Assembly: GCF_019890615.1 (NCBI RefSeq)
Contig: NZ_JAINVZ010000012.1
Coordinates: 62,001 to 126,000, forward strand
From: Streptantibioticus parmotrematis
GTDB taxonomy: Bacteria; Actinomycetota; Actinomycetes; Streptomycetales; Streptomycetaceae
Reading direction: 5' to 3'
DNA length: 64,000 bases
The position numbers and the translations under genes were made by a program. Below the pieces are notes generated by a model. It saw only the letters and a list, made by a program, of their open reading frames with translations. It did not search any database and was not told the DNA's origin. Shown here one piece after another: positions 1-64,000 of the stretch. The stretch's first letter is position 1; the number at the start of each line of letters is the position of its first letter.

Positions 1-1109
1 AGACCCGGGATGAGGTCCACGACAAGTGGATCAAGCTGCATGCCGAAGCCAAGAAGGGGCCGGTGGCCACTAGGCACCGCACTCTTGCGGTTTTCCTCGC
101 GTACTGGCTCGGCGAGATCGTTAAGCCGAACTTGGCGCCACTGACGTACGTGTCGTACGAGGGTTCCGTGCGGCTCTACATCAACCCGCATCTCGGCTCC
201 AAGCGGCTCGACAAGCTCACGGTTCGGGACGTGCGTGAATGGATCAACAAGCTCGCGGCCACGTGCCAGTGCTGCGCTCAAGGCAAAGATGCCAAGCGTC
301 GGTCGGCGGCCCAACGCTGCTGCGCAGTCGGCGAGTGCTGCGAGGCTCACCCGTCTCGGCGCGTCGTCCAGGCGGCACGCGATGCCCTCCGGGCAGCTCT
401 TACGCACGCGGTGACCGAAGAGGAGATCGGCAAGAACGTAGCCTCCTTGGTCAAGGTCCCCAAGCCTCGGCGGAAGAGGATCAAGCCTTGGTCAGTCGCC
501 GAAGCGGGCCGGTTCCTGGCCGACTGCGCCGCTCGTGAAGATCACCTGTTCGCGGCCTGGATGCTCGTGCTCTGCCTCGGTCTGCGCCGGGGTGAGGTGC
601 TGGGCCTGACCTGGAAGTCGGTCGATTTCGAGGCGGGCGAGATCTACGTGGACCACCAGATCCAGCGGGCCGGGCGCCAGATCTTGCACCGCGAGACCAA
701 GACCGAGGAATCAGACGACTTCCTGCCGCTGCCCGCTCTGTGCGGGAAGGCGCTCAAGTTGCGTCGGGCGCAGCAGCTCGGGGACCGGAAGGCTGCCGGG
801 GAGCTTTGGCAAGACACCGTTGGGCTGGTCTTCACCACGAAGTACGGAACACCGATCGAACCGGGCAACCTGACCCGCATGTTCGCCCTGAGGGCCCGCC
901 GCGCTGGCGTCCGGGTCATCCCGCTGCGGAACACGCGGCACACGTGCAGTTCGCTCCTGGTCGCGCTCAAGGTGCACCCGAAGATCGCCCAACGCATCCT
1001 GAGGCACTCACAGATCGCCATGACGATGGAGGTCTACGCCGAGGCCAGTGAAGAGGAAGTGCGCGCCGCACTCGGCAAGCTGTCCGACGCCATGGGCGGT
1101 ACCGGCTGA
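1..1109 (+). CDS. Tyrosine-type site-specific integrase, 5'-truncated by the window edge
   Basis: The frame is open from base 3, so the real start lies upstream; a GTG at 63 is only an internal codon. The protein has an N-terminal SAM-like core-binding region, a Cys-rich insertion (CQCC, CCAVGECC), then a catalytic domain. The first catalytic Arg sits in LCLGLRRGEVLGL, the second in PLRNTRHTCSSLL, the His in ILRHSQIA and the nucleophile Tyr in MTMEVYAE. In the usual HxxR box the His is replaced by Arg, a variant I believe occurs in actinobacterial element integrases. The gene runs toward tRNA-Arg(ACG) with 77 bp between, the usual layout of int beside its attachment site in integrated elements or prophages. 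Integration into this tRNA is inferred. Confidence 0.93.
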   Translation, partial: TRDEVHDKWIKLHAEAKKGPVATRHRTLAVFLAYWLGEIVKPNLAPLTYVSYEGSVRLYINPHLGSKRLDKLTVRDVREWINKLAATCQCCAQGKDAKRRSAAQRCCAVGECCEAHPSRRVVQAARDALRAALTHAVTEEEIGKNVASLVKVPKPRRKRIKPWSVAEAGRFLADCAAREDHLFAAWMLVLCLGLRRGEVLGLTWKSVDFEAGEIYVDHQIQRAGRQILHRETKTEESDDFLPLPALCGKALKLRRAQQLGDRKAAGELWQDTVGLVFTTKYGTPIEPGNLTRMFALRARRAGVRVIPLRNTRHTCSSLLVALKVHPKIAQRILRHSQIAMTMEVYAEASEEEVRAALGKLSDAMGGTG

Positions 1110-1115
1110 CGCGGT

Positions 1116-1140
1116 TGCTGTACTTCGCTGCTATACAGCA
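1116..1140. repeat. 7-bp inverted repeat just after int
   Basis: TGCTGTA (1116-1122) and TACAGCA (1134-1140) form a perfect dyad with an 11-nt spacer directly after the integrase stop codon. It lies in the presumed attachment region, so it could be an integrase or excisionase site, or just a weak hairpin. Confidence 0.4.
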
Positions 1141-1143
1141 CGA

Positions 1144-1179
1144 CAAAGCCCCCTCCGGAATGATCCCGAGGGGGCTTTG
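1144..1179. terminator. Bidirectional hairpin between int and tRNA-Arg
   Basis: A perfect 12-bp stem (CAAAGCCCCCTC with its complement at 1168-1179) and a 12-nt loop sit between the convergent integrase and tRNA-Arg genes. The A-rich left foot and T-rich right foot fit termination in both directions. Confidence 0.8.
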
Positions 1180-1186
1180 ACCTGTG

Positions 1187-1259
1187 TGCACTCGGCAGGA
1201 TTCGAACCTGCAACCTTCTGATCCGTAGTCAGATGCTCTATCCGTTGAGCTACGAGTGC
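1187..1259 (-). tRNA. tRNA-Arg (anticodon ACG)
   Basis: The minus strand folds into a standard cloverleaf: acceptor GCACTCG paired with CGAGTGC, discriminator A, T-arm GGTTCGAATCC, and anticodon loop CTACGGA giving ACG. Its A34 is the expected substrate of tRNA adenosine deaminase TadA, also encoded in this window (34926-35372). The 3' end faces the integrase gene, so this tRNA probably serves as, or has been rebuilt by, an attachment site. Confidence 0.97.
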
Positions 1260-1447
1260 TTGGCTTCTCGGCGGTTTTTCTTGCCGGTCGGCGTTGCGGG
1301 AACAACATTACATGAACGTCGCCGTGAGGCGAAATCCATTGGCTCCGACCCTTCTGACCTGCGGAAACGATGCATGGAGGGGTGCGGTGCACCGAAGGCG
1401 TGCGGGCGGCTTGTGGCGGGGGTCACTGCTTCCTGCCGGGAAACGCG

Positions 1448-1477
1448 AGAGCCCCCGTCCACCTGGACGGGGGCTCT
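1448..1477 (-). terminator. Hairpin downstream of tRNA-Ser(GCT)
   Basis: A perfect 14-bp stem (AGAGCCCCCGTCCA / TGGACGGGGGCTCT) with a minimal loop lies just past the 3' end of the minus-strand tRNA-Ser gene. Confidence 0.75.
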
Positions 1478-1485
1478 TCTCGCTG

Positions 1486-1575
1486 CGGAGGCTCCGGGAT
1501 TTGAACCCGGGATGGGCGGTTAACCCAAACCGCATTAGCAGTGCGGCGCCATAGACCAGACTAGGCGAAGCCTCC
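1486..1575 (-). tRNA. tRNA-Ser (anticodon GCT)
   Basis: The minus strand gives acceptor GGAGGCT/AGCCTCC with discriminator G, a long variable arm typical of serine tRNAs, T-arm GGTTCAAATCC, and anticodon stem-loop CCGCA-CTGCTAA-TGCGG with anticodon GCT. Confidence 0.97.
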
Positions 1576-1898
1576 AGCACGCCCGCGCGTGCGGGGCGTG
1601 TGCAGATGATGGCACAGCCCACCGGGCTGTTACCAATCGCTGACCACCGTACAAGGCCGCCGACCCCTCCGGCAAAGCCATTGGCCGCACTGCGGCGCCC
1701 CCTGTCCCGGCCCGGTGCCCTCCCTCCGGTGATCCTCCGAACACCCTCTCGGCCGCGGGCGCCGCCCCGCCCTCGCCGAGACCCTGACACGCCCACGAAC
1801 GGGTTACCTGCCGCGCGCTTACCCGCGCCGGGCGGTAGTGAGGGGGTGGCTCCCGTACGTCGCCCTTCCCGCGTTCGCCCCCGCCACCGGAGGTCTCC
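1576..1898. other. Intergenic stretch without a supported gene
   Basis: This gap lies between the 5' end of tRNA-Ser and the SSI-family gene. It should hold the divergent promoters of both. I see only Pro/Arg-rich shadow frames and no convincing -35/-10 pair. The Shine-Dalgarno GGAGGT at 1889-1894 belongs to the next gene. Confidence 0.5.
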
Positions 1899-2462
1899 GT
1901 GAACGTCCGCTTCCTCACCCGCCGTCCCCGCCCCCGCGCCCGCCTCGGGCTCGCCCTCGCCGCCGGGCTCTCGCTCGCCGTCGTCGGGTCCGCGCCCGCC
2001 ACCGCGTACGGGGTGATCGCCCCGCCGCGGTCCCACAAGGACGTCCTGACCGTCGCGTACGACGACGGCAACGGCGGCGTCAGCCACTACACCCTGCGCT
2101 GCCACCCCGCCGGCGGCAGCCACCGCAGGGCCACCGACGCCTGCCGCAGGCTCGACACGCTCGGCGGGCTCGTCGGGCCCACGCCGCGCGGGCAGATGTG
2201 TTCGATGCTCTACGGCGGCCCGCAGACCGCCCACGTCACCGGCGTCTGGCGCGGCATCCCGGTTGACCAGACGTACGACCGGGTCGACGGCTGCCAGACC
2301 AACCGCTGGCAGCGCATGGTGCCCGTACTGCCCGACACGCCGTTCGGCACGACGCCGGTCGGACCGCCCAAGGCCGCTCCCAAGGCCGCCCCCGAGACCG
2401 CTCCCCAGGCCGCCGCTCCCAAGGCCGCGACCCCGGTCACCGTCCGCACGCCCGTACGGTGA
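1899..2462 (+). CDS. Secreted subtilisin-inhibitor-like (SSI family) protein
   Basis: The 187-residue product starts at GTG after GGAGGT with a signal peptide (basic n-region, hydrophobic residues about 15-30, likely cleavage after ATA near 36). The mature part has the SSI fold signature: C68-C82 and C101-C132 as the two disulfides, RATDACRRLDTLGG, TGVWRG and CQTNRW. The reactive-site loop reads C101-S-M-L-Y, which puts Met103 at P1 as in classical SSI, so a subtilisin-like target is expected. Unusually the chain continues past the normal C terminus with an Ala/Pro/Lys-rich tail (about 155-187). Its role, from the family, is control of extracellular serine proteases. Confidence 0.9.
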   Translation: MNVRFLTRRPRPRARLGLALAAGLSLAVVGSAPATAYGVIAPPRSHKDVLTVAYDDGNGGVSHYTLRCHPAGGSHRRATDACRRLDTLGGLVGPTPRGQMCSMLYGGPQTAHVTGVWRGIPVDQTYDRVDGCQTNRWQRMVPVLPDTPFGTTPVGPPKAAPKAAPETAPQAAAPKAATPVTVRTPVR

Positions 2463-2546
2463 CCGGGCGCGTCGTCACAGAACCTCTCCCCGGCACTCCG
2501 TCATCCGCCACCGGGCCCGGGAGTCCGCCCCGTACACTCCTGTAGG

Positions 2547-2572
2547 GACATGGCACTGTAGTGACATGCCAC
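2547..2572. promoter_or_regulatory. Direct repeats upstream of the PAS/pseudokinase gene
   Basis: GACATGGCAC (2547-2556) and GACATGCCAC (2563-2572) are near-identical direct repeats 16 bp apart, about 110 bp upstream of the next start. They could bind a regulator; no direct evidence. Confidence 0.3.
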
Positions 2573-2680
2573 GGGGGGAACGGCAAGATGGGCCGGCGGC
2601 GGTAGCCGGACGCGACGGCTGACCCGCGCGCCGCCGGCCACAGTCTCAAAGCACGTGCGGTATCAGGGAGGACGCGTCTC

Positions 2681-5600
2681 GTGAGCAGCAGGCCATCCCG
2701 AGGCGCTGCTCGCCTCGCGGCAATACTCGATGCCCTCCCGGACGCGCTCCTGCTGGTCAACGCCAACGGCACGGTCGTCAACGCCAACGCGATAGCGCTG
2801 GAGACCTTCGAGGCGCCGGGCACCGCGCTCGTCGGGCGCGGACTGCTCGACCTGCTGCCCGCGTTCGACTCCAAGCGCATCCCGGGCTCGATGCGCCGCG
2901 CCGACCCCGAGGAGGGGCTGCGCACCAAGCCGACCCGGATGGTGGCGCGGCGCACCGACGGCACCGAGTTCCCGGTCGAGGTCACCAGCGCCAACCTGGA
3001 GGACGCCAGGACCCCGTACGCCGACAGCCACCACGCCCCGTACACCGGGGACGAACTGCTCATGCTGGTCGTACGGGACCTGACCGGCACGATGGACACC
3101 GAGGCCGAACTCGCCCGCCAGCAGCGGCAGACGGAGATGATCCTGCGCGCCGCCAGCGAGGGCGTGGTCGGCGTGGACACCGACGGCAAGGTCGTGCTGG
3201 TCAACCCGTCCGCCGCGCAGATCCTCGGCTTCCGCGCCAGCGACCTCGGCGGTCAGGAACTGCACCCGCTGATCCACCACTCGCGTGCCGACGGCTCCCC
3301 GCTGCCGTACGAGGAGACCCCGCTCGCCGACACCCTGCGTTCCGGGCGCAAGCACCGGGTGCGCGGGCAGGTGCTGTGGACCAAGGACGGCCGGGCGGTC
3401 CCGGTGGACCTGGTGACCGCGCCGGTGCGCGAGGGGGAGCAACTGGTCGGCGCGGTGATGTCGTTCACCGACCGCACCCGCGTCAACGCGCTCGCCGCCC
3501 GCCACGCCCAGCTGCGCGAGATGCTCGACTCCTCGCTGCGCGGGCCGCTGGACGAGCTGCGCGCCGAGCTGAGCGGGCTGGCCAACGACCCGGCCGGGCA
3601 GCTGTGGCCGGAGGCCAACCAGATCCTGCACCACCTGTCCGCCGGTTACGCGCGGATGACCTCGCTCATCGACAACGTGCTGGACTTCCAGCGCCTGGAC
3701 ACCGGCGCCGAGAAGCTGGAACGCGAACTCGTCGGTCTGGACGAGGTGGTGGCCGCCGGGGTCGAGGGCGCCATCGAACTGATCGGCCCGGGCCGGGCGC
3801 AGTACGCCGTGCACGCGCCGCCGGTCGAGGCCGTGGTCGACCCGGTCCGCCTCGCCCAGGCCATCTCCCATCTGATCGCCGACGTCGCGGGCGTGGACGC
3901 CTCGGGCCGCACGGCGGTCGTCAGCGGTGACTCCACGATCGTGGTCGCTGCGGCGCAACGCGGCGACGTCGTACGGATCGAGGTGCGCGGCCCGGCGTCC
4001 GGGGGCAGCGCGGTCCATCTGCCCATCACCCGCGGCATCGTGGAGCGGCACGGCGGCGTGCTCCAGACCCACGAGGTGCCGGGGCAGGGCGGCGGCAGCG
4101 CGTACGTGCTGGAGGTCCCGGCCGGGGACGCGGCCGGCGCGGGCGGTCGCAAGGCGTCCGGCTCCAGCGCGGCATCCGGTAAGCGGGCCGGTTCCGCGGA
4201 CGACACCTCCGGGGGCCAGGGGTCGCGGCGCGACTCCGACAACGAGACCACCGTCATGCCGATGCCCTCGCAGCCCGCCCGGGGCACCCAGGGCAACGCC
4301 GGTGCGGCGCTTCCGGCCGGACGCACCCAGCCGCAGCCGCAGACGCAGCCGCAGCCGCAGTCCGAGGCGGCCGGGGCGGGCGCGCGCACCGCGCACGAGA
4401 ACGCGGGCCGCACGCCGCGGCCGCGCCGTCCCGCCGACGAGAGCGACGGCGCGGGGGCACGGATCCCCGGCACGAACGGCACGAACGGCACGAACGGATC
4501 GGGCGAGGCGACCGCGCACGCACCGGGTTCCGCCCCGGCGCTGCCCGCTGCCGGGACGCGCGAGCAGCCGACCGGGCGGCGGCGCGCGCTGCGCAGGGCC
4601 GAGCCGGAGCAGGGACGCGAGGCGGCGCCGGACGGCACCGGCGGGCAGCCCACCGGCCGCCGGGCACGGCGTGCGCTGACGGACGGTCAGCAGCCGGAAC
4701 TTCCCGCCCGTCCCGCCGCGCACGCCCTGCCGCCCGCCACGCGGCCGGAGGCCCAGGCGGTCGCCACGGCGGAGCCGGTCGCGACCGGCCCGCGGCAGCC
4801 GGGACCGCCCGAGCAGCAGCCCGTACTGCCGCACCAGCAGGCGGGCCCGCAGCCCGTTCCCGCCGAGCAGCCCGCTCCGCAGGGGCGGCGGGCGCGTCGC
4901 GCCGTCCCGTCCCAGCAGCAACCGCAGCAACCGCCACAGCAGCCGCAGGGCCAGGGCCAGTCGCCGCTTCCGCGGGAGCAGGCCGCGTTGCCGCCCGCGC
5001 CCGTCGCCCCCCAGCAGCCGACGGCGGCCGCGCCCGAACCGACCGGCCGCCGTGCCCGCCGCACCACCGCGACGACGAGCGAGGCGCAGGCTCCGGGCCA
5101 ACAGGCACCGGCACCGGCCCCCGCCCCGGCGCAGACCCCCGCCCCGCAGCCTCCCGGCGCCATGCCGCCCGCCGTCGAGCACGGCACACTCGGGCAGCGT
5201 GGACAGCGCGGCGAGCGGGACGAGCGGGACGAACTCGGCGACCAGGGCAGCCCCGAGGCCGCCGGGCACGACGCCCACGACGCCCACGACGCCGACGCCA
5301 TCAGCGTACGAACGCTGGGTCAGGGCACGCCGTTCGCGCAGCCCGGTCTCGCCTCCGCGTCGGTCCCGGCGGCATCCCAGCCCCGGCCCCAGTCGCCCGC
5401 CACGGGTTCCGGCCGGCGGCGCAAGCTGGCCAACCCCCAGCAGCACGAGACCGGTGCCCGCCAGCACCCGGGGGACACCGCGTCCCAGGGCGGTGGGACC
5501 GCGTCGGCCCAGGAGGCTCCGGCGGACCAGCCGCAGCCGCTGCCCGCGCAGGACGCACCGGCCCTCGGCAATCCCGCGTTCCAGGCGAGCGACAGCCAGG

Positions 5601-6469
5601 GCGAGGGGCAGGCGTTCGCCATAGGAGCACCGGCCGAGGGCGCCGAGGGCCCGGAGATGCTGGACGGTCCCGGCGGCGCGGTCGAGGTGACCGCCGCCCC
5701 GGCGACCGCCGCGCGCCCGGCGCCGCAGGACGAGGCGGAGGACGCCGTCGAGGGGCCGGCCGTGCCGCGGCGCCTGCTGGTCTGGCCGGAGCCGGACGTC
5801 TCCACCCGGCAGGCGCTCACCGACCGCGGGTACCGCCCGGTGACGGTGCGGTCGCGCGAGGAGGTCGACGCGCAGGTCGCCGAGTACCCGGCGGCGCTCT
5901 TCGTCGATCCGCTGACCGGGCCGATCACCCGTACCGCGTTGCAGTCGCTGCGGGCGGCGGCGGTGGCCGCCGAGGTGCCGGTCCTGGTGACCGCGGGGCT
6001 CGGCCAGGCCACCCGCGAGGCGGCGTACGGGGCCGATCCCGCGGTGCTGCTGAAGGCGCTGGCGCCGCGCGACAGCGACCAGCACCCGCCGCGCGTCCTG
6101 CTGGTCGAGAGCCACCAGGACATCGCGGCGGCGTTCACCGCGACGCTGGAGCGACGGGGCATGCAGGTCGCGCACGCGGCCGACGAGGAGGCCGCGGCGG
6201 CGCTGGCCGCCCGGTCCCGGCCGAACCTCGTGGTGATGGACCTGATGCTGATCAGGCGCCGCCGGGTGGGCATCGTGGACTGGCTGCGCGCCAACGGCCT
6301 GCTGACGCGTACACCGCTGGTGGTCTACACGTCGGTCGACATCGACGCGGCGGAGCTGCCGAGGCTCAGTTCGGGCGAGACGGTGCTGTTCCTCGCGGAA
6401 CGCTCCACCAGCCCCGAGGTCCAGGGCCGCATCGTCGACCTGCTGAGCAAGATCGGCGCGGAGGCGTAG
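2681..6469 (+). CDS. Giant PAS-PAS-pseudokinase-receiver signalling protein with disordered linker
   Basis: The 1262-residue cytoplasmic protein starts at GTG behind GGGAGGAC. PAS domains occupy about 10-120 and 145-265. Residues about 266-485 look like a histidine-kinase core, but the H-box position reads DSSLRGPLDEL (no phospho-acceptor His) and the N-box position reads SHLIADV, so kinase activity is doubtful. Residues about 490-1025 are Pro/Gln/Ala-rich and disordered, with five short basic motifs (GRRARR-like). The C terminus holds two receiver-like domains (about 1028-1130 and 1138-1255); the second keeps an acceptor-like Asp1187 in VVMDLML, the first is degenerate. No membrane segment. 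It is probably a scaffold or atypical hybrid sensor. Confidence 0.85.
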   Translation: MSSRPSRGAARLAAILDALPDALLLVNANGTVVNANAIALETFEAPGTALVGRGLLDLLPAFDSKRIPGSMRRADPEEGLRTKPTRMVARRTDGTEFPVEVTSANLEDARTPYADSHHAPYTGDELLMLVVRDLTGTMDTEAELARQQRQTEMILRAASEGVVGVDTDGKVVLVNPSAAQILGFRASDLGGQELHPLIHHSRADGSPLPYEETPLADTLRSGRKHRVRGQVLWTKDGRAVPVDLVTAPVREGEQLVGAVMSFTDRTRVNALAARHAQLREMLDSSLRGPLDELRAELSGLANDPAGQLWPEANQILHHLSAGYARMTSLIDNVLDFQRLDTGAEKLERELVGLDEVVAAGVEGAIELIGPGRAQYAVHAPPVEAVVDPVRLAQAISHLIADVAGVDASGRTAVVSGDSTIVVAAAQRGDVVRIEVRGPASGGSAVHLPITRGIVERHGGVLQTHEVPGQGGGSAYVLEVPAGDAAGAGGRKASGSSAASGKRAGSADDTSGGQGSRRDSDNETTVMPMPSQPARGTQGNAGAALPAGRTQPQPQTQPQPQSEAAGAGARTAHENAGRTPRPRRPADESDGAGARIPGTNGTNGTNGSGEATAHAPGSAPALPAAGTREQPTGRRRALRRAEPEQGREAAPDGTGGQPTGRRARRALTDGQQPELPARPAAHALPPATRPEAQAVATAEPVATGPRQPGPPEQQPVLPHQQAGPQPVPAEQPAPQGRRARRAVPSQQQPQQPPQQPQGQGQSPLPREQAALPPAPVAPQQPTAAAPEPTGRRARRTTATTSEAQAPGQQAPAPAPAPAQTPAPQPPGAMPPAVEHGTLGQRGQRGERDERDELGDQGSPEAAGHDAHDAHDADAISVRTLGQGTPFAQPGLASASVPAASQPRPQSPATGSGRRRKLANPQQHETGARQHPGDTASQGGGTASAQEAPADQPQPLPAQDAPALGNPAFQASDSQGEGQAFAIGAPAEGAEGPEMLDGPGGAVEVTAAPATAARPAPQDEAEDAVEGPAVPRRLLVWPEPDVSTRQALTDRGYRPVTVRSREEVDAQVAEYPAALFVDPLTGPITRTALQSLRAAAVAAEVPVLVTAGLGQATREAAYGADPAVLLKALAPRDSDQHPPRVLLVESHQDIAAAFTATLERRGMQVAHAADEEAAAALAARSRPNLVVMDLMLIRRRRVGIVDWLRANGLLTRTPLVVYTSVDIDAAELPRLSSGETVLFLAERSTSPEVQGRIVDLLSKIGAEA

Positions 6470-6480
6470 AACGGGCGGAT

Positions 6481-6509
6481 GCCCGGCCGGTCGCGCGACC
6501 GGCCCGGGC
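6481..6509. terminator. Bidirectional hairpin between convergent genes
   Basis: GGCCGGTCGC (6485-6494) is followed at once by its complement (6495-6504), extended by a GCCC/GGGC outer stem. It sits between the convergent PAS protein and acyl-CoA ligase genes. Confidence 0.65.
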
Positions 6510-6529
6510 GCGCCGAAAGCCCTGGGCGT

Positions 6530-8176
6530 CTACAACCGCGTGACGTCCAGGTCGCCTTCCGCGTACCGCTTGCGCAGCACCTTCTTGTCGAACTTGCCCA
6601 CCGACGTCTTCGGCACCGACTCGATGACCGCCCAGCGCTCGGGGACCTGCCAGTGGGCGACGCGTTCGGCGAGGAACGCGCGCAGCTCGGTGTAGTCGGC
6701 GCTCGCGCCGGGCTTCAGGACCACGGTGGCCAGCGGCCGTTCGCCCCACTTGTCGTCGGGCACGGCGACGACCGCCGCCTCCGCCACCGCCGGGTGGGCC
6801 ATGAGGTGGTTCTCCAGGTCGACCGACGAGATCCACTCGCCGCCCGACTTGATGACGTCCTTGGCGCGGTCGGTCAGCGTCAGGTAGCCGTCCGGCGTGA
6901 TCGAGCCGACGTCGCCGGTGCGCAGCCAGCCGCCGTCGAACTTGTCCTCGGGCCGCAGCGGTTCCGCGTCCTTCCCGCCGAAGTACGCCGCCGCGATCCA
7001 GGGCCCGCGCACCTGAAGCTCACCGGTGGCCTCGCCGTCCCACGGCATGACCTCCCCGGCCGGTCCGACGAGCCGGGCCTCGACGGAGGCGGGGAAGCGG
7101 CCCTGCGTGACGCGGTACGTCCACGCCTCCTCGTCGGCCGCGTCCGCCGGGGGATGCGCGACGGTGCCGAGCGGTGACATCTCCGTCATGCCCCAGGCCT
7201 GCACGACGGTGACGCCGTGTTCCTCGTCGAACGCCCGCATCAGCGCGGGCGGGCAGGCGGAGCCGCCGATGACGACGCTGCGCAGGGACGAAACGTCCCG
7301 CTCGTGCTGGGCGAGTTCGGAGAGCAGGCCCTGCCAGATGGTGGGGACGGCGGCGGCGTGGGTGGGGCGTTCGGCCTCGATCATCTCGGCGATCGCGGCG
7401 GGCTGGAGGAAGCGGTCGGTCATCAGCAGGCTGACACCGCTCATCAGCGCGGCGTGCGGGATGCCCCACGCGTTGACGTGGAACATCGGCACGATCGGCA
7501 GCGACGTCTCGCGGTCGGTCAGGCCGAACGACTCGGCCATGTTGACCTGCATCGAGTGCAGGTAGACCGAGCGGTGGCTGAAGACCACGCCCTTGGGGTC
7601 GCCGGTGGTGCCGGAGGTGTAGCACATCGCGGCGGCCTGCCGTTCGTCCAGCTCCGGCCAGTCGTACGCGGTGGGCCGGCCGGCGAGCAGCATCTCGTAG
7701 TCGTGCACGGCCGGGCGGCAGCCGTCCAGCACGGAGGTGTCGCCGGGGCCGACGACCACGATGTGCTCGACGGTGCGCAGTTGCGGCAGCAGAGGCGCGA
7801 GCAGCGGCAGCAGGGTGCCGTTGACGAGGATCACCCGGTCCTGGGCGTGGTTGACGATCCAGGTGAGCTGGCCGGCGGGCAGCCGCAGGTTGAGGGTGTG
7901 CAGGACCGCGCCCATGCAGGGGATGGCGAAGTACGCCTCGAGGTGCTCGGCGTTGTTCCACATCAGGGTGCCGACCGGCTCGCCCTCGGCGACCGCCAGC
8001 TCCTCGCGCAGCGCGTGGGCGAGCCGCGCGGTCCTCGCGCCGACCTCGGCGAACGTGCGGCGGCGCGGGGCCCCCTCGCCGGTCCAGGTGGTGACCGTGG
8101 AGCGGCCGTGCACGGTGGAACCGTGGGCCAGGATCCGTGAGATCAGCAGCGGTACGTCCTGCATCGTGCTCAGCAC
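6530..8176 (-). CDS. AMP-forming fatty-acyl-CoA ligase
   Basis: The 548-residue enzyme of the adenylate-forming superfamily should activate a fatty acid with ATP and transfer it to CoA. Visible motifs in order: P-loop [11 protein letters not shown] (about 189-199), GMTEMSP, the GWLRTGD hinge region, and the C-terminal lysine region [11 protein letters not shown]. The length is normal for medium/long-chain ligases. The GTG start at 8176 is chosen because GGAGG lies 6 nt upstream; an ATG four codons later has no such spacing. It stands alone on the minus strand. Chain-length preference cannot be read from the sequence. Confidence 0.92.
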
Positions 8177-8332
8177 CGGGGGCCTCCAAAGTCGCTGGCC
8201 TTACGCGAGGGTAACCCCGTGATTGTGCTGGCATACCGCCCGGTCTGTCACTAGCGCGCGGCGCGCGGCGCGCCCGGTCGCGGGAGGCGGACGCGGACGG
8301 CTCAGGCGGTCAGTCGGCTGCCGGCGGTCGGT

Positions 8333-8887
8333 TCAGGCGGCGATCGCGCCGGGCTCGTCGGCGGAGGTCAGGTCGTCACCCAGGTGCGGGTCGGTGCGCA
8401 GCTTGACCAGGGCGCGGGAGACCGCGCTCTTGACGGTGCCCACCGAGACGCCCATCAGCTCGGCGGTCTGCACCTCGGTCAGGTCCTCGTAGTACCGCAG
8501 GACGACCATCGCGCGCTGCCGGGCGGGCAGCCTGCGGATCGCGTTCCACAGGGCGTCGCGCTGGGCCTGCTGCTCGGCGGGGTCGGGCCCGGGGGCGACG
8601 TCCGGCTCCGGCAGCTCCTCGCAGGCGAACTCGTCCACCCGGCGTTTGCGCCACTGCGAGGTGCGGGTGTTGACCAGGGTGCGCCGTACGTAGCCGTCGA
8701 GCGCGCCGCGGTCGGCGATCCGGTCCCACGCCAGGTAGGTCTTGGCCAGCGCCGTCTGCAGCAGGTCCTCGGCGTCGCAGGGGTTGGCGGTCAGTGAACG
8801 GGCGGTGCGCAGCAGCACCGGTCCCCTCGCCCGGACGTAGGCGGTGAACTGCTGCTGCTGAGCGCTGGGGCACACAGGCGTGGTCAT
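8333..8887 (-). CDS. ECF RNA polymerase sigma factor, SigE family
   Basis: About 184 residues from ATG 8887 (a GTG two codons earlier is possible; neither has a clear Shine-Dalgarno). Region 2 spans roughly 10-75 (NPCDAEDLLQTALAKTYLAWDRI) and region 4 roughly 115-165 (LPARQRAMVVLRYYEDLTEVQTAELMGVS then VGTVKSAVSRAL). A short acidic linker joins them. The FTAYVRAR N terminus is typical of the actinobacterial SigE-like ECF group, members of which often work without a classical anti-sigma. No anti-sigma gene is adjacent: the neighbours are a DUF1906 protein upstream and the acyl-CoA ligase downstream. Confidence 0.9.
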   Translation of the reverse strand: MTTPVCPSAQQQQFTAYVRARGPVLLRTARSLTANPCDAEDLLQTALAKTYLAWDRIADRGALDGYVRRTLVNTRTSQWRKRRVDEFACEELPEPDVAPGPDPAEQQAQRDALWNAIRRLPARQRAMVVLRYYEDLTEVQTAELMGVSVGTVKSAVSRALVKLRTDPHLGDDLTSADEPGAIAA

Positions 8888-8969
8888 GTGCACAACCTAT
8901 GAGCGCCGTACCCGCCCCGGGATCGCCCGCAGGTCCCGAAGCGGAGTCCCCCTCAAGTCGTACGAGCCG

Positions 8970-8998
8970 GGGTCCACCCACCTCCCGCAGGTGGACCC
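8970..8998 (-). terminator. Hairpin after the DUF1906 gene
   Basis: GGGTCCACC (8970-8978) pairs perfectly with GGTGGACCC (8990-8998) across an 11-nt loop, just downstream of the DUF1906 gene and upstream of the sigma-factor gene. Confidence 0.65.
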
Positions 8999-9042
8999 GG
9001 CTCAGGGTCGGGCCAGGGGAAAGGCCCCCCGGCGGCCCGCCC

Positions 9043-10245
9043 TCAGGGCACGATCGCGACGGGCGCGTCGATCAGGTCCTGGTCGACGTTGAGCGTGTAC
9101 CCGCCGTACGTCTGCGAGGTGTTGCCGGTGTACTGGTGGATCCTGCGGTGCGGGCGCCAGTACCCGGCGGGCAGGGCGGGCTCCCCGTAGATGGTGGGTG
9201 CGACGTTCCAGTGCGCGAACCACATCACGTCCGGGACGTCCTGCGATCCCGCGGCCCGCGAGCCCTCGATCTGCTCGATGCCGGAGTCGGCGCTGCTGTA
9301 GAAGCCGGACAGGTAGCCGCGGTCGCGCAGGGTGTCGCTCCAGGCGGCGGTGAAGTCCAGCACCGGGTCGGTGCAGGACGCGGAGTCGGTGTCGTACGCC
9401 TCGACGTCCAGGTAGACCGGGCTCTCGGCGGCCATGCCCAGGGCGGTGGCGGCGCGCACCGCGTCCTCCGCCTGCTGGGTGCCCTCGATCCTGGCGTCGG
9501 CCGGGTCGATCGCGTACTGGCGCTTGCGGGCCGCGGTCACGCAGGGGGACTGCGAGCCGACGTAGATCGGGATGAGCTTCCAGCCCATCGCGCTGACCGA
9601 CCTCACCCACGAGCGGGTCAGCCGGGGCTGGGCGCAGGAGCGGGCGTTGCCGCCGATGTAGACGCCGACGGCGCCGTAGGGGGAGGAGGAGCGCCAGGCG
9701 CGCATGGTGTCGAGGTCGGGGGCGGTGCAGGTGTCGAAGCCGTGGCCGCTGTAGACCTCGGCGCCGAACTCCCGGGGGTCGATGGTGATGGGCGGTCCGG
9801 CGTCCGCCGACTCGGCGGAGGCGGGGACCGCGCCGCCGCGGTATCCGCCGTACCCGTATCCGCCGGGCCCGCCGTAGCCGTGGAAGCCGCCCCAGTGTCT
9901 GGGGCCGGCGTGGCCCGGGCCGCGGAACCGGCCGCCGTAGAAGGATCCGGGGCCGTGGGGGCCGTCGTAGGAGACGGCGCGGGCCGCGGTGCCGCCGAAC
10001 CAGCGGGCCCGGCGCGCCACGGCCGTGGCGGCCGGGCCGCCGGACAGCCACGGCGCGGGGCCGAAGCCGGTCCAGGCGGCCACCGGCGCACCGGAGTCCG
10101 GCGCGGCGTTGGTGTCGGTGCCGAGGTCCGGGGCGGTTCCGTGTGCCGGGATGGCGTTCGCGGCCGGGACGACGCCCGCGACCAGGCAGGCGACTCCCGC
10201 CAGTACGGCGAGCGCCAGTCGGATCATCCGGTTGTTATCGCGCAT
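9043..10245 (-). CDS. Secreted DUF1906 (glycoside-hydrolase-like) protein
   Basis: About 400 residues. A signal peptide is clear (MIRLALAVLAGVACLVAG, cleavage near ANA-IP). A Gly/Tyr/Arg-rich low-complexity segment follows (GGYGYGGYRGG). The C-terminal ~220 residues match the Rv2525c-like/DUF1906 barrel: FGAEVYSGHGFDTCTAPDLDTM, GVYIGG, LIPIYVGSQ, PVYLDVEAYD, SGFYSS, FAHWN and VDQDLID, i.e. the conserved acidic residues expected of a GH25-related fold. It probably acts on the cell wall. I chose ATG 10245; ATG 10227 is equally possible and both leave the signal sequence intact. It is transcribed alone, with a hairpin at 8970-8998. Confidence 0.85.
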   Translation of the reverse strand: MRDNNRMIRLALAVLAGVACLVAGVVPAANAIPAHGTAPDLGTDTNAAPDSGAPVAAWTGFGPAPWLSGGPAATAVARRARWFGGTAARAVSYDGPHGPGSFYGGRFRGPGHAGPRHWGGFHGYGGPGGYGYGGYRGGAVPASAESADAGPPITIDPREFGAEVYSGHGFDTCTAPDLDTMRAWRSSSPYGAVGVYIGGNARSCAQPRLTRSWVRSVSAMGWKLIPIYVGSQSPCVTAARKRQYAIDPADARIEGTQQAEDAVRAATALGMAAESPVYLDVEAYDTDSASCTDPVLDFTAAWSDTLRDRGYLSGFYSSADSGIEQIEGSRAAGSQDVPDVMWFAHWNVAPTIYGEPALPAGYWRPHRRIHQYTGNTSQTYGGYTLNVDQDLIDAPVAIVP

Positions 10246-10514
10246 GCGGCGAGTGAAAGGTCCGGTACGCCGCATTCGACGGAGGCACGCCAGTCAACAC
10301 GCCGGTTTCAGCCGTCTGCTCCGCCCATTCGGGTGCGGTAGCCAGTCATACGATCGTTCCGGCTCATGCTGGTTTGGTCTCTTTTGCCCTGTTCAATCTG
10401 TTCGGGGCGGTTCCGTCGACCTGTTCAGCCTGCCTGCCGGTGGCGGCGCCCCGGCCCTGGTAGACCTTGATCCACTCGATCCGTTCACGGGTGCGGCCCG
10501 CCGCTCGCCCCGCG

Positions 10515-10553
10515 TTGTCCACAGCCTGTGGACAAAGATCCACCCGTGGACAA
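10515..10553. promoter_or_regulatory. Cluster of three DnaA-box-like sites
   Basis: TTGTCCACA at 10515-10523 is a perfect match to the preferred Streptomyces DnaA box. TGTGGACAA at 10527-10535 is the same box inverted, and CGTGGACAA at 10545-10553 matches 8 of 9. There is no dnaA, dnaN, parA or parB nearby, so this is not oriC. It could titrate DnaA or regulate the flanking secreted-protein genes. Confidence 0.6.
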
Positions 10554-10558
10554 ACGGC

Positions 10559-10592
10559 CGGGCGGCGGCATCCGTGTGGATGCCGCCGCCCG
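10559..10592 (-). terminator. Strong hairpin downstream of the small secreted protein gene
   Basis: A perfect 15-bp stem (10559-10573 with 10578-10592) and a GTGT loop form one of the strongest hairpins in the window, placed downstream of the minus-strand gene at 10788-11045. Confidence 0.75.
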
Positions 10593-10787
10593 GTGGGCAG
10601 CCCCCGCAGCCCGTGGTCCCCCCGTTTCCCCTCTGCCGGATCGCCGGGGGTCCCCGTTCCCCGTCGTCCCGGCGTCACCGCCGACTTCCCCTCCCCGGCG
10701 GTCCCTCCCCTTTTCGTGCGGTGCGCGCCGTTCAGCGCGCGGTCCCCCTCGGTGGGCGGGGTTCCCCGGCCCCGCCCACCGGTGCCG

Positions 10788-11045
10788 TCACCACAGGTGG
10801 GTGAAGTTGACCTTCACGTTGTTCTGGTCGATGTGGGTGAAGCCGGAGCCGTTCACGCTGGCGGTGTTGCTCTGGTTCGTGGCGCCGGCGCCCGTCGCGA
10901 CCTGCTGGGTGCTGTTCACGCTCGCGATCGAGCCGTGGTCGGCGAAGGATCCGTTGTCCGCCACTGCCGTGCCGGTGAACAGTGCCGCCGCGAGGGGCAG
11001 CGCGGCCACGGCGGCGAGGACTCGGGCGGTTCGGATGCTGGTCAT
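10788..11045 (-). CDS. Small secreted Asn/Ser/Gln-rich protein
   Basis: 85 residues with a good Shine-Dalgarno (GGGAGG 7 nt before ATG). Residues 1-29 are a signal peptide (cleavage after AVA). The ~55-residue mature chain has no Cys and is rich in Asn, Ser, Thr, Gln and Gly, with two similar stretches: SIASVNSTQQVATGAG and TNQSNTASVNGSGF. This composition recalls short beta-repeat or amyloid-prone surface proteins (rodlin- or curli-like), but there is no chaplin GN-motif or Cys pair, so I do not assign it to a named family. It is transcribed alone and followed by a strong terminator. Confidence 0.75.
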   Translation of the reverse strand: MTSIRTARVLAAVAALPLAAALFTGTAVADNGSFADHGSIASVNSTQQVATGAGATNQSNTASVNGSGFTHIDQNNVKVNFTHLW

Positions 11046-11286
11046 GTGCGTTCCTCCCAGGAACTGGAAGTCAGGGTGTACGCGGGGCGGTTGGCCTTCC
11101 GTCCCCGCTGGTTTCGCGGCGTCGCGGGATCAGACTTGCCCACGCCGTCCGGCGAAACCACCTTCCCCGGCCCATTTACCTCGCAAGCGTGACGATCTGT
11201 CGATAAACCCGTTTTCTCTTCCCTTTGCCCATGCCTGAGTCGCCGTCAGTCGCACCGGAGTGTGTCCAACAGCCTTGTGAACAGGG

Positions 11287-12186
11287 CTACTTGACCGGCC
11301 TGATGCTGTGCTCGACGGCCTGGATCGTGCCGGTGGAGACGGTGTGGGCACCACCGGTGTCGGTGTAGAGCACCCACACCACGGGCTGGTTGCGGGGGCC
11401 GGTCCACGCGACGGTGTACGCGGCACCGCTCGTCGCGCACTTCGCCGACTTCGGCGGGTCGGTGAGGGTCGCGGAGGACGCGTAGCCGTTGACACCGTAG
11501 GAATCGGCGAACGGCACCGACGCGTTGGAGGTCAGCGTGCCCTGCTTGCCCTGGGGCGCGCTCGGATCGGCGAAGCCGTAGTACGCCCACTGCCGGGCGT
11601 CGGTTCGCGCGAGGCCTTCGAGGTCGTGCGCGTTCTCGCGGGCGGACAGGCCCTTGGTGCCGGTCGCGGCGAGCGGGCTGCCGCCGCAGGTGTTCTCCCG
11701 GTACGCGGCGGTCGAGGTGATGCCGACCACCGGTTCGCCGTCGGCGTCGTCGGCGGTGTAGACCCAGGCGGAGTCCTTCACCGTCCAGTCGGGCGGCACG
11801 TCGAAGGCGACCTGGTGCTCCTCGCTGACCACCACGTGCCAGCCCGGGACGACCGGCTTGACGGCGAGCCCGCCGCTGTCGGGACCGGACGCCGCGCTCC
11901 GGCTCGGCGAAACCGACGCGGAGGCCGACGCCGTGGGCAGGGCGACCGGCTTGCGGCCGCCGCCCCGCGCGAGCCAGACGCCGCCCGCGACCGCCGCCAG
12001 CACGACCACCGCGGCGACCGCGGCGACAGCGCCGACGACCGGCTTCCGCCCGCGCCGGGCCGCGGCGTCGGGGGTGCCGGGCGCGGGGTCCCACGGCGCG
12101 GGGGCCTCGCCGAAACCGCCGTACGGCGGCCGGGGTGCGGGATCGCGCGGGGGCACGCCGGACTCGGGCGGTGGCTGTGAGGACAT
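11287..12186 (-). CDS. Single-pass membrane protein with extracellular domain, function unknown
   Basis: 299 residues from ATG 12186 (a GTG 13 codons upstream would add a non-conserved-looking tail). The cytoplasmic N terminus is Pro-rich (residues 1-45). RGRKP precedes a single Ala/Val-rich membrane helix (about 49-72). A Ser/Ala-rich linker follows, then an extracellular domain of about 200 residues with two Cys (ENTCGG and AKCATS), probably one disulfide. The domain includes WHVVVSEEHQVAFDVPPDW, a style common to Streptomyces lipoprotein-like or serine/threonine-kinase-associated sensor domains. I do not recognise a family with confidence. Confidence 0.75.
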   Translation of the reverse strand: MSSQPPPESGVPPRDPAPRPPYGGFGEAPAPWDPAPGTPDAAARRGRKPVVGAVAAVAAVVVLAAVAGGVWLARGGGRKPVALPTASASASVSPSRSAASGPDSGGLAVKPVVPGWHVVVSEEHQVAFDVPPDWTVKDSAWVYTADDADGEPVVGITSTAAYRENTCGGSPLAATGTKGLSARENAHDLEGLARTDARQWAYYGFADPSAPQGKQGTLTSNASVPFADSYGVNGYASSATLTDPPKSAKCATSGAAYTVAWTGPRNQPVVWVLYTDTGGAHTVSTGTIQAVEHSIRPVK

Positions 12187-12362
12187 GGCCCGTGACCTTA
12201 CGGTGCCGTACCCGCCGGGGTCCACGGCGTTCGGGCGGCCGGGGCACGGCCGCGATCAGGTCGTTATGACGCGCGAGTGGATACGGCCCGCTTTGCCGGG
12301 AGTTGAGATGCCCATGACCTCAACACGGCATACCGCAGCCCCTCGTCGCGCAGCGCTTGGTC

Positions 12363-12563
12363 TCACAGCGCTTCGTGGCGCTCCGCGCGGTCCAGGACGT
12401 CCACGAACCGCTGCCACTGCCGCGCGGACTCCTCACCGTCCGAGACGGTGAACTCCTCGGGCGACAGGAACGCGACGCGCTCACGGGTCTCAGGATCCAG
12501 GCTCTCCCATGCGGCCCTGGCCTGCTGTGACCGCTGAGCATTCGTTGCACTGCCAGTTTCCAT
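12363..12563 (-). CDS. Hypothetical 66-residue acidic protein, overlaps a zinc-ribbon ORF
   Basis: The product (METGSATNAQ... ending ERHEAL) is acidic and helical-looking, with LDPETRERVAFLSPEEF. Its codon third positions are GC-rich as in real genes, but its ATG at 12563 has no Shine-Dalgarno. It overlaps the 3' 74 bp of the zinc-ribbon ORF at 12490-12609 in another frame. A frameshift joining the two would give a single zinc ribbon plus helical tail protein of about 82 residues. Either arrangement is possible from the sequence. Confidence 0.45.
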   Translation of the reverse strand: METGSATNAQRSQQARAAWESLDPETRERVAFLSPEEFTVSDGEESARQWQRFVDVLDRAERHEAL

Positions 12564-12609
12564 TGTTCAGTTGCCTGCCATCCGCCGAGCCGCACATCGG
12601 ACAGGTCAC
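12490..12609 (-). CDS. Very small zinc-ribbon protein
   Basis: A 39-residue ORF starts at GTG 12609 with AGGAGG 6 nt upstream, the best ribosome binding site in this stretch. The N terminus reads CPMC (Cys3, Cys6) and then CNEC (Cys21, Cys24), a four-Cys zinc ribbon with a 14-residue knuckle spacing. The remaining 15 residues are Gly-rich with no obvious fold, and the frame ends at TGA 12490-12492. This suggests that the natural product continues in the frame of the overlapping 66-residue ORF. Confidence 0.55.
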   Translation of the reverse strand: MTCPMCGSADGRQLNNGNWQCNECSAVTAGQGRMGEPGS

Positions 12610-12871
12610 GTCTGCCTCCTGAGGGTGAATGATGACAGGGCATCGCGCCCGCCGGTAGGCCGATGGGGATATCCCGTTGATCTGTTCACGTGCGCCGGAG
12701 CGGTACGCGGGACCGTGCGCGCCGCCGCGCGCCGACCCGCGCGCCCGTCGCGCTCCGTGAGCGCCCTCCGGGCCGCTCCGGTTCCGCTCCGGGCCGCGCG
12801 GAAAGGCGCGGGGGAACGTACGCGGGAACGTGCCCGGGAAAACCTGGTGCGCAGCGGTCCCCGGGATGCCG

Positions 12872-12877
12872 TAGGAT
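12872..12877 (+). promoter_or_regulatory. Possible -10 element of tRNA-fMet
   Basis: TAGGAT lies 12 bp before the mature 5' end of the initiator tRNA, a good position for a SigA-type -10. The -35 is not clear. Confidence 0.4.
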
Positions 12878-12889
12878 GGTGTTCACCGA

Positions 12890-12963
12890 CGCGGGGTGGA
12901 GCAGCTCGGTAGCTCGCTGGGCTCATAACCCAGAGGTCGCAGGTTCAAATCCTGTCCCCGCTA
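12890..12963 (+). tRNA. Initiator tRNA-fMet (CAT)
   Basis: A 74-nt cloverleaf (CCA not encoded) with anticodon stem-loop CTGGG-CTCATAA-CCCAG. The three consecutive G-C pairs in the anticodon stem and the unpaired first acceptor position (C1 opposite T72) are the hallmarks of initiator rather than elongator tRNA-Met. Confidence 0.96.
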
Positions 12964-12970
12964 CGAAGAT

Positions 12971-13004
12971 CAGGGGCCCGGCGCTTTCCAGCGCCGGGCC
13001 CCTG
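12971..13004 (+). terminator. Terminator of tRNA-fMet
   Basis: A perfect 15-bp stem (12971-12985 with 12990-13004) around a TTCC loop starts 7 bp after the tRNA. Confidence 0.85.
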
Positions 13005-13077
13005 GCGTTTCCGCCCGCCACGAGACCCCGCTGCGGGCGGCACCCGCCATGAGCGCCGCCCGCCGTGCGGCCTTCCG

Positions 13078-13959
13078 CTACGAGGCCCCCGGCAGCCCCA
13101 GCACCTCGGCCAGCTCGCGCCAGCCCTCGCGCGGCAGCGCGGCGGGGTCGGCGTCGGCGGCCGGGATCACCTGGAGCGCGAGGTGGCCGGCGCCCGCGTC
13201 GAAGAACGCGTCGGTCCGCTCGCGTACGGCCTGCGGCCCGCCCCACGCGAACAGCGCGTCGACCAGGGCGTCGCTGCCGCCGTCCTCGAAGTCCCGCGCG
13301 GTGAAGCCCAGCCGCTCCAGGTTCGCGGTGTAGTTCGGCAGCGGGAGGTAGTACCCGAGGTGGGCGCGGGCGGCGGCCCTGGCGCGTACCGGATCGCCGT
13401 CCAGCACGACCTTCACCTCGGGCGCCAGCAGCGCGTCGGGGCCGAGCGCGGCCCGCGCCTTCGCGGTGTGCTCGGGGGTGACGAGGTACGGGTGCGCCCC
13501 GGCGGCGCGGTCGCTCGCCAGCTTCAGCATCTTCGGGCCCAGCGCGGCCAGCACCCGTTCGTTCGCGGGCACCCCGGCCGCGTCCAGCTCGTCGAGGTAG
13601 CGCACCATCGCCGAGTACGGCTTGCGGTACGCGTCGCCGGCCAGCGGCGCGTGGCTGACGCCCAGGCCGAGCAGGAAGCGCCCCGGGTACTTCGCGCTCA
13701 GCGCCGCGTGCGCGGCGGCGACCGAGCGGGCGTCGTGCTGCCAGATGCTGAGGATGCCGGTGGCCACGGTGAGCGTCGAGGTCACCTCGACCAACGCGGC
13801 GGCGTCCCCGACGGAGCTGCTGCCGCCCACCCACACCGCGTCGTAGCCGAGCCGTTCCAGGTCACGGACCCCCTCGGTGACCTCGGCGACCTTGGTGTCC
13901 GGCGTGTCGCCCTCGGTGCGCAGCACCGGGCTCCAGATCCCGTACCGGCCGATTCCCAT
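13078..13959 (-). CDS. LLM-class F420-dependent oxidoreductase
   Basis: 293 residues of the bacterial-luciferase-like (TIM-barrel) family that uses reduced F420 or FMN. Seen: GYDAVWVGGSSSVGDAAALVE, a TSTLTVATGI strand, AKYPGRFLLGLGVSHAP and the C-terminal AGAGHLALQVI, all typical of the F420-linked branch. Two ATG codons stand in a row at 13962 and 13959; GGGGAG upstream fits the second better. It lies convergent to tRNA-fMet and divergent from the response regulator that follows. The substrate is unknown. Confidence 0.88.
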   Translation of the reverse strand: MGIGRYGIWSPVLRTEGDTPDTKVAEVTEGVRDLERLGYDAVWVGGSSSVGDAAALVEVTSTLTVATGILSIWQHDARSVAAAHAALSAKYPGRFLLGLGVSHAPLAGDAYRKPYSAMVRYLDELDAAGVPANERVLAALGPKMLKLASDRAAGAHPYLVTPEHTAKARAALGPDALLAPEVKVVLDGDPVRARAAARAHLGYYLPLPNYTANLERLGFTARDFEDGGSDALVDALFAWGGPQAVRERTDAFFDAGAGHLALQVIPAADADPAALPREGWRELAEVLGLPGAS

Positions 13960-14080
13960 CATGCTCCCCGTTCGTCGGTCTTCCGTTCCCGGGCAACCGG
14001 GTACCCCGAACCGTTATTCCTGCACAGAGTTCTCAGACAACTCACAGACTGGCGAAAGAATGCTCTTATCGGGACACCCG

Positions 14081-14845
14081 ATGGTGTTCGTCATGCCTGC
14101 GATTCCCACCCCCGCGCCGGGCGGACGCACCGAGTTGCTCCGGCCCGACGGCTCTCCCGTCCGCGTCCTGGTCGTCGACGACGAGACGGCCCTGGCCGAC
14201 CTGCTCTCCATGGCCCTGAAGTACGAGGGCTGGGAGGTGCGCACCGAGTCCGACGGTGCCGCCGCCCTGCGGGCCGCGCGTGATTTCAGGCCGGACGCCG
14301 TGGTGCTCGACATCATGCTGCCCGACGTCGACGGCCTGGAGGTGCTCTCCCGGCTGCGCCGCGACCTGTCGGACGTGCCGGTGCTCTTCCTGACCGCGAA
14401 GGACGCGGTGGAGGACCGCATAGCCGGGCTGACCGCGGGCGGTGACGACTACGTCACCAAGCCGTTCTCCCTGGAGGAGGTCGTGGCCCGGCTGCGCGGG
14501 CTGCTGCGCAGGTCCGGGGCGGCCGCGGTGCGCACCGAGTCGCTGCTGGTCGTCGGCGACCTCACGCTGGACGAGGACAGCCACGAGGTGAGCCGCGAGG
14601 GCAAGTCGATCCATCTGACGGCCACCGAGTTCGAACTCCTGCGGTACCTGATGCGCAACCCGCGCCGGGTGCTCAGCAAGGCGCAGATACTCGACCGCGT
14701 CTGGTCCTACGACTTCGGCGGCCAGGCCAACGTGGTCGAGCTGTACATCTCCTACCTGCGGCGCAAGATCGACGCGGGCCGCGCGCCGATGATCCACACC
14801 CGGCGCGGCGCCGGCTACCTGATCAAGCCCGCGGAAGTCGGCTGA
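14081..14845 (+). CDS. OmpR-family response regulator (module 1)
   Basis: The receiver domain has acidic residues in VVDDETA, phospho-acceptor Asp in VVLDIMLPDVDG, Thr in FLTAKDA and Lys in YVTKPFS. It is joined to a winged helix (TATEFELLRYLMRNPRRVLSK, DFGGQANVVELYISYLRRKID, RGAGYLIK). This architecture resembles the TrcR/MprA type. ATG 14081 gives 254 residues; ATG 14060 is in frame and would add seven residues including a TTA codon at 14066-14068. The sensor kinase starts 3 bp after the stop. A paralogue lies at 62458-63207. Confidence 0.92.
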   Translation: MVFVMPAIPTPAPGGRTELLRPDGSPVRVLVVDDETALADLLSMALKYEGWEVRTESDGAAALRAARDFRPDAVVLDIMLPDVDGLEVLSRLRRDLSDVPVLFLTAKDAVEDRIAGLTAGGDDYVTKPFSLEEVVARLRGLLRRSGAAAVRTESLLVVGDLTLDEDSHEVSREGKSIHLTATEFELLRYLMRNPRRVLSKAQILDRVWSYDFGGQANVVELYISYLRRKIDAGRAPMIHTRRGAGYLIKPAEVG

Positions 14846-14848
14846 TCC

Positions 14849-16384
14849 GTGCCCGCCCCGCGCGGGCGCCGCTGGTCGCTGCGGGCCAGGCTGCTGGCGT
14901 CCTCCGTCGCGCTGATCGCCGTGGTCTGCGCGGTGGTCGGCGTCGTCACCACGGTCTCGCTGCGGCAGTACCTGTACGACCGGCTGGACGGCACGGTCCA
15001 GGACGTGGCGGCGCGGGCTGAGCATTCGCCGCCGCAGGCCATGCCGCCCGGCGCGCAGCCGCCCGGCGGCGGGCCGCTGGACTTCGTGGTGGGCGGAGGC
15101 CAGACCACCGGCACCGTCGGCGCGGTGTTCGACGCTCAGGGCCACGCGGTGCAGGGCGAGGTGAGCCGCCGCACGTCCGACCGGACCCACGCCATAGGCA
15201 GCGTGCCGCTGACCTCCGCCCAACTCGCCGCGTTCTCCGGCCTGAAGCAGGACGGGCACCCGCACACCCTGGACATCCCCGGCCTGGGCACGTACCGGGT
15301 CGACTACGTGGTCAGCCAGGACGGCCAGGCGCTCGCGGTCGGCCAGCCCGCGGCGGGCGTCGAGGCGACGGTGGACCGCCTGGTGATCGTCATCGTCCTG
15401 GTGACCGGTGCCGGGCTCGGCGCCGCGGGGCTCGCGGGCGCGGTGATGATCCGCTACGCCCTGCGTCCGCTGCGCCGGGTGGCGGGCACCGCGGCCCGGG
15501 TCTCCGAACTGCGCCTGGACCGGGGCGAGGTGGCGCCGCTGGAACGCGTCCCCGAAGCCGACACCGATTCGCGCACCGAGGTCGGCCAGGTCGGCGGGGC
15601 GCTCAACAGGCTGCTGGGGCACGTCGGTTCGGCGCTCGCGGCGCGGCAGGCGAGCGAGACGCGGGTGCGGCAGTTCGTCGCCGACGCCAGCCACGAACTG
15701 CGCACCCCGCTCGCCTCGATCCGCGGCTACGCGGAGCTGACCCGGCGCGGCACCGAGGAGATCGGCCCGTCCACCGGGCACGCGCTCGGCCGCATCGAGT
15801 CCGAGGCGGCCCGGATGACCACGCTGGTGGAGGACCTGCTGCTGCTCGCCCGGCTCGACGCGGGCCGCCCGCTCAGCCGCGAGCCGCTGGACGTCTCGCC
15901 GCTCGTGGTGGACGCGGTCAGCGACGCGCGCGCGGCCGGGCCGGAGCACCGCTGGCGGCTCGACCTGCCGGACGACCCGGTGGTGGTGCGCGGCGACGCC
16001 GCCCGGCTGCACCAGGTGCTGGCCAACCTGCTGGCCAACGCCCGTACCCACACCCTGCCCGGCACGACGGTCACCGCGCGCGTCGCCGCGTGGCCGGACG
16101 GCGTGCGGATCGAGGTCGAGGACACCGGCCCCGGCATCCCGCCCGACCTGCTGCGCGAGGTCTTCGAACGCTTCGCGCGCGGCGACGCCTCCCGCTCCCG
16201 TTCGGCGGGCGGCGGCAGCGGCCTGGGCCTGGCGATCGCGCGCGCGGTGGTGCAGGCGCACGGCGGCACCATCGAGGTGGCCAGCCAGCCGGATCGTACG
16301 GTCTTCCGCGTCACGCTGCCGCGTCCCGAGACGGCGGGCCCCCGGGACTCACAGGCGACACCCAGGCTCACCACACCCTCGTGA
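14849..16384 (+). CDS. Sensor histidine kinase (module 1)
   Basis: 511 residues, GTG start, 3 bp after the response regulator, so translation is probably coupled. Membrane helix 1 (about 14-38), an extracellular sensor of about 135 residues, membrane helix 2 (about 176-200), HAMP, then DHp with the phospho-acceptor His in DASHELRTPLASI. The HATPase part shows N-box NLLANARTHT, DTGPGIP, FERFARGD and GGGSGLGLAIA. The sensor loop is Pro/Gly-rich at its start and is not a family I recognise. A GT2-GtrA protein and a GT-C enzyme follow in the same direction and are the likely regulon. Confidence 0.93.
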   Translation: MPAPRGRRWSLRARLLASSVALIAVVCAVVGVVTTVSLRQYLYDRLDGTVQDVAARAEHSPPQAMPPGAQPPGGGPLDFVVGGGQTTGTVGAVFDAQGHAVQGEVSRRTSDRTHAIGSVPLTSAQLAAFSGLKQDGHPHTLDIPGLGTYRVDYVVSQDGQALAVGQPAAGVEATVDRLVIVIVLVTGAGLGAAGLAGAVMIRYALRPLRRVAGTAARVSELRLDRGEVAPLERVPEADTDSRTEVGQVGGALNRLLGHVGSALAARQASETRVRQFVADASHELRTPLASIRGYAELTRRGTEEIGPSTGHALGRIESEAARMTTLVEDLLLLARLDAGRPLSREPLDVSPLVVDAVSDARAAGPEHRWRLDLPDDPVVVRGDAARLHQVLANLLANARTHTLPGTTVTARVAAWPDGVRIEVEDTGPGIPPDLLREVFERFARGDASRSRSAGGGSGLGLAIARAVVQAHGGTIEVASQPDRTVFRVTLPRPETAGPRDSQATPRLTTPS

Positions 16385-16405
16385 CAGTCCCGGCGGGGAG
16401 CGTCG

Positions 16406-17716
16406 GTGGGCATGAGGACCCTGACGCTTCCGCCTTCCGGGGACCCGGCCGCGAGCGGCGGGCTGCCGGCCCGTGACGCCGTGCCGGTCGGCGACCCCCG
16501 CCGCACGACCGTGCTGGATGTCGTGATCCCCGTCTTCAACGAGGAGACCGACCTCGAACCCTGCGTGCGCCGCCTGCACGCCTACCTGGACTCCACGTTC
16601 CCGTACGGCTTCCGGATCACCGTCGCCGACAACGCGAGCACCGACCGCACGCCGCTGGTGGCGCTGGCGCTGGAGCGCGAGTTCCGGGAGGTCTCCGCCG
16701 TACGGCTGGACCGCAAGGGGCGCGGGCGGGCGCTGCGCGAGGTGTGGGCGGCGTCCGACGCGCCGGTGCTGGCGTACATGGACGTGGATCTGTCCACCGA
16801 CCTCAAGGCGCTGCTGCCGCTGGTCGCCCCGCTGATCTCCGGCCACTCCGACCTGGCCATCGGATCGCGGCTGGCGGGCGGGTCGCGGGTGGTGCGCGGG
16901 CCCAGGCGGGAGCTGATCTCGCGGACCTACAACCTGATCCTGCGCGGCAGCCTGTCGGCCCACTTCTCCGACGCCCAGTGCGGTTTCAAGGCGATCCGCT
17001 CCGACGTGGCGCGGCTGCTGCTGCCGCTGGTCGAGGACACCGGCTGGTTCTTCGACACCGAGCTGCTGGTGCTGGCCGAGCGGGCGGGGCTGCGCATCCA
17101 CGAGGTGCCCGTCGACTGGGTGGACGACCCCGACTCCAGCGTCGCCATCGTGCGCACCGCCACCGACGACCTCAAGGGCGTGTGGCGGGTCGGCCGGGCG
17201 CTGGCGAGCGGCGCGCTGCCGCTGGAGCGGCTTCGCAGGCCGTTCGGCGACGACCCGCGCGACCGCGTCGGGGGCGTGGCGCCGGGCATGGTGCGGCAGT
17301 TGGCGGGCTTCGCGGTGATCGGCGCGCTGTCCACGGTCGCCAACCTCGCGCTCTTCTGGCTCTTCCGGTTCGGCATGGGCGCCCAACTCGCCAACGCGCT
17401 GGCTCTGTTGCTGTGCACCCTCGCCAACACCGCGGCCAACCGCCGCTTCACCTTCGGGGTGCGCGGCAGGCGGCGGGCGATGCGGCAACAGGCGCAGGGC
17501 CTGGCGGTGTTCGGCGTCAGCCTGCTGATGACCTCGGGCTCGCTGGCCGCGCTGCGCGTCGCCGACGCCCACGCCTCGCACGGCGCCGAACTGGCCGTGC
17601 TGGTGGCCGCCAACCTCGCCGCCACCGTGGTGCGGTTCCTGCTGCTGCGGGTGTGGGTCTTCCCGGACCGCCGCGACGAGGAAGCGCAGGCCCCGACCCT
17701 GGAGCCCGTTCGATGA
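16406..17716 (+). CDS. GT2 glycosyltransferase fused to a GtrA membrane domain
   Basis: 436 residues. The N-terminal two thirds is a DPM1-like GT2 enzyme that should make polyprenyl-phosphate-linked sugar at the inner face: VVIPVFNEE, VADNASTDRT, the metal-binding MDVDLSTD, AIGSRLAGGSR, QCGFKAI and GWFFDTELL. The C-terminal ~150 residues are GtrA-type, with four membrane helices beginning at RQLAGFAVIGALSTV and ANTAANRRFTF; this family is proposed to flip the lipid-linked sugar. GTG 16406 lies 6 nt after GGGGAG; ATG 16412 is an alternative. The stop overlaps the start of the GT-C gene by 4 bp (ATGA), so both steps are made together. Confidence 0.93.
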   Translation: MGMRTLTLPPSGDPAASGGLPARDAVPVGDPRRTTVLDVVIPVFNEETDLEPCVRRLHAYLDSTFPYGFRITVADNASTDRTPLVALALEREFREVSAVRLDRKGRGRALREVWAASDAPVLAYMDVDLSTDLKALLPLVAPLISGHSDLAIGSRLAGGSRVVRGPRRELISRTYNLILRGSLSAHFSDAQCGFKAIRSDVARLLLPLVEDTGWFFDTELLVLAERAGLRIHEVPVDWVDDPDSSVAIVRTATDDLKGVWRVGRALASGALPLERLRRPFGDDPRDRVGGVAPGMVRQLAGFAVIGALSTVANLALFWLFRFGMGAQLANALALLLCTLANTAANRRFTFGVRGRRRAMRQQAQGLAVFGVSLLMTSGSLAALRVADAHASHGAELAVLVAANLAATVVRFLLLRVWVFPDRRDEEAQAPTLEPVR

Positions 17717-19926
17717 CCGCCCTCACTCACCCCTTCGCCGCCCCCGCGCGGGCCGAGTCCGCAGGCGCGGCCGACCGGCCGCGGTGGGAGCGCCCCGCGT
17801 TCCTCGGGCTGCTGGCGGCGACCGCGCTGCTGTACCTGGTCGACCTCTCCTCCTCCGGCTGGGCCAACTCCTTCTACTCGGCCGCCGTCCAGGCGGGCAG
17901 CAGGAGCTGGAAGGCGTTCTTCTTCGGCTCCTCCGACGCCGCGAACTTCATCACCGTCGACAAGCCCCCGGCCTCGCTGTGGCCCATGGAGCTGTCGGTG
18001 CGGCTGTTCGGGCTCAACTCCTGGGCGATCCTGGTGCCGCAGGCGCTGATGGGCGTCGCCACCGTCGCCGTGCTGTACGCGGCGGTGCGACGGCGCTTCG
18101 GGGCCGCGGCCGGGCTGATCGCGGGCGGGGTGCTGGCGCTCACCCCGGTCGCGACGCTGATGTTCCGCTTCAACAACCCCGACGCGATGCTCGCGTTGCT
18201 GCTGGTCTGCGCGATCTACGCGACGCAGCGCGCGCTGGAGGCGGGACGCACCAAGTGGCTGGTGGCGGCGGGAGCGCTCATCGGTTTCGCGTTCCTGGTC
18301 AAGACGCTTCAGGCGTTCCTGGTGCTGCCCGCGCTGGCGCTGGTGTACGCGTTCCTCGCGCCGGTGCGGGTGCGCCGGAGGGTGTGGCAACTGGCGCTCG
18401 CCACCGCCGCGTTGGTGGTCGCGGGCGGCTGGTGGGTGGCGATCGTCCAGCTGACGCCCGCCGCCGACCGGCCGTACGTCGGCGGCTCGCAGCACAACAG
18501 CTTCCTCGAACTCACCTTCGGCTACAACGGGTTCGGCCGTCTCGACGGCTCCGAGACCGGAAGCGTCGGCGGTGGCGGCACCGGTGGCGGCGCGGGGCCG
18601 GGCGGTGGCAAGGGCTTCAGCATGTGGGGCTCGACCGGCATCACCCGGCTGTTCGGCTCCGACATGGGCGGCCAGATCTCGTGGTTGCTGCCCGCCGCGC
18701 TGATCCTGCTCGTCGCGGGTGTCGTGCTGACGTGGCGGGCGAAGCGCACCGACACCGAACGGCAGGCGTTCCTGCTGTGGGGCGGCGCGCTGCTCACCAC
18801 GGCCGCGGTCTTCAGCTACATGGCCGGCATCTTCCACCCGTACTACAACATCGCGCTCGCCCCCTACATCGGCGCGGTCGTCGGCATGGGCGCGGTCACG
18901 CTGTGGCGGCGGCGCAGCTCGCCGTGGGCGGCGGGGACGCTGGCGCTGGCGGTCGCGGTGAGCGCGTGGTGGGCCTTCGAACTGCTGGGCCGCACCCCGG
19001 ACTGGCTGCCGTGGCTGCGCTGGGCGGTGCTGCTGCTTGGCTTGGCGGCGGCGCTGGGGCTGGCGTTCACCGGGCGGATCGCGATGCGGGTGCTGACGGT
19101 GACGGCGGTGACGGGTGGTCTGGTGGCCGCGCTGGCGGGACCTGCGGCGTACGCGGTGGACACGGTGTCCACCGGCCACACGGGCTCCCTGCCGTCAGCC
19201 GGTCCCGCGCAGATGGGCGGCATGGGCTTCCCGGGCGGCGGCGCACGTGGCGCGCACGGTGGCAAGGGCGGCGCGGGCGGCTTCGGCGGCTTCCCGGGCG
19301 GCGGCGGTACGGGCAAGGCCCCCGGCGGCACGGGCACGGCGGTGCGGGGTGGCATGCCCGGCGGGTTCCCGGGCGGTGGCACCGGTGGCTTCCCGGGTGC
19401 GGGCGGCGGCCAGGGCGGGAAGGCCCCGTCCGGCGGCGGCGCGCTCAGCGGCAAGGGCGGCAAGGGCGGCAAGGGCCAGATGGGCGGCATGGGCGGCGCC
19501 ATGGGCGGCCTGCTCGACGGCACCAAGGTCAGCTCGGCGGTCAAGTCGGCGCTGTCCAAGGACGCCTCCTCGTACACCTGGGTCGCGGCGACCGTCGGTT
19601 CGCAGAACCAGGCGAGCTACCAACTGGCCACCCAGGACCCGGTGATGGCGATCGGCGGCTTCAACGGTTCCGACCCGGCGCCGACGCTGGCCGAGTTCGA
19701 GAAGATGGTGAGCGAGCACAAGATCCACTACTTCATCGCGGGCGGCATGGGATCGGGCGGCACGGAGGGAGCCAAGTCCACCGGCGGCACGGGCGCCTTC
19801 GGCCAGGCGATGGGCGTCACCACCGACACCCCGTCGCAGATCACGGCCTGGGTGGAAGCCCACTACACCGCGAAGAAGGTCGGCGACACTACCCTGTACG
19901 ACCTGACGGCACCCCGGGCCTCGTAA
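17713..19926 (+). CDS. GT-C membrane glycosyltransferase (ArnT/PMT-like) with Gly-rich insert
   Basis: 737 residues. The first ~470 are a GT-C membrane domain with roughly 11-12 helices and the family stretch NSFYSAAVQAGSRSWKAFF then VDKPPASLWPM, where the acidic residues bind the lipid-phosphate sugar. Short Gly-rich loops are present (SVGGGGTGGGAGPGGG). Residues about 495-595 are almost only Gly with Phe, Pro, Met and Lys. The C-terminal ~140 residues form a folded external domain (VAATVGSQNQASYQ, MAIGGFNGSDPAPTLAEFEKM). The target is probably a cell-wall or surface glycopolymer, inferred from the family. Coupled to the GT2-GtrA gene; a paralogue's C-terminal part is at 63347-64000. Confidence 0.92.
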   Translation: MTALTHPFAAPARAESAGAADRPRWERPAFLGLLAATALLYLVDLSSSGWANSFYSAAVQAGSRSWKAFFFGSSDAANFITVDKPPASLWPMELSVRLFGLNSWAILVPQALMGVATVAVLYAAVRRRFGAAAGLIAGGVLALTPVATLMFRFNNPDAMLALLLVCAIYATQRALEAGRTKWLVAAGALIGFAFLVKTLQAFLVLPALALVYAFLAPVRVRRRVWQLALATAALVVAGGWWVAIVQLTPAADRPYVGGSQHNSFLELTFGYNGFGRLDGSETGSVGGGGTGGGAGPGGGKGFSMWGSTGITRLFGSDMGGQISWLLPAALILLVAGVVLTWRAKRTDTERQAFLLWGGALLTTAAVFSYMAGIFHPYYNIALAPYIGAVVGMGAVTLWRRRSSPWAAGTLALAVAVSAWWAFELLGRTPDWLPWLRWAVLLLGLAAALGLAFTGRIAMRVLTVTAVTGGLVAALAGPAAYAVDTVSTGHTGSLPSAGPAQMGGMGFPGGGARGAHGGKGGAGGFGGFPGGGGTGKAPGGTGTAVRGGMPGGFPGGGTGGFPGAGGGQGGKAPSGGGALSGKGGKGGKGQMGGMGGAMGGLLDGTKVSSAVKSALSKDASSYTWVAATVGSQNQASYQLATQDPVMAIGGFNGSDPAPTLAEFEKMVSEHKIHYFIAGGMGSGGTEGAKSTGGTGAFGQAMGVTTDTPSQITAWVEAHYTAKKVGDTTLYDLTAPRAS

Positions 19927-19951
19927 GGACCGAACGCAGTGTGACACCTGC

Positions 19952-20000
19952 GAAGGCCCCGCTCGCGCCTCCCGGGAAGGGCGGTGTGGGCGGGGCCTTC
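19952..20000. terminator. Terminator of the TCS/glycosylation operon
   Basis: GAAGGCCCCGC (19952-19962) pairs with GCGGGGCCTTC (19990-20000), an 11-bp stem with a T-containing 3' foot, between the GT-C gene and the convergent methyltransferase remnant. Confidence 0.75.
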
Positions 20001-20015
20001 GTGGTGATCCGGCGG

Positions 20016-21227
20016 TCAGGCGACCCGGTGTTCCCACCGCAGAGGACTGTCACCGCGCCGGTGCGAGCGGGCGCCGGTGACGATCTGCTGTCCGCCGATC
20101 CAGTACGTGTGCGACCCTGGCGTGATGTGCAGCCGGACGGCACTGATGTCCGGCCGTCCGGATTTCTGCCACGCCGTCAGGGTCTCCTCCACGATGTCCC
20201 ACAGGGCCACGGGCCCGCCTTGCCGCACCGTCCAGCCCGAGGCGTCGCCGTGCAGCTCGGCGAACGACTCCCGCTCGGTGTCGAACAGGTACGTCGTCGG
20301 CGCACCGCCGTCGACCGGTACGGTCTTGATCAACTGCACTCCGGGTAAAGCGAGTTGGACGAGGAAGGCGGGCGTCCACTCTTCCAGCGACTCCGGCGCG
20401 ATCGGCGTCTGCCGTTCGCTGTCCGGGTACGCCGCGCGGGCCGACAGGTCGCCCGCCAGTGGCATGACCGCCTGAGAGCGGGCGGTCATGAAGGACGAGC
20501 GGCCGATGATCCGGCCTTCCGCGGTGCCGTCCGGCTGGACGGTGACCTTCGCCAAGCCGGTGCCTTACGTCCAGGTGCCGACGGTGGCCAGGATGCTCCC
20601 GCCGGGCTTGGTCTGCCGGACCCAGGTGTAGGGGATGCGGCGTACCGAGCAGGTCGCGATGACCCGTTCGTAGGGTGCCTGGTGCGGATGCCCGAGCAGG
20701 CCGTCACCGGTGGCCGTCCAGGCCGAGTAACCCACGGCCTCCAGTGCGGCGTCGGCGCGGGCTGCCACGCCAGGATCGACCTCCACGCTCGCCACGTTCT
20801 CGTCACCGAGGGCGTGGCACATCAGCGCGGTGGAGTAGCCGGTGCCGGTGCCGATTTCCAGCACTCGCACACCACGCTCGACATCGAGTGCCTCGATCAT
20901 GCCGACCACGGTGGCGGGCAGCGTCGAGGACGAGGTGGGATACCCGGTGACCGGCCCGTGTGCCTGGTCGGCGGTGAGGTGCTCGTCGAGCTGGGTGACG
21001 AGGGACTGGTCGCTGTAGGCGAGCCGCGCCCAACCTTCCGGCCCCTCGCTCGCCGGCGTCGCCGGTCGCCACCGGCCGTCCTCGTCGGGCAGGAACACTC
21101 CGGGGCGCAGGAACTCCTCGCGGGGCACGTCCTCCACCGCGGCCCGCATGGCCGGGCTCGTCAGGTCGCCGCTCGCCGTCAGGCGGTCGGCCAGCGCGTG
21201 GCGGTACGCCGCGGTGTCGAGGGTCAT
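20016..21227 (-). pseudogene. Graspetide-type SAM methyltransferase interrupted by in-frame TAA
   Basis: The frame from ATG 21227 to the stop at 20016 is 403 codons long but has TAA at codon 221 (20567-20565), directly after GTWT. The same frame continues with GTGLAKVTVQPDGTAEG, exactly the continuation expected of the family. The first part is a PCMT-like Rossmann methyltransferase (PREEFL, VLEIGTGTGYSTALM, VASVEVDP, ERVIATCSVRRIP); the second is the usual C-terminal domain of the methyltransferases paired with ATP-grasp peptide maturases. The TTA Leu codon at 20348-20346 would make it bldA-dependent. A TAC-to-TAA change is the simplest explanation; stop readthrough cannot be excluded. It overlaps the ATP-grasp remnant by 4 bp. 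Confidence 0.85.
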
Positions 21228-21586
21228 GGTCCTCCCGTCGTCAGCAGGTCGGCGAAGGCCGCCGCCAGTTCCAGGCCCGTCTCTTTCTCCAGCCAACCCC
21301 ACTGGCCGTTGGGATTCAGCTCAAGCCAGTGAAAATCGCCCTCGCGGTCGATGGCGAGGTCGAACGACCCGGACGCCAGGCCGAGCCGGTCGAGGTAGCC
21401 CAGCAGGGCCTTGACCAGCGCGTCCGGCAGGTCGACGACGCTGTAGGACAGGGCGTTGTAGTCCGCACGCCAGTCCAGCAGGTCGGAGTCGATCCGCACG
21501 GCGAACACCTGACGGCCGACCACGACCACCCGCAGATCGGCGACCTTGTCGACGCGTGCCTGGAACAGGTGGGGTACGACGGTCAC
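21224..21586 (-). pseudogene. C-terminal fragment of an ATP-grasp peptide-maturase ligase
   Basis: About 120 residues match the last third of the ATP-grasp ligases that install ester or amide crosslinks in graspetides (normally about 300-330 residues). It contains VPHLFQARVDKVADLRVVVVG, VFAVRIDSD and the metal-binding WLELNPNGQWGWLE. The N-terminal and central ATP-binding parts are missing; no trace of them is legible in the ~270 bp before the divergent XRE gene. Its GTG start is therefore probably not real. The 4-bp ATGA overlap with the methyltransferase shows that they were one operon. I found no precursor peptide gene. Confidence 0.8.
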
Positions 21587-21711
21587 GACTGCGACTGGCC
21601 GTCTTCGCCACCCGGGTCGCGCTCACCTACCCGCACGCGGTCCCCGCCGCCCAGCACCGCGTGGACTGCCTCCGCGGACGACACGGCGCCCGTCCCTGGG
21701 CGTGGCCCGCC

Positions 21712-21741
21712 GTCCCGTGAATCCCGGTCCCGTGAATCCCG
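21712..21741. repeat. 15-bp tandem duplication
   Basis: GTCCCGTGAATCCCG occurs twice head to tail (21712-21726 and 21727-21741) in the spacer between the ATP-grasp remnant and the XRE gene. It is one of four such perfect short duplications within 2.6 kb. Confidence 0.85.
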
Positions 21742-21857
21742 CGAGTTCGTGCGGCGACGAGGCCTGACTTGCAGATCACGTACTCCAGTGGCGAGGCCCC
21801 GGCCGCGCGAGTCCTTGTTCGGTGACGGGACAGGCCGTCGGGAGAAAGGATGCCGTC

Positions 21858-22991
21858 ATGTGCATCGGGGAGCTGATCAGGGAACTCCGTCAGGCCCGGG
21901 GTCTCTCGCAGAGCCGGTTGGCCGCCACCGTCAATGAACGCTTCGGGACGGCCCTTTCCCGGGAGTACGTGAGCAACTGGGAGTGTTCGAAACACAAGCC
22001 CGGCGCCTTCTACCTCAGGGCGCTGTCCGCTGTGCTCGATGCCCCATTAGCCGCTCTGGAAGAGGACGAAGTGAAGCGACGTACGTTCCTCACGGACGCC
22101 GCAGGAGCCGTCATCGCGCCTGTGGTCGCGTCCGATCTCCTGGCGTCGGGTTTCGCGGCCCGGCTGCGCGGAGGGCCTTCTCAGGATGCTTGGGAAGGCA
22201 AGCTGACCACTTACGGATCCGAGTACATGAGCCTCGGCGCGGCCGACATCCAGCGCCGCGTGTCCGCCGAACTGGTCGTCGTGCAGCAGCAGTTGGACAC
22301 CCCGCACCTGTGGTCCGTGGCCGCCCGGCTCATGACCCTGTACGCCAAGACCTTTCCAGGCTCCGACGGGGCGAGGGCGGTCTCCTGGTACCGGATGGCC
22401 GCCCAGGCCGCGGACGAGTCCCACGACCGGGACACGCGAGTGTGGGTCCGGGGCCGGGCGGCGATCGCCCTGGGCTACGAGGGTGCGTCCTTGGGCGTGG
22501 CCGACGTTCTGGCGGATCAGGCGATGGCCATGGGGACGAAGCCGTCACTGGGGCTGCTCAACGCCATCATGGGGAAGGCCCATTCCGCGGCCCTGCGCGG
22601 GGACAGGGAAACGGCGTTGCGCCTCGACTCGGCGGGGCGCCGGGTATTCGACTCGGCGGCTTCCGAGGAACAGACGTCGGATTACGCCGTCCCGTGGTGG
22701 CGAATGAACGTATTCCGTTCTCTCTTGCTGGCCCGTCTGGGAGATGAGAGGGGGGCCATCAAGGCTCAGGAACAGGCCCGTTCGGAACTCCCGCCCTCTC
22801 TGCCGCGTTTCGCGACCCACCTGGAAATGCACCGCGGGCTCATGCTGGCCCGGGCCGGGGACAAGGCCGGCGGGGCCGCCTATGCCCGCGCTCAGCTCGA
22901 CAAGCTGCCCCCCGAGAAGCACTCGCTCACCCTTCGCATGCTCATGAAGGAGATCTCGCATGCTCATGAAGGAGATCGAGGCGTGATCTGA
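21858..22991 (+). CDS. XRE-family regulator with TPR-like domain, TTA codon, altered C terminus
   Basis: 377 residues from ATG 21858, preceded by GGAGAAAGGA. The helix-turn-helix covers about 5-60 (IRELRQARGLSQSRLAATVNERFG, REYVSNWE). The rest is an all-alpha TPR-like region (AARLMTLYAKTFPGSDGARAVSWYRMAAQAA...), a layout common in Streptomyces regulators near biosynthetic clusters. A TTA codon at 22047-22049 implies dependence on tRNA-Leu(UUA). A 22-bp tandem duplication at the 3' end shifts the frame, so the native ending KEIEA-stop became KEISHAHEGDRGVI-stop. It faces away from the ATP-grasp/methyltransferase remnant and was probably its regulator. Confidence 0.85.
   Translation: MCIGELIRELRQARGLSQSRLAATVNERFGTALSREYVSNWECSKHKPGAFYLRALSAVLDAPLAALEEDEVKRRTFLTDAAGAVIAPVVASDLLASGFAARLRGGPSQDAWEGKLTTYGSEYMSLGAADIQRRVSAELVVVQQQLDTPHLWSVAARLMTLYAKTFPGSDGARAVSWYRMAAQAADESHDRDTRVWVRGRAAIALGYEGASLGVADVLADQAMAMGTKPSLGLLNAIMGKAHSAALRGDRETALRLDSAGRRVFDSAASEEQTSDYAVPWWRMNVFRSLLLARLGDERGAIKAQEQARSELPPSLPRFATHLEMHRGLMLARAGDKAGGAAYARAQLDKLPPEKHSLTLRMLMKEISHAHEGDRGVI
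22934..22977. repeat. 22-bp tandem duplication inside the XRE gene
   Basis: TCGCATGCTCATGAAGGAGA plus TC is present twice in direct contact (22934-22955, 22956-22977). As 22 is not a multiple of three, it changes the C-terminal reading frame. Confidence 0.95.
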
Positions 22992-23069
22992 GCACATGCT
23001 CGGCCGGTCTGTCACCCGGTACGACCTCCCGGCGCCCCGGTCCTCGTGAGCAGGGGGCGGACTTGGAGG

Positions 23070-23095
23070 TCGCGCAGGTAAGTCGCGCAGGTAAG
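23070..23095. repeat. 13-bp tandem duplication at the outer edge of the left inverted repeat
   Basis: TCGCGCAGGTAAG occurs twice in direct contact (23070-23082, 23083-23095). The right copy of the inverted repeat has this unit only once. Confidence 0.9.
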
Positions 23096-23155
23096 GCGTG
23101 GGTTCACGGTCGGCGGTTGGGGCGTTCGTTCCAGCGGTTGGTCGCCCACGCTTGC
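23083..23155 (+). repeat. Left 73-bp inverted repeat flanking the aldo/keto reductase gene
   Basis: This segment is the reverse complement of 24276-24348 with six mismatches in 73 bp. It lies 33 bp beyond the stop of the aldo/keto reductase gene. The pair brackets a 1.1-kb interval holding only that gene. I see no transposase and no target-site duplication that I can prove. Confidence 0.9.
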
Positions 23156-23188
23156 CGGCTTTGCAGGTGACCCGCCGACCGCTCCCGG

Positions 23189-24142
23189 TCAGGACGAGGC
23201 GGTCGTCAGAGTCCGTAGCTCGGTGTCCGACAGTCGCAGGTCCTGCGCGGCGAAGAGCGCCGGCAGTTGCTCGACGGCGCGTGCGGAGGCGATCGGCGCG
23301 GTCACGGTCGGCTGCTGCCCGAGCCAGGCCAGCGCCACAGTGGCCATCTCCACCCCCCGCGCCGTCGCGATCTGCTCCAACGCGTCGAGCACCTTCACGC
23401 CGCGTTCCGTGTCCGCGTAACCACCGGCGAGTCCGGGGACATTGCGCACGTTCTCGACACTCTTCCCGGGACGGTACTTGCCGGTGAGGAAGCCGGAGGC
23501 CAGTGCGAAGTACGGAACGCAGGCCAGTCCTTCACGCTGCACGACCTCCCGCCGCGCACCCTCGTAGGTGTCGCGTGAGACGAGGTTGTACTGCGGTTGC
23601 AGAGCCACGTAGCGGGCCAGCCCTTCGCGATCGGAGAAGGCCAGCGACGCGGAGAGCCGTTCGGGGCTGATGTTGGAGGCCGCGATGGCACGCACCTTGC
23701 CGGCCTTCACGAGATCGTCGAGAGCCAGGATGATCTCGTCCACGGGGATGGACTCGTCCCGGTCGAAATGGGTGTAGTAGAGATCGATGTGGTCGGTGCG
23801 CAGTCGCCGCAGGGACTCCTCAACAGCGGCCTTGATGTTGGCGGGCGCGAGGCCCATGTACTCCGGGTGGTCACCGACCTTGGTGGCGACGACCACGTCG
23901 TCGCGATTGCGGCGGGCGGCGAGCCAGTCGCCGATGATGCTCTCGGACTGTCCCGGCTCGTTGCCGGCGAAGTAATTCATGTACGAGTCGGAGGTGTCGA
24001 TGAAATTGCCGCCACCGGAAAGGTATGCGTCAAGCACCGCGAACGACTGGGTCTTGTCGGCGGTCCAGCCGAAGACGTTGCCTCCCAGGCAGAGCGGGGA
24101 AACGAGGAGGCCGGACGAGCCAAGGGCGCGAAGTTCAGTCAC
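23189..24142 (-). CDS. Aldo/keto reductase (flanked by inverted repeats)
   Basis: 317-residue TIM-barrel NADPH-dependent reductase. Seen: LGGNVFGWTAD near the N terminus, catalytic Asp/Tyr region FIDTSDSYMNYFAGN, Lys in VVATKVGDHP, His in YYTHFDRD, SNISPERL, QPQYNLVSR and the cofactor-binding tail ALASGFLTGKYRPGKS then PIASARAVEQL. The GTG start at 24142 is inferred. It is a clear paralogue of 30050-30985, sharing GGNVFGWTAD and the SLRRLRTDHIDLYYTH stretch. The gene stands alone between 73-bp inverted repeats, 340 bp from a divergent TetR regulator. The substrate is unknown. Confidence 0.92.
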   Translation of the reverse strand: MTELRALGSSGLLVSPLCLGGNVFGWTADKTQSFAVLDAYLSGGGNFIDTSDSYMNYFAGNEPGQSESIIGDWLAARRNRDDVVVATKVGDHPEYMGLAPANIKAAVEESLRRLRTDHIDLYYTHFDRDESIPVDEIILALDDLVKAGKVRAIAASNISPERLSASLAFSDREGLARYVALQPQYNLVSRDTYEGARREVVQREGLACVPYFALASGFLTGKYRPGKSVENVRNVPGLAGGYADTERGVKVLDALEQIATARGVEMATVALAWLGQQPTVTAPIASARAVEQLPALFAAQDLRLSDTELRTLTTASS

Positions 24143-24240
24143 ATCACGCCCAACGTGCGCTCGGTTGCCCGAAGTTCCTCCCTTGAAGGTGTCTCCCGTT
24201 TCTACGCGCCCACTTCAGGCGGGCGACCGTGAGGTACGGC

Positions 24241-24278
24241 GATGGGTCCCCGGGGAGCTGATGGGTCCCCGGGGAGCA
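24241..24278. repeat. 19-bp tandem duplication next to the right inverted repeat
   Basis: GATGGGTCCCCGGGGAGCW occurs twice head to tail (24241-24259, 24260-24278, last base T then A). Each copy contains the palindrome GGTCCCCGGGGA-like core, so the region can also form hairpins. Confidence 0.85.
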
Positions 24279-24348
24279 AGCGTAGGCGACCCACCGCTGG
24301 AACGAACGCCCCGACCGCCGACCATGACCCCACGCCCTACCTGCGCGA
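24276..24348 (-). repeat. Right 73-bp inverted repeat flanking the aldo/keto reductase gene
   Basis: The reverse complement of this segment equals 23083-23155 apart from six substitutions. Similarity goes on a few bases outward (GAGGT and CTT before the shared core). It sits 134 bp upstream of the reductase start and 133 bp upstream of the TetR start, so it may also carry promoter or operator sequence. Confidence 0.9.
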
Positions 24349-24480
24349 CCTCTTAAGCTCGAGGGCGGAACGTCGTCGTTGAGCGGAGGAGCGGGCGGGA
24401 TCCGTACTGTCGGCGTGAGCAGCAGTCCGATGACCGTCGCACCGACCGGCTCGACCGCCCGGCCCCGAGGAGACACCGCC

Positions 24481-25263
24481 ATGCCGACCGGCCCCCGCGC
24501 AGCCAAGCCGCAGGCCAGCTACTGGCTGAGCGATCGCGCGGGGGCCAAACGCCGCCGGGAGCCGGAGGCCGGTTCCGGCAACGGTGCCGGGCTCGACCTG
24601 GACCGCGTCGTGCGCGCCACCATCCGGCTGCTGGACGCCGAGGGCCTGGCCCGGTTCTCCATGCGGCGCCTGGCCGCCGCACTCGGGGTGACCCCGATGT
24701 CCGTCTACTGGTACGTCGACAACAAGGACGACCTGCTGGAGATCGCCCTCGACGAGATCAACGGCGAGATCCCGGTACCGCCGGACGACGCGACCACCAC
24801 CGAACCGGAGGACTGGCGTGGGCAGTTGCGCGCCCTCGCCACCGGCTACCGCACCATGCTCGTCGCCCACCCCTGGGCGTCCCGGCTGATGGGCGAGTAC
24901 CTCAACGCCGGGCCGAGGGCGACCGCGTTCGCCACCGCCGCGTACCGGGTGATCCGGCGCGCCGGGCTCCCGGAGGACCGGGCGCCCGGCGCGCTGGCCG
25001 CCGTCCACCAGTTCGCGTACGGCTTCGGCACCGTCGAGGGGCGGTGGGCCGAGCGCTGCCGTACCGCGGGCACCGACGAGGACGAGCTGCTGCGCGAGGT
25101 GTTCGACGCGACCCGCGACAAGCCGGAACTCGGCGGCCTGACGGGCCTGATCGCCCGCCACACCACCGGCCGCCGCGACGAACTGCGCGAGCGGGACTTC
25201 GCGTTCGCGCTGGACGTGCTCATCGCGGGCATCGACGCGCTGCGGGATTCCGCCGACGGCTGA
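24481..25263 (+). CDS. TetR-family repressor with TetR_C-type ligand domain
   Basis: 260 residues from ATG 24481, with GAGGAG 9 nt upstream. The helix-turn-helix covers about 38-83 (LDRVVRATIRLLDAEGLARFSMRRLAAALGVTPMSVYWYVDNKDDLLEIALDEI). The C-terminal domain (WRGQLRALATGYRTMLVAHPWASRL... AYGFGTVEGRWAE) resembles the tetracycline-repressor-like class. A 40-residue basic, disordered N-terminal extension (AKRRREPE) precedes the DNA-binding domain. It is divergent from the aldo/keto reductase, whose expression it may control. Confidence 0.9.
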   Translation: MPTGPRAAKPQASYWLSDRAGAKRRREPEAGSGNGAGLDLDRVVRATIRLLDAEGLARFSMRRLAAALGVTPMSVYWYVDNKDDLLEIALDEINGEIPVPPDDATTTEPEDWRGQLRALATGYRTMLVAHPWASRLMGEYLNAGPRATAFATAAYRVIRRAGLPEDRAPGALAAVHQFAYGFGTVEGRWAERCRTAGTDEDELLREVFDATRDKPELGGLTGLIARHTTGRRDELRERDFAFALDVLIAGIDALRDSADG

Positions 25264-25269
25264 GGTCCC

Positions 25270-25737
25270 TCAGGAGTCGGCGAGCCGCGCCGGGAAGCCG
25301 CCCGTCGCGACCGGGCCCCAGCGCTCCGGGGTGATCCGCAGCAGCGACTTGCCCTGCCGGAGCATGGCCGCCCGGTACTCGTCCCAGTCCGGGTGCTCGC
25401 CCGCGATCGCCCGGTAGTAGTCGACCAGCGGCTCGACCGACTCGGGCGGGTCGATCACCTCGGCCTGCCCGTCGACCTGCACCCACGGCCCGTTCCACTC
25501 GTCGGACAGCACGATCACCGTCACGCGCGGGTCGCGCCGGACGTTGTTGGCCTTCGCGCGGTCGGGGTACGTCGAGACGACCAGGCGGCCCGAGCCGTCG
25601 ACGCCGCAGGTCACCGGTGAGCCCTGCGGGCGGCCGTCCGCACGGGTGGTGAGCACGATCGCGCGGTGCCGCTCGGCGAGGAACTCCAGCAACTGCTCAC
25701 GGGTGACATGGTTGTTGGTGGCGATGTTGGGAGGCAT
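25270..25737 (-). CDS. PPOX-class F420-dependent oxidoreductase
   Basis: 155 residues of the split-barrel flavin/F420-binding family: RHRAIVLTTRADGRPQGSPVTCGVDGSGRLVVSTYPDRAKANNVRRDPRVTVIV in segments typical of the Rv1155-like group, then WVQVDGQAEVID and VDYYRAIAGEHPDW. ATG 25737 (MPPNIA) is chosen; an upstream start would add only four residues. The stop lies 6 bp from that of the convergent TetR gene. A cofactor F420 reductase of unknown substrate. Confidence 0.9.
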   Translation of the reverse strand: MPPNIATNNHVTREQLLEFLAERHRAIVLTTRADGRPQGSPVTCGVDGSGRLVVSTYPDRAKANNVRRDPRVTVIVLSDEWNGPWVQVDGQAEVIDPPESVEPLVDYYRAIAGEHPDWDEYRAAMLRQGKSLLRITPERWGPVATGGFPARLADS

Positions 25738-25873
25738 GCCTGCCACCATACGAGCCGTGCCACGGGGAGCGAGGGCGGCGCGCGCCGCCCCCGTTCAGCC
25801 TGAGCGCGCGCCGCCGCCCCCGTTCAACGCGCCAGCGCGCCTTCCGCTCAACGCACCAGCGCCCGCCCCCCGT

Positions 25874-26704
25874 TCACGCCATCGGCAGCGAATCGCCCTG
25901 GACGGCCTGGATGTCCAGCTCGACCCGCAGCGTGGTGCCGATCGCCGCGATGCCCGCCTGGAGCACCTGGTTGTAGGTCATCGCGAAGTCCTCGCGCCGC
26001 AGCTCCGCCGTCGCGCGGAACGCCGCCCGCACTCCGCCCCACGGGTCGGGCCCGGTGCCCAGGTACGTCAGGTCCAGGTCGACCGGGCGGGTGTGCGAGC
26101 GCATGGTCAGCTCGCCGTGCACCGTCCAGCGGTCCGGGCCCGCCGGGGTGACCGGCCCGGTGCTGCGGTAGACGATCTGCGGGAACGTGTCCACGTCCAG
26201 GAAGTCCGGCGAGCGCAGGTGGTCGTCGCGCGTCTTGTTGCCGGTGTCGATGGTGGCCGTCTCGATCGCGGCGGTCACCGTCGACTCCTCGGCCCGCTCC
26301 GCGATCTCTATGCGACCGCTGAAGCCGGTGAAGTGCCCGCGCACGCTGGAGATCCCCAGGTGCTGGGCGACCGCGCCCACCGAGGAGTGCGCCGGGTCGA
26401 CGGTCCACGGCCCCGGCGGCGGCAGTTCCACGCCACCGGACCTGGCCAGCACCAGGTTGCCCAGGTCCGCCCGCCCGGAGGCGCCGACGATCGCGGTGGA
26501 CGCCGCGGGCTGATAGCCGACAGCCGTGACGATCACGGTGTACGCGCCGGGCGGCAGCGCGTCGCCGCGCACCGCGCCGTCGTCGTCCGCGGTCACCCGC
26601 AGCACCTGACTGCCCGTCATGTCGGTGACGGTCAGCACCGCGTGCCGCACCGCCCAGCCGTCCTTGGTCCGCACTCGGGCCCGCAGGCCGCCTTCACTGG
26701 TCAT
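25874..26704 (-). CDS. YceI-family protein with N-terminal carboxypeptidase-regulatory-like domain
   Basis: 276 residues without a signal peptide. Residues 1-88 are a transthyretin/Cna-B-like beta-sandwich (VTDMTGSQVLRVTADDDGAVRGDALPPGAYTVIVTAVGYQP). Residues about 98-276 are a YceI lipocalin-like barrel (PWTVDPAHSSVGAVAQHLGISSVRGHFTGFSG, IDTGNKTRDDHLRSPDFLDVDTFPQ, GELTMRSHTRPVDL), a family that binds polyisoprenoids or amphiphilic molecules. The N-terminal domain closely resembles the three repeats at the end of the neighbouring transporter, which suggests domain sharing within one pathway. It lies 206 bp downstream of that transporter on the same strand. Confidence 0.9.
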   Translation of the reverse strand: MTSEGGLRARVRTKDGWAVRHAVLTVTDMTGSQVLRVTADDDGAVRGDALPPGAYTVIVTAVGYQPAASTAIVGASGRADLGNLVLARSGGVELPPPGPWTVDPAHSSVGAVAQHLGISSVRGHFTGFSGRIEIAERAEESTVTAAIETATIDTGNKTRDDHLRSPDFLDVDTFPQIVYRSTGPVTPAGPDRWTVHGELTMRSHTRPVDLDLTYLGTGPDPWGGVRAAFRATAELRREDFAMTYNQVLQAGIAAIGTTLRVELDIQAVQGDSLPMA

Positions 26705-26910
26705 CCACCGCTCCCCATACGTTCGTCGGTCACGGGTTCCGGGCGGCGGCCTCGGCCGTCCCCTGCTCCGGCCACCGGCCGGAACCCGCGTCTCCCCCGA
26801 TAACTGGCCCGCGCTTCTCCGCTGTACGCGCGGTCCAGTCGCTCTGGCAAGGCCCTCGGGCCCTGTGCACGGCGGTCAGGCTCTCCCAACGAGGCCCGGC
26901 CGCCCCGCGG

Positions 26911-29412
26911 TCACTCCTCCGGGTGGCCGAGCGCCAGGTCGAACCCGTCCGCGCCCCGGCCGTCCACCCGCAGCGGCGAGGCCGCCGGCGGGTACCCGGA
27001 CGCGATCAGGGTGTACTCCCCGGCGTCCAGGTCGGTGAAGGCGTAGCGCCCGTCCTCACCGGTGGTGGCGGTGGCGACCACGTCGCCGCTCGCGTCCACC
27101 AGCGTGACCCGCGCGTCCGGCAGCGGCACCCGGTCCGCACCGGCGCGCACCGTGCCCTGGAGGCGGGAGCCGGAGGCGAGGTGGACCTCGATCCGGGTGA
27201 CGCCCTGGGCGCCGACCTCGACCTGCTGGGCGACCGGGCGGTACCCGGAGCCGTTGACCGCCACCGTGAAGCTGCCCGCGGGCAGCTCGTCGAAGCCGAA
27301 GTCGCCCGCCGCGCCGGTCTTGCCGGTCGCCAGCACCTCGCCGCGCACGTCGGTGACGACCACCATCGCGCCCTCCACCGGCTGCCCGTCCGCCGCGGCG
27401 CGCACCGCGCCGGCCAGGCCGCTGCTGCCGGACAGCGTGATGTCGAAGCCCAGCGGCGTGTCACCGGCCACCACGGTCGAGGCCTGCGGACGGTGCCCGT
27501 CCGCCGCCGCTATCAGCACGTACGTGCCCGGCTCCGGCACCTGGAGCGAGTAGGAGCCGTCCGGCGCCGACTGCGCGCGGCCCAACTGCCGTCCCTGGAG
27601 CGAGATCAGCGTCAGGTGCGCCGATCCGACGCCCACGCCCTCGGGGCCGCGGACCGAGCCGTTGATGGTGCTGCCGTTCATGCAAACCTCCTGCGCCGGC
27701 GGGGTGGGGTCCGCCGGGTTGTACGCGGTGGCCGGCTGAGCCGGGGTTCCGGTGTGCTGCTGGAGTCCGTTGGCCGTCCGAAGCGGCACCTCCTTGATGA
27801 AGAGGACCAGCAGGAACGCGACGAAGGCGAACGGCGCCGCGTACAGGAAGACATCCGCGATGCCGTGCCCGTAGGAACTCTCGGTGATCGTACGGACCGG
27901 CGCGGGCAGCGTCTTGAGATCGGGCAGGTTCGCCTCGCCGCCGCCGGTGGACGGCAGGGGGATGCCCAGTGCCGCGAGGCCGTCGCGCATGTAGTGCGTG
28001 ATGCGGTTGGACAGGGCCGCGCCCAGGGCGGCGACGCCGATCGCGCCGCCGAGGGTGCGGAAGAACGTCACCAGGGAGCTGGCCGAGCCCAGGTCCTTGG
28101 GCGCCACCTGGTTCTGCACGGCGAGCACGAGGTTCTGCATCATCAGGCCGATGCCGACGCCCAGCAGCGCGGTGTAGACCGCGACCTGCCAGTACGGGGT
28201 GTCGTACCGCATCAGCCCGAGCGTCGCCGCGCCGCCGGTGAGGATCACGCCACCGGCGACCAGGAACGCCTTCCAGCGCCCGGTGCGGGTGATGATCTGG
28301 CCGGAGAAGGTGGAGGCGACGAACAGACCGGCGACCATCGGGATGGTCATCACACCGGACATCGCCGCGGACTTGTCGCGGCCCAGCTGGAAGTACTGGG
28401 ACAGGAAGTAGGTCCCGGCGAACATCGCGACGCCGACGAAGACGCTGGCCAGCGAGGTCAACGAGATGGTCGCGTTGCGGAACAGCCGCATCGGGATGAT
28501 GGGTTCCGCGGCCTTCGACTCCACCAGCAGGAAGAGCAGCGCGAGCACGACCGAGCCGGGCACCATCACGCAGGTCTGCCAGGACATCCAGTCGTACTTG
28601 TCCCCGGCGAGCGTCACCCACACCATCAGCAGGCACACGGCGGCGGTCACGAGGAACGCGCCGGCCCAGTCGACCTTCACCTTCCGCCGGGTGACGGGCA
28701 GGTGGATGGTCTTCTGGAGCACCACCAGCGCGATCAGCGCGAACGGCACGACCACCAGGAAGCACCAGCGCCAGCCCAGCCAGCTGGTGTCGGTGATGAC
28801 GCCGCCCACCAGCGGACCGCCGACCGTGGCGACCGCGAAGGTTGCGCCCAGGTAGCCGCTGTAGCGGCCGCGCTCGCGCGGGGCGATCATCGCGGCCATG
28901 ATGACCTGCGACAACGCCGACAGGCCGCCGGCGCCGATGCCCTGGAGCACGCGGGCGGTGATGAGGGTGGCGGTGTTCTGCGACAGACCGGCGATGACCG
29001 AGGCGACGACGTAGAGCACCAGGGCGAGCTGGACCAGGAGCTTCTTGCTCACCAGGTCCGACATCTTGCCCCACAGCGGGGTGGTCGCGGTGACCGCGAG
29101 CAGCGCCGAGGTGATGATCCAGGTGTACGCCTCCTGGCCGCCGCCGATGTCCGAGAGGATCGTGGGCAGCGCGGTGGAGACGATCGTGGACGACAGGATC
29201 GCCACGAACAGCCCGAGCATCAGCCCGGACAGCGCCTCCATGATCTGCCGGTGCGACATCGCGGGCTGCTGCCCGTCGGGTCCCGGCGCGTGGTGGCCGG
29301 GGGAGCCCGGGGCGTGCTGGCCCGGGGACCCCGGGGCGTGCTGCCCGGGGCGCGCGGCGTGCGCGGGGGCGTGTCGGCGCACACCGGTCGGTGTGGTGGT
29401 GCTCATCGTCAT
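26911..29412 (-). CDS. DHA2-type MFS exporter fused to three beta-sandwich repeats
   Basis: 833 residues. After a His/Pro/Gly-rich N terminus comes a 14-helix drug:H+ antiporter core (about 55-555: LSGLMLGLFVAILSSTIVSTALPTI, WIITSALLAVTATTPLWGKMSD, RVLQGIGAGGLSALSQV and motif C GGPLVGGVI). Residues 578-833 are three tandem carboxypeptidase-regulatory/Cna-B-like domains, each with a PDGSYSLQVPEPGTYVL-style core. With 14 helices they should lie in the cytoplasm, which is unusual. An ATG at codon 578 (27681) has AGGAGG 5 nt upstream, so the repeats may also be made as a free 255-residue protein. The start overlaps the MarR stop by 4 bp. Confidence 0.92.
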   Translation of the reverse strand: MTMSTTTPTGVRRHAPAHAARPGQHAPGSPGQHAPGSPGHHAPGPDGQQPAMSHRQIMEALSGLMLGLFVAILSSTIVSTALPTILSDIGGGQEAYTWIITSALLAVTATTPLWGKMSDLVSKKLLVQLALVLYVVASVIAGLSQNTATLITARVLQGIGAGGLSALSQVIMAAMIAPRERGRYSGYLGATFAVATVGGPLVGGVITDTSWLGWRWCFLVVVPFALIALVVLQKTIHLPVTRRKVKVDWAGAFLVTAAVCLLMVWVTLAGDKYDWMSWQTCVMVPGSVVLALLFLLVESKAAEPIIPMRLFRNATISLTSLASVFVGVAMFAGTYFLSQYFQLGRDKSAAMSGVMTIPMVAGLFVASTFSGQIITRTGRWKAFLVAGGVILTGGAATLGLMRYDTPYWQVAVYTALLGVGIGLMMQNLVLAVQNQVAPKDLGSASSLVTFFRTLGGAIGVAALGAALSNRITHYMRDGLAALGIPLPSTGGGEANLPDLKTLPAPVRTITESSYGHGIADVFLYAAPFAFVAFLLVLFIKEVPLRTANGLQQHTGTPAQPATAYNPADPTPPAQEVCMNGSTINGSVRGPEGVGVGSAHLTLISLQGRQLGRAQSAPDGSYSLQVPEPGTYVLIAAADGHRPQASTVVAGDTPLGFDITLSGSSGLAGAVRAAADGQPVEGAMVVVTDVRGEVLATGKTGAAGDFGFDELPAGSFTVAVNGSGYRPVAQQVEVGAQGVTRIEVHLASGSRLQGTVRAGADRVPLPDARVTLVDASGDVVATATTGEDGRYAFTDLDAGEYTLIASGYPPAASPLRVDGRGADGFDLALGHPEE

Positions 29413-29876
29413 CCTTCGTGGGGGCGGCCGCGCAGACCCGCTCGTGGCCCGCCGCCGTCGAAACTCGCGCGCAGTCGTGCCATGAGCGCGGCCAGCCGCC
29501 CCACCTCCTCGTCCGTCCAGTCCCCGAGGAACTCGGCGAACACCTCGGCGATGCGGTCCGACGCCTGGCGCAGGACGGCTTCACCGAGGGGGGTGAGGCG
29601 CAGCAGTCGCGATCTCCTGTCCTGTGGGTCGGGGTGCCGTTCGATCCAGCCGCGGGTGACCAGGTACGTGACGTGCCTGCTGGTGACCGACATGTCGACG
29701 TCCAGGCGGTCGGCCAGGTCGCTGGCGCGCATCTGGCCGTACCGGGCGAGCAGCGACAGCACGATGACCGCCGCCTGCGGGCACTCGGGGGGCAGGGCCC
29801 GTCCGACGCCGCGGCTGACGGCTCCCAGCGCACCGAGTTGCTGCACCAGCTCCGCGCACTGTTCCCGCGTCGCCAT
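29409..29876 (-). CDS. MarR-family repressor of the exporter operon
   Basis: 155 residues from ATG 29876; an upstream in-frame GTG would start inside the operator. Winged-helix motifs: AAVIVLSLLARYGQMRASDLADRLDVDMSVTSRHVTYLV, then the wing WIERHPDPQDRRSRLLRLTPLG. It is the first gene of the operon: its stop and the exporter start share ATGA. Palindromic GTTGC-type sequences just upstream are the likely operator, so it probably represses itself and the exporter and responds to a transported compound. Confidence 0.93.
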   Translation of the reverse strand: MATREQCAELVQQLGALGAVSRGVGRALPPECPQAAVIVLSLLARYGQMRASDLADRLDVDMSVTSRHVTYLVTRGWIERHPDPQDRRSRLLRLTPLGEAVLRQASDRIAEVFAEFLGDWTDEEVGRLAALMARLRASFDGGGPRAGLRGRPHEG

Positions 29877-29892
29877 CAGCACCCCCGTGGTA

Positions 29893-29929
29893 GTTGCCTT
29901 AAGCAACCTTAACCACACTTAGTTGCAAC
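29893..29929 (-). promoter_or_regulatory. Probable MarR operator
   Basis: GTTGCCTTAAGCAAC (29893-29907, near-perfect dyad) and GTTGCAAC (29922-29929, perfect dyad) lie 17-53 bp upstream of the marR start in an unusually AT-rich patch. Confidence 0.65.
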
Positions 29930-29994
29930 AGGCAAATGAATCGGTGGGGGGAGTGGGTGAAGGGTTGATGGAGGCGGGGTCGGGGCGGGCCGGG

Positions 29995-30040
29995 GCGGGG
30001 CCGCCTCAACTCCCTTGCGCGGGAAGGGAAGCGGCCCCGC
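29995..30040 (-). terminator. Hairpin after the second aldo/keto reductase gene
   Basis: GCGGGGCCGC (29995-30004) pairs with GCGGCCCCGC (30031-30040); the loop can form its own small stem. It is 9 bp past the stop of the 30050-30985 gene. Confidence 0.65.
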
Positions 30041-30049
30041 CGCACGGCC

Positions 30050-30985
30050 TCAGGCCGACGCGGCGTCCAGCGAGGCGACCTGCTCGGGGGTGAGTGTGAG
30101 GTCCGCCACAGCGGTCAGCGCGGGCAGCTGCGCGACCGTGCGCGCGCTGGCGATCGGCGCCACCACCGTGGGCCGGGTGGCCAGCCACGCCAGCGCCACC
30201 GTGGCGACCTCGGCGTCGTGCGCCGCGGCCACCTCGTCCAGCGCCGCCAGCACCCGCAGGTTGCGCTCGTCCTTCAGATAGGACTCCGCCTTCCCGGCCC
30301 GGGAGCTGTCCGACGCGGCCCCGGGCCGGTACTTGCCGGTCAGGAAGCCGGAGGCCAGCGCGTAGTACGGCAGGCAGCCGAGGCCGTGCTCCGCGGCCAC
30401 CTCCATCAACGGGCCCTCGTACTCGCCGCGCTCCACCAGGTTGTAGTGCGGCTGGAGCGCGACGTAACGGGCCAGCCCCTCGCGTTCGGAGGCGGCCAGC
30501 GCCTCGGACAGCCGCTCGGCGCTGATGTTGGACGCCGCGATCTCGCGGACCTTGCCCTCCTTCACCAGGGCGTCCAGCGCCCCGAGGAACTCCTCCACCG
30601 GGACCGAGGGGTCGTCGCGGTGCGTGTAGTAGAGGTCGATGTGGTCGGTGCGCAGGCGGCGCAGCGACTGCTCGACGGCTCCCTTGATCTTCGTCGCGGA
30701 CAGCCCGGGGAAGTCGGGATGCTGGCCGGCCTTGGTGGCGATGACCAGCCGGTCACGGTTGCCCCGGGAGGCCAGCCAGCGGCCGATGACCTCCTCCGAC
30801 TCGCCGCCGGAGTTGCCCGGCACCCAGGCCGAGTACACGTCCGCGGTGTCGATGAAGTCGCCGCCCGCCGCCACGTAGGCGTCGAGCACCGCGAACGACT
30901 CCCGCTCGTCAGCGGTCCAGCCGAACACGTTGCCGCCCAGGCAGAGCGGGAAGACGTCGAGTTGCGAACTGCCGATACGTACCAT
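30050..30985 (-). CDS. Aldo/keto reductase, second paralogue
   Basis: 311 residues. Same layout as 23189-24142: LGGNVFGWTADERESFAVLDAY, active-site FIDTADVYSAWVPGN, Lys in VIATKAGQHPDFPG, His in YYTHRDDP, SNISAERLSEAL, QPHYNLVER and ALASGFLTGKYRPG. Catalytic Asp, Tyr, Lys and His are all in place. I start it at ATG 30985 rather than five codons upstream. It is divergent from the tail-anchored small protein with 65 bp between starts. Confidence 0.93.
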   Translation of the reverse strand: MVRIGSSQLDVFPLCLGGNVFGWTADERESFAVLDAYVAAGGDFIDTADVYSAWVPGNSGGESEEVIGRWLASRGNRDRLVIATKAGQHPDFPGLSATKIKGAVEQSLRRLRTDHIDLYYTHRDDPSVPVEEFLGALDALVKEGKVREIAASNISAERLSEALAASEREGLARYVALQPHYNLVERGEYEGPLMEVAAEHGLGCLPYYALASGFLTGKYRPGAASDSSRAGKAESYLKDERNLRVLAALDEVAAAHDAEVATVALAWLATRPTVVAPIASARTVAQLPALTAVADLTLTPEQVASLDAASA

Positions 30986-31050
30986 GCCCTTGACCAGCAC
31001 CCCCGGGGCGCCTGGTATTCCTCGGGGGCTCTTCGCTAGGGTCCTGCCTC

Positions 31051-31281
31051 ATGGCTGACTACCAGACTCCCCCCGAGCAGAACCACGACCCGGCGGGCAG
31101 CACGCAGATGTTCCGCGCCTTCGTGGACGAGGGTGCGGCTCCGGCGCGGCAGCGGCCCGCCGCCGGCGCTCCGGCGACCACCTACGGTTCGTCGAACCGC
31201 GGCGGCTCGCGCACCGGCCTCATCGTGGCGGTCGTCGCCGCCATCGTGATCGTCGCGGCGATCGTCTACGCGATCGCGTAA
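31051..31281 (+). CDS. Small tail-anchored membrane protein
   Basis: 76 residues. A hydrophilic, Pro/Ala-rich N terminus (MADYQTPPEQNHDPAGSTQMFRAF) is followed by SSNRGGSRTG and a C-terminal helix LIVAVVAAIVIVAAIVYAIA that ends the protein, so it should be anchored by its tail with the body in the cytoplasm. Function unknown; I believe similar short proteins occur beside the sigma-factor locus in Streptomyces. Confidence 0.8.
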   Translation: MADYQTPPEQNHDPAGSTQMFRAFVDEGAAPARQRPAAGAPATTYGSSNRGGSRTGLIVAVVAAIVIVAAIVYAIA

Positions 31282-31582
31282 GGCGGCTCGTTCCGTCGCG
31301 CGCGGTCGTACGCGCCCGCGCGGAAGGCCAGGCCGGGGGCGGGACGGCTCCTGGCCCGCTCGGGCGTGCGCGGGGCGCGCCGGGGGAGTTCAGGCGGGCG
31401 CGTGATGCGCGTCGGGCTCACCGACCGTGACAGCTCGCGCGTTCCGGACGCGTCGGACGACTGTCGCCGCCCGCCCGCATATCCGTTGTCATGCGGGCCG
31501 ACCGGTGCCGCGCGTGACGCGGCCGCCGGGGCGGTGGGGGTGCGCGCCCGGCGGCCGGATGTCCGCGTTGCCTCTCCGCCCG
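31282..31582. other. Intergenic region, nothing recognised
   Basis: This 300-bp gap between convergent genes (tail-anchored protein and SigN-type sigma factor) should hold terminators. The sequence is GC-rich with short self-complementary patches, but I could not define a clear stem, and no frame looks coding. Confidence 0.4.
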
Positions 31583-32557
31583 TTACTCGGCGGTCAAACC
31601 CTCCCGCAGTTGCGCCAGCGTCCGCGTGAGCAGCCGGGAGACGTGCATCTGCGAGATGCCGACCTCCTCGCCGATCTGCGACTGCGTCATGTTGGCGAAG
31701 AACCGCAGCATGATGATCCGCCGCTCCCGGGGCGGGAGTTGGGCCAGCAGCGGCTTGAGCGACTCGCGGTACTCCACGCCCTCCAGCGCGGTGTCCTCGT
31801 AGCCCAGCCGGTCCGCGAGCGAGCCCTCGTGGGACTCGTCCTCCGGCGGCGGGGAGTCCAGGGAACTGGCGGTGTACGCGTTGCCCACCGCGAGGCCGTC
31901 CACCACGTCCTCCTCCGACACCCCGAGGGCGGCGGCGAGTTCGGAGACGGTGGGGGAACGGTCGAGGCGCTGCGACAGCTCGTCGCTGGTCTTGGTGAGC
32001 GCGAGCCGCAGTTCCTGGAGCCTGCGCGGCACCCGCACCGACCAGGAGGTGTCCCGGAAGAAGCGCTTGATCTCGCCGACCACCGTGGGCATCGCGAAGG
32101 TCGGGAACTCCACCCCGCGGTTGCAGTCGAACCGGTCGATCGCCTTGATCAGCCCGATCGTGCCGACCTGGACGATGTCCTCCATCGGCTCGTTGCGGCT
32201 GCGGAAGCGGGCGGCCGCGTAGCGCACCAGGGGGAGGTTGAGCTCGATGAGGGTGTCACGGACGTAGCCGCGCTCGGGGCTGTGGTCCGGCAGCTCGGCG
32301 AGCCGCAGGAACAGCGAACGCGACAGCGTGCGCGTGTTGATGGCCTCGCCGGTGTCCGCACCGGTGTCCACCGCGTGGCCGGCGCCGGCGTCCAGGCCGG
32401 TGCCGACGTCCAAGCCGTTGCCGACGTCCAGGCCGGTCCCGGTACCGCCGTCGGTGCTGTTGCCGGTGCCGGTGTCCACGCCGGTGTCCACACCGTTGCC
32501 GGTGTCGGCGGGCGCGTCGAACTGAAGCTCCTTCGGACTGCCCACTTCTACGGACAT
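31583..32557 (-). CDS. sigN: SigB/F/G-type sigma factor, SigN-like
   Basis: 324 residues from ATG 32557 after GAGGGGG. Residues about 10-70 are a Gly/Asp/Thr repeat (DTGTG, DVGNGLDVGTGLDAG) not part of the sigma fold. Regions 2-4 follow: [69 protein letters not shown], and the C-terminal [25 protein letters not shown]. It is next to a SigF-type gene in the same direction with tadA and upp beyond, the arrangement I know for sigN-sigF in S. coelicolor; the symbol rests on this. Likely role: differentiation or sporulation. No anti-sigma gene is adjacent. Confidence 0.85.
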   Translation of the reverse strand: MSVEVGSPKELQFDAPADTGNGVDTGVDTGTGNSTDGGTGTGLDVGNGLDVGTGLDAGAGHAVDTGADTGEAINTRTLSRSLFLRLAELPDHSPERGYVRDTLIELNLPLVRYAAARFRSRNEPMEDIVQVGTIGLIKAIDRFDCNRGVEFPTFAMPTVVGEIKRFFRDTSWSVRVPRRLQELRLALTKTSDELSQRLDRSPTVSELAAALGVSEEDVVDGLAVGNAYTASSLDSPPPEDESHEGSLADRLGYEDTALEGVEYRESLKPLLAQLPPRERRIIMLRFFANMTQSQIGEEVGISQMHVSRLLTRTLAQLREGLTAE

Positions 32558-32730
32558 GCCACCCCCTCGAGGTCGCGGACGGGTCGCGCGTGACGTTCCT
32601 TCACCTGAATACCGTCAGGCCGGGCCGCCACAAACGCGGTATCCGCAGAATGTCACATGTCGGCAACACGCTGTAGCGCCAAGTCGACTTATTTGCACCG
32701 GAGATGGTGAACGGGTGTCGCTCCTGTGGG

Positions 32731-33759
32731 TTACGCCTCGATCTGGTTTGCGGATCTCAGGCGTGCGAAGCTGCGCGACAGCAACCGGGAGACGTGCATC
32801 TGCGACACCCCGAGTTCGGCACTGATCTGCGACTGCGTCAGATTGCCGAAGTACCGCAACAGGAGGATCCGGCGCTCGCGTTCGGGCAGTTGCACGAGCA
32901 GGTGGCGCACCAGCTCGCGGTGCTCCACGCCCGCGAGCTCCGGGTCCTCGTAGCCGAGGCGGTCCAGCAGCCCGGGCGCGCCGTCGCCCTCCTGGGCGGC
33001 CTCCAGCGAGGTCGCGTGGTAGGCCCGTCCCGCCTCCAGGCAGGCGAGCACCTCTTCCTCGGTGAGCTTCAGGCGCTCGGCGATCTCGCCGGTCGTCGGC
33101 GAACGGCCGTGCAGCACCGTCAGGTCCTCGATCGCCCCGCTGACCTGGACCCACAGCTCGTGCAGGCGGCGGGGGACGTGGACGGTGCGCACGTTGTCCC
33201 TGAAGTAACGTTTGATCTCGCCCACGACCGTCGGCATCGCGAAGGTCGGGAACTGCACCCCGCGCTGCGGATCGAACCGGTCGATGGCGTTGATCAGCCC
33301 GATCGTGCCGACCTGCACGACGTCTTCCATCGGCTCGTTGCGGCTGCGGAAGCGGGCGGCCGCGTAGCGCACCAGCGGCAGGTTGATCTCGATGAGCGCG
33401 GCGCGTACGCGGGCGTGCTCCGGCGTGCCCGGCTCCAGCCCCGACAACTCCTCGAACAGCACCTGCGTCAGCGCCCGCGCGTCGGCGGCCCGGCTGCGGC
33501 GCGCGGAGTCGGCGGGCGAGTCGGAGGCGCGCGGCGGGAAGGGGGTGGTCCTGGGCGGGGCGGAGCCACCGGACGCGGCGGGGGGGTGGGGCGCGTCCTC
33601 GGCGGTCGTGGCCGTCGCCGTCGTCGCCGTCGTGGCGGTCGTGGCCGGCGCGGCGTCCGTGTCCGCGGGCGGGGGCGTCGTGGACGGGGAGGGGGGCGTG
33701 GGGGGCGCGGAGGACTGCGCGGGCGCGGAAGGGAGCGCGAAACGGGCCGTCAACGACAT
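32731..33759 (-). CDS. sigF: Sporulation sigma factor SigF
   Basis: 342 residues from ATG 33759, preceded by GGTGAGGGGTGG; a start 12 codons upstream has no such site. Residues 1-80 are Pro/Thr/Ala-rich and variable. The core matches SigF closely: [71 protein letters not shown] and [21 protein letters not shown]. In Streptomyces SigF acts late, in the spore compartment, for spore-wall and pigment maturation. It lies upstream of the SigN-type gene with a 173-bp gap, so each may have its own promoter. Confidence 0.92.
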
Positions 33760-34083
33760 ACACCACCCCTCACCGATGGATCGGCTATCCGTCAAAAGCG
33801 GTCAAAGCGGTCATAGCATCACAAGACATGTGCACTGTGTGCAAGCACCGTAAAGCGCCGTGTTGACGGTCAGTTGACCAGAACGGAACCGGCACGGAAC
33901 GCGTCGGGCCGCGAGGGGCGGGCGCGAAGCGCACGTGAGGCGCGCGACGGGCCCGTACGCGGGGCGTGCGCGTGCGGGCGGGGTGATGACCCTGGCGGGC
34001 GAACGCGGGAGGGGGCGGCGCGTGCCAACGGCCCCGTCCTGGGCAGGCCCGCTGTTCGGGCCTCGGTTCGCGGGCCGGCTGCG
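33760..34083. other. Intergenic region upstream of sigF
   Basis: It holds the sigF promoter. Features seen: the dyad-like TGTGCACTGTGTGCA near 33828-33843 and repeated TTGAC (TTGACGGTCAGTTGACC, about 33863-33880), the latter resembling tandem -35 elements. I cannot tell which sigma factor or Whi regulator uses them. Confidence 0.45.
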
Positions 34084-34377
34084 TCAGATCTCGTAGTCCG
34101 CGATCACCCACGTGGCGAACCCCTGCCACTGGGCGACGCCCGCCTGGTGGGCCGGGTGCTCCAGGTAGCGGACCAGCGCGTCGCGGTCGGCCACCGTGCA
34201 GTTGATGGCGTAGTCATAGGCGATCGGGCGGTCGGTGATGTTCCAGGCGCACTCCCAGGAGGCCAGCTCCGGGATCTGCCCGCTCAGCGCCTCGAAGGCC
34301 CGTACGCCCTCGACGACACGCTCGTCGTCGCGCGAGACGCCGTCGTTGAGCTTGAACAGGACGAGGTGACGGATCAT
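34084..34377 (-). CDS. Dabb-family (stress-responsive A/B barrel) protein
   Basis: 97 residues, a typical dimeric alpha/beta-barrel of the Dabb/ferredoxin-like group: IRHLVLFKLNDGVSRDDERVVEGVRAFEAL, DRPIAYDYAINCTVADRDALVRYLEHPAHQAG, and WVIADYEI at the end. GGGAGC precedes ATG by 6 nt. The H-P-x-H motif of the family reads HPAHQA. Function in actinobacteria unknown. Confidence 0.88.
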   Translation of the reverse strand: MIRHLVLFKLNDGVSRDDERVVEGVRAFEALSGQIPELASWECAWNITDRPIAYDYAINCTVADRDALVRYLEHPAHQAGVAQWQGFATWVIADYEI

Positions 34378-34407
34378 CGCGTGCTCCCGGGAGACGTCAG
34401 GGGCGGG

Positions 34408-34572
34408 CTACTTCACCAGCTGGCTCATGAACTGCCCGATGCCTTTCGCGGCGCTGGATATGCCCTCGAAGCCTATCTGGACCAGCTGCGCCGCCCGTGC
34501 GGGGGAGGTGATGATCGTGTACAGGACGAAGACCACGACGATGTACATCACGATCTTCCTCGCCTGAGCCAT
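34408..34572 (-). CDS. 54-residue membrane protein
   Basis: MAQARKIVMY then a helix of about 15-20 hydrophobic residues (IVVVFVLYTIIT), followed by an amphipathic C-terminal half (AAQLVQIGFEGISSAAKGIGQFMSQLVK). The short length and position between a Dabb gene and tRNA-Ser match small conserved Streptomyces proteins that I remember from this locus. A single-pass membrane protein with a cytoplasmic or membrane-lying amphipathic tail is the best description. Confidence 0.75.
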   Translation of the reverse strand: MAQARKIVMYIVVVFVLYTIITSPARAAQLVQIGFEGISSAAKGIGQFMSQLVK

Positions 34573-34721
34573 GCCCGTCCGCCTCCCCGACCGTGTTCGA
34601 ACTCCGGACCGCCCCCCGCGCTCCAGTGCGGTGAGTGAGTCTAACCACGGTGATGTCCGAGCCAAGGGATGGCGTTGCGTCGCGAAGGGGTGTGCACGCC
34701 GCGCGGGCTTCCCTACGACAA

Positions 34722-34752
34722 AACCGCCCGCGTCCTGAGGACGCGGGCGGTT
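34722..34752 (-). terminator. Terminator of tRNA-Ser(CGA)
   Basis: AACCGCCCGCGTCCT (34722-34736) and its perfect complement (34738-34752) form a 15-bp hairpin ending 6 bp from the tRNA 3' end. Confidence 0.8.
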
Positions 34753-34758
34753 CGATGG

Positions 34759-34845
34759 CGGTAGCGGTGGGATTTGAACCCACGGAGGAGTTGCCCCCTC
34801 ACACGCTTTCGAGGCGTGCTCCTTAGGCCGCTCGGACACGCTACC
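34759..34845 (-). tRNA. tRNA-Ser (anticodon CGA)
   Basis: Acceptor GGTAGCG/CGCTACC with discriminator G, anticodon stem-loop CACGC-CTCGAAA-GCGTG, and a long variable arm. Anticodon CGA. Confidence 0.97.
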
Positions 34846-34925
34846 GGGAGAGAGCTTAGCGGACGTCGGGCCCCGCACTGAAATCGGATACGGATCCGAT
34901 ACGGATCCGGTGCCCCGAGGCCCCT

Positions 34926-35372
34926 TCAGACCGCCCGCGGGCCGCGGAAGAACGCGGTCAGCTCGCGCGCGCACTCTGGTTCCAGGACGCCCGCGATCAC
35001 CTCGGGGCGGTGGTTGAGGCGGCGGTCGCGGACGACGTCCCACAGGGAGCCGGCCGCGCCCGCCTTCTCGTCGCGGGCGCCGTAGACCACCCGGTCCAGC
35101 CGGGACAGCACGATCGCGCCCGCGCACATCGTGCACGGCTCCAGCGTGACGACGAGCGTGCAGCCGGTCAGCCGCCACTCGCCGACCGCGCGGGCCGCCT
35201 CGCGGATCGCCAGCATCTCGGCGTGCGCGGTCGGGTCGCCGGTCGCCTCGCGCTCGTTGTGGCCGCGCCCGACCACCGTGCCGTCGGGCGCCAGCACGAC
35301 CGCGCCCACCGGCACGTCCCCGGTACGAGGGGCGAGCGCCGCCTCGTCCAGGGCGTGCCGCATGGCCGGCAC
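34926..35372 (-). CDS. tadA: tRNA-specific adenosine deaminase TadA
   Basis: 148 residues (start could be a little upstream; GTG 35372 used). Cytidine/deoxycytidylate deaminase fold with zinc ligands and catalytic Glu in AHAEMLAI and [11 protein letters not shown], then the TadA-specific [15 protein letters not shown]. It converts A34 of tRNA-Arg(ACG) to inosine; that tRNA gene is at 1187-1259. It lies 60 bp downstream of the gene for its usual companion protein. Confidence 0.95.
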
Positions 35373-35431
35373 CCACGGCTCGCGCAGCGGGTCGCCGGCC
35401 GGCCGGTCGTCGGGGCGGGACGGGTCAGGGT

Positions 35432-35974
35432 TCAGCGGACCGCCTCCAGCAGTTCGCCGCAGCCGAGGGCCTCCGCGATCTCGCCGAGCGCCTCACCGGG
35501 CACACCGTCCCCGCTGAGCGAGCGCAGGTCCTGCTCGCTCACCCCGAAGTCGGTCAGCAGCGTGGCCTCGCCGACCGGACCCGAGGGGATCGGCTCGATG
35601 TCCTGCGGAGCGTCGTCCTCCCCGGTCTCGCTCTCGCCGTCCTCGGTGCCGTCCAGGTCGAGGGCGTCGAGGTCCTCCAGTTCGTCGTCGGGGTCGCGCC
35701 CCAGCAGTTCGTCGGTGAGCAGGATCTCCCCGTACGAGCTGCGGGCCGCGGCGGAAGCGTCCGACACGTAGATGCGGGGGTCGTCCTCGCCGTCCACCCG
35801 GACGACGCCGAACCACGCGTCCTCCTGCTCGATCAGCACGAGCACCGTCTCTTCGTCGGTCGTCGCCTCGCGGGCCAGATCGGCCAGGTCGGCGAGGGTC
35901 TCCACATCGTCAAGCTCCGTGTCGCTCGCTTCCCACCCGTCCTCGGTGCGCGCGAGCAGTGCGGCGAAATACAC
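35432..35974 (-). CDS. tRNA adenosine deaminase-associated protein
   Basis: About 180 residues, start GTG 35974 because GGGAGAG lies 5 nt upstream. The N-terminal half ([60 protein letters not shown]) is folded. The middle is very acidic ([21 protein letters not shown]) and the C-terminal part helical. This family is recognised by always standing before tadA in actinobacteria; the molecular role is not known to me. Confidence 0.85.
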
Positions 35975-36384
35975 CGTGACTCTCCCACTGGTCTTAGTGT
36001 TCCGGGACGGACGGGGATGCGCCCCGCCCACTCGGCATCGTGGCAGAAACCTAAGCTCTGCGGCGGCTCTTCCGCACTGCGTCGTGCCAGGCTGTGCACG
36101 TTTTTTCGGGTTTTTTGGGCTGGCGCACCGCCAGGAGTGCTACCGGTGCCGCCAACAGCGTTACGTACGGTGACGGGCGGAACGGTCCGGGAAGCGGACG
36201 GCCCGGCTCACGCGATCACCGCCGTCGCAGCGACCCCTCGCGGCGCGTGGCGAGGCTTCGGCCGGTCACCGAACGAGGTCGTGCGGGCGGGCCGTCGGCG
36301 ATCCGCGGGTGGGCCGTCGGCGGCCGTGCGGGTGGGCCGGGGGCCTACGGGCCGGGCGCGGTCACCAGCGGAAGCAGTCCCGTC

Positions 36385-36576
36385 CTACCAGCGGAAGGTG
36401 CGCATCCGCATCTGCTCGCGCATCCGGGCGGCCCGGGCCCGCCGGGGCTGCACCCGCTCCCGCAGTTCCTTGGCCTCGTTCAGCTCGCGCAGGAAGAGGG
36501 CGCGCCTGCGGCGGCGCTCGGCGTCCCGTGCGGACTGGGTCGAGGACTCGTCGGACTGGGCTGGCCGCTCGGCCAT
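36385..36576 (-). CDS. Small basic coiled-coil protein
   Basis: 63 residues from ATG 36576: a short acidic/Ser start ([16 protein letters not shown]) and then a long charged helix with [43 protein letters not shown]. It is strongly basic and predicted to be all helix, ending TFRW. Divergent from upp by 167 bp. I think short proteins of this kind are conserved at this place in Streptomyces; the function is unknown, but RNA or DNA binding would fit the charge. Confidence 0.7.
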
Positions 36577-36742
36577 GGCTACCACCTCTACGCACGGTTA
36601 CGTTCGGCGTACGTTCACTCCTTCCCCCGCGCCGGCGGATGATGCGGGGCGGCCGGGCAGGGCCGTGGCGTGGCGGGGGCGGGCCGGGACCGGAGAACGG
36701 GCTCGGGACGGGGACCGGGAAACCTCCGTTAATGTCGGGGGC

Positions 36743-37378
36743 ATGCGGATCCATGTCGTCGACCACCCGCTGGTGGCGCACAAACTCACGACGCTGCGCG
36801 ACGAGCGCACCGACTCGCCCACCTTCCGGCGGCTCGCCGACGAGCTGGTCACCCTGCTCGCGTACGAGGCCACCCGCGACGTGCGCACCGAGCAGGTCGA
36901 CATCACGACCCCGGTGCAGCGCACCACCGGCGTACGCCTGTCGCACCCGCGTCCGCTGGTCGTGCCGATCCTGCGGGCCGGTCTCGGCATGCTGGACGGC
37001 ATGGTCAGGCTACTGCCGACCGCCGAGGTCGGCTTCCTGGGCATGGTCCGTGACGAGGACACGCTGAAGGCGTCCACGTACGCCACGCGCATGCCGGAGG
37101 ACCTGTCCGGGCGGCAGGTCTACGTGCTCGACCCGATGCTGGCGACCGGCGGCACGCTGGTGGCCGCGATCAACACCCTGATCGAGCGCGGCGCCGACGA
37201 CGTGACCGCGATCTGCCTGCTGGCGGCGCCGGAGGGCGTCGAGGTGATGGAACGCGAGCTGACCGGGGCACCGGTCACGGTCGTCACCGCGTCCGTCGAC
37301 GAGCGGCTCAACGAGAACGGCTACATCGTCCCGGGCCTGGGCGACGCGGGCGACCGGATGTACGGGACCGCGGGCTAG
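36743..37378 (+). CDS. upp: Uracil phosphoribosyltransferase
   Basis: 211 residues from ATG 36743. Type I phosphoribosyltransferase that salvages uracil to UMP. Seen: [18 protein letters not shown]-type N terminus ([20 protein letters not shown]), [15 protein letters not shown], the PRPP loop [13 protein letters not shown], and the uracil-binding C terminus [20 protein letters not shown]. All key residues are present and the length is normal. Followed by a hairpin at 37403-37439. Confidence 0.98.
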
Positions 37379-37402
37379 CGGTTTCCCGAACGAACGAAGG
37401 CT

Positions 37403-37439
37403 GGGCCCGGCCGCCACGGTGATCGTGGTGACCGGGCCC
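37403..37439 (+). terminator. Terminator after upp
   Basis: GGGCCCGG (37403-37410) and CCGGGCCC (37432-37439) form the outer stem, with an inner CCACGG/CGTGG stem. Confidence 0.6.
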
Positions 37440-37442
37440 GTC

Positions 37443-37478
37443 CGCGTTCAGGGGCGCGTTCAGGGGCGCGTTCAGGGG
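37443..37478. repeat. Three tandem copies of a 12-bp unit after upp
   Basis: CGCGTTCAGGGG is repeated three times without change (37443-37454, 37455-37466, 37467-37478) between upp and the convergent LytR_C gene. Confidence 0.9.
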
Positions 37479-37509
37479 GAAGTGCGCGCCGTGCGCCCGT
37501 GCCGGGAGG

Positions 37510-38166
37510 TCAGCAGTCCTTCTTGCCGGAGGCGGAGGCCGCCGGGGCCGGGTGGCTGAGCGCGGCCAGGGCGGCGCCGGCGTTCTGCTGCGGGGTCAGC
37601 GAGCCGAAGCCCGAACCGATGATCAGATCGACGTTGGACGCCCCCGTGCGCGAGGGGTCCGTCTTCGTGCTGGAGCCCGACAGCTGCGTGCCCAGCACCT
37701 TGAGCGCCGACTGCGCCTGCGGGCCGCCGAGCAGTATGGCCGGGCCCGGCACCTTCTGGTTGTACTGCGCCGGGGCGTTGCCGACCTTGCCGATGACGAA
37801 GCCACGCTTCTTCAGCTCGTCGGCGGTCGACTTGGCGAGACCGGTGCGCGGTGTCGCGTTGTAGACGTTGACGGTGATGGTGGCCGGTTTGGGCAGCGGG
37901 ACGTCCGCCGGGGCGCCGCCCGCGCGCGTGCTCACGTCGTGACCGCGCTTGGCGGAGCAGTGTCCGTCCTGGGCGGCGTCGTGCGAGGTGCCGCCGAAGA
38001 CGTGGATGAGCTGCACCGTCCCCCAGCCGATCAGCCCGAGCACCACGACGGCGGAGACGACGGACAGCACGAGTCGTCGATGACCGCGGGGGCGCCGCAT
38101 CCGCGGGTAGTGCTTGCCCGTGACGCGGTACTTCCCGCCCATGCCGGGGGGAGTGAGCATGCTCAT
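37510..38166 (-). CDS. Membrane-anchored LytR C-terminal-domain protein
   Basis: 218 residues from ATG 38166. Basic N terminus (KHYPRMRRPRGHRR), one membrane helix (about 30-52: LVLSVVSAVVVLGLIGWGTVQLI), an exposed linker with one Cys, then the LytR_C fold: ITVNVYNATPRTGLAKSTADELKKRGFVIGKVGNAP and ILLGGPQAQSALKVLGTQL. This domain occurs at the end of LCP enzymes and alone in actinobacteria, and is thought to act at the cell wall. There is no LCP catalytic domain, so it is not a ligase itself. Confidence 0.9.
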   Translation of the reverse strand: MSMLTPPGMGGKYRVTGKHYPRMRRPRGHRRLVLSVVSAVVVLGLIGWGTVQLIHVFGGTSHDAAQDGHCSAKRGHDVSTRAGGAPADVPLPKPATITVNVYNATPRTGLAKSTADELKKRGFVIGKVGNAPAQYNQKVPGPAILLGGPQAQSALKVLGTQLSGSSTKTDPSRTGASNVDLIIGSGFGSLTPQQNAGAALAALSHPAPAASASGKKDC

Positions 38167-38368
38167 AGCCGCAGCGTAGTGCGGTATCCGGCCAAGGCGT
38201 ACTAGATGATCAACGAATGGCCTAGCGCCCGACCCGAAAGAGGCAACGAACACGCCGGTCGGCCCAGTTGGGGCAGGCGTGCGGGGGGCCGGGCGGGTAG
38301 GCGGCGGAGGCCGGGTGGGCAGGAGGCGGGGCCGGACGGGTGGACGGCGGGGCCGGGCGCCGCGCGGC

Positions 38369-38665
38369 TCAGTCCATCTCCAGTACGCGGGCGTGCAGCA
38401 CCTGGCGCTGCTGGAGCGCGGCGCGGACCGCCCGGTGCAGGCCGTCCTCCAGGTAGAGGTCGCCCTGCCACTTCACGACGTGGGCGAACAGGTCTCCGTA
38501 GAACGTGGAGTCCTCGGCCAGCAGTGTCTCCAGGTCGAGCTGGCCCTTGGTGGTCACCAGCTGGTCGAGGCGTACCGGGCGCGGTGCGACGTCCGCCCAT
38601 TCGCGGGTGCTCGTACGGCCGTGGTCGGGATACGGCCGACTGCTGCCGATGCGCTTGAAGATCAC
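38369..38665 (-). CDS. Conserved 98-residue protein with ParB-like core
   Basis: MIFKRIGSSRPYPDHG, then RPVRLDQLVTTKGQLDLETLLAEDSTFYGDLFAHVVKW and the C-terminal GDLYLEDGLHRAVRAALQQRQVLHARVLEMD. The DGLHRA segment resembles the DGHHR box of ParB/sulfiredoxin-like nucleotide-binding domains (xxDGxHRxxAA). I recall similar proteins annotated as VapB-type antitoxins, but no toxin gene is adjacent, so I leave the function open. Confidence 0.75.
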   Translation of the reverse strand: MIFKRIGSSRPYPDHGRTSTREWADVAPRPVRLDQLVTTKGQLDLETLLAEDSTFYGDLFAHVVKWQGDLYLEDGLHRAVRAALQQRQVLHARVLEMD

Positions 38666-39145
38666 ACGGAAAGCCTACCGGCCAAGCCTGTGCGGCCGCA
38701 GCCCAGCCGAAGGCCCCCGCCCACGATGGGGGACCCCTCGACACTCCTCTCAGCCCCCGTACGCGCCTGTAGAGCCCTTGACACCGTGGCGGAGGCCTTC
38801 GGCCGGGGCGTCGGATATGGCTGGAAATGGCAGGTGCGGGACTGGTTGTGGGAGGTGAGTGGGCGGAGGAAGCGGTGACCGGGGCCCGCGCCTGAGGGAC
38901 CTCCGCGCCATGCGCGGGGGCGCGCCAAGATCCTCCGAAGCCCTGCCGAGGTCTCCCGGAACCTTCCTCGGAACCGGAACCGGAACCGGAACCGGAACCG
39001 GAACCGGAACCCGGAGCCCGCAGCCCTTCGAGCTCTCTGTCGCCTTCGTCACACTCACCATCCGGGCAGAGGTGGGTGGCCGGACGGCGGGGTGGTCCCG
39101 TCGAGAACGCTCCACGAGGCGCGCGAGGTCCCCGGAGCATGCGAA
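38666..39145. other. 480-bp region with a hexanucleotide microsatellite
   Basis: No supported gene. It contains seven perfect copies of GGAACC (38970-39011). A short plus-strand frame ending near 38878 (...FGRGVGYGWKWQVRDWLWEVSGRRKR) has a protein-like look, but no start or ribosome binding site that I trust. Confidence 0.5.
38970..39011. repeat. (GGAACC)7 microsatellite
   Basis: Seven perfect tandem copies of GGAACC lie 135 bp downstream (minus strand) of the SRP RNA gene. Such pure hexamer runs can change in copy number. Confidence 0.95.
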
Positions 39146-39233
39146 GACCCCCCACGTACCCGCCAGAGCCCACCTACCCTTGCTGCCTTCCGGCCCTGGG
39201 GGAGTTCAGCGAGATAGCGCCACGTGAGGGGCT
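39146..39233 (-). ncRNA. ffs: Signal recognition particle RNA (small, 4.5S-type)
   Basis: The minus strand carries the conserved SRP domain IV: AGGGCC-GGAA-GGCAGCAAGGG with the GGAA tetraloop at 39191-39188 and the asymmetric loop sequence AGCA. The flanks pair at long range: ACGTGAGGGG side (39222-39231) with CCCCCCACGT (39148-39157). Ends are approximate to about 10 nt. It binds Ffh and directs membrane-protein targeting. In Streptomyces it stands near a tRNA-Ser gene, as here. Confidence 0.9.
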
Positions 39234-39308
39234 GCGCCCAGCGTACCCGATCCCCGGCACCGGGATCGAGTTCGCAACCACCCCCCGCGGTCTTGTAATG
39301 TGTGCGGC

Positions 39309-39393
39309 GGAGGATTCGCCTAGTGGCCTAGGGCGCACGCTTGGAAAGCGTGTTGGGGGCAACCCCTCACGAGTTCGAATCTCGTATCCTCCG
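39309..39393 (+). tRNA. tRNA-Ser (anticodon GGA)
   Basis: Acceptor GGAGGAT/ATCCTCC with discriminator G, anticodon stem-loop CACGC-TTGGAAA-GCGTG, long variable arm. TTCGCA (about 39280) and TGTAAT (about 39293-39298) are plausible -35/-10 elements before it. Confidence 0.97.
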
Positions 39394-39412
39394 CACCCTG
39401 CCCGTCTGGGCA

Positions 39413-39452
39413 GACGAAGGTCCCGACCGGTTCGCCGATCGGGACCTTCGTC
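39413..39452 (+). terminator. Terminator of tRNA-Ser(GGA)
   Basis: GACGAAGGTCCCGA (39413-39426) pairs perfectly with TCGGGACCTTCGTC (39439-39452), 20 bp after the tRNA. Confidence 0.8.
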
Positions 39453-39605
39453 GTGTGGGCCTCAGTTCGAGGCCGTGGACACGATCGACACGTACTCGTC
39501 GGACGAACACGGCGTCACCGGCCGACCGTCGGTGCGTTCCAGGTCGTGAACCGGGACGCGGATTCGCTCAGACGTCGGTGCGCGCTGACGGATCCGGTGG
39601 CGCGG

Positions 39606-41252
39606 TCAGGCCGTGCGTCGAGTCGCGCGCAGGACGACGTCGTTGACGTGGTGGGTGCTGGCCGCGCCGGCGGGTCGTGGGCGGGTTTCGTGGGTTTCGA
39701 CATGCCACGTGTCGGGGTCGAGCGCGGCGGCGATCTCGGCGATGCCGACGAAAGCCTCCGGGTCGTACATCCGGGTCTCGGTCGCCACGTCCACCGGGTC
39801 GCGCAGCGGGGTGAGGTCGTGGTGCACGATCAGGAGCGTGCCGCCGGGGGCGACCGCGGCGAGCAGGCTGCGCAGGCCGCGTTGGTCGGGCGTGCGCTTG
39901 AACGAGCCGTACTGCAGGGAGACCAGGTCGAAGGTCGCGGTGCCGAAGGGCTCGGGATCGTTGGCGTCGCCGCGTACGAGGTCGAGAGCGAGCCCGGCGC
40001 GTTCGGCCTCGGTGCGTACCCGGGCGAGCGCGTTGCCGGAGATGTCGGTCGCGGTCACCTTCCAGCCGCGCTCGGCCAGCCAGAGGGCGTCGGCGCCCTC
40101 GCCGGTTCCGACGTCGAGCGCCCGGCCCGGGGGCAGGGCGGTGACCTCGTGGACGAGCGTGCCGTTGGGCTTGCCGCTCCACGTTCGGTCGGGGCCCCCG
40201 TAGCGCTGGTCCCAGTCGGCTTCCTCGCCCGAGTGCCGGACGGCGGCGCGCAGGTCCTCCTCGGCGAGGCTGAAGGCGATCATGGCGCCGACCTGGCTGC
40301 CCTGGGCGGCCGACGGCAGCACCTGAAGGCTCGGGTCGGTGACGTTGCCGGCCGCGTAGATCCCCGGTACGGCGGTCTCGCCGCGCGGGTCGACCGCGAG
40401 GACGTCGCCGGCGCCGGTCGGGTGCGGGGTGGTGGTGAGCCCGACCCCGGCCAGCACGTCGGCGCGTGCCCGGAACCGCGAGCCGACCACGACGGCGTCG
40501 GCCTCCAGCACGCGGCCGTCGCCGAGTTCGACCCCGGACACCTCGCCGTCCGGCCCGGGGAGGACCCGGGCGACCTCGCTGCGCTCGACGATGACGCCGG
40601 AGGCGGCCAGGGCTTCCACGACCTCCTCGTCAAGGCCGGTCGGGTCGTGCAGCACGACGGTCAGCCGGTCCGTCAGGTGCCGGAACAGCGGGGTGGGGTG
40701 GAGTCCCAGGGGGTGCGTGACGATCTGCACCAGGCGTTGGGCGCGTACCTCGAAACCGTGGCAGAACGGACAGTGGATGACGCCGCGCCCCCATCCCCGC
40801 GCGACGCCGTCGATCGCGGGGAGCTCGTCGGACAGACCGGTCGCGGCGAGAACGCGGCGGGCCACCAGCACGTGCCCGCCGGTGAGATCCAGCCGGAACC
40901 GGCCGTCGTCGCGACGACGCACCCCCACGACGCGGCCGGAGAGCACCTCCCCGCCGTACGCGCGCACCTCCGCGCGCCCGATCTCCCTCAGCTCGCCGGG
41001 CGCGGCCCCCTCGCGCCCCAGGTAGCCGTGCATGTGCGCGGCCGGGGCGTTGCGGGGGGTGCCGTCGTCGACCACGACGACGCCGCGCCGCTGGCGGGAG
41101 AGTTGCAGGGCGGCGGCAAGACCGGCGGCCGAGCCGCCGATCACGGCGACGTCGCAGTGACGTTCCATGGTGGGGTGCTGGTGTGCGTGGCCGACGTGTC
41201 CGGTGGGCTCGGACGGGGCCGGAGGTCGGCTGGGTGCGGGGTGCTCGCTCAT
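39606..41252 (-). CDS. Fusion of a thioredoxin-reductase-like flavoenzyme and a class I methyltransferase
   Basis: 548 residues from ATG 41252 (ATG 41168, MERHCDV, is the alternative; neither has a good ribosome site). Residues about 30-340 are a two-dinucleotide-binding-domain flavoprotein: VAVIGGSAAGLAAALQLSRQ, redox-active CPFCHGFE, and the FAD-binding YAAGNVTDPSLQVLPSAAQG. Residues about 350-548 are a Rossmann methyltransferase (DQRYGGPDRTWSGKPN, ALDVGTGEGADALWLAERGWKVTATDIS, DLVSLQYGSF). The Cys-x-x-Cys is intact, so a thiol-redox step and methyl transfer are combined; a role in detoxifying thiol- or selenium/tellurium-like substrates is only a guess. Divergent from an XRE-cupin regulator. 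Confidence 0.92.
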   Translation of the reverse strand: MSEHPAPSRPPAPSEPTGHVGHAHQHPTMERHCDVAVIGGSAAGLAAALQLSRQRRGVVVVDDGTPRNAPAAHMHGYLGREGAAPGELREIGRAEVRAYGGEVLSGRVVGVRRRDDGRFRLDLTGGHVLVARRVLAATGLSDELPAIDGVARGWGRGVIHCPFCHGFEVRAQRLVQIVTHPLGLHPTPLFRHLTDRLTVVLHDPTGLDEEVVEALAASGVIVERSEVARVLPGPDGEVSGVELGDGRVLEADAVVVGSRFRARADVLAGVGLTTTPHPTGAGDVLAVDPRGETAVPGIYAAGNVTDPSLQVLPSAAQGSQVGAMIAFSLAEEDLRAAVRHSGEEADWDQRYGGPDRTWSGKPNGTLVHEVTALPPGRALDVGTGEGADALWLAERGWKVTATDISGNALARVRTEAERAGLALDLVRGDANDPEPFGTATFDLVSLQYGSFKRTPDQRGLRSLLAAVAPGGTLLIVHHDLTPLRDPVDVATETRMYDPEAFVGIAEIAAALDPDTWHVETHETRPRPAGAASTHHVNDVVLRATRRTA

Positions 41253-41292
41253 GGATCCGACGGTACTGCGCCGGGCGATATCGGCAAGGGGC

Positions 41293-41328
41293 CTTGCGCA
41301 ATTCGCAAGACGTGTCCACCATGGACAC
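41293..41328. promoter_or_regulatory. Two perfect palindromes in the divergent promoter
   Basis: CTTGCG-N5-CGCAAG (41293-41309) and GTGTCCA-N3-TGGACAC (41312-41328) stand side by side in the 76-bp gap. The second ends directly before the XRE start codon. They are the likely operator of the XRE-cupin regulator. Confidence 0.75.
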
Positions 41329-41886
41329 ATGAACGGAGTCGCCGACATCGAGGCCCTGGCGCGGTCGCGTCTGCGCAGCATGCGCACCACCCTGGGGTAC
41401 TCCCTCGACGAGCTGGCCGAGCGCACCAACATCAGCCCGTCGACCATCAGCCGCGTCGAGACGGGCAAGCGCACACTGAGCCTCGACGTGCTGGTGCCGC
41501 TGGCCAACGCCCTCCAGGTGAGTCTCGACGTGCTCTTCGAGGTGCCCACCGACGACGACGTCGTCATCCGTCCGGTCGCGCACAGCAGCGGCACGCGGAC
41601 GACATGGCCGCTGAGCCGTCCGGACGGGCGCACGGTCGCGATGAAGATGCGCCTCGAGCCGTCCGACGCGTCGCCCGGTCAACGGGTGCACCCGGGTCAC
41701 GACTGGTTCCTCGTGCTGGAGGGCCGCGTGCGGCTGTGGCTGGGCGAGCGGCGGATCGACGTCGACGCGGGGGAGGCGGCGGAGTTCGCGACGATGGTCC
41801 CGCACGCGATCACGGCCCTGGACGGCCCGGCCGAGTTGCTCATGGTCTTCGACCGCGACGGACAGCGCGCGCACGTGCATCAGTGA
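41329..41886 (+). CDS. XRE-cupin transcriptional regulator
   Basis: 185 residues from ATG 41329. Helix-turn-helix at about 10-65 (RLRSMRTTLGYSLDELAERTNISPSTISRVETGKRTLSLDVLVPLANAL), then a C-terminal cupin (VHPGHDWFLVLEGRVRLWLGERRIDVDAGEAAEFATMVPHAI). The His and Glu positions of a metal-binding cupin are partly kept (HPGHDW). Its start is inside its own palindromic region, which suggests autoregulation and control of the divergent flavoenzyme-methyltransferase. Confidence 0.93.
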   Translation: MNGVADIEALARSRLRSMRTTLGYSLDELAERTNISPSTISRVETGKRTLSLDVLVPLANALQVSLDVLFEVPTDDDVVIRPVAHSSGTRTTWPLSRPDGRTVAMKMRLEPSDASPGQRVHPGHDWFLVLEGRVRLWLGERRIDVDAGEAAEFATMVPHAITALDGPAELLMVFDRDGQRAHVHQ

Positions 41887-41965
41887 GGGCATTGAGCGGG
41901 AAGCAGCACGATGGGCCACCCGGGGTCGCGGCGAGGGTGCCGGGGGTCGCGGTCGACGGAGGAAG

Positions 41966-43963
41966 ATGGCCTCCATGGGGGACGAGAAGGACGCACTACG
42001 GGAACTGCTTCATCGCGCCGGCCTGGAGGTGGTCGGCCATGGGCGGGCCGCCGATGCGCGGCCCGCGGCGGCTGCCTGGCGGCCGGTGATCGCCGGGGGC
42101 GCGGACCCCGTGCTGGCCGTACCGGACGATCACCCCGAGCTCGTCGCGGAGTTGAATCGCCAGTGGCACCGGCTCGCCGTCGAGCACGACGTGATCAACG
42201 CCGAGGGTGAGTTCCTGATCAGCGTTGCCAACCAGGGCTGCTCCTGCTGCGCACGCGGTCACTGGACCAGGGTGCGGCTGGCGGATCGCTGGGATCTGGC
42301 CGGGCTGCTCGGTCCGAAGCCGGGCCAACCGGAGTTCGTGGCCATGTCCTTGGAGGGAGAGAGCGTCCTCGGCTCCACAACCGAGGAGTACGCGGTCTGG
42401 TTCGTCGTCGTCAACCCTTTCCCGCACTGGCTGGAAGCGTCGGCGCGGGCCCAGGCGGCGGAGAGCCCGCAGGAGCGTGAGACCGGCTGGGGAACCGTCC
42501 TGCGGTGCAAGACCGCCTCGCCCGGGTTGCGAAGAGCGTGGCGCGACGGGCTGGCCAGGAACCGAGCCGCGCCCGCGTCGGTGTTGCTTCGCCTCCTGGA
42601 CGTCACCCCCGAGGAGCGCCTGCCGTTCTGGCTGATCTACCGCGAGCTCCCCGAGGAAGTCGTCGATGCCTGGGTCGCCCACCCGGAATGGCGCGTGCGC
42701 AAGGGGCTGGGAGAGCGACGGCTGCTCAACGCCGCGCAACGCGCCGAACTCTTCCAGGACTCCGACCCCGGCCACCGACGGCTCCTTCTCGCCTGCGCGG
42801 TGGACGAACGGTTGGCGCTTACCGACGCGACATACTCTCAGCTCGCCGCCGACCCCAGTCCGCGCGTGCGTGCCGAACTGGCCCTCCACCGCGACCTGCC
42901 GGTACGGCATCTCACCGAGTTGGCTGTCGACCCGGACCCCCGGGTACGCGAAGCGGCCGTCGCACGCGCGTGGGTTCACCTGGCCCCCGCTGCCCGGACC
43001 GCCCTCCTCGTTGACCCGGAGGCCGTTGTGCGGGCCGAAGCCGTCCTGGAGCAGCACCGCTCGTTCCCGCTCTCAGCGGCCGACTTCACGGTCCTTCCCA
43101 GCGACCGGCACCGTGAACGCGCCGCCTGCACCTGCGTACTCAGCCGAGAGCTGGCCCAGGGTCTGGTAGGCAGTCCCGACATCAAAATGCGCGGCGCGGT
43201 AGCGCGGAACCCGAACCTGGACGCCGTGTTCGTCGCTCTGCTCAGCCAGGACCCCGAGCCCCACATCCGCTACCTGGTCTCTGTCCGACCGGACCTCACG
43301 GAAGCGGAACGCTCCCGCATAGCCATTGAGTTTGATCCTCGTGCCCGCTGCCGCCCGCTGCCGTGGGTCCGCGAACGGGAGGACGACGCCGAGGCCATGC
43401 GCCGCTGCGCCACCTCTTCGCACGTGATGCTCCGCCGGAGTGCCGCCTGGTCGAAGAACCTGCCGGCCGATGTGGTCGACCTGCTGGCGCACGACGATGA
43501 CTGGGTCGTCCGGTTGTTCCTGGCCGAGCACTGTGCTCAGGCCCCGGCTGAGCTACTGCTGGAGATGGTGCGCGGCTGGAACGGCTACTCCGCGGCGGAG
43601 ATGGTCAGTCACCCCAACTTCCCCCGGCAGGGGACTGCGTGCTTCGCGGACGATCCCGCCCCCGCTGTCCGCATGCTCGCCCTCCTCGATCCCGAGTCGG
43701 GCCCCGAATTGGTGGAACGGTTCAGCCGGGATCCGGACTCAGGCGTTCGCTGTCAGGCCCTGCGCGACCGACGTCTCTCCACCGCATCGGTGATCCGACT
43801 GCTCGACGACCCCTATCAGAGCGTCAGGGACCAGGCAGCAGCCGACCCACGCCTGCCCACCCGCGTTCTGGCCCGCCTCCTGTACAGCACGGCGACCGCG
43901 GACCGCGCCGCCGCCAACCCGGCCGTTCCCGAATCCGTGATGCACCACCTCCTGGAGCGGTAG
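41966..43963 (+). CDS. Leucine-rich-repeat-variant (LRV) protein with Cys cluster
   Basis: 665 residues from ATG 41966 (ATG 41975 is possible; GGAGGA is upstream of both). Residues 1-200 are a separate domain with a tight cluster C92-S-C-C95 followed by ARGHW. The rest is a solenoid of short two-helix repeats of about 24 residues with the recurring core DPxxxVRxxxAxxPxLP (for example ADPSPRVRAELALHRDLP, RDPDSGVRCQALRDRRLS, DPYQSVRDQAAADPRLP), i.e. LRV/HEAT-like repeats for protein binding. Known LRV proteins carry an N-terminal Fe-S Cys domain; whether this cluster plays that part is open. Lower local GC and the restriction remnant next to it suggest an accessory region. Confidence 0.8.
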   Translation: MASMGDEKDALRELLHRAGLEVVGHGRAADARPAAAAWRPVIAGGADPVLAVPDDHPELVAELNRQWHRLAVEHDVINAEGEFLISVANQGCSCCARGHWTRVRLADRWDLAGLLGPKPGQPEFVAMSLEGESVLGSTTEEYAVWFVVVNPFPHWLEASARAQAAESPQERETGWGTVLRCKTASPGLRRAWRDGLARNRAAPASVLLRLLDVTPEERLPFWLIYRELPEEVVDAWVAHPEWRVRKGLGERRLLNAAQRAELFQDSDPGHRRLLLACAVDERLALTDATYSQLAADPSPRVRAELALHRDLPVRHLTELAVDPDPRVREAAVARAWVHLAPAARTALLVDPEAVVRAEAVLEQHRSFPLSAADFTVLPSDRHRERAACTCVLSRELAQGLVGSPDIKMRGAVARNPNLDAVFVALLSQDPEPHIRYLVSVRPDLTEAERSRIAIEFDPRARCRPLPWVREREDDAEAMRRCATSSHVMLRRSAAWSKNLPADVVDLLAHDDDWVVRLFLAEHCAQAPAELLLEMVRGWNGYSAAEMVSHPNFPRQGTACFADDPAPAVRMLALLDPESGPELVERFSRDPDSGVRCQALRDRRLSTASVIRLLDDPYQSVRDQAAADPRLPTRVLARLLYSTATADRAAANPAVPESVMHHLLER

Positions 43964-44120
43964 CCAGGCCGCGCTGTCAGTGTCTGTCCCCCGTCCGGGA
44001 GCGGGGCCCACGCCCTCGGACGACGCCGGCATTGAACTCGGCGTCGTTCCAGCGGAGTCCGAGGGCTTCGCTGTCGACGGAGGCCGGTAGGAGGGGGGAT
44101 GACCTGGGGGCGGCGTCGCG

Positions 44121-44468
44121 GTGCCGGCGGTTCGTCGACGAGTTCGCGGACCAGGGCTCCGTCCGCCGGCCGGTCTCGCCTCCGACTACCTGGCGGCCTA
44201 CCTGCGGAGTGCGGAGGCACGCGCGTGGCTGGACGCGCACTCCACGGGCAGCACGACGATGCGGACGATCTCGGCCGCGGCTCTGAGCGGTCTCCCGGTA
44301 CCACTTCCCGAGCTGGGCACACAACACGCGCTGGCCACCGTGATGGCCCGGGTAGCCGACTACGAGAGGCAGTTGAACGGCGAGCTCACCCTGCTGGAAC
44401 GGTTGCGTCAGGACGCGCCGACGGCACTCCTGGAGGGCGGTTCCCACGACATGCCACCGTTCCGGTGA
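44121..44468 (+). pseudogene. Remnant of a type I restriction-modification specificity domain
   Basis: From 44172 the frame reads GLASDYLAAYLRSAEARAWLDAHSTGST, LPVPLPELGTQHALATVMARVADYERQLNGELTLLERLR and ALLEGG. This is the last half of a target-recognition domain plus the conserved C-terminal coiled coil of HsdS, or of an HsdM with a fused S-like tail. No methylase, no first recognition domain and no HsdR gene are present, and the upstream 130 bp do not continue the similarity, so it is a decayed or truncated remnant. Confidence 0.75.
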
Positions 44469-44747
44469 GAACCGGAGTCCCGGGTGCCGCAGGGCAGCTC
44501 TGGGGGGCAACGTATCTCTTCACCGTCTCGCGGGAGAAGGCGACTCCGGTACGTTCATCTCCAGGCGATGACCTACGCGGCGCCGGTGTCCCGGTCCCAC
44601 CGACCTGGCCGAACACATTTTTCACGGCTGCGACGGGTCGTACCGCCGGTGGCATCCAGGGCACGACCTGGTGGGTGGTGGATGCCGACCACCTGCTGGC
44701 AGGTGTCGACCCCGACGAGTGGCCGCCCTGGTCTCGTCGGACTGCGG

Positions 44748-46115
44748 TCAGGTGAAGCGGGAGCTCGGTACCGGGCCCATGGCTCGGACGCGGTCGCGGG
44801 GGCCCTGGAGCCAGGTGGCGGCCGCCGCGGTGGCGAAGGTCGTGAACGCGGGGTCCGGGTCGGGCGGAGTGGTGTCGTCACCGGGGTCGGGCTCGGGACT
44901 CGCCGCGACGATCTCCGCCGCCAACTCCGCCTCCGAGCGCGGGTCGGCCGGAAGCCGGTCCGCACCGGAGCCGTCGGGGCGGCCCTGGAGCTGCTCGCCC
45001 CACGGCGGAGTGACCGCCTGCGCCAGCAGGCCCACCGAGTCGGCGGTGACCGGCGGGGTGTCCGTCCAGCAACTGGCGTGCTCGTGGAGGACCTGGCCGG
45101 GGGCGCGGGCCGTGAGCGCCCGCAGCGCCTCGACGCCCGCGTCGGGTGCCTCCGGCTCCAGCAGCTCCTTCAGGTCGTAGGCCACGACGAGGGTCGCCTC
45201 GCGCTCCGGTTCGAAGGGCACCGCGGGCAGGCCCAGCAGCTCGGCCGCGGCCAGGCCGAGGATCCGGCTGCCCCGGTCGGGGAGCAGCGAGACGGTGGTG
45301 GGCCGCTGCCCGCTCGCCTCCAGGGCCAGGCGCAGCCGCTCGATTCCCGCGCGGCAGGCGGCGTAGGAGTCCTGCAGGTAGGCGTAGCGGCCGCGCATCC
45401 CCGCGTCGAAGCCGTATGGCGAGAGGTGGCCGAGCAGCGAACCACGCAGCACGTACTGCCAGCCGCGCAGGTCGTCGTGGTCCAGCGGTGCCGCGCCCGT
45501 GGCGCGGACCGCGGCGGCCCGGGCCATGACCCGGGCCAGGCGCGCGTGCACCGGCTGCCACATCTCCTCGGACGGGGCGGCAAGCTTGGCGAACTGCTGC
45601 TCCGCGAGGTCGAGTCGGCCGGAGGTGACCGCGTCGAAGACGAGCAGGTAGCGGTCCGGCCAGTCGTCCAGGTCGTCCTCGTGCGGAAGCAGCAGGTCCA
45701 CGGCCTCGCCGTGCCGGTCCTGGTCCTCGTACGCGGACACGAGCTCGCGGCGCGGGCCGACGGCCTCCGGGTGGGTCCGCACGACCTCGCGCAGCGCCGG
45801 GATCGCGAGGTGGGCGACGCCCCGCTCGACGCACGCGTAGCCGAAGTCATAGAGGGCGCGCCCGTCCTGCGGGTCCCCGACGACCTTGGCCGCCGCCTCG
45901 CGCAGGTCGTCGAAGCCCGCCGCCTGCGCGGCCCGCCCGGTCACCCGGGCGATCTCACCGAGCGGAGCGCTCTCGGCGCAGTCCCGCAGCGTGCGCAGTG
46001 CGCCCGGCACGTCCCCGGCGTCCAACCGCGCCCAGGCCTCGGCCACTTCGGCGCTGTCGAAGACGGGCCCGGCGGGCTGGGCGGAGGGGGTACGGCGATT
46101 GCGTCGCGAGAACAT
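44748..46115 (-). CDS. Tetratricopeptide-repeat protein, function unknown
   Basis: 455 residues from ATG 46115. An N-terminal basic MFSRRNRR and then TPR-like helical pairs over about 20-200 (WARLDAGDVPGALRTLRDCAES, ALYDFGYACVERGVAHLAIPALREVVRTHPEAV, RELVSAYEDQDRHGEAVDLLLPHEDDL, RYLLVFDAVTSGRLDLAEQQFAKL). Beyond 220 comes a globular part with YVLRGSLLGHLSPYGFDAGMRGRYAYLQDSYAACR and an acidic, Pro-rich end. No signal peptide or membrane helix. I think such proteins are common in Streptomyces but know no function for this one. Confidence 0.85.
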   Translation of the reverse strand: MFSRRNRRTPSAQPAGPVFDSAEVAEAWARLDAGDVPGALRTLRDCAESAPLGEIARVTGRAAQAAGFDDLREAAAKVVGDPQDGRALYDFGYACVERGVAHLAIPALREVVRTHPEAVGPRRELVSAYEDQDRHGEAVDLLLPHEDDLDDWPDRYLLVFDAVTSGRLDLAEQQFAKLAAPSEEMWQPVHARLARVMARAAAVRATGAAPLDHDDLRGWQYVLRGSLLGHLSPYGFDAGMRGRYAYLQDSYAACRAGIERLRLALEASGQRPTTVSLLPDRGSRILGLAAAELLGLPAVPFEPEREATLVVAYDLKELLEPEAPDAGVEALRALTARAPGQVLHEHASCWTDTPPVTADSVGLLAQAVTPPWGEQLQGRPDGSGADRLPADPRSEAELAAEIVAASPEPDPGDDTTPPDPDPAFTTFATAAAATWLQGPRDRVRAMGPVPSSRFT

Positions 46116-46501
46116 GCGGCCGAGCGTCGCAGGCCCGTCCGGCCCCGGGCAAACGAATACCCCGCTCCTCCTGCGCCGTCCCCGTCGCGGACCCGCCGGT
46201 TCATCGCCGCCCGCCGGGGTTCAGGCACGCTCCGGCCCTGCTCCGGCGGGCCTTCCCGCACCGGGGGAGGGGGAGAGCGGTCTCGTGCGCGTTGCCAGGA
46301 AGGTGAGGGGTCCCCGTCGTCCGGGCGCCGTGGGCTTGCGATGCCTCGCAAGGGATGCCGGGCAGTCCTGGGGGCGCAACGTGGATCAGAGACCTCGAGA
46401 CGTTGAACGGCCCGGCGTGCACCCACGCGCCGGGCCGTCCGGCGTGACGGGAATCCCACGGCATGGCGGGAATCTCACGGAAGCCGCCACGGGCCGACGG
46501 C
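46116..46501. other. Intergenic region of 386 bp between two minus-strand genes
   Basis: It holds a terminator for the MocR gene (46407-46438) and presumably the promoter of the TPR protein near 46130-46200. No frame in it looks coding. Confidence 0.55.
46407..46438 (-). terminator. Terminator of the MocR-type regulator gene
   Basis: ACGGCCCGGCG (46407-46417) pairs with CGCCGGGCCGT (46428-46438), 64 bp past the stop codon. Confidence 0.7.
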
Positions 46502-47911
46502 TCACCGCCCTCCCGCCAGCAGGCTTCCCACTGCCGCGACGCCCCGCGCAACGGCTCGTTCGCTCACGTTGCCGAAACCCAGGACCAGTTGGGGTGGGGC
46601 CGAAGCGGGGGCGGATCGGTACGGGGTGACGCCGTAGAGGCCTACGGAACGGGTGCGGGCGGTGGTGCGGATGGCGTTCTCGTCGGCGTCGGCGGGCAAG
46701 TGGGCGACGGCGTGGAAGCCGGCCGCGAGGCCGGTCACCGGCACGTGCGGCGCGTGTTCGGTGAGCGCGGCGAGCAGGACCGTGCGGCGCGCGGCGTAGG
46801 TGGCGCGCATGCGGCGCAGGTGGCGGTCGAAGCGTCCGGACTCGATCAGCCTGGCCAGCGCGAGTTGGTCGAGGGTGGGCGTGCCGCGGTCGCTGCGGTG
46901 CTTCTGCTCGGTGATCGCCTCGGCCAGGTCGGGCGGGCACACGATCCAGCCGATGCGCAGGGCGGGGGCGAGGGACTTGCTGACGGTGCCGATCGAGATC
47001 ACCCGGTCGGCGGCCAGGCCCTGGAGCGCGCCGACGGGCTCGCGGTCGTACCGGAACTCCGCGTCGTAGTCGTCCTCGATGACGACCGCGTCCCGTTCGC
47101 GGGCCCACGCGACGAGGGCCAGCCGGCGTTCGGGGGCGAGGGCGACCCCGGTCGGCCACTGGTGCGCGGGGGTGACGACGACCGCGCGGGCGCCCGTCGC
47201 GGCCAGCGCGCGTACGTCGACGCCCTGCCCGTCCACCGGCACGGGCACCGCGCGTACGCCCGCCGTGGCGGCCGCGGCGACGACGGTGGCGGGGGAGCCG
47301 GGGTCCTCGAAGGCCACGGTGTCCACCCCCGCGTCCGCGAGGGCGCGCAGGGCGAGGCCGAGGCCCTGGGCGTAGCCGTTGCAGACGACGATGTGCCGCG
47401 GGTCGGCCGCGGCGGCCCGGACCCTGCGCAGATATCCGGCCAGCACGTCGCGCAGGGCCGCGCTGCCGCGGGGGTCGCCGTAGTCGAACTCCGCGGTCGG
47501 CATGGACCGGGCCGCCTCACGCAGCGCCCACAGCCAGTCCTGCACCGGGAAGGAGCCGAGGTCCGGCACGCCGCAGCGGAAGTCGGCCACCAGGCGCGGC
47601 GTGGTCGTCCGCGGCTGGGGGACGCCCGGCGGGGCGGCGGCGCCGGTCGCCACGCGCGTGGCCGAGCCGGGGCGGGTGGTCAGGTATCCCTCGGCCTGGA
47701 GCTGGGCGTAGCACTCCTGGACCAGGCCGCGGGAGACCCCGAGGGTACGGGCCAGTTCCCGTGACGACGGCAGGCGTTCGCCGATCCGCAGGCGGCCGGT
47801 GCGGATCGCGTCCCTCAGCCCGTGCTGCACCTGCGCGTGCAACGGCCGGCCACTGGTGCGGTCGATGGCGAGCAGCAGCTCGGGCGGGGAACTGGACCAC
47901 TCCTGGGGCAT
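46502..47911 (-). CDS. MocR/PdxR-type regulator (GntR HTH plus aminotransferase-like domain)
   Basis: 469 residues from ATG 47911. The N-terminal winged helix is GntR-type (LHAQVQHGLRDAIRTGRLRIGERLPSSRELARTLGVSRGLVQECYAQLQAEGYL). The rest is a class I aminotransferase fold with the PLP lysine in ISIGTVSKSLAPALRIGW and ligands in EDDYDAEFRYD. MocR proteins use PLP or its adducts as effector and usually do not catalyse. The gene is divergent from an MFS transporter with only 47 bp between starts, so it almost certainly controls that transporter. Confidence 0.93.
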   Translation of the reverse strand: MPQEWSSSPPELLLAIDRTSGRPLHAQVQHGLRDAIRTGRLRIGERLPSSRELARTLGVSRGLVQECYAQLQAEGYLTTRPGSATRVATGAAAPPGVPQPRTTTPRLVADFRCGVPDLGSFPVQDWLWALREAARSMPTAEFDYGDPRGSAALRDVLAGYLRRVRAAAADPRHIVVCNGYAQGLGLALRALADAGVDTVAFEDPGSPATVVAAAATAGVRAVPVPVDGQGVDVRALAATGARAVVVTPAHQWPTGVALAPERRLALVAWARERDAVVIEDDYDAEFRYDREPVGALQGLAADRVISIGTVSKSLAPALRIGWIVCPPDLAEAITEQKHRSDRGTPTLDQLALARLIESGRFDRHLRRMRATYAARRTVLLAALTEHAPHVPVTGLAAGFHAVAHLPADADENAIRTTARTRSVGLYGVTPYRSAPASAPPQLVLGFGNVSERAVARGVAAVGSLLAGGR

Positions 47912-47958
47912 GGAACTGGAGCTTATCGGCGATCCGGTCGGGCTCTTAGCGTCCATCC

Positions 47959-49194
47959 GTGACCGCAACGCCTGTCTCGAATCCTCCGACGACCAGCGCC
48001 CGACCGCCTCTGCTGACGCGGCCGTTGCTGCTGCGCTTCGTGTCCATGCTGGGTGCCTCCGCGAGCTTCTACCTGCTGCTGTCCGTCGTACCGCTCTACG
48101 CCTCGACCGGCGGCCGGGGCGGAGGCGGAGGCAGGGGCGGGGGCGCGGCCGGACTGGCCACCGGGGCGCTGATGGTGGCGACGGTGGTGGGCGAACTCGC
48201 CACGCCCGTCCTGGTACGCCGTTGCGGCTACCGCGTCGTGCTGGCCGCCGGCCTGGCCCTGATGGGCGCCCCCGCGCTGGCGCTCGTGTTCTCCCGCGAT
48301 CTCGGGTGGATCGTCGTGGTCTGCCTGCTGCGCGGACTCGGCTTCGCGTTCACCGTCGTCGCGGGCGGCGCGTTGACCGCCTCCCTCATCCCGGCCGGAC
48401 GACGCGGCGAGGGGCTGGCCGTGGTCGGCATCGTCAGCGGGGTCCCCTCGCTGCTGGGGCTGCCGCTGGGTGTGTGGCTGGCCGCGCACGCGGGCTACGG
48501 GACCGTCTTCACCGCCGCAGCCGTGGCCGCGCTCGTCGCGATCCCCACCGTGCCCGGCCTGCCCGACCGGATCCGCGCCTCCGGGCGGCCCATCGGCGTC
48601 ACCGAGGCGCTGCGCACGGCCGAACTGCTGCGTCCCGCCGTGGTCTTCGCGGTCACGGCGCTCGTGGCCGGGATCGTCGTCACCTTCCTGCCGCTCGCCG
48701 TCCCCGTCCCGGCCACGAGCCTGGTGGCCGCCGCGCTGTTCGTCCAGCCCGCGGCGGCCACCCTGGCACGCTGGCTCGCCGGGCGGCACGGGGACCGGCA
48801 CGGCTCCGCGGGCCTGGTGCTGCCCGGGCTGCTGCTGTCCGCCGCCGGTACCGCGCTCATGGCGCTGACCCGCGACCCGGTGGCGGTGATCGCCGGGGTC
48901 GGCCTGTTCGGCATCGGCTTCGGCGTCGCCCAGAACGCCACGCTCACGCTGATGTACGCGCGGGTGCCCGCCGCCGGATACGGCACGGTCAGCGCGCTGT
49001 GGAACGTCGCCTACGACGCGGGCATGGGCCTCGGCGCGGTGGTGTTCGGCCGGCTCGCGGCCCGGACCGGCTACCCCTGGGCCTTCGGGCTGACCGCGGT
49101 GGTCATGCTCGGCGCTCTCGTGCCCGCCCTGACCGACCGCGCCGCCGCTGCCCGCGCCGCGAGCGCCGACCGCCCGCGTCCCTCCCGCCGCTGA
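47959..49194 (+). CDS. MFS transporter
   Basis: 411 residues from GTG 47959, 12 predicted membrane helices (LLLRFVSMLGASASFYLLLSVVPLYAS as helix 1, GALMVATVVGELATPVLVRRCGYR as helix 2 and motif A equivalent, VCLLRGLGFAFTVVAGG as helix 4). A Gly/Arg-rich low-complexity loop (GGRGGGGGRGGG) lies between helices 1 and 2. Most like small-molecule or sugar effluxers of the arabinose-efflux type. Under likely control of the divergent MocR protein; the substrate may be a PLP-reactive amine or vitamer, which is only an inference. Confidence 0.9.
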   Translation: MTATPVSNPPTTSARPPLLTRPLLLRFVSMLGASASFYLLLSVVPLYASTGGRGGGGGRGGGAAGLATGALMVATVVGELATPVLVRRCGYRVVLAAGLALMGAPALALVFSRDLGWIVVVCLLRGLGFAFTVVAGGALTASLIPAGRRGEGLAVVGIVSGVPSLLGLPLGVWLAAHAGYGTVFTAAAVAALVAIPTVPGLPDRIRASGRPIGVTEALRTAELLRPAVVFAVTALVAGIVVTFLPLAVPVPATSLVAAALFVQPAAATLARWLAGRHGDRHGSAGLVLPGLLLSAAGTALMALTRDPVAVIAGVGLFGIGFGVAQNATLTLMYARVPAAGYGTVSALWNVAYDAGMGLGAVVFGRLAARTGYPWAFGLTAVVMLGALVPALTDRAAAARAASADRPRPSRR

Positions 49195-49277
49195 CCACGA
49201 AGCGGTACGCGAGGGGGCGGCCCCCCGAAGGGCGCCGCCCCCCGAAGGCGCCCCCGGAGAGGCGCCCTCGCCCGTTC

Positions 49278-50159
49278 TCAGGGCTGGATCTTCTCCAGGT
49301 CCTCCAGCAGGCTCGGGTGGACCGGTTTCCAGTCGAGGGTGGCGCGCGTGTGATCGCTGGACGCGGGCTGGTCGGTGGCGAAGACCGGGCCGAGGGCACC
49401 GAAGTTCTCCGTCGGAACCGACTCGACGGGCAGCCCGAGCCGCCGCCCGATGACCGTGACGATGTCGCGTACCGCGTCGCCCTCGTCGGAGACGGCGTGC
49501 CACGCGCTTCCGGCCGGGGCCTTCTCCAGGGCCAGCCGGAACAACACGGCGGCGTCGAGCGCGTGGACGGCCGGCCAGCGCTGCGTGCCGTCGCCGGGGT
49601 AGCCGGCGGTGCCGGTGCTACGGGCGATGTCGGTGAGCAGTCCGGCGAACCCGCCCTTGCCCTCGTTGTGGACCGTGCGCGGCAACCGTACGGCCGAGGT
49701 GCGCACGCCCTGCGCGGCGAGTTCGAGGGTGCGGGTCACGGAACGGCTGCGGCCCGCGACGGGGCCATCGGTCGGCAGCGGGTCGGCCTCGGTCGACGCG
49801 CGCCCCGGAATCCAGGGCGTGCCCGAGACGGTGACGAGCGGCCGGTCCGTGCCGACGAGGACCTCGCCGAGCGTCGCCAGCGCCGCGCTCTCCTCCGCGA
49901 TGCCGCGCGCGAGCGCCTCGGGCGAGCTGAAGTCGTTGCTGAACGCGAGGTGGATGACGCCGTCGGCCTGTTCCGCGCCGGTGCGCAGGACCGCGACGTC
50001 GGCGAGGCCGCCGCGCAGGACGTCGGCGCCCGCGGCCCGGGCCTTCGCGGCGGAGGCGTCGGAACGGGCGAGGGCGGTGACCGCGTGCCCCGCGGTGAGC
50101 AGTTCGGCGACGACGGCCGAGCCGATCAGGCCCGTTCCGCCGGTGATGAAGACGCGCAT
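49278..50159 (-). CDS. SDR-type NAD(P)-dependent epimerase/reductase
   Basis: 293 residues from ATG 50159 with GGAG 7 nt before. Extended/atypical SDR fold: MRVFITGGTGLIGSAVVAELLTAGHAVTALARSD, DVLRGGLADVAVL, GVIHLAF, and the C-terminal VHALDAAVLFRLALEK and DWKPVHPSLLEDL. The canonical YxxxK is not evident (the position reads RSRSVTRTLEL), which is usual in the NmrA-like branch. It is divergent from a TetR regulator across a large perfect dyad, so it is probably its direct target. Confidence 0.92.
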   Translation of the reverse strand: MRVFITGGTGLIGSAVVAELLTAGHAVTALARSDASAAKARAAGADVLRGGLADVAVLRTGAEQADGVIHLAFSNDFSSPEALARGIAEESAALATLGEVLVGTDRPLVTVSGTPWIPGRASTEADPLPTDGPVAGRSRSVTRTLELAAQGVRTSAVRLPRTVHNEGKGGFAGLLTDIARSTGTAGYPGDGTQRWPAVHALDAAVLFRLALEKAPAGSAWHAVSDEGDAVRDIVTVIGRRLGLPVESVPTENFGALGPVFATDQPASSDHTRATLDWKPVHPSLLEDLEKIQP

Positions 50160-50176
50160 GGCGAGCTCCAAGGAGT

Positions 50177-50228
50177 GATGCGACTGTTGTCCCATCACCG
50201 TACACCATGATGGGACACATGTCGCATC
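50177..50228. promoter_or_regulatory. Large dyad operator between SDR and TetR genes
   Basis: TGTCCCATCA (50188-50197) and TGATGGGACA (50208-50217) form a perfect 10-bp inverted repeat with a 10-nt spacer. The same centre of symmetry also relates GATGCGAC (50177-50184) to GTCGCATC (50221-50228). In total 18 of 26 positions per arm pair. Confidence 0.85.
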
Positions 50229-50243
50229 GTCTAGGCTGGGGTC

Positions 50244-50825
50244 ATGCCGAGATGGAAGCCCGATGCCCGACAGCGCCTGGTCGTGGCGGCGCTCGGCCTG
50301 TTCGCCGAGCAGGGCTACGACGACACGACGGTCGCCCAAATCGCCGAACGGGCGGGGCTCACCCGCAGCACGTTCTTCCGCCACTTCGCGGACAAGCGGG
50401 AGATCCTCACGGCCGGGCAGGAAGCCCTGAGCCGCCTGCTGGCCGAGGGCATCGACGAGGCTCCGCCGGACGCGTCGCCGCTGACCGCCGTCGCGGCCGG
50501 TCTGGAACGCGCGTCGGGCGAGATGACGTCGTTCAACCGCGACCTCGGTCCGCTGCTGCGCGCGGCGATCGACGCGAACGAGGAGCTGCGCAATCGCGAG
50601 GCCCTGAAGAGCATCGGCATGGCCGCGGCGATCGCCGACGCGCTGAGGCGTCGCGGCGTCGCGGAGCCCACGGCCCGGGTGGCCGCGGAACTCGGCGTGC
50701 TCGCGTTCAAGCTCGGATACACCCGCTGGGCCGACCCCGCCCACGACGAGGACCCGGGCGAACTGGCGACCCACACCCGGGCGGCCTTCGAGGAGCTGCG
50801 CGGGGCGGTCGCGGGGCTGCAGTGA
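50244..50825 (+). CDS. TetR-family repressor
   Basis: 193 residues from ATG 50244. HTH at about 8-55: ARQRLVVAALGLFAEQGYDDTTVAQIAERAGLTRSTFFRHFADKREIL, very typical. The ligand domain is all helical (MTSFNRDLGPLLRAAIDANEELRNREALKSIG). The operator of 52 bp lies directly upstream, shared with the divergent SDR gene, which implies repression of both. Confidence 0.95.
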   Translation: MPRWKPDARQRLVVAALGLFAEQGYDDTTVAQIAERAGLTRSTFFRHFADKREILTAGQEALSRLLAEGIDEAPPDASPLTAVAAGLERASGEMTSFNRDLGPLLRAAIDANEELRNREALKSIGMAAAIADALRRRGVAEPTARVAAELGVLAFKLGYTRWADPAHDEDPGELATHTRAAFEELRGAVAGLQ

Positions 50826-50896
50826 CGGCGGCGGCAGCTCCCGGCGGCCGGGAAACCGTTTGATGGTGCCGGGTCGGGCGGGCACCATCCGCGCTC

Positions 50897-51661
50897 ATGG
50901 CAGCGATCAGAACGGCGAGGGAGACGGCGGCGACGACGGCGAGGCGGCAGGCCCTGGTCCGTGCCGCCGCGGCGAAGCAGGCCCTGGTCCGGGCCGCCGC
51001 GCGGAACAACGCCGAGTGGTGCGCGGCGATGAGCCGATCGCACGGCGTGGCGGGCGAGTTCGGTGTGCAGGCCTGGGCCGCTCCGGTCCGTACGCCGCCG
51101 TACTACCCCGACGCGGTGACGCTGGTGCCCGGTGCCGACGCGGCCGCGCTGGTGGGCCGGATCGACACCGCCGCGCCCGGTGCCTGCGTCAAGGACAGCT
51201 TCGCCGACCTCGACCTGACGGAGGCGGGCTTCCGGGTGCTCTTCGACGCCCAGTGGATCCACCGCCCGGCGGGCGCGCCGACCACCTCACCGGAGCTCGC
51301 CTGGGACGTCGTGCGCGACCGTAAGACGCTGCGGGCCTGGGAGTCGGCGTGGGGTGAGGAGGGACTCTTCCGGGCCGAACTGCTGGACGAACAGGCCACG
51401 TTCGTGATCGCCGGGACCAACTCCGAGGGCAGGGTGGCCGTCGGTGCGGTGGCGAGCCGCAGCGACCACGTGGTCGGCGTCTCCAACCTCTTCGCGTCGG
51501 AGGACGGCGCCGACCGGGCCTGGCCGGTGGTACTGGAGGCGGCGCACCGGCTGTTCCCCGCGCTGCCCGTGGTCGGCTACGAGCAGGGCGAAGACCTGGA
51601 GGCGGCCCTGCGCCAGGGCTTCGAGGCGGTCGGCCCGTTGCGGGTCTGGGTGCATGGGTAG
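50897..51661 (+). CDS. GNAT-like protein with duplicated N-terminal helix
   Basis: 254 residues from ATG 50897; a later start at MSRSHG (about codon 45) cannot be excluded. Residues 1-40 are a basic Ala-rich helix with an internal 10-residue repeat (RQALVRAAAA then KQALVRAAAR). The following part has the N-terminal features of small GNAT-like proteins: AVTLVPGADAAALVGRI, ASVKDSFADL-like ACVKDSFADLDL, FRVLFDAQWIHRP, and FVIAGTNSEGRVAVGAVASRSDHVVGVSNLF; the acetyl-CoA P-loop is not clear. Best read as a GNAT-superfamily protein of unknown substrate. Confidence 0.7.
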   Translation: MAAIRTARETAATTARRQALVRAAAAKQALVRAAARNNAEWCAAMSRSHGVAGEFGVQAWAAPVRTPPYYPDAVTLVPGADAAALVGRIDTAAPGACVKDSFADLDLTEAGFRVLFDAQWIHRPAGAPTTSPELAWDVVRDRKTLRAWESAWGEEGLFRAELLDEQATFVIAGTNSEGRVAVGAVASRSDHVVGVSNLFASEDGADRAWPVVLEAAHRLFPALPVVGYEQGEDLEAALRQGFEAVGPLRVWVHG

Positions 51662-51849
51662 GCGCCGAAACGCCAGGGCTTCGCACGGTCGAACGCGCCG
51701 TCGGCCGCGCCTCCCGCCCGCACTACGATCACCGGTCAGGGACCGGCCGGGAGCGGATCACGAAGCCGAGGCAGCGCAGCCGAGCAGCGCAGCCGAGGCA
51801 GCGGAACGGGAGTCCGCCGGGTCGGCGTCTACGGGGGAGGAAGCGGGAG

Positions 51850-52899
51850 TTGACGAGCGTCGGGGTCGAGGGGGATGACGCCTGGGGGCGGGTGCTCGTG
51901 GAGGTGGGGCGGAGCGGGCGGCGGCTTCGGCGGGAAGAGCTCGACGCTCTGCGTGCGTACGGGGACCGGGCGGCCGAGAGCGGGCGCGGGCTCGCCGAGC
52001 TGGTGGACGAGCGGCTTGCCGCCGCCGGTGCGGTCTGGGCGGGGCAGACCGTGGACGCCTCGTCGATGACGGCACTGCGGGCGGCCGTCGCCGCGATCGC
52101 GGACGGGCACAGCCGGGCCTACCGGGAGCGGCTGCGGCGTGAGGAGGCGGGACGGCGGGAGTTCGTCGCGGACCTGCTCAGCAGCCGCAGCGACGTAGGA
52201 AGGCTGGCCGAGCACGCGGAGCGGTTCGGGATCAACCTGGCCTGCTCGCACGTCGTCGCGGTGGCCGCGGGCGACGGCTACGACCTGGACGACCCGCTGG
52301 TCCGGGCGCTGGAGCGGCAACTGCTCGGCCGCTTCGGCGAACAGGAGGTGCTGCTCGCCGTCAAGCACGGGCGGCTGGTGTGCGTCGTGCCGTCCGGGCC
52401 CGGCGAGGACGCGGCGGTCAAGGCGTTCGCCGAACTGACCCAGGGGCGCCGGGTCGTCGTCGGGCGGCCGCACAGCGGACCCGGTGGCGTCGTGCACTCC
52501 TACGAGGAGGCCCGGTCGGCGCTGGAGCAGGCCGATCAGCTCGGTGTCGAGGGGCAACTGCTGCACGCCGCCGACCTGTTGGTGCTGCCCGTGCTGCTGC
52601 GGGACCGCGACGCGCTGGAGGATCTGGTGCGCAGCGTGCTGGGCCCGTTGCGGAACGCCCGGGGCGGTGCCGGGCCCCTGCTGGAGACGCTGACCGCCTA
52701 CGCGGACTCCCGTTACGTCTCGGCGGAGGCGGCGCGGCGGCTGGGGCTGAGCGTGCGGGCGCTGGCCTACCGCGTCGAACGCGTCGTCCGGCTCACCGGA
52801 CTCGACCCGGACGACGCGTTGCAGCGCTACACGCTGGAGACGGCCGTGTTCGGCGCGAGGCTGCTGGGGTGGCTCGACCACGCGCCGCCTCCGGCGTAG
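51850..52899 (+). CDS. PucR/CdaR-type transcriptional regulator
   Basis: 349 residues from TTG 51850 (GGGAGGAAG upstream). The middle part (about 110-220) is a GGDEF-related domain as in CdaR (LACSHVVAVAAGDGYDLDDPLVRALERQLLGRFGEQEVLLAVKHGRLVCVVPSG). The C terminus (about 285-345) is the PucR HTH: LLETLTAYADSRYVSAEAARRLGLSVRALAYRVERVVRLTGLDPDDALQRYTLETAV. This is the standard architecture. The last 73 bp overlap the 3' end of the convergent giant ATPase gene. It may regulate the adjacent flotillin locus, but that is only inferred from position. Confidence 0.9.
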   Translation: MTSVGVEGDDAWGRVLVEVGRSGRRLRREELDALRAYGDRAAESGRGLAELVDERLAAAGAVWAGQTVDASSMTALRAAVAAIADGHSRAYRERLRREEAGRREFVADLLSSRSDVGRLAEHAERFGINLACSHVVAVAAGDGYDLDDPLVRALERQLLGRFGEQEVLLAVKHGRLVCVVPSGPGEDAAVKAFAELTQGRRVVVGRPHSGPGGVVHSYEEARSALEQADQLGVEGQLLHAADLLVLPVLLRDRDALEDLVRSVLGPLRNARGGAGPLLETLTAYADSRYVSAEAARRLGLSVRALAYRVERVVRLTGLDPDDALQRYTLETAVFGARLLGWLDHAPPPA

Positions 52900-55800
52900 G
52901 CGGCGCACAACGTCCGCCAGCGGTCGGCCTGTTCGGGGGTGGCGCGGTCGCGCAGGTGGGCGAGCTTGAGCAGGTTGGCCTCCGCCGCGCCGCCGAGGGT
53001 GCGCGCCTCGGCGAGGTAGTGCTCGTCCAGCAGGGCCTCGACCTCGGCGTCGCTCTGCACGGGGTCGATCCGGGCGGCGAACTGCGCCATCGTGCGGTAC
53101 GAGCCCTGGAGCAGGAACGGCGGTTCGGCACGGGCGGACTCGTCCTGCGCGGCGGACGCGATGTAGGCGCTGTTCACGGCGAGGACCGTGCGCTGGACGC
53201 GGCGGAGCCGGGTGAGGGCGGCCAGTACGCGGTCCAAGTCGATTACCGGACAGCTGAGTTGATCGGCATGGGCTGTCGGGTCGCCGTCGGCCAGCGCGAT
53301 CAGCAGGCGCAGGTCGGCCGGGTCGGTGCCGGCGAGAGGGGCGAGCACCGGGTTGGCCGCGAGCGTGTTCTCCAGGAACGACTGCGCGAACAGGCCCTGG
53401 TGGGTGGTGAAGACCTCGCCCAGGTTCCACACGTCGGCGCGGTTGGCGAGCATGTCGGGGATCGTGAAGCGCTGCCCGTTCGCGGTGTGCGGGTTGCCCG
53501 CGAGGCAGACGGCGAAGCGGCGTCCGCGCAGGTCGAAGCTGCGGGCGACGCCGTCGCTGACGGCTTCTACGCGGCGCTGGGCGTCACACAGCGGGATGAA
53601 CTTCTCCAGCAGCTCCGCGCCGACGTGCTGGATGTCGTCCACGTGCAGCAGCACGTTGCTGCCCGCCTCCAGGGCGAACACGATCTTCTCGACCTCGCGC
53701 CGGGAGGCGGCGTCGGGGGCGCGGTCCGGGTCGAGGGAGGTGGTGCCGGTGCCCAGCGCGGGGCCGTCGACGCGGACCATGAGCAGGCCGAGGCGGTCGG
53801 CGACGTATTCCAGCAACGTGGTCTTGCCGTAGCCGGGCGGGGACAGGAGCAGCAGCAGGCCGCTGCGGTCGGTGGTCGCGGTCGTGTCGAGCGTGCCGAG
53901 TTGCCTGGCCAGGTTGTCGCCGATGAGCGGCAGGTAGACCTGGTCGATGAGCTGGTTGCGCACGAATCCGGCCAGCGGGCGCGGCCGGTGGTCGTCCAGC
54001 CGCAGCCGGGCCCGTTCCGCCGCCAGGGCGTCGGCGCGCCGCCGCTGGAAGGCACGGAAGGCCGGCGCCCGTTCCTCGCGGAACTCCCGTGCCTGGTACG
54101 GCAGTTGGTCGACGCGTACGGTCAACCGGCCGTCGCGGACGCGGGGGTGGGAGCCGAGGAGGCCGGTGACGGTCTCGCCGACCGGAGCGGTGATCTCGTA
54201 GCGGGGGAGCCCGGGCGCGCACAGGTGGGCCACGGCCTCCGCGAGGCCGTCGTCGGACGGGGTGCCGTCGTCATCGTCGGGCGCCTGGGCGCTCGTGTCG
54301 GCGTCCGCGTACGCGCTCAGCCAGGCCGTGGCGAGTTGGTGGCGGGCGGACAGGTCGGTGGCGAGTGCCTGGAGGTCGGCGGCGAGGCCGGGGGCGGCGT
54401 CGGTGCGCCGGAAGCCGTCCAGCAGGGTGCGGGCGGCCACGCCGGTGGCGAACCCTTCGTGTTCGTCGGCGAGTTCGGCGACCAGGTAGTCGCCGGTGCG
54501 GGGCACGGTGGGCAGGCCGACGGAGGCGATGAACTGCTCGACAGCGTCGGACAGTTCGGCCGCGAGGGCGGTCAGCTGCGTCGTCGCCCCTCCGGGCCCG
54601 AAGTGTGCGCGGGCCGACGTGAGGGAGCGGGCGCGGCGCTGCCATGCGGCACGCTGCGGGTCCGTGGCGCCGTGGGCCCAGAACAGCTGGGCGGCGCACC
54701 GCACTTCCGCGGGGTGTTCCAGCAGCCCGGCCCCGGCACGCAGCCGCAGCAGCGCGCCGAGGACGAGGGCGGCGTCGTGGTCGTGGACACCGCGTTCGTA
54801 CCCCTCGTCGTACGCGCGCTCGGCCGCGCGGCGTACCTGGTCGAGCAGCGGGCCGCCAGTGAGGTCCGGGAGCAGGCCGCCGGAGACGTCGGCGAGCGGG
54901 CCGCCGTTGACGTCGGGGAGCAGCGTGGCGGCCAGGTACTCGGCGCGGTAGAGCGCCGGTGACTCGCTCACCAGCGGCTGGGTCCAGAACGCGGTGTCGG
55001 GAGGCAGTTCGGGCAGCCGGGCGGGACGGCGGTAACCGGTGCCGGTGACGAGGAACGCGAGGCCGTCGCCGTCGGGCCGGAGGGTCAGCTCGACCGGTTC
55101 GCGGCGGACGGCGAAGCGGTGGCGCCCCAGCCGGACGCTCGCACCGCCGTCGTCCGACAGGTCCGCGCGGTCGCGCAGGTCGCGCAGCGCGGTGCGCACG
55201 GCGCCGAGCAGTCCGTCGTCCAGCTCCTGGGCGCGCACCTGGTCGTCGAGGCCGCGCAGTTCGTCCGCCGCGGCCCGTACTCGTACCGCCATCGGGTCGG
55301 CGGCGCGGGCGGCGTGGATGTCGGCGGCAGTGGTGAGCCCGGCGAGCCTGCGGCGCAGGGCCTGGAGCGCGCCGTGGGCGGAGACGGCCAGGCGGTCGGC
55401 GCGGGCGGCGGCCTCGTCCAGCAGGGTCTGGCGGCGGGCGGCGAAGGCCTGCCGGATCTCCTCGCGGCGCAGGGCCAGATCGCCCGCGAGGTCCTGGGCC
55501 TCGGCGAACCGGGCCTCCAGCGCGTCCACGCGCAGCAGCAGCCGGGCGAGGTGGTCGTCGCAGGCGGCCGGGGTGCCGGCGGCGGACAGGGCCGCGGTGG
55601 TGGCCTGGGCGAGCAGTGCGGACTCGGCCGCGTGCGCGGCGTGGTGCTCGGCTTCCAGCAGGGCGCGGCGGCGGTTGGCCAGGATCGCGCGGGCGCGGTT
55701 GACGGCCGCCAGCACCTCGCCGATGGCCAGCAGGACGGCCGTTCCCGCGCCCGGGTCGGCGGCGACCGCGCCGGTGACCAGGTCGGTGACGGTGGTCAGC

Positions 55801-57638
55801 GCGTCGGCCTGCTCGGTGAGGCGTTCGCCGAGCCGCTCGGCCTCGGCGGCGGTGGGGACGTCCTGCGCCTCGTCGGCTGCGGTGCGTGCGGCGGCCAGCG
55901 GGGTGGCGAACGCGTCGGGGCCCGCGAAGAACGCGAAGGCGCGGTCGGTCGCCGCCGCCAGCTCGTCGGCCAGGTCCGCCTCGACCCGCTCCAGCGCGGC
56001 CAGGTCGAGCTGGGGCAGCTCCCGCAGTGTGACGACGCGGCCCTGGGCGCGGCGCAGTTCGGCGAGCAGCCGGGTCCACGCCTCGGCGGCGGCGGGCGGC
56101 TCGCCGTGCGAGCGGCGCACCAGCGCGGCGGCCTCCTCCCGGGCCTGCTCCAGCGCCTCGGCGGCGCGGGCGGCCCGGGCGTGGACCCGGTCCCGTTCCT
56201 CCGCCATCCGCTCGGCGGTCTCGCGCAGTGCGGCGAGCGGTTCGAGCAGGCCGGTGCCGTCGAGCCAGTAGTGGCGGTCGGCGGCCTTGGCGCAGGCGTC
56301 CAGGAGCAGTTCGGGGGCGGCCGCCGCCCGCTCGTCCTGGGCGGCGGCGGTCGCGGTGCGCACCACGTCCAGGCAGTCGGCGATCCCGCGTACCAGGTCG
56401 GCGTTGCCGATCCGGGCCAGCGGCCCGTCGCCGACCGGCTGGGCGGCGGCGTGGTCGGCGGACTGGAACGGGGTGCGCCACAGCTGGAGTTCGTGCGTGC
56501 GCACCGGATCGCGGTCCGGCTTGAGCAGCACGAGCGTGCCGTCGGGCAGCAGGGCGTGCGCCGCGCCGTGCAGCGCGGCGGCGGCCTCCCGGCGCACGGT
56601 GTTCCACGGCAGCAACAGGACCTGCGCGCGGCCCGGGCGGCGCAGGACGTAGAGCAGGTCCTCGCCGTTGGGCGAGGGGATCACCGCCTCGAAGCCCGGG
56701 GCGCCCCCCTCCGTCCGGAACGCGCGGTGGGTGCCGTCGGCCAGTTCGTAGCCGCCGGGGAACAGCAGGCCCTGGTCGGCCGGGAGCAGCCGGGCGCCGT
56801 GCGCGAGCGAGTCCTGTCGACGGACCGAACCGGTACGGGTGTTGACGACCAGATGGCGGTCGGCGGTCTCGTTGTACGGGCGCACCCGCAGGAGCAGCAG
56901 CGGCCCCGTCGGCGCGTACGCGACGACGGCGTCCGCCAGGCTCTGCAACGGCTCGTCGACCGGCTCCTCGAACAGCGTCCGGTCGCCGGGGACGGAACGC
57001 ACCGTGAGGGCGCCGCCGGTGGTGGCGACGGTGACCGCGCCCTCGGCCCCCTCGACCCTGATCCGGCCGTGGTCGTGGTGCTCGCGGCCGGTCGGCGTCC
57101 ACGGCAGCTCGTACACCGGCGGCTGCGGCAGGTCGCGTTCACCGTGGTTGCCCAGGTACTCGGCGCCGTCTTCCGTCAACTGCCAACTCAGGACGCGCTG
57201 GTCGCCCTCGTTGTCGCCGGTGCGGAAGACCGCGAGCAGCCTGCCGGGCGTCGTGCGCACCAGGTCGGCGAGGCGGGCGTCCCGGTAGTAGCGCAGCAGC
57301 TCCGCCAGGTCGCGATGGAACCGCTCGTCGTCCAGCAAGCCCGGTACCGAATCCCGTTCGAGCACCGTGCCGTCCGGGGTGTGCAACGAGAGCAGGCCCG
57401 CGTCGAGGTCCGGCGCGGTGGTGCCCAGCAGCAGGACGCCGGGCCGCACCGCGACGATCCCGCGGGCGGTGCCCTCTCCCGCGGTGCGCGGCCGGGCCGA
57501 ACCGGTCAGCTCCAGCGCCGGGGAGCCGAACGCCTCCTGCCGCGCGGTGTTCAACTCCTGCGCCCACCGTGCCAGTTCGGCGGCGCGTTCGGCGAGCCGT
57601 GCCCGCAGGATCTGGTAGGTGCCGTCCTCGACGCCCAT
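52827..57638 (-). CDS. Giant AAA+ ATPase with N-terminal DUF3686-like region (DNA repair ATPase family)
   Basis: 1603 residues from ATG 57638 (GGGAAG upstream). Residues about 1-440 form a beta-rich domain with repeated VLLLG/GLLSLHTPDG and LLLLRVRPYNETADRHLVVNTRTG elements, like a DUF3686 region. Residues about 470-870 are long Ala/Glu/Arg coiled coils (RVHARAARAAEALEQAREEAAALVRR). Residues about 880-1200 are mixed. The AAA+ module is at about 1240-1420: Walker A SPPGYGKTT (Lys1272), Walker B LLHVDDIQH (Asp1334-Asp1335), sensor-1 CLAGNPHT and NRADVWNLGE. No membrane segment. Proteins of this build are named DNA repair ATPase in databases without strong experimental basis, as far as I know. 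It follows the flotillin gene by 63 bp. Confidence 0.88.
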   Translation of the reverse strand: MGVEDGTYQILRARLAERAAELARWAQELNTARQEAFGSPALELTGSARPRTAGEGTARGIVAVRPGVLLLGTTAPDLDAGLLSLHTPDGTVLERDSVPGLLDDERFHRDLAELLRYYRDARLADLVRTTPGRLLAVFRTGDNEGDQRVLSWQLTEDGAEYLGNHGERDLPQPPVYELPWTPTGREHHDHGRIRVEGAEGAVTVATTGGALTVRSVPGDRTLFEEPVDEPLQSLADAVVAYAPTGPLLLLRVRPYNETADRHLVVNTRTGSVRRQDSLAHGARLLPADQGLLFPGGYELADGTHRAFRTEGGAPGFEAVIPSPNGEDLLYVLRRPGRAQVLLLPWNTVRREAAAALHGAAHALLPDGTLVLLKPDRDPVRTHELQLWRTPFQSADHAAAQPVGDGPLARIGNADLVRGIADCLDVVRTATAAAQDERAAAAPELLLDACAKAADRHYWLDGTGLLEPLAALRETAERMAEERDRVHARAARAAEALEQAREEAAALVRRSHGEPPAAAEAWTRLLAELRRAQGRVVTLRELPQLDLAALERVEADLADELAAATDRAFAFFAGPDAFATPLAAARTAADEAQDVPTAAEAERLGERLTEQADALTTVTDLVTGAVAADPGAGTAVLLAIGEVLAAVNRARAILANRRRALLEAEHHAAHAAESALLAQATTAALSAAGTPAACDDHLARLLLRVDALEARFAEAQDLAGDLALRREEIRQAFAARRQTLLDEAAARADRLAVSAHGALQALRRRLAGLTTAADIHAARAADPMAVRVRAAADELRGLDDQVRAQELDDGLLGAVRTALRDLRDRADLSDDGGASVRLGRHRFAVRREPVELTLRPDGDGLAFLVTGTGYRRPARLPELPPDTAFWTQPLVSESPALYRAEYLAATLLPDVNGGPLADVSGGLLPDLTGGPLLDQVRRAAERAYDEGYERGVHDHDAALVLGALLRLRAGAGLLEHPAEVRCAAQLFWAHGATDPQRAAWQRRARSLTSARAHFGPGGATTQLTALAAELSDAVEQFIASVGLPTVPRTGDYLVAELADEHEGFATGVAARTLLDGFRRTDAAPGLAADLQALATDLSARHQLATAWLSAYADADTSAQAPDDDDGTPSDDGLAEAVAHLCAPGLPRYEITAPVGETVTGLLGSHPRVRDGRLTVRVDQLPYQAREFREERAPAFRAFQRRRADALAAERARLRLDDHRPRPLAGFVRNQLIDQVYLPLIGDNLARQLGTLDTTATTDRSGLLLLLSPPGYGKTTLLEYVADRLGLLMVRVDGPALGTGTTSLDPDRAPDAASRREVEKIVFALEAGSNVLLHVDDIQHVGAELLEKFIPLCDAQRRVEAVSDGVARSFDLRGRRFAVCLAGNPHTANGQRFTIPDMLANRADVWNLGEVFTTHQGLFAQSFLENTLAANPVLAPLAGTDPADLRLLIALADGDPTAHADQLSCPVIDLDRVLAALTRLRRVQRTVLAVNSAYIASAAQDESARAEPPFLLQGSYRTMAQFAARIDPVQSDAEVEALLDEHYLAEARTLGGAAEANLLKLAHLRDRATPEQADRWRTLCAAYAGGGAWSSHPSSLAPNTAVSSV

Positions 57639-57701
57639 GACTGCTTCCCGTGTCCCCTTGTCCGGCCCGGTACGTGTCGTTGTCTCTTCGATGGCCGCGC
57701 G

Positions 57702-59795
57702 CTACTTGTCGGTGGTCGTGCCCGCGTCGGCCATGCCGTTCATGTTCACCGTGGCGCTGGAGCCGTTGACGAGCCGTGCCGGGTCCAGGGGCGCGGTGAT
57801 GTCCAGCGCCGACGTGGCATCGGGCGCCGCGGCGCCCAGCAGCTTCATCAGCAGCGCCAGGTTCCACGGCCCGCCGGCCCCGAGGGACTTCAGCACCTCC
57901 GTGGCGTCGTCGCTGAAGCGCTTCTCACCGCTGAGCCAGTCCGCGCCCAGTGCCCTGACCGTCTCCGATCCCTGTACGGCACCGTCGATCGACTTGCCGA
58001 AGGACACCGCGCTCACCAGCCGTTCCAGGAACACGCTGTCGCCGCCGACGATGTCGATGTCCGCGCTCTCCAGACCCGTGGCGAGCACCGTCGCCTGCGC
58101 CTCGGCGACCTTGCCCTGCACCTCCAGCGCGGCGAGGCGCACCTCCTTGTCGGCGGCCAGCCGCAGCCGGAACTCCTCGTGGGAACGCGAGACCTCGTCC
58201 AGCGCGGCCATCGCCGCCGCCTTCTTCTCCAGTCCGGCGGCCTCGCCGAGCAGCTTCTCGCGGATGCCCGCGGCCTCCGCGTTCGCCTTGCCCTGGGCGA
58301 CGGCCGCCTCGGCCAGGCCGACCTTCTCGATCGCCTCGGCCTTCTCCTTCAGGCCGGCCGCCTCGCCCTCCAGCCGGGCCCGCACCCCGGCGGCGTCGGC
58401 CAGCGCCTGCCGTTCCGCCACCTCGGCCCGCGCGAGCCCCGCCGCGCCCGCCATGGCGCGTTCACCCTCGGCGCGGCGCACGTTGGCCGCGGCCTCCAGC
58501 TCCGCGCTCTTCTGCCCGGCCTCGGCCAGCACCAACTGCTCCTTCGCCCGCAGGTGCGCGGCCTGCTCCGCGGCCTCGGCGGCCTTGATGTCCTTGACGT
58601 GCTGCTCCTGCGCCTGGGCCTCGGCGGCGATGACCACGCTCTGCCGGGTGCGTTCCGCCTCCTGCACCACGCGGACCCGCTTGATCTCCTCCTCCTGCTC
58701 GGCGACGGTGCGCTCCACGGCGATCCGCTCGCGCACCACGTCGGCCACGCCGCGCCGCTCGACCTCGATCTCCTTGTCCATCCCGGCCCTGGCGAGCTGG
58801 ACCTCCCTCTCCCGGCCCACGACCTCCAGCAGCCGGTCCTTCTCGATCCGCTCGGTCTCGACCGCGAGCACCCGTTCCCGGTTCTTCTCCGCTACCGCGA
58901 TCTCGCGCTGCTGGTTCTCCCGCTGCACGCCGAGCAGTTCCTCGGTCCGCAGCAGGGCGCCGTGCGCCTTGAGCCGCTCCTCCTCCTGCACCATCGCGGT
59001 GGCCGCCTCCTCCTGCGCCCGCAGCGTCTCGATGCCCTTGCGCTGCCGGATCTCCGCCTCCTCGCGCCGCCGCTCCAGTTCGAGCACGGCCTCGCGGGCG
59101 TCGACGTCCTGGCGGGTGATCTCCATCTGCTCGTTGCGCTGGAAGTCGTTGGTGCGGATGTGCTCCAGCGCGGTCAGTTCGGTGATCTTCCGGATGCCCT
59201 GGGCGTCCAGGATGTTGGACGGGTCCAGCTGCGACATCGGGGTCTGCTCCAGATGGTCGATCGCGGCGTCCTCCAGGTGGTAGCCGTTGAGGTCGGTGCC
59301 GATGGCGGCGACGATGCGGTCGCGGAACTCCTCGCGGTGCGTGTAGAGGTCGGCGAAGTCCAGCTGCTTGCCGACGGTCCGCAGCGCCTCGGCGAACTTC
59401 GCGCTGAACAGCGTCTGCAACGTCTCCTGGTGGCTCGCCCGGTCGGTGCCGATGGCCTGGGCGACCTTGATGACGTCCTCGACGGTCTTGTTGACGCGCA
59501 CGAAGAAGGTGATCTGGATGTCGGCGCGGATGTTGTCCTTGCAGATCATGCCCTCCTGGCCGGTCCGGGAGATCTCGATGGTCTTCACCGAGATGTCCAT
59601 GACCTCCGCGCGGTGCAGCATCGGCATGACGAGGGCGCCGGTGAAGGTCACCGTGGCGCCCTTGGGGCGCGAGATGATCAGGGCCTCGCCCTGCACCACC
59701 TTGCGGAACAACCGGCCGAAGAGCAGCAACGTGCCCAGACCGACGAGCAGAAGGACGGCGACGAGCACACCGGCACCGATGGTGACGACAGACAT
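57702..59795 (-). CDS. Flotillin-family (SPFH) membrane scaffold protein
   Basis: 697 residues from ATG 59795 (GGGAAC upstream). One N-terminal membrane helix (about 6-28: GAGVLVAVLLLVGLGTLLLFGRLF). SPFH domain about 30-215 (VVQGEALIISRPKGATVTFTGALVMPMLHRAEVMDISVKTIEI, DNIRADIQITFFVRVNKTVEDVIKVAQAIG). Then an exceptionally long Glu/Ala/Arg coiled coil (about 220-560) and a C-terminal domain (IDIVGGDSVFLERLVSAVSFGKSID). This is the YqiK type, longer than FloT. It should build membrane-bound oligomeric cages or rafts facing the cytoplasm. It is upstream of the giant ATPase and downstream of the His-rich OB protein. Confidence 0.93.
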   Translation of the reverse strand: MSVVTIGAGVLVAVLLLVGLGTLLLFGRLFRKVVQGEALIISRPKGATVTFTGALVMPMLHRAEVMDISVKTIEISRTGQEGMICKDNIRADIQITFFVRVNKTVEDVIKVAQAIGTDRASHQETLQTLFSAKFAEALRTVGKQLDFADLYTHREEFRDRIVAAIGTDLNGYHLEDAAIDHLEQTPMSQLDPSNILDAQGIRKITELTALEHIRTNDFQRNEQMEITRQDVDAREAVLELERRREEAEIRQRKGIETLRAQEEAATAMVQEEERLKAHGALLRTEELLGVQRENQQREIAVAEKNRERVLAVETERIEKDRLLEVVGREREVQLARAGMDKEIEVERRGVADVVRERIAVERTVAEQEEEIKRVRVVQEAERTRQSVVIAAEAQAQEQHVKDIKAAEAAEQAAHLRAKEQLVLAEAGQKSAELEAAANVRRAEGERAMAGAAGLARAEVAERQALADAAGVRARLEGEAAGLKEKAEAIEKVGLAEAAVAQGKANAEAAGIREKLLGEAAGLEKKAAAMAALDEVSRSHEEFRLRLAADKEVRLAALEVQGKVAEAQATVLATGLESADIDIVGGDSVFLERLVSAVSFGKSIDGAVQGSETVRALGADWLSGEKRFSDDATEVLKSLGAGGPWNLALLMKLLGAAAPDATSALDITAPLDPARLVNGSSATVNMNGMADAGTTTDK

Positions 59796-59979
59796 GGCTG
59801 TTCCCTTGGACTGACCTTGCCGTGGATGAACGGGAGTTGGCGCACGGAGGCGCGGGGTCGTGGCGTTGACGTGAGGGGGTCGACGGGGGCAGGGAGACGC
59901 GGCGTCGCGTCAGCCGCTTCGGGTCGACCGCTCTACGGCAGGCGGGACTTGGCCGGTCTACGGCGGAGTCGGCATGCGA

Positions 59980-60777
59980 TCAGCAGCCCGTCGCCGGGGG
60001 AGCGGGCATGACCCGGAAGAACTCGCCCTCGGCGTCGTAGTCGTAGATGAGCGCGGACATCCCGGCCCGCAGGGCGTTCTCCGGTCCGGCCGCGTCGTCG
60101 GGTGCCAGGCGCACCTGCACCAGCGCCGCGGAGCCGTCGGCGGCGCGTACCTCCGCCTGCCCGAAGTCCGGCCCGACCCGCCCGGTGCGGATCACGCACC
60201 CCAGGCCCACGAAGTCCCGCCGGGAAGGCGGCGGAAGCGGCTCGGGCGTCATCCGGCGCAGCGGTGACGCGAGCAGGCGCGCCCCCAGCCATCCGCCGGC
60301 CAGGGCCATCGGCAGGACGAGCCCGCGGGCGTCCCCGCCCAGCCAGGTCTGCCCGGCCAGCGCGGTGAACCAGGCGAACGCCACGACGAGCGAGACCGCC
60401 ACGGTCACGGGTATGCCGCCGAGGCCCAGCAGGCGGGCCCGTCCGGCGTGCGGACGCCCTACGGGGCCGTGCTGTACGGGATCGTGCCGTACAGGGTCGT
60501 GGCCGGGGCGGCCGGTGCGCTCCCCGCCGTGGTGGCCGTTGTGGTGGCCGCCGTGAGCGTGCCCGGAGCCGTGCCCTGCATGTCCTCCGTCGTGGCCACC
60601 GCCGTGGCCGCCCCCGTGCCCCCCGCCCTGGCCGCCCTGGCCGCCGTGGCCCCCGTGGCTTCCGTGCGGGTGCGCTCCCCCGAGGAGCACCAGCAACCAG
60701 TAGCCCACCACCACGACCAGGGCGAAGCTGAAGATCACGGTGGGATACCCCGTGACCGCCCCCACAAAGCCACGCAC
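59980..60777 (-). CDS. Three-helix membrane protein with His/Gly-rich loop and OB-like domain (NfeD/YqiJ-like)
   Basis: 265 residues from GTG 60777; the frame extends upstream without a good start. Helix 1 is about 12-32 (TVIFSFALVVVVGYWLLVLLGG). Next comes a loop of about 50 residues made almost only of Gly and His (HGSHGGHGG, GHGGGHDGGH, HAHGGHHNGHHGG), likely to bind metal ions. Helices 2 and 3 (about 117-160) follow, then an OB-like C-terminal domain: RDFVGLGCVIRTGRVGPDFGQAEVRAADGSAALVQVR and GMSALIYDYDAEGEFFRVMP. YqiJ/NfeD proteins partner flotillins genetically. Here it is the first gene of the flotillin-ATPase group, 184 bp upstream of flotillin. Confidence 0.82.
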   Translation of the reverse strand: MRGFVGAVTGYPTVIFSFALVVVVGYWLLVLLGGAHPHGSHGGHGGQGGQGGGHGGGHGGGHDGGHAGHGSGHAHGGHHNGHHGGERTGRPGHDPVRHDPVQHGPVGRPHAGRARLLGLGGIPVTVAVSLVVAFAWFTALAGQTWLGGDARGLVLPMALAGGWLGARLLASPLRRMTPEPLPPPSRRDFVGLGCVIRTGRVGPDFGQAEVRAADGSAALVQVRLAPDDAAGPENALRAGMSALIYDYDAEGEFFRVMPAPPATGC

Positions 60778-60910
60778 CGCGCTCGCCCGCCTCCGCTGTC
60801 CCCCCGCGGCCACGCTCCGTGAGCCGCAGGCGTCAGGGTGGCACCACGCCCGACGCCGCGCAGTGTCCGAACCCGGCAGTTTTGACGGGCCGTTGACGTC
60901 CTGGAACAGC

Positions 60911-62461
60911 TCACATCGCGGTGTTCGGATCCCCGGGAGCGGTCGGGAGGACCAGGCGGAAGACACAGCCGCGGCCGGGGCGGGTGTCGAGTTCCAGGCG
61001 GCCCCGGTGCGCCTGGGCGATGGACGCGGCGATCGCGAGGCCCAGGCCGCTGCCCCCGCGCGCCCGGGTGCGGGAGGGGTCGGCCCGGTAGAAGCGCTCG
61101 AAGACGTGCCCGGCCTGCTCGGGGCTCAGCCCCGGGCCCTCGTCGGCGACCTCGATGACGGCGACGGGGGTGCGCGCCGCCAGCGGCGGTGTCACGCTGC
61201 TGCGGCCGGGGCGGTCCGTGCCGCCCGCGTAGGCGCTCGCCCGGGTCGCGCCCACCCGTACGTGGACGCGGGTGCCGGGCGGGGTGTGGGCGTGGGCGTT
61301 GGACAGCAGCGCGGCCACGACCTGCCGCAGCCGGTGGTCGTCGCCCGTCGCCTCGACGACCTCCAACTCCCTTGCTCCGCCGGGGTCCGAGGGCGTCGGC
61401 AGCGGGCCGAGGTCGACGGGGTGGGAGGGCTGGTGCACGGCGGCCGTGCTGACCGCGTCGGCGGCGCCCGAGAGCAGGTCCACCGGTTCGCTGCGGTAGG
61501 ACGGCTCGCGGTCGAGCGTGGCCAGCAGTTGCAGGTCGTTGACGATCAGGCTCATGCGTTCCGCGTTCTGGGCGACGAGCCGGTGCGCTTCGCGTTGTTC
61601 GGCCGCGGAACGGTGCTCGTGGCGCAGGGCCAGCTCCGCGTAGCCGTGGATCGCGGTGAGCGGGGTGCGCAGTTCGTGGCCCGCGTCGGCGACGAAACGG
61701 CGCAACCGCGCCTCGGACGCCTCCCGGTCCCGCAGCGCCTGCTGGAGCCGGTCGAGCATGCCGCCCAGGACCCGGCCGAGCCGCCCGATCTCGGTGCGCG
61801 GGTCGGTGTCGGCCGGCCTGAGTCCCGGCTCGCCCGCGGTGATCCGCCGGGCGGTGCGCTCCAGGCGGGTCAGGGGGAGCAGACCGATCCTTATCACCCA
61901 GGCCCCGACCGTGATCAGGCCGAGGGTGGTGACGGCGAGCACGGCGACGTCCAGCCACAGCAGTTTGGACGTGGCGCCCTCGACCGTGTCCAGCGGCAGG
62001 GCGACGACCGCGGTCATGCCGCCGGGCCCGGGTTGCGCCAGCACCCGCCAGTGCCCGGATCCGGTGGTCGCCGCGACGGAACGCGGCGCGCCCGTGCGCA
62101 GGCCGAGGGCGGCGCGGTCCGCGGCGAGGCCGGGCCCCGGCAGGCGGGAGGAGTAGCCGAGGTTGCGGGTCAGCAACCGCCCGGAGGCGTCGTAGAAGTA
62201 GACCCGGAAGTCGGAGGGGAGCACGGCGGCGGAGTCCCGGGGCGCGGCCGGCCCGCCGTGCGGGACCTGGCCCGCCTCCGCCTGGTGGAACGCGAACGCG
62301 GGCGGCCGGAATCCGGCGAGCTGCTGGTCGACGCGGCCGACCAGCCAGGAGCGCAGGACGGCGTAACCGACGGCCTGCGAGGCGAGCACCGCGAGCGCGG
62401 CGAGCACGGTGACACCGAGCAGCAGACGGGCGCGCAGGGACTTCGGGCCGGCCCTCCTCAC
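60911..62461 (-). CDS. Sensor histidine kinase (module 2)
   Basis: 516 residues, GTG start, overlapping the response-regulator stop by 4 bp (GTGA). Membrane helices at about 10-36 and 168-192, an external sensor with FHQAEAGQVPHGGPAAPRDSAAVLPSDFRVYFYDASGRLLTRNLG, HAMP, then DHp with His in DAGHELRTPLTAIHGYAEL. ATPase part: LLSNAHAHTPPG, EVADEGPGLSPEQ, FERFYRADPSRTRARGG and GSGLGLAIAA. Same architecture as 14849-16384; the N-box carries SNAHAHTP like its paralogue's ANARTHTLP, so both belong to one subfamily. Confidence 0.93.
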   Translation of the reverse strand: MRRAGPKSLRARLLLGVTVLAALAVLASQAVGYAVLRSWLVGRVDQQLAGFRPPAFAFHQAEAGQVPHGGPAAPRDSAAVLPSDFRVYFYDASGRLLTRNLGYSSRLPGPGLAADRAALGLRTGAPRSVAATTGSGHWRVLAQPGPGGMTAVVALPLDTVEGATSKLLWLDVAVLAVTTLGLITVGAWVIRIGLLPLTRLERTARRITAGEPGLRPADTDPRTEIGRLGRVLGGMLDRLQQALRDREASEARLRRFVADAGHELRTPLTAIHGYAELALRHEHRSAAEQREAHRLVAQNAERMSLIVNDLQLLATLDREPSYRSEPVDLLSGAADAVSTAAVHQPSHPVDLGPLPTPSDPGGARELEVVEATGDDHRLRQVVAALLSNAHAHTPPGTRVHVRVGATRASAYAGGTDRPGRSSVTPPLAARTPVAVIEVADEGPGLSPEQAGHVFERFYRADPSRTRARGGSGLGLAIAASIAQAHRGRLELDTRPGRGCVFRLVLPTAPGDPNTAM

Positions 62462-63207
62462 GGGGCCTGGGCCTCGGTACGGCCACGGGGCAGGCGCAGG
62501 CAGTAGCCGACGCCGCGGACGGTGTGGATCAGCGGGGGATCGAAGCAGTCGATCTTCTTGCGCAGGTACTTCACGTACGTCTCGATGATGCGGGCGTCGC
62601 CCGCGAAGTCGTAGCCCCAGACGTGTTCGAGGATCTGGTCCTTGCTCACCACGCGGTTGGCGTTGGCCATCAGATAGCTGAGCAGGTTGAACTCGGTGGG
62701 CGACAGCTGGATGTACTGCCCGGCGCGGTGGATCTCGTGGGCGTCCCCGTCGAGCAGCAGATCGCCGAAGCGCAGGACGTTCGGCGCGGCCTGCGGGATC
62801 TCCTCGCCCGCGGTGCCGGTGCGGCGCAGGATCGCCTCGATCCGCAGCAGCACCTCCTCGATGCTGAACGGCTTGCTGACGTAGTCGTCACCGCCCGCGC
62901 TCAGCCCGGTGATGCGGTCGGACAGGTCGGTGCGGGCGGTGAGGAAGAGAACGGGGGTGTCGTCGCCCGCGGCCCGCAGCCGCCGCGTCACCTCGAACCC
63001 GTCCACGTCGGGCAGGAGCACGTCGAGCAGCACCAGGGAGGGCGCCAGCCGTTCGATCTCCAGCAACGCGGACTGCCCTGTGTCGGCGCTGCTCACCGCG
63101 TAGCCGGCCAGCCGCAGGGCCGATTCCAGCAGAGAGCGGATGCTGGGCTCGTCCTCCACGACCAGCAGCCGGTGCCGCGACCTGGCCGTGGCCTGCCCGG
63201 CCGTCAT
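62458..63207 (-). CDS. OmpR-family response regulator (module 2)
   Basis: 249 residues from ATG 63207, with GGAAGG 6-7 nt upstream; an ATG five codons earlier has none. Receiver: VVEDEPSIR, Asp in LVLLDVLLPDVDG, FLTARTD, YVSKPFS. Winged helix: SPTEFNLLSYLMANANRVVSKDQILEHVWGYDFAGDARIIETYVKYLRKKID and VRGVGYCLRLPRG. TrcR-like. It is preceded on the same strand by a GT-C glycosyltransferase gene 140 bp away. Confidence 0.94.
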   Translation of the reverse strand: MTAGQATARSRHRLLVVEDEPSIRSLLESALRLAGYAVSSADTGQSALLEIERLAPSLVLLDVLLPDVDGFEVTRRLRAAGDDTPVLFLTARTDLSDRITGLSAGGDDYVSKPFSIEEVLLRIEAILRRTGTAGEEIPQAAPNVLRFGDLLLDGDAHEIHRAGQYIQLSPTEFNLLSYLMANANRVVSKDQILEHVWGYDFAGDARIIETYVKYLRKKIDCFDPPLIHTVRGVGYCLRLPRGRTEAQAP

Positions 63208-63346
63208 GCCGATGCCTTCCATCCACTTCCCTCAAGGGTGCGTGCGGTTCCATTCTCCCCGATCCCCCCGGGGGCGTGCCGTGCGTCGGGGACGCGCATG
63301 CCGACGGGGGCCGTGCCGGTGGACCCGGCACGGCCCCCGCGGGCGG

Positions 63347-64000
63347 TCACGAACCGGCGGTGCAGAGGTACAGCGAACCGGTGCCGGAGCCGCCGAACAT
63401 GGCGGCCGGGCCGGAGGACCGCGCACTGCTGGTGCTGCCGCTGTCCTTCACGCCGTAGTCCTCGGCCGGGACCTTCGAGCAGTGGGCGGTGACCCACTTG
63501 CTGATCGCCTGCGACGACCCGCCGGAGCTGCCGCCCATGCCCATGCCCATCGCCGAGCCCGAGCCCTGGGAGAGGACGTAGCGCACCTTGCCCTCCTTCA
63601 CCATCTGCTCGAACGCGGTGAGGGTGGGCTGCGGCACCGAGCCGGAGAACCCGCCGATCGGCAGCACCTTCTCGCCGGTGACCAGGATGTACGACTCGGC
63701 CTGACGCCATCCGATCGTGGCGAGCGGGTACTCGGCGCCGTCGCGGTGCTCGCTGACGTAGTTCCACAGCTTGCGCTCGTCGGAGGTGAGCGACGCCGTG
63801 GCGGTCATGCCGCCCATCCCGGCCGTCGCGCCCTTCGCGTCCTTGCCACCCTTGGCACCCTTCGCCACGGACGACCCGTGCGACGTCGACCCCTTGCCGC
63901 CGAAGGACGCGGGCATGCCGCCGCCCATGCCGCCCATGGACGAGGGCCCGGCACCGGCGTCGAACGCGCTGCCGTCGTAACGGGAGTCGAACGCCGACGC
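63347..64000 (-). CDS. GT-C (ArnT/PMT-like) glycosyltransferase, C-terminal part, truncated by window edge
   Basis: The frame is open to base 64000. What is visible is a Gly/Met-rich segment (MGGMGGGMPASFGGKG) and the external C-terminal domain: TSDERKLWNYVSEHRDGAEYPLATIGWRQAESYILVTGEKVLPIGGF, SVPQPTLTAFEQMVKEGKVRYVL and WVTAHCSKVPAEDYGV. It shares the IGGFxGxxPxPTLxxFExMV signature with the end of 17713-19926. Two Cys near the end (AHCSK, LYLCTAG) probably form a disulfide not present in the paralogue. The membrane domain lies outside the window. Confidence 0.9.
   Translation of the reverse strand, partial: ASAFDSRYDGSAFDAGAGPSSMGGMGGGMPASFGGKGSTSHGSSVAKGAKGGKDAKGATAGMGGMTATASLTSDERKLWNYVSEHRDGAEYPLATIGWRQAESYILVTGEKVLPIGGFSGSVPQPTLTAFEQMVKEGKVRYVLSQGSGSAMGMGMGGSSGGSSQAISKWVTAHCSKVPAEDYGVKDSGSTSSARSSGPAAMFGGSGTGSLYLCTAGS

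Follow-up and report, generated by a model that had tools for sequence, protein, structure and literature searches.

The window, that is, the whole stretch of 64,000 nucleotides of Streptantibioticus parmotrematis DNA that was analysed, contains three minus-strand genes in series, which encode a small membrane protein, a flotillin-like protein and a very large ATPase. This arrangement had been proposed in a first-pass annotation, and the open reading frames and Pfam matches confirm it. The features of the locus, in the order of transcription of the three genes and followed by the adjoining regulator, are listed below.

59980 to about 60777, minus strand: YqiJ-like small membrane protein (about 265 aa from the chosen GTG start; the frame stays open as far as 60966)
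57702-59795, minus strand: SPFH/Band_7 (flotillin-like) protein (ATG start, 697 aa)
52827-57638, minus strand: AAA+ ATPase, Pfam DUF3686 (ATG start, 1603 aa)
56475-57512, minus strand: predicted beta-propeller, ATPase aa 43-388, within DUF3686 (AlphaFold model, pLDDT 87)
55149-56426, minus strand: predicted helical arms, ATPase aa 405-830, including DUF7902 (AlphaFold model)
52944-53981, minus strand: AAA+ module, ATPase aa 1220-1565, with a predicted MoxR/NorQ/CbbQ-like fold (model pLDDT 88)
53814-53843, minus strand: Walker A, SPPGYGKTTL, ATPase aa 1266-1275 (SPPGYGK invariant in 132 homologues)
53625-53651, minus strand: Walker B, LLHVDDIQH, ATPase aa 1330-1338 (DD and QH invariant in 132 homologues)
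51850-52899, plus strand: PucR/CdaR-type regulator (GGDEF_2 and HTH_30), convergent with the ATPase gene, whose 3' end it overlaps by 73 bp

The ATPase and flotillin genes are separated by 63 bp, and the flotillin and YqiJ-like genes by 184 bp. A scan for consensus promoters and terminators returned nothing exceeding shuffled controls, and an NCBIfam search gave no usable assignment. Directly upstream, at 60911-63222, lies a two-component pair; its inclusion in the system was weighed and rejected, as the pair is not conserved in relatives.

The YqiJ-like protein has at least two transmembrane segments, a His-rich insert and a C-terminal beta/OB-like part. It has no significant Pfam match, and the YqiJ_N and YqiJ_OB families were also unmatched in the relatives tested. 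A profile of its relatives nevertheless finds the upstream membrane gene in Deinococcus (2e-24), Hymenobacter (4e-28, annotated as DUF1449), Proteus (2e-34), Halomonas (1e-39), Pseudomonas (8e-36) and Vibrio (7e-11); the match to Escherichia coli YqiJ is weak (14.4 bits). The His-rich stretch noted at first reading is present, with 15 His in 50 aa. The median across the relatives is 3 per 50 aa, and a role for this loop as a core metal-binding feature was rejected: it is a variable, recurring insert that is not family-wide.

The flotillin-like protein (Pfam Band_7, 45.6 bits) is composed of an N-terminal transmembrane segment (aa 8-26), an SPFH domain (aa 33-176), a long coiled coil and a conserved C-terminal region. 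The closest familiar comparison is the YqiJ-YqiK pair of E. coli, in which an SPFH protein and its YqiJ-type partner are encoded in the same gene order as in the window, and a profile match (183 bits) covers roughly the first 440 aa of YqiK. However, YqiK is 553 aa long and ends in the Pfam Flot domain (PF15975, 139.8 bits), which is absent from the 697-aa window protein and from the flotillin of Pseudomonas pQBR103. The flotillins that adjoin the ATPase share a conserved C-terminus of their own, unlike the Flot domain of YqiK. Unlike the window trio, the E. coli pair has no adjoining ATPase gene, and a DNA similarity search with a query from Proteus found no relatives of the ATPase in E. coli genomes.

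In the host's family, the ATPase is present in 130 of 249 genomes. When these genomes were queried with the SPFH domain, all 130 also held the flotillin, and 130 of the 132 flotillin-positive genomes held the ATPase; the two genomes that have a second ATPase each have a second flotillin too. Both genes lie on the same strand at all 124 loci (median gap ~92 bp), and their distance matrices are correlated (r 0.87, against 0.21 for the best of 500 permutations), a value that partly reflects shared ancestry. The trio is also found in Deinococcota, Bacteroidota and Pseudomonadota (Deinococcus, Hymenobacter, Proteus, Halomonas, Vibrio and Pseudomonas pQBR103), with the gene order maintained over four phyla. 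The three genes thus form a real module, and their conservation together across phyla excludes chance adjacency. A survey of this kind had been named beforehand as one way to refute the idea of a system, and it found the genes kept together. A rival reading is that adjacency reflects shared regulation without a common complex, with the flotillin and YqiJ-like proteins organising microdomains and the ATPase acting as a separate cytosolic chaperone. The E. coli pair, which does without an adjoining ATPase, is consistent with this reading, but the near-perfect co-presence and matching copy numbers of ATPase and flotillin, the order kept over four phyla and the distinct C-terminus of the ATPase-adjoining flotillins make it unlikely.

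The ATPase matches the full DUF3686 profile (PF12458; 2.8e-115, 385.8 bits, for a curated cut-off of 25 bits), as well as DUF7902 (9.6e-16) and, barely above the cut-off, AAA. In the AlphaFold models, the N-terminal region resembles WD40/YncE propellers, which are the top Foldseek matches (VIA Z 8-10), and the AAA+ module aligns with NorQ over 242 of 256 residues (VIA Z 16.1, rmsd 3.8). The best 10 VIA matches of this module are all NorQ/CbbQ (Z 15-16), with Clp and dynein at 13-14. NorQ and CbbQ are remodelling chaperones of the MoxR type, and MoxR enzymes are normally partnered by a VWA protein; no VWA domain was detected by Pfam in the three proteins of the trio. The window enzyme would further differ from NorQ/CbbQ in the fusion of the AAA+ module to a propeller and helical arms, and its Walker B motif contains DD rather than DE. 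The motifs had been described as intact, which holds for Walker A; Walker B reads DDIQH, with Asp where the usual catalytic Glu is expected and no Glu after the first Asp. Both motifs were scored on 132 ATPase homologues from four phyla. Similarly, long coiled coils had been attributed to both large proteins. The flotillin has one, whereas the model of the ATPase shows arms with helices of ~45-58 residues.

The first-pass annotation presented the trio as an underexplored system, but it is not new. In the sections consulted of Ravi et al. 2024 (PMC11237479), the same trio is described with or without a CesT/Tir-PspA dyad, a role in a sub-membrane assembly is proposed, and versions without PspA are stated to be widespread. 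As in those operons, the window contains a band-7/flotillin protein with a transmembrane segment and coiled coil beside a YqiJ-type transmembrane protein, together with an AAA+ protein whose model includes a beta-propeller and a helical part (a coiled coil in their account). It lacks the CesT/Tir-PspA dyad of the full operons, which the abbreviated version described in the same sections does not need, and it differs from the operons described there in the PucR-type regulator that adjoins it. The window operon is an additional member of an already described operon type. What is new here is the set of fold models for the ATPase, the missing Flot domain, the PucR-type companion and the linkage to cation transport genes; DUF3686 and a MoxR-like fold are not named in those sections. 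Literature searches for DUF3686 by name, for a 'DNA repair ATPase' with flotillin and, judged by abstract, for MoxR with flotillin gave nothing pertinent, and the sources consulted report no interaction, ATPase assay or mutant of this trio.

A link with the phage shock protein (Psp) response is suggested by several relatives. The trio is accompanied by CesT-like and PspA genes in Hymenobacter, and by YjfI, PspA and other yjf genes in Pseudomonas pQBR103. Relatives of the trio probably also sit in the bac/Psp-like operon of P. aeruginosa (PMC10948618). This operon, bacABCDEF (PA3728-PA3732 region), brings together YjfI, PspA, a small membrane protein, the flotillin PaFlo3 and PA3728 (PMC10948618; PMC8190622); the last, which adjoins the flotillin PA3729 and is listed as an ATPase (PMC8190622), presumably belongs to DUF3686. 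The genes bacA-F are co-transcribed and jointly up in a bacA mutant (PMC10948618), and PA3731, which resembles PspA, goes up upon osmotic shock (PMC2587700). The bac operon differs from that of the window in the presence of PspA and YjfI and in its proposed sigma54-type promoter. No PspA or CesT gene lies in the window operon, the actinobacterial operons are also without PspA, and the single PspA of the host genome is encoded on a different contig from the trio.

On balance, we favour the view that the trio is a Psp-like machine for membrane maintenance under stress, with a flotillin cage that would collect membrane complexes for the ATPase to remodel. The YqiJ-like and SPFH proteins would oligomerise into this cage or scaffold at the inner surface of the cytoplasmic membrane. 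The ATPase, as a MoxR/NorQ-like ring that carries an N-terminal propeller and helical arms, would be recruited there and spend ATP on the remodelling, assembly or repair of the membrane protein complexes in the cage; PspA encoded elsewhere is a possible partner. The stress role suggested at first reading fits the relatives beside PspA and YjfI genes. Several points count against this machine: deletion of paFlo3, the P. aeruginosa relative, had almost no phenotype and caused no oxidative-stress defect (PMC13086221), actinobacterial operons have no PspA, Walker B carries Asp, and no VWA partner was found in the trio. The complex of HflK/C with FtsH provides a precedent for an SPFH cage that works for an AAA+ enzyme. 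The DUF3686 ATPase is a second AAA+ enzyme, unrelated to FtsH, and in several phyla it hardly ever occurs unless an SPFH protein of its own is present too; its carriers include Streptomyces, which are easy to handle. If ATPase and flotillin cooperate, the combination of cage and motor would be more general than FtsH.

Most likely, the relevant stress would be one in which the proton motive force or the cation balance is lost, which we propose because of the recurrent Na+/H+ and K+ transport neighbours of the module and the Psp link. Cation transport genes occur near the module at 34 of 121 loci, against 1 of 40 random regions, although the gene families were picked after being seen there and most matches are in Streptomyces. 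They include NhaA, CPA exchangers, NhaD-like proteins and TrkA_N, with an NhaA gene 211 bp downstream in Nocardia, and on the ATPase tree parsimony requires 17 changes to account for their distribution. These recurrent neighbours would also fit a module that is a quality-control unit for cation antiporters, with the MoxR-like ATPase activating or inserting Na+/H+ or K+ transporters kept in the cage, but such a neighbour is absent at 87 of the 121 loci and in the window, and the families were chosen post hoc; we consider this narrow reading improbable. A broader version, to which we give tentative and limited credence, is that the ATPase acts on the flotillin cage, whereby cation transporters and other membrane complexes would be activated, inserted or refolded. 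If so, bacterial flotillins would be ATP-driven quality-control compartments, and the recurrence of Na+/H+ and K+ transport genes beside the module would be explained.

A role in defence had also been suggested; the ATPase would then sense or act on phage at the membrane. The distribution of the ATPase in the host's family is patchy, and PA3728-PA3732 of P. aeruginosa were up in all phage-infected samples (PMC12041424), but phage infection acts as a general membrane stress that induces operons of the Psp type. In addition, PADLOC models match the P-loop only (best E 0.006), relatives of the ATPase are absent from 50,697 phage records, and the recurrent neighbours seen are transporters and the PucR-type regulator, all of which makes a defence role very improbable. 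Least credible of all is the DNA repair function implied by the product name 'DNA repair ATPase' that relatives carry in Pfam and PGAP: knock-out of the Shewanella flotillin SO1377 did raise the mutation rate, an effect for which its authors invoke iron leakage (PMC1468410), but the similarity to RuvB is weak and confined to the surroundings of the P-loop, the partner genes encode membrane proteins, and the models of the ATPase, with a propeller, helical arms and an AAA+ domain of the MoxR/NorQ type, lend the label no support. If ATPase and flotillin cooperate, this widely copied name should be dropped.

The PucR-type regulator is a family-specific companion of the module: it lies nearby at 35 of 41 loci of the host's family, compared with 0 of 40 random regions, and was not found beside the module outside this family.

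In the window, which comes from a 7.4-Mb actinobacterial genome, three minus-strand genes stand in series and a regulator converges on the last of them:

GTG ~60777 to 59980, minus strand: YqiJ-like membrane protein gene, first in transcription order
59795-57702, minus strand: SPFH protein (flotillin) gene, 697 aa, second in transcription order
57638-52827, minus strand: ATPase gene, 1603 aa, third in transcription order
51850-52899, plus strand: PucR/CdaR-type regulator gene, converging on the ATPase gene with a 73-bp overlap

The intergenic gaps are 184 bp (YqiJ-like to SPFH) and 63 bp (SPFH to ATPase), and the minus strand of this region showed no terminator-like site. In Pfam searches, the ATPase matched DUF3686 (385.8 bits), DUF7902 and, marginally, AAA, the SPFH protein matched Band_7, and the small YqiJ-like protein had no significant match. 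A 1630-aa antisense open frame (55119-60011, plus strand) spans the flotillin and ATPase genes; it is regarded as an artefact of high G+C. Immediately upstream, on the same strand, lie a histidine kinase and an OmpR-type response regulator (60911-63222), a pair not kept beside the module in other genomes, and then a small Gly/Met/Ser-rich protein (63347-63937, minus strand) adjoining the response regulator.

That the three genes form a genuine module is almost certain. The first-pass annotation had proposed a single system, an idea to be abandoned if the neighbours were not conserved together; they are kept together in other genomes, and the module is inherited as a unit. DUF3686 is present in 130 of 249 Streptomycetaceae genomes; among 149 genomes drawn from across the phylum, just 3 of 119 genera have it. 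The closest named ATPase relatives belong to Streptomyces hyaluromycini, S. tateyamensis, and Streptacidiphilus jiangxiensis. The module-type SPFH protein occurs in 132 of the 249, namely all 130 with DUF3686 plus G316 and G359, the sole two without a DUF3686 match; a stop codon interrupts the flotillin frame of G316. ATPase and flotillin share a strand in all 124 loci with full-length genes (median gap ~92 bp), and a profile search placed a YqiJ-like gene upstream in 108 of them. Genomes G128 and G192 each carry two ATPases and two flotillins (loci L013/L015 and L048/L049, respectively). Some copies look disrupted: the ATPase frame is 576 aa in L013 and in pieces in L018.

Outside Actinomycetota, the trio was found in Deinococcus, Hymenobacter, Proteus, Halomonas, Vibrio, and Pseudomonas (plasmid pQBR103), with YjfI/CesT-like and PspA genes upstream in Hymenobacter and pQBR103. 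On the plasmid (L143, 986-14190), yjfI-pspA-rhomboid-DUF2491-DUF350-DUF1190-glutathionylspermidine synthase precede the trio, an arrangement of two stress operons within a single directional block.

The operon type is already published from computational description: Ravi et al. (2024; PMC11237479) describe flotillin/YqiJ/AAA+ versions without PspA, and the window trio, with no PspA in its operon, is one more such member. The best-studied relative is probably the Pseudomonas aeruginosa bac operon, whose six genes are co-transcribed and whose products increase jointly when bacA is mutated (PMC10948618). Osmotic shock induces the PspA of this operon (PMC2587700), and PA3728, adjoining the flotillin, is catalogued as an ATPase (PMC8190622). 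Deletion of the bac flotillin lowers biofilm by about 20% and causes no oxidative-stress defect (PMC13086221); mutation of a YqiK-like flotillin in Shewanella alters iron metabolism and leads to H2O2 sensitivity and more mutations (PMC1468410). PA3728-PA3732 increase in all phage-infected samples (PMC12041424); nevertheless, we consider it unlikely that the module is a defence system.

The profile of ATPase-linked SPFH proteins matches Escherichia coli YqiK across its first ~440 residues. YqiK ends in Pfam Flot, whereas the ATPase-linked proteins have a different conserved C-terminus, which this one comparison suggests as a candidate docking site. The small protein shares homology with the membrane genes found upstream in the other phyla, and one of these genes is annotated DUF1449 (YqiJ family). 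It resembles E. coli YqiJ itself only weakly, and its His-rich insert is variable.

Near-invariant ATP-site motifs (SPPGYGKTT, DDIQH, GNP, PDMLANRAD, and LQGSYR) run through all 132 ATPase sequences. Two AlphaFold models of parts of the protein, built from 46 homologues (pLDDT 87 and 88), predict a beta-propeller at aa 43-388 (top Foldseek matches WD40 and YncE propellers; VIA Z 8-10), helical arms at aa 405-830 followed by a helical middle part, with the AAA+ module occupying aa 1220-1565. The first model has a pTM of 0.57, and the placement of propeller relative to arms is therefore uncertain. The AAA+ module is closest to NorQ and CbbQ (Z 15-16; 242 residues aligned with NorQ 9qh9, rmsd 3.8), with Clp and dynein below (Z 13-14). 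Since the ATPase has neither the VWA partner nor the DE Walker B of MoxR members, we term it MoxR-like. The modelled fold supports a remodelling chaperone, and the annotated name 'DNA repair ATPase' finds no support in it; a role in DNA repair is unlikely.

Known SPFH/NfeD pairs serve as the model for a membrane scaffold that the YqiJ-like and SPFH proteins would build; the ATPase, which would assemble as a ring like NorQ hexamers, may be recruited to this scaffold. It could then remodel membrane complexes during envelope stress, perhaps upon loss of PMF or cation balance. We lean slightly toward such a membrane-stress machine; direct docking of the ATPase on the flotillin cage seems evenly balanced. 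A flotillin coupled to a dedicated MoxR-like motor is an attractive and testable idea.

PucR may regulate the module in Streptomycetaceae, where a PucR-type gene lies near it, in varying position and orientation, in 35 of 41 loci versus 0 of 40 random 20-kb regions; none was seen beside it in other actinobacterial orders or other phyla. The window regulator has the highest GGDEF_2 score of the seven such genes in its genome. Monovalent cation transport genes flank 34 of 121 module loci versus 1 of 40 random regions, a linkage that is a lead only, because the families were chosen after being seen near the module. Controls differed little (ABC, 22 loci versus 8 random regions; MFS, 5 versus 1). 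The flanking families are unrelated (NhaA, CPA exchangers, NhaD-like, TrkA_N, Na+:alanine symporter), and the trait changes 17 times on the ATPase tree (NhaA, 10 changes for 12 occurrences). Na+/H+ antiporters and TrkA_N proteins adjoin the module, in differing arrangements, in many Streptomyces and one Nocardia (e.g., L131:14724-17887, L118:10497-12485, and L128). A TerB-domain gene (PF05099) stands beside the module in six loci (e.g., L122:3882-4382), and a TerD-family gene lies downstream in L144.
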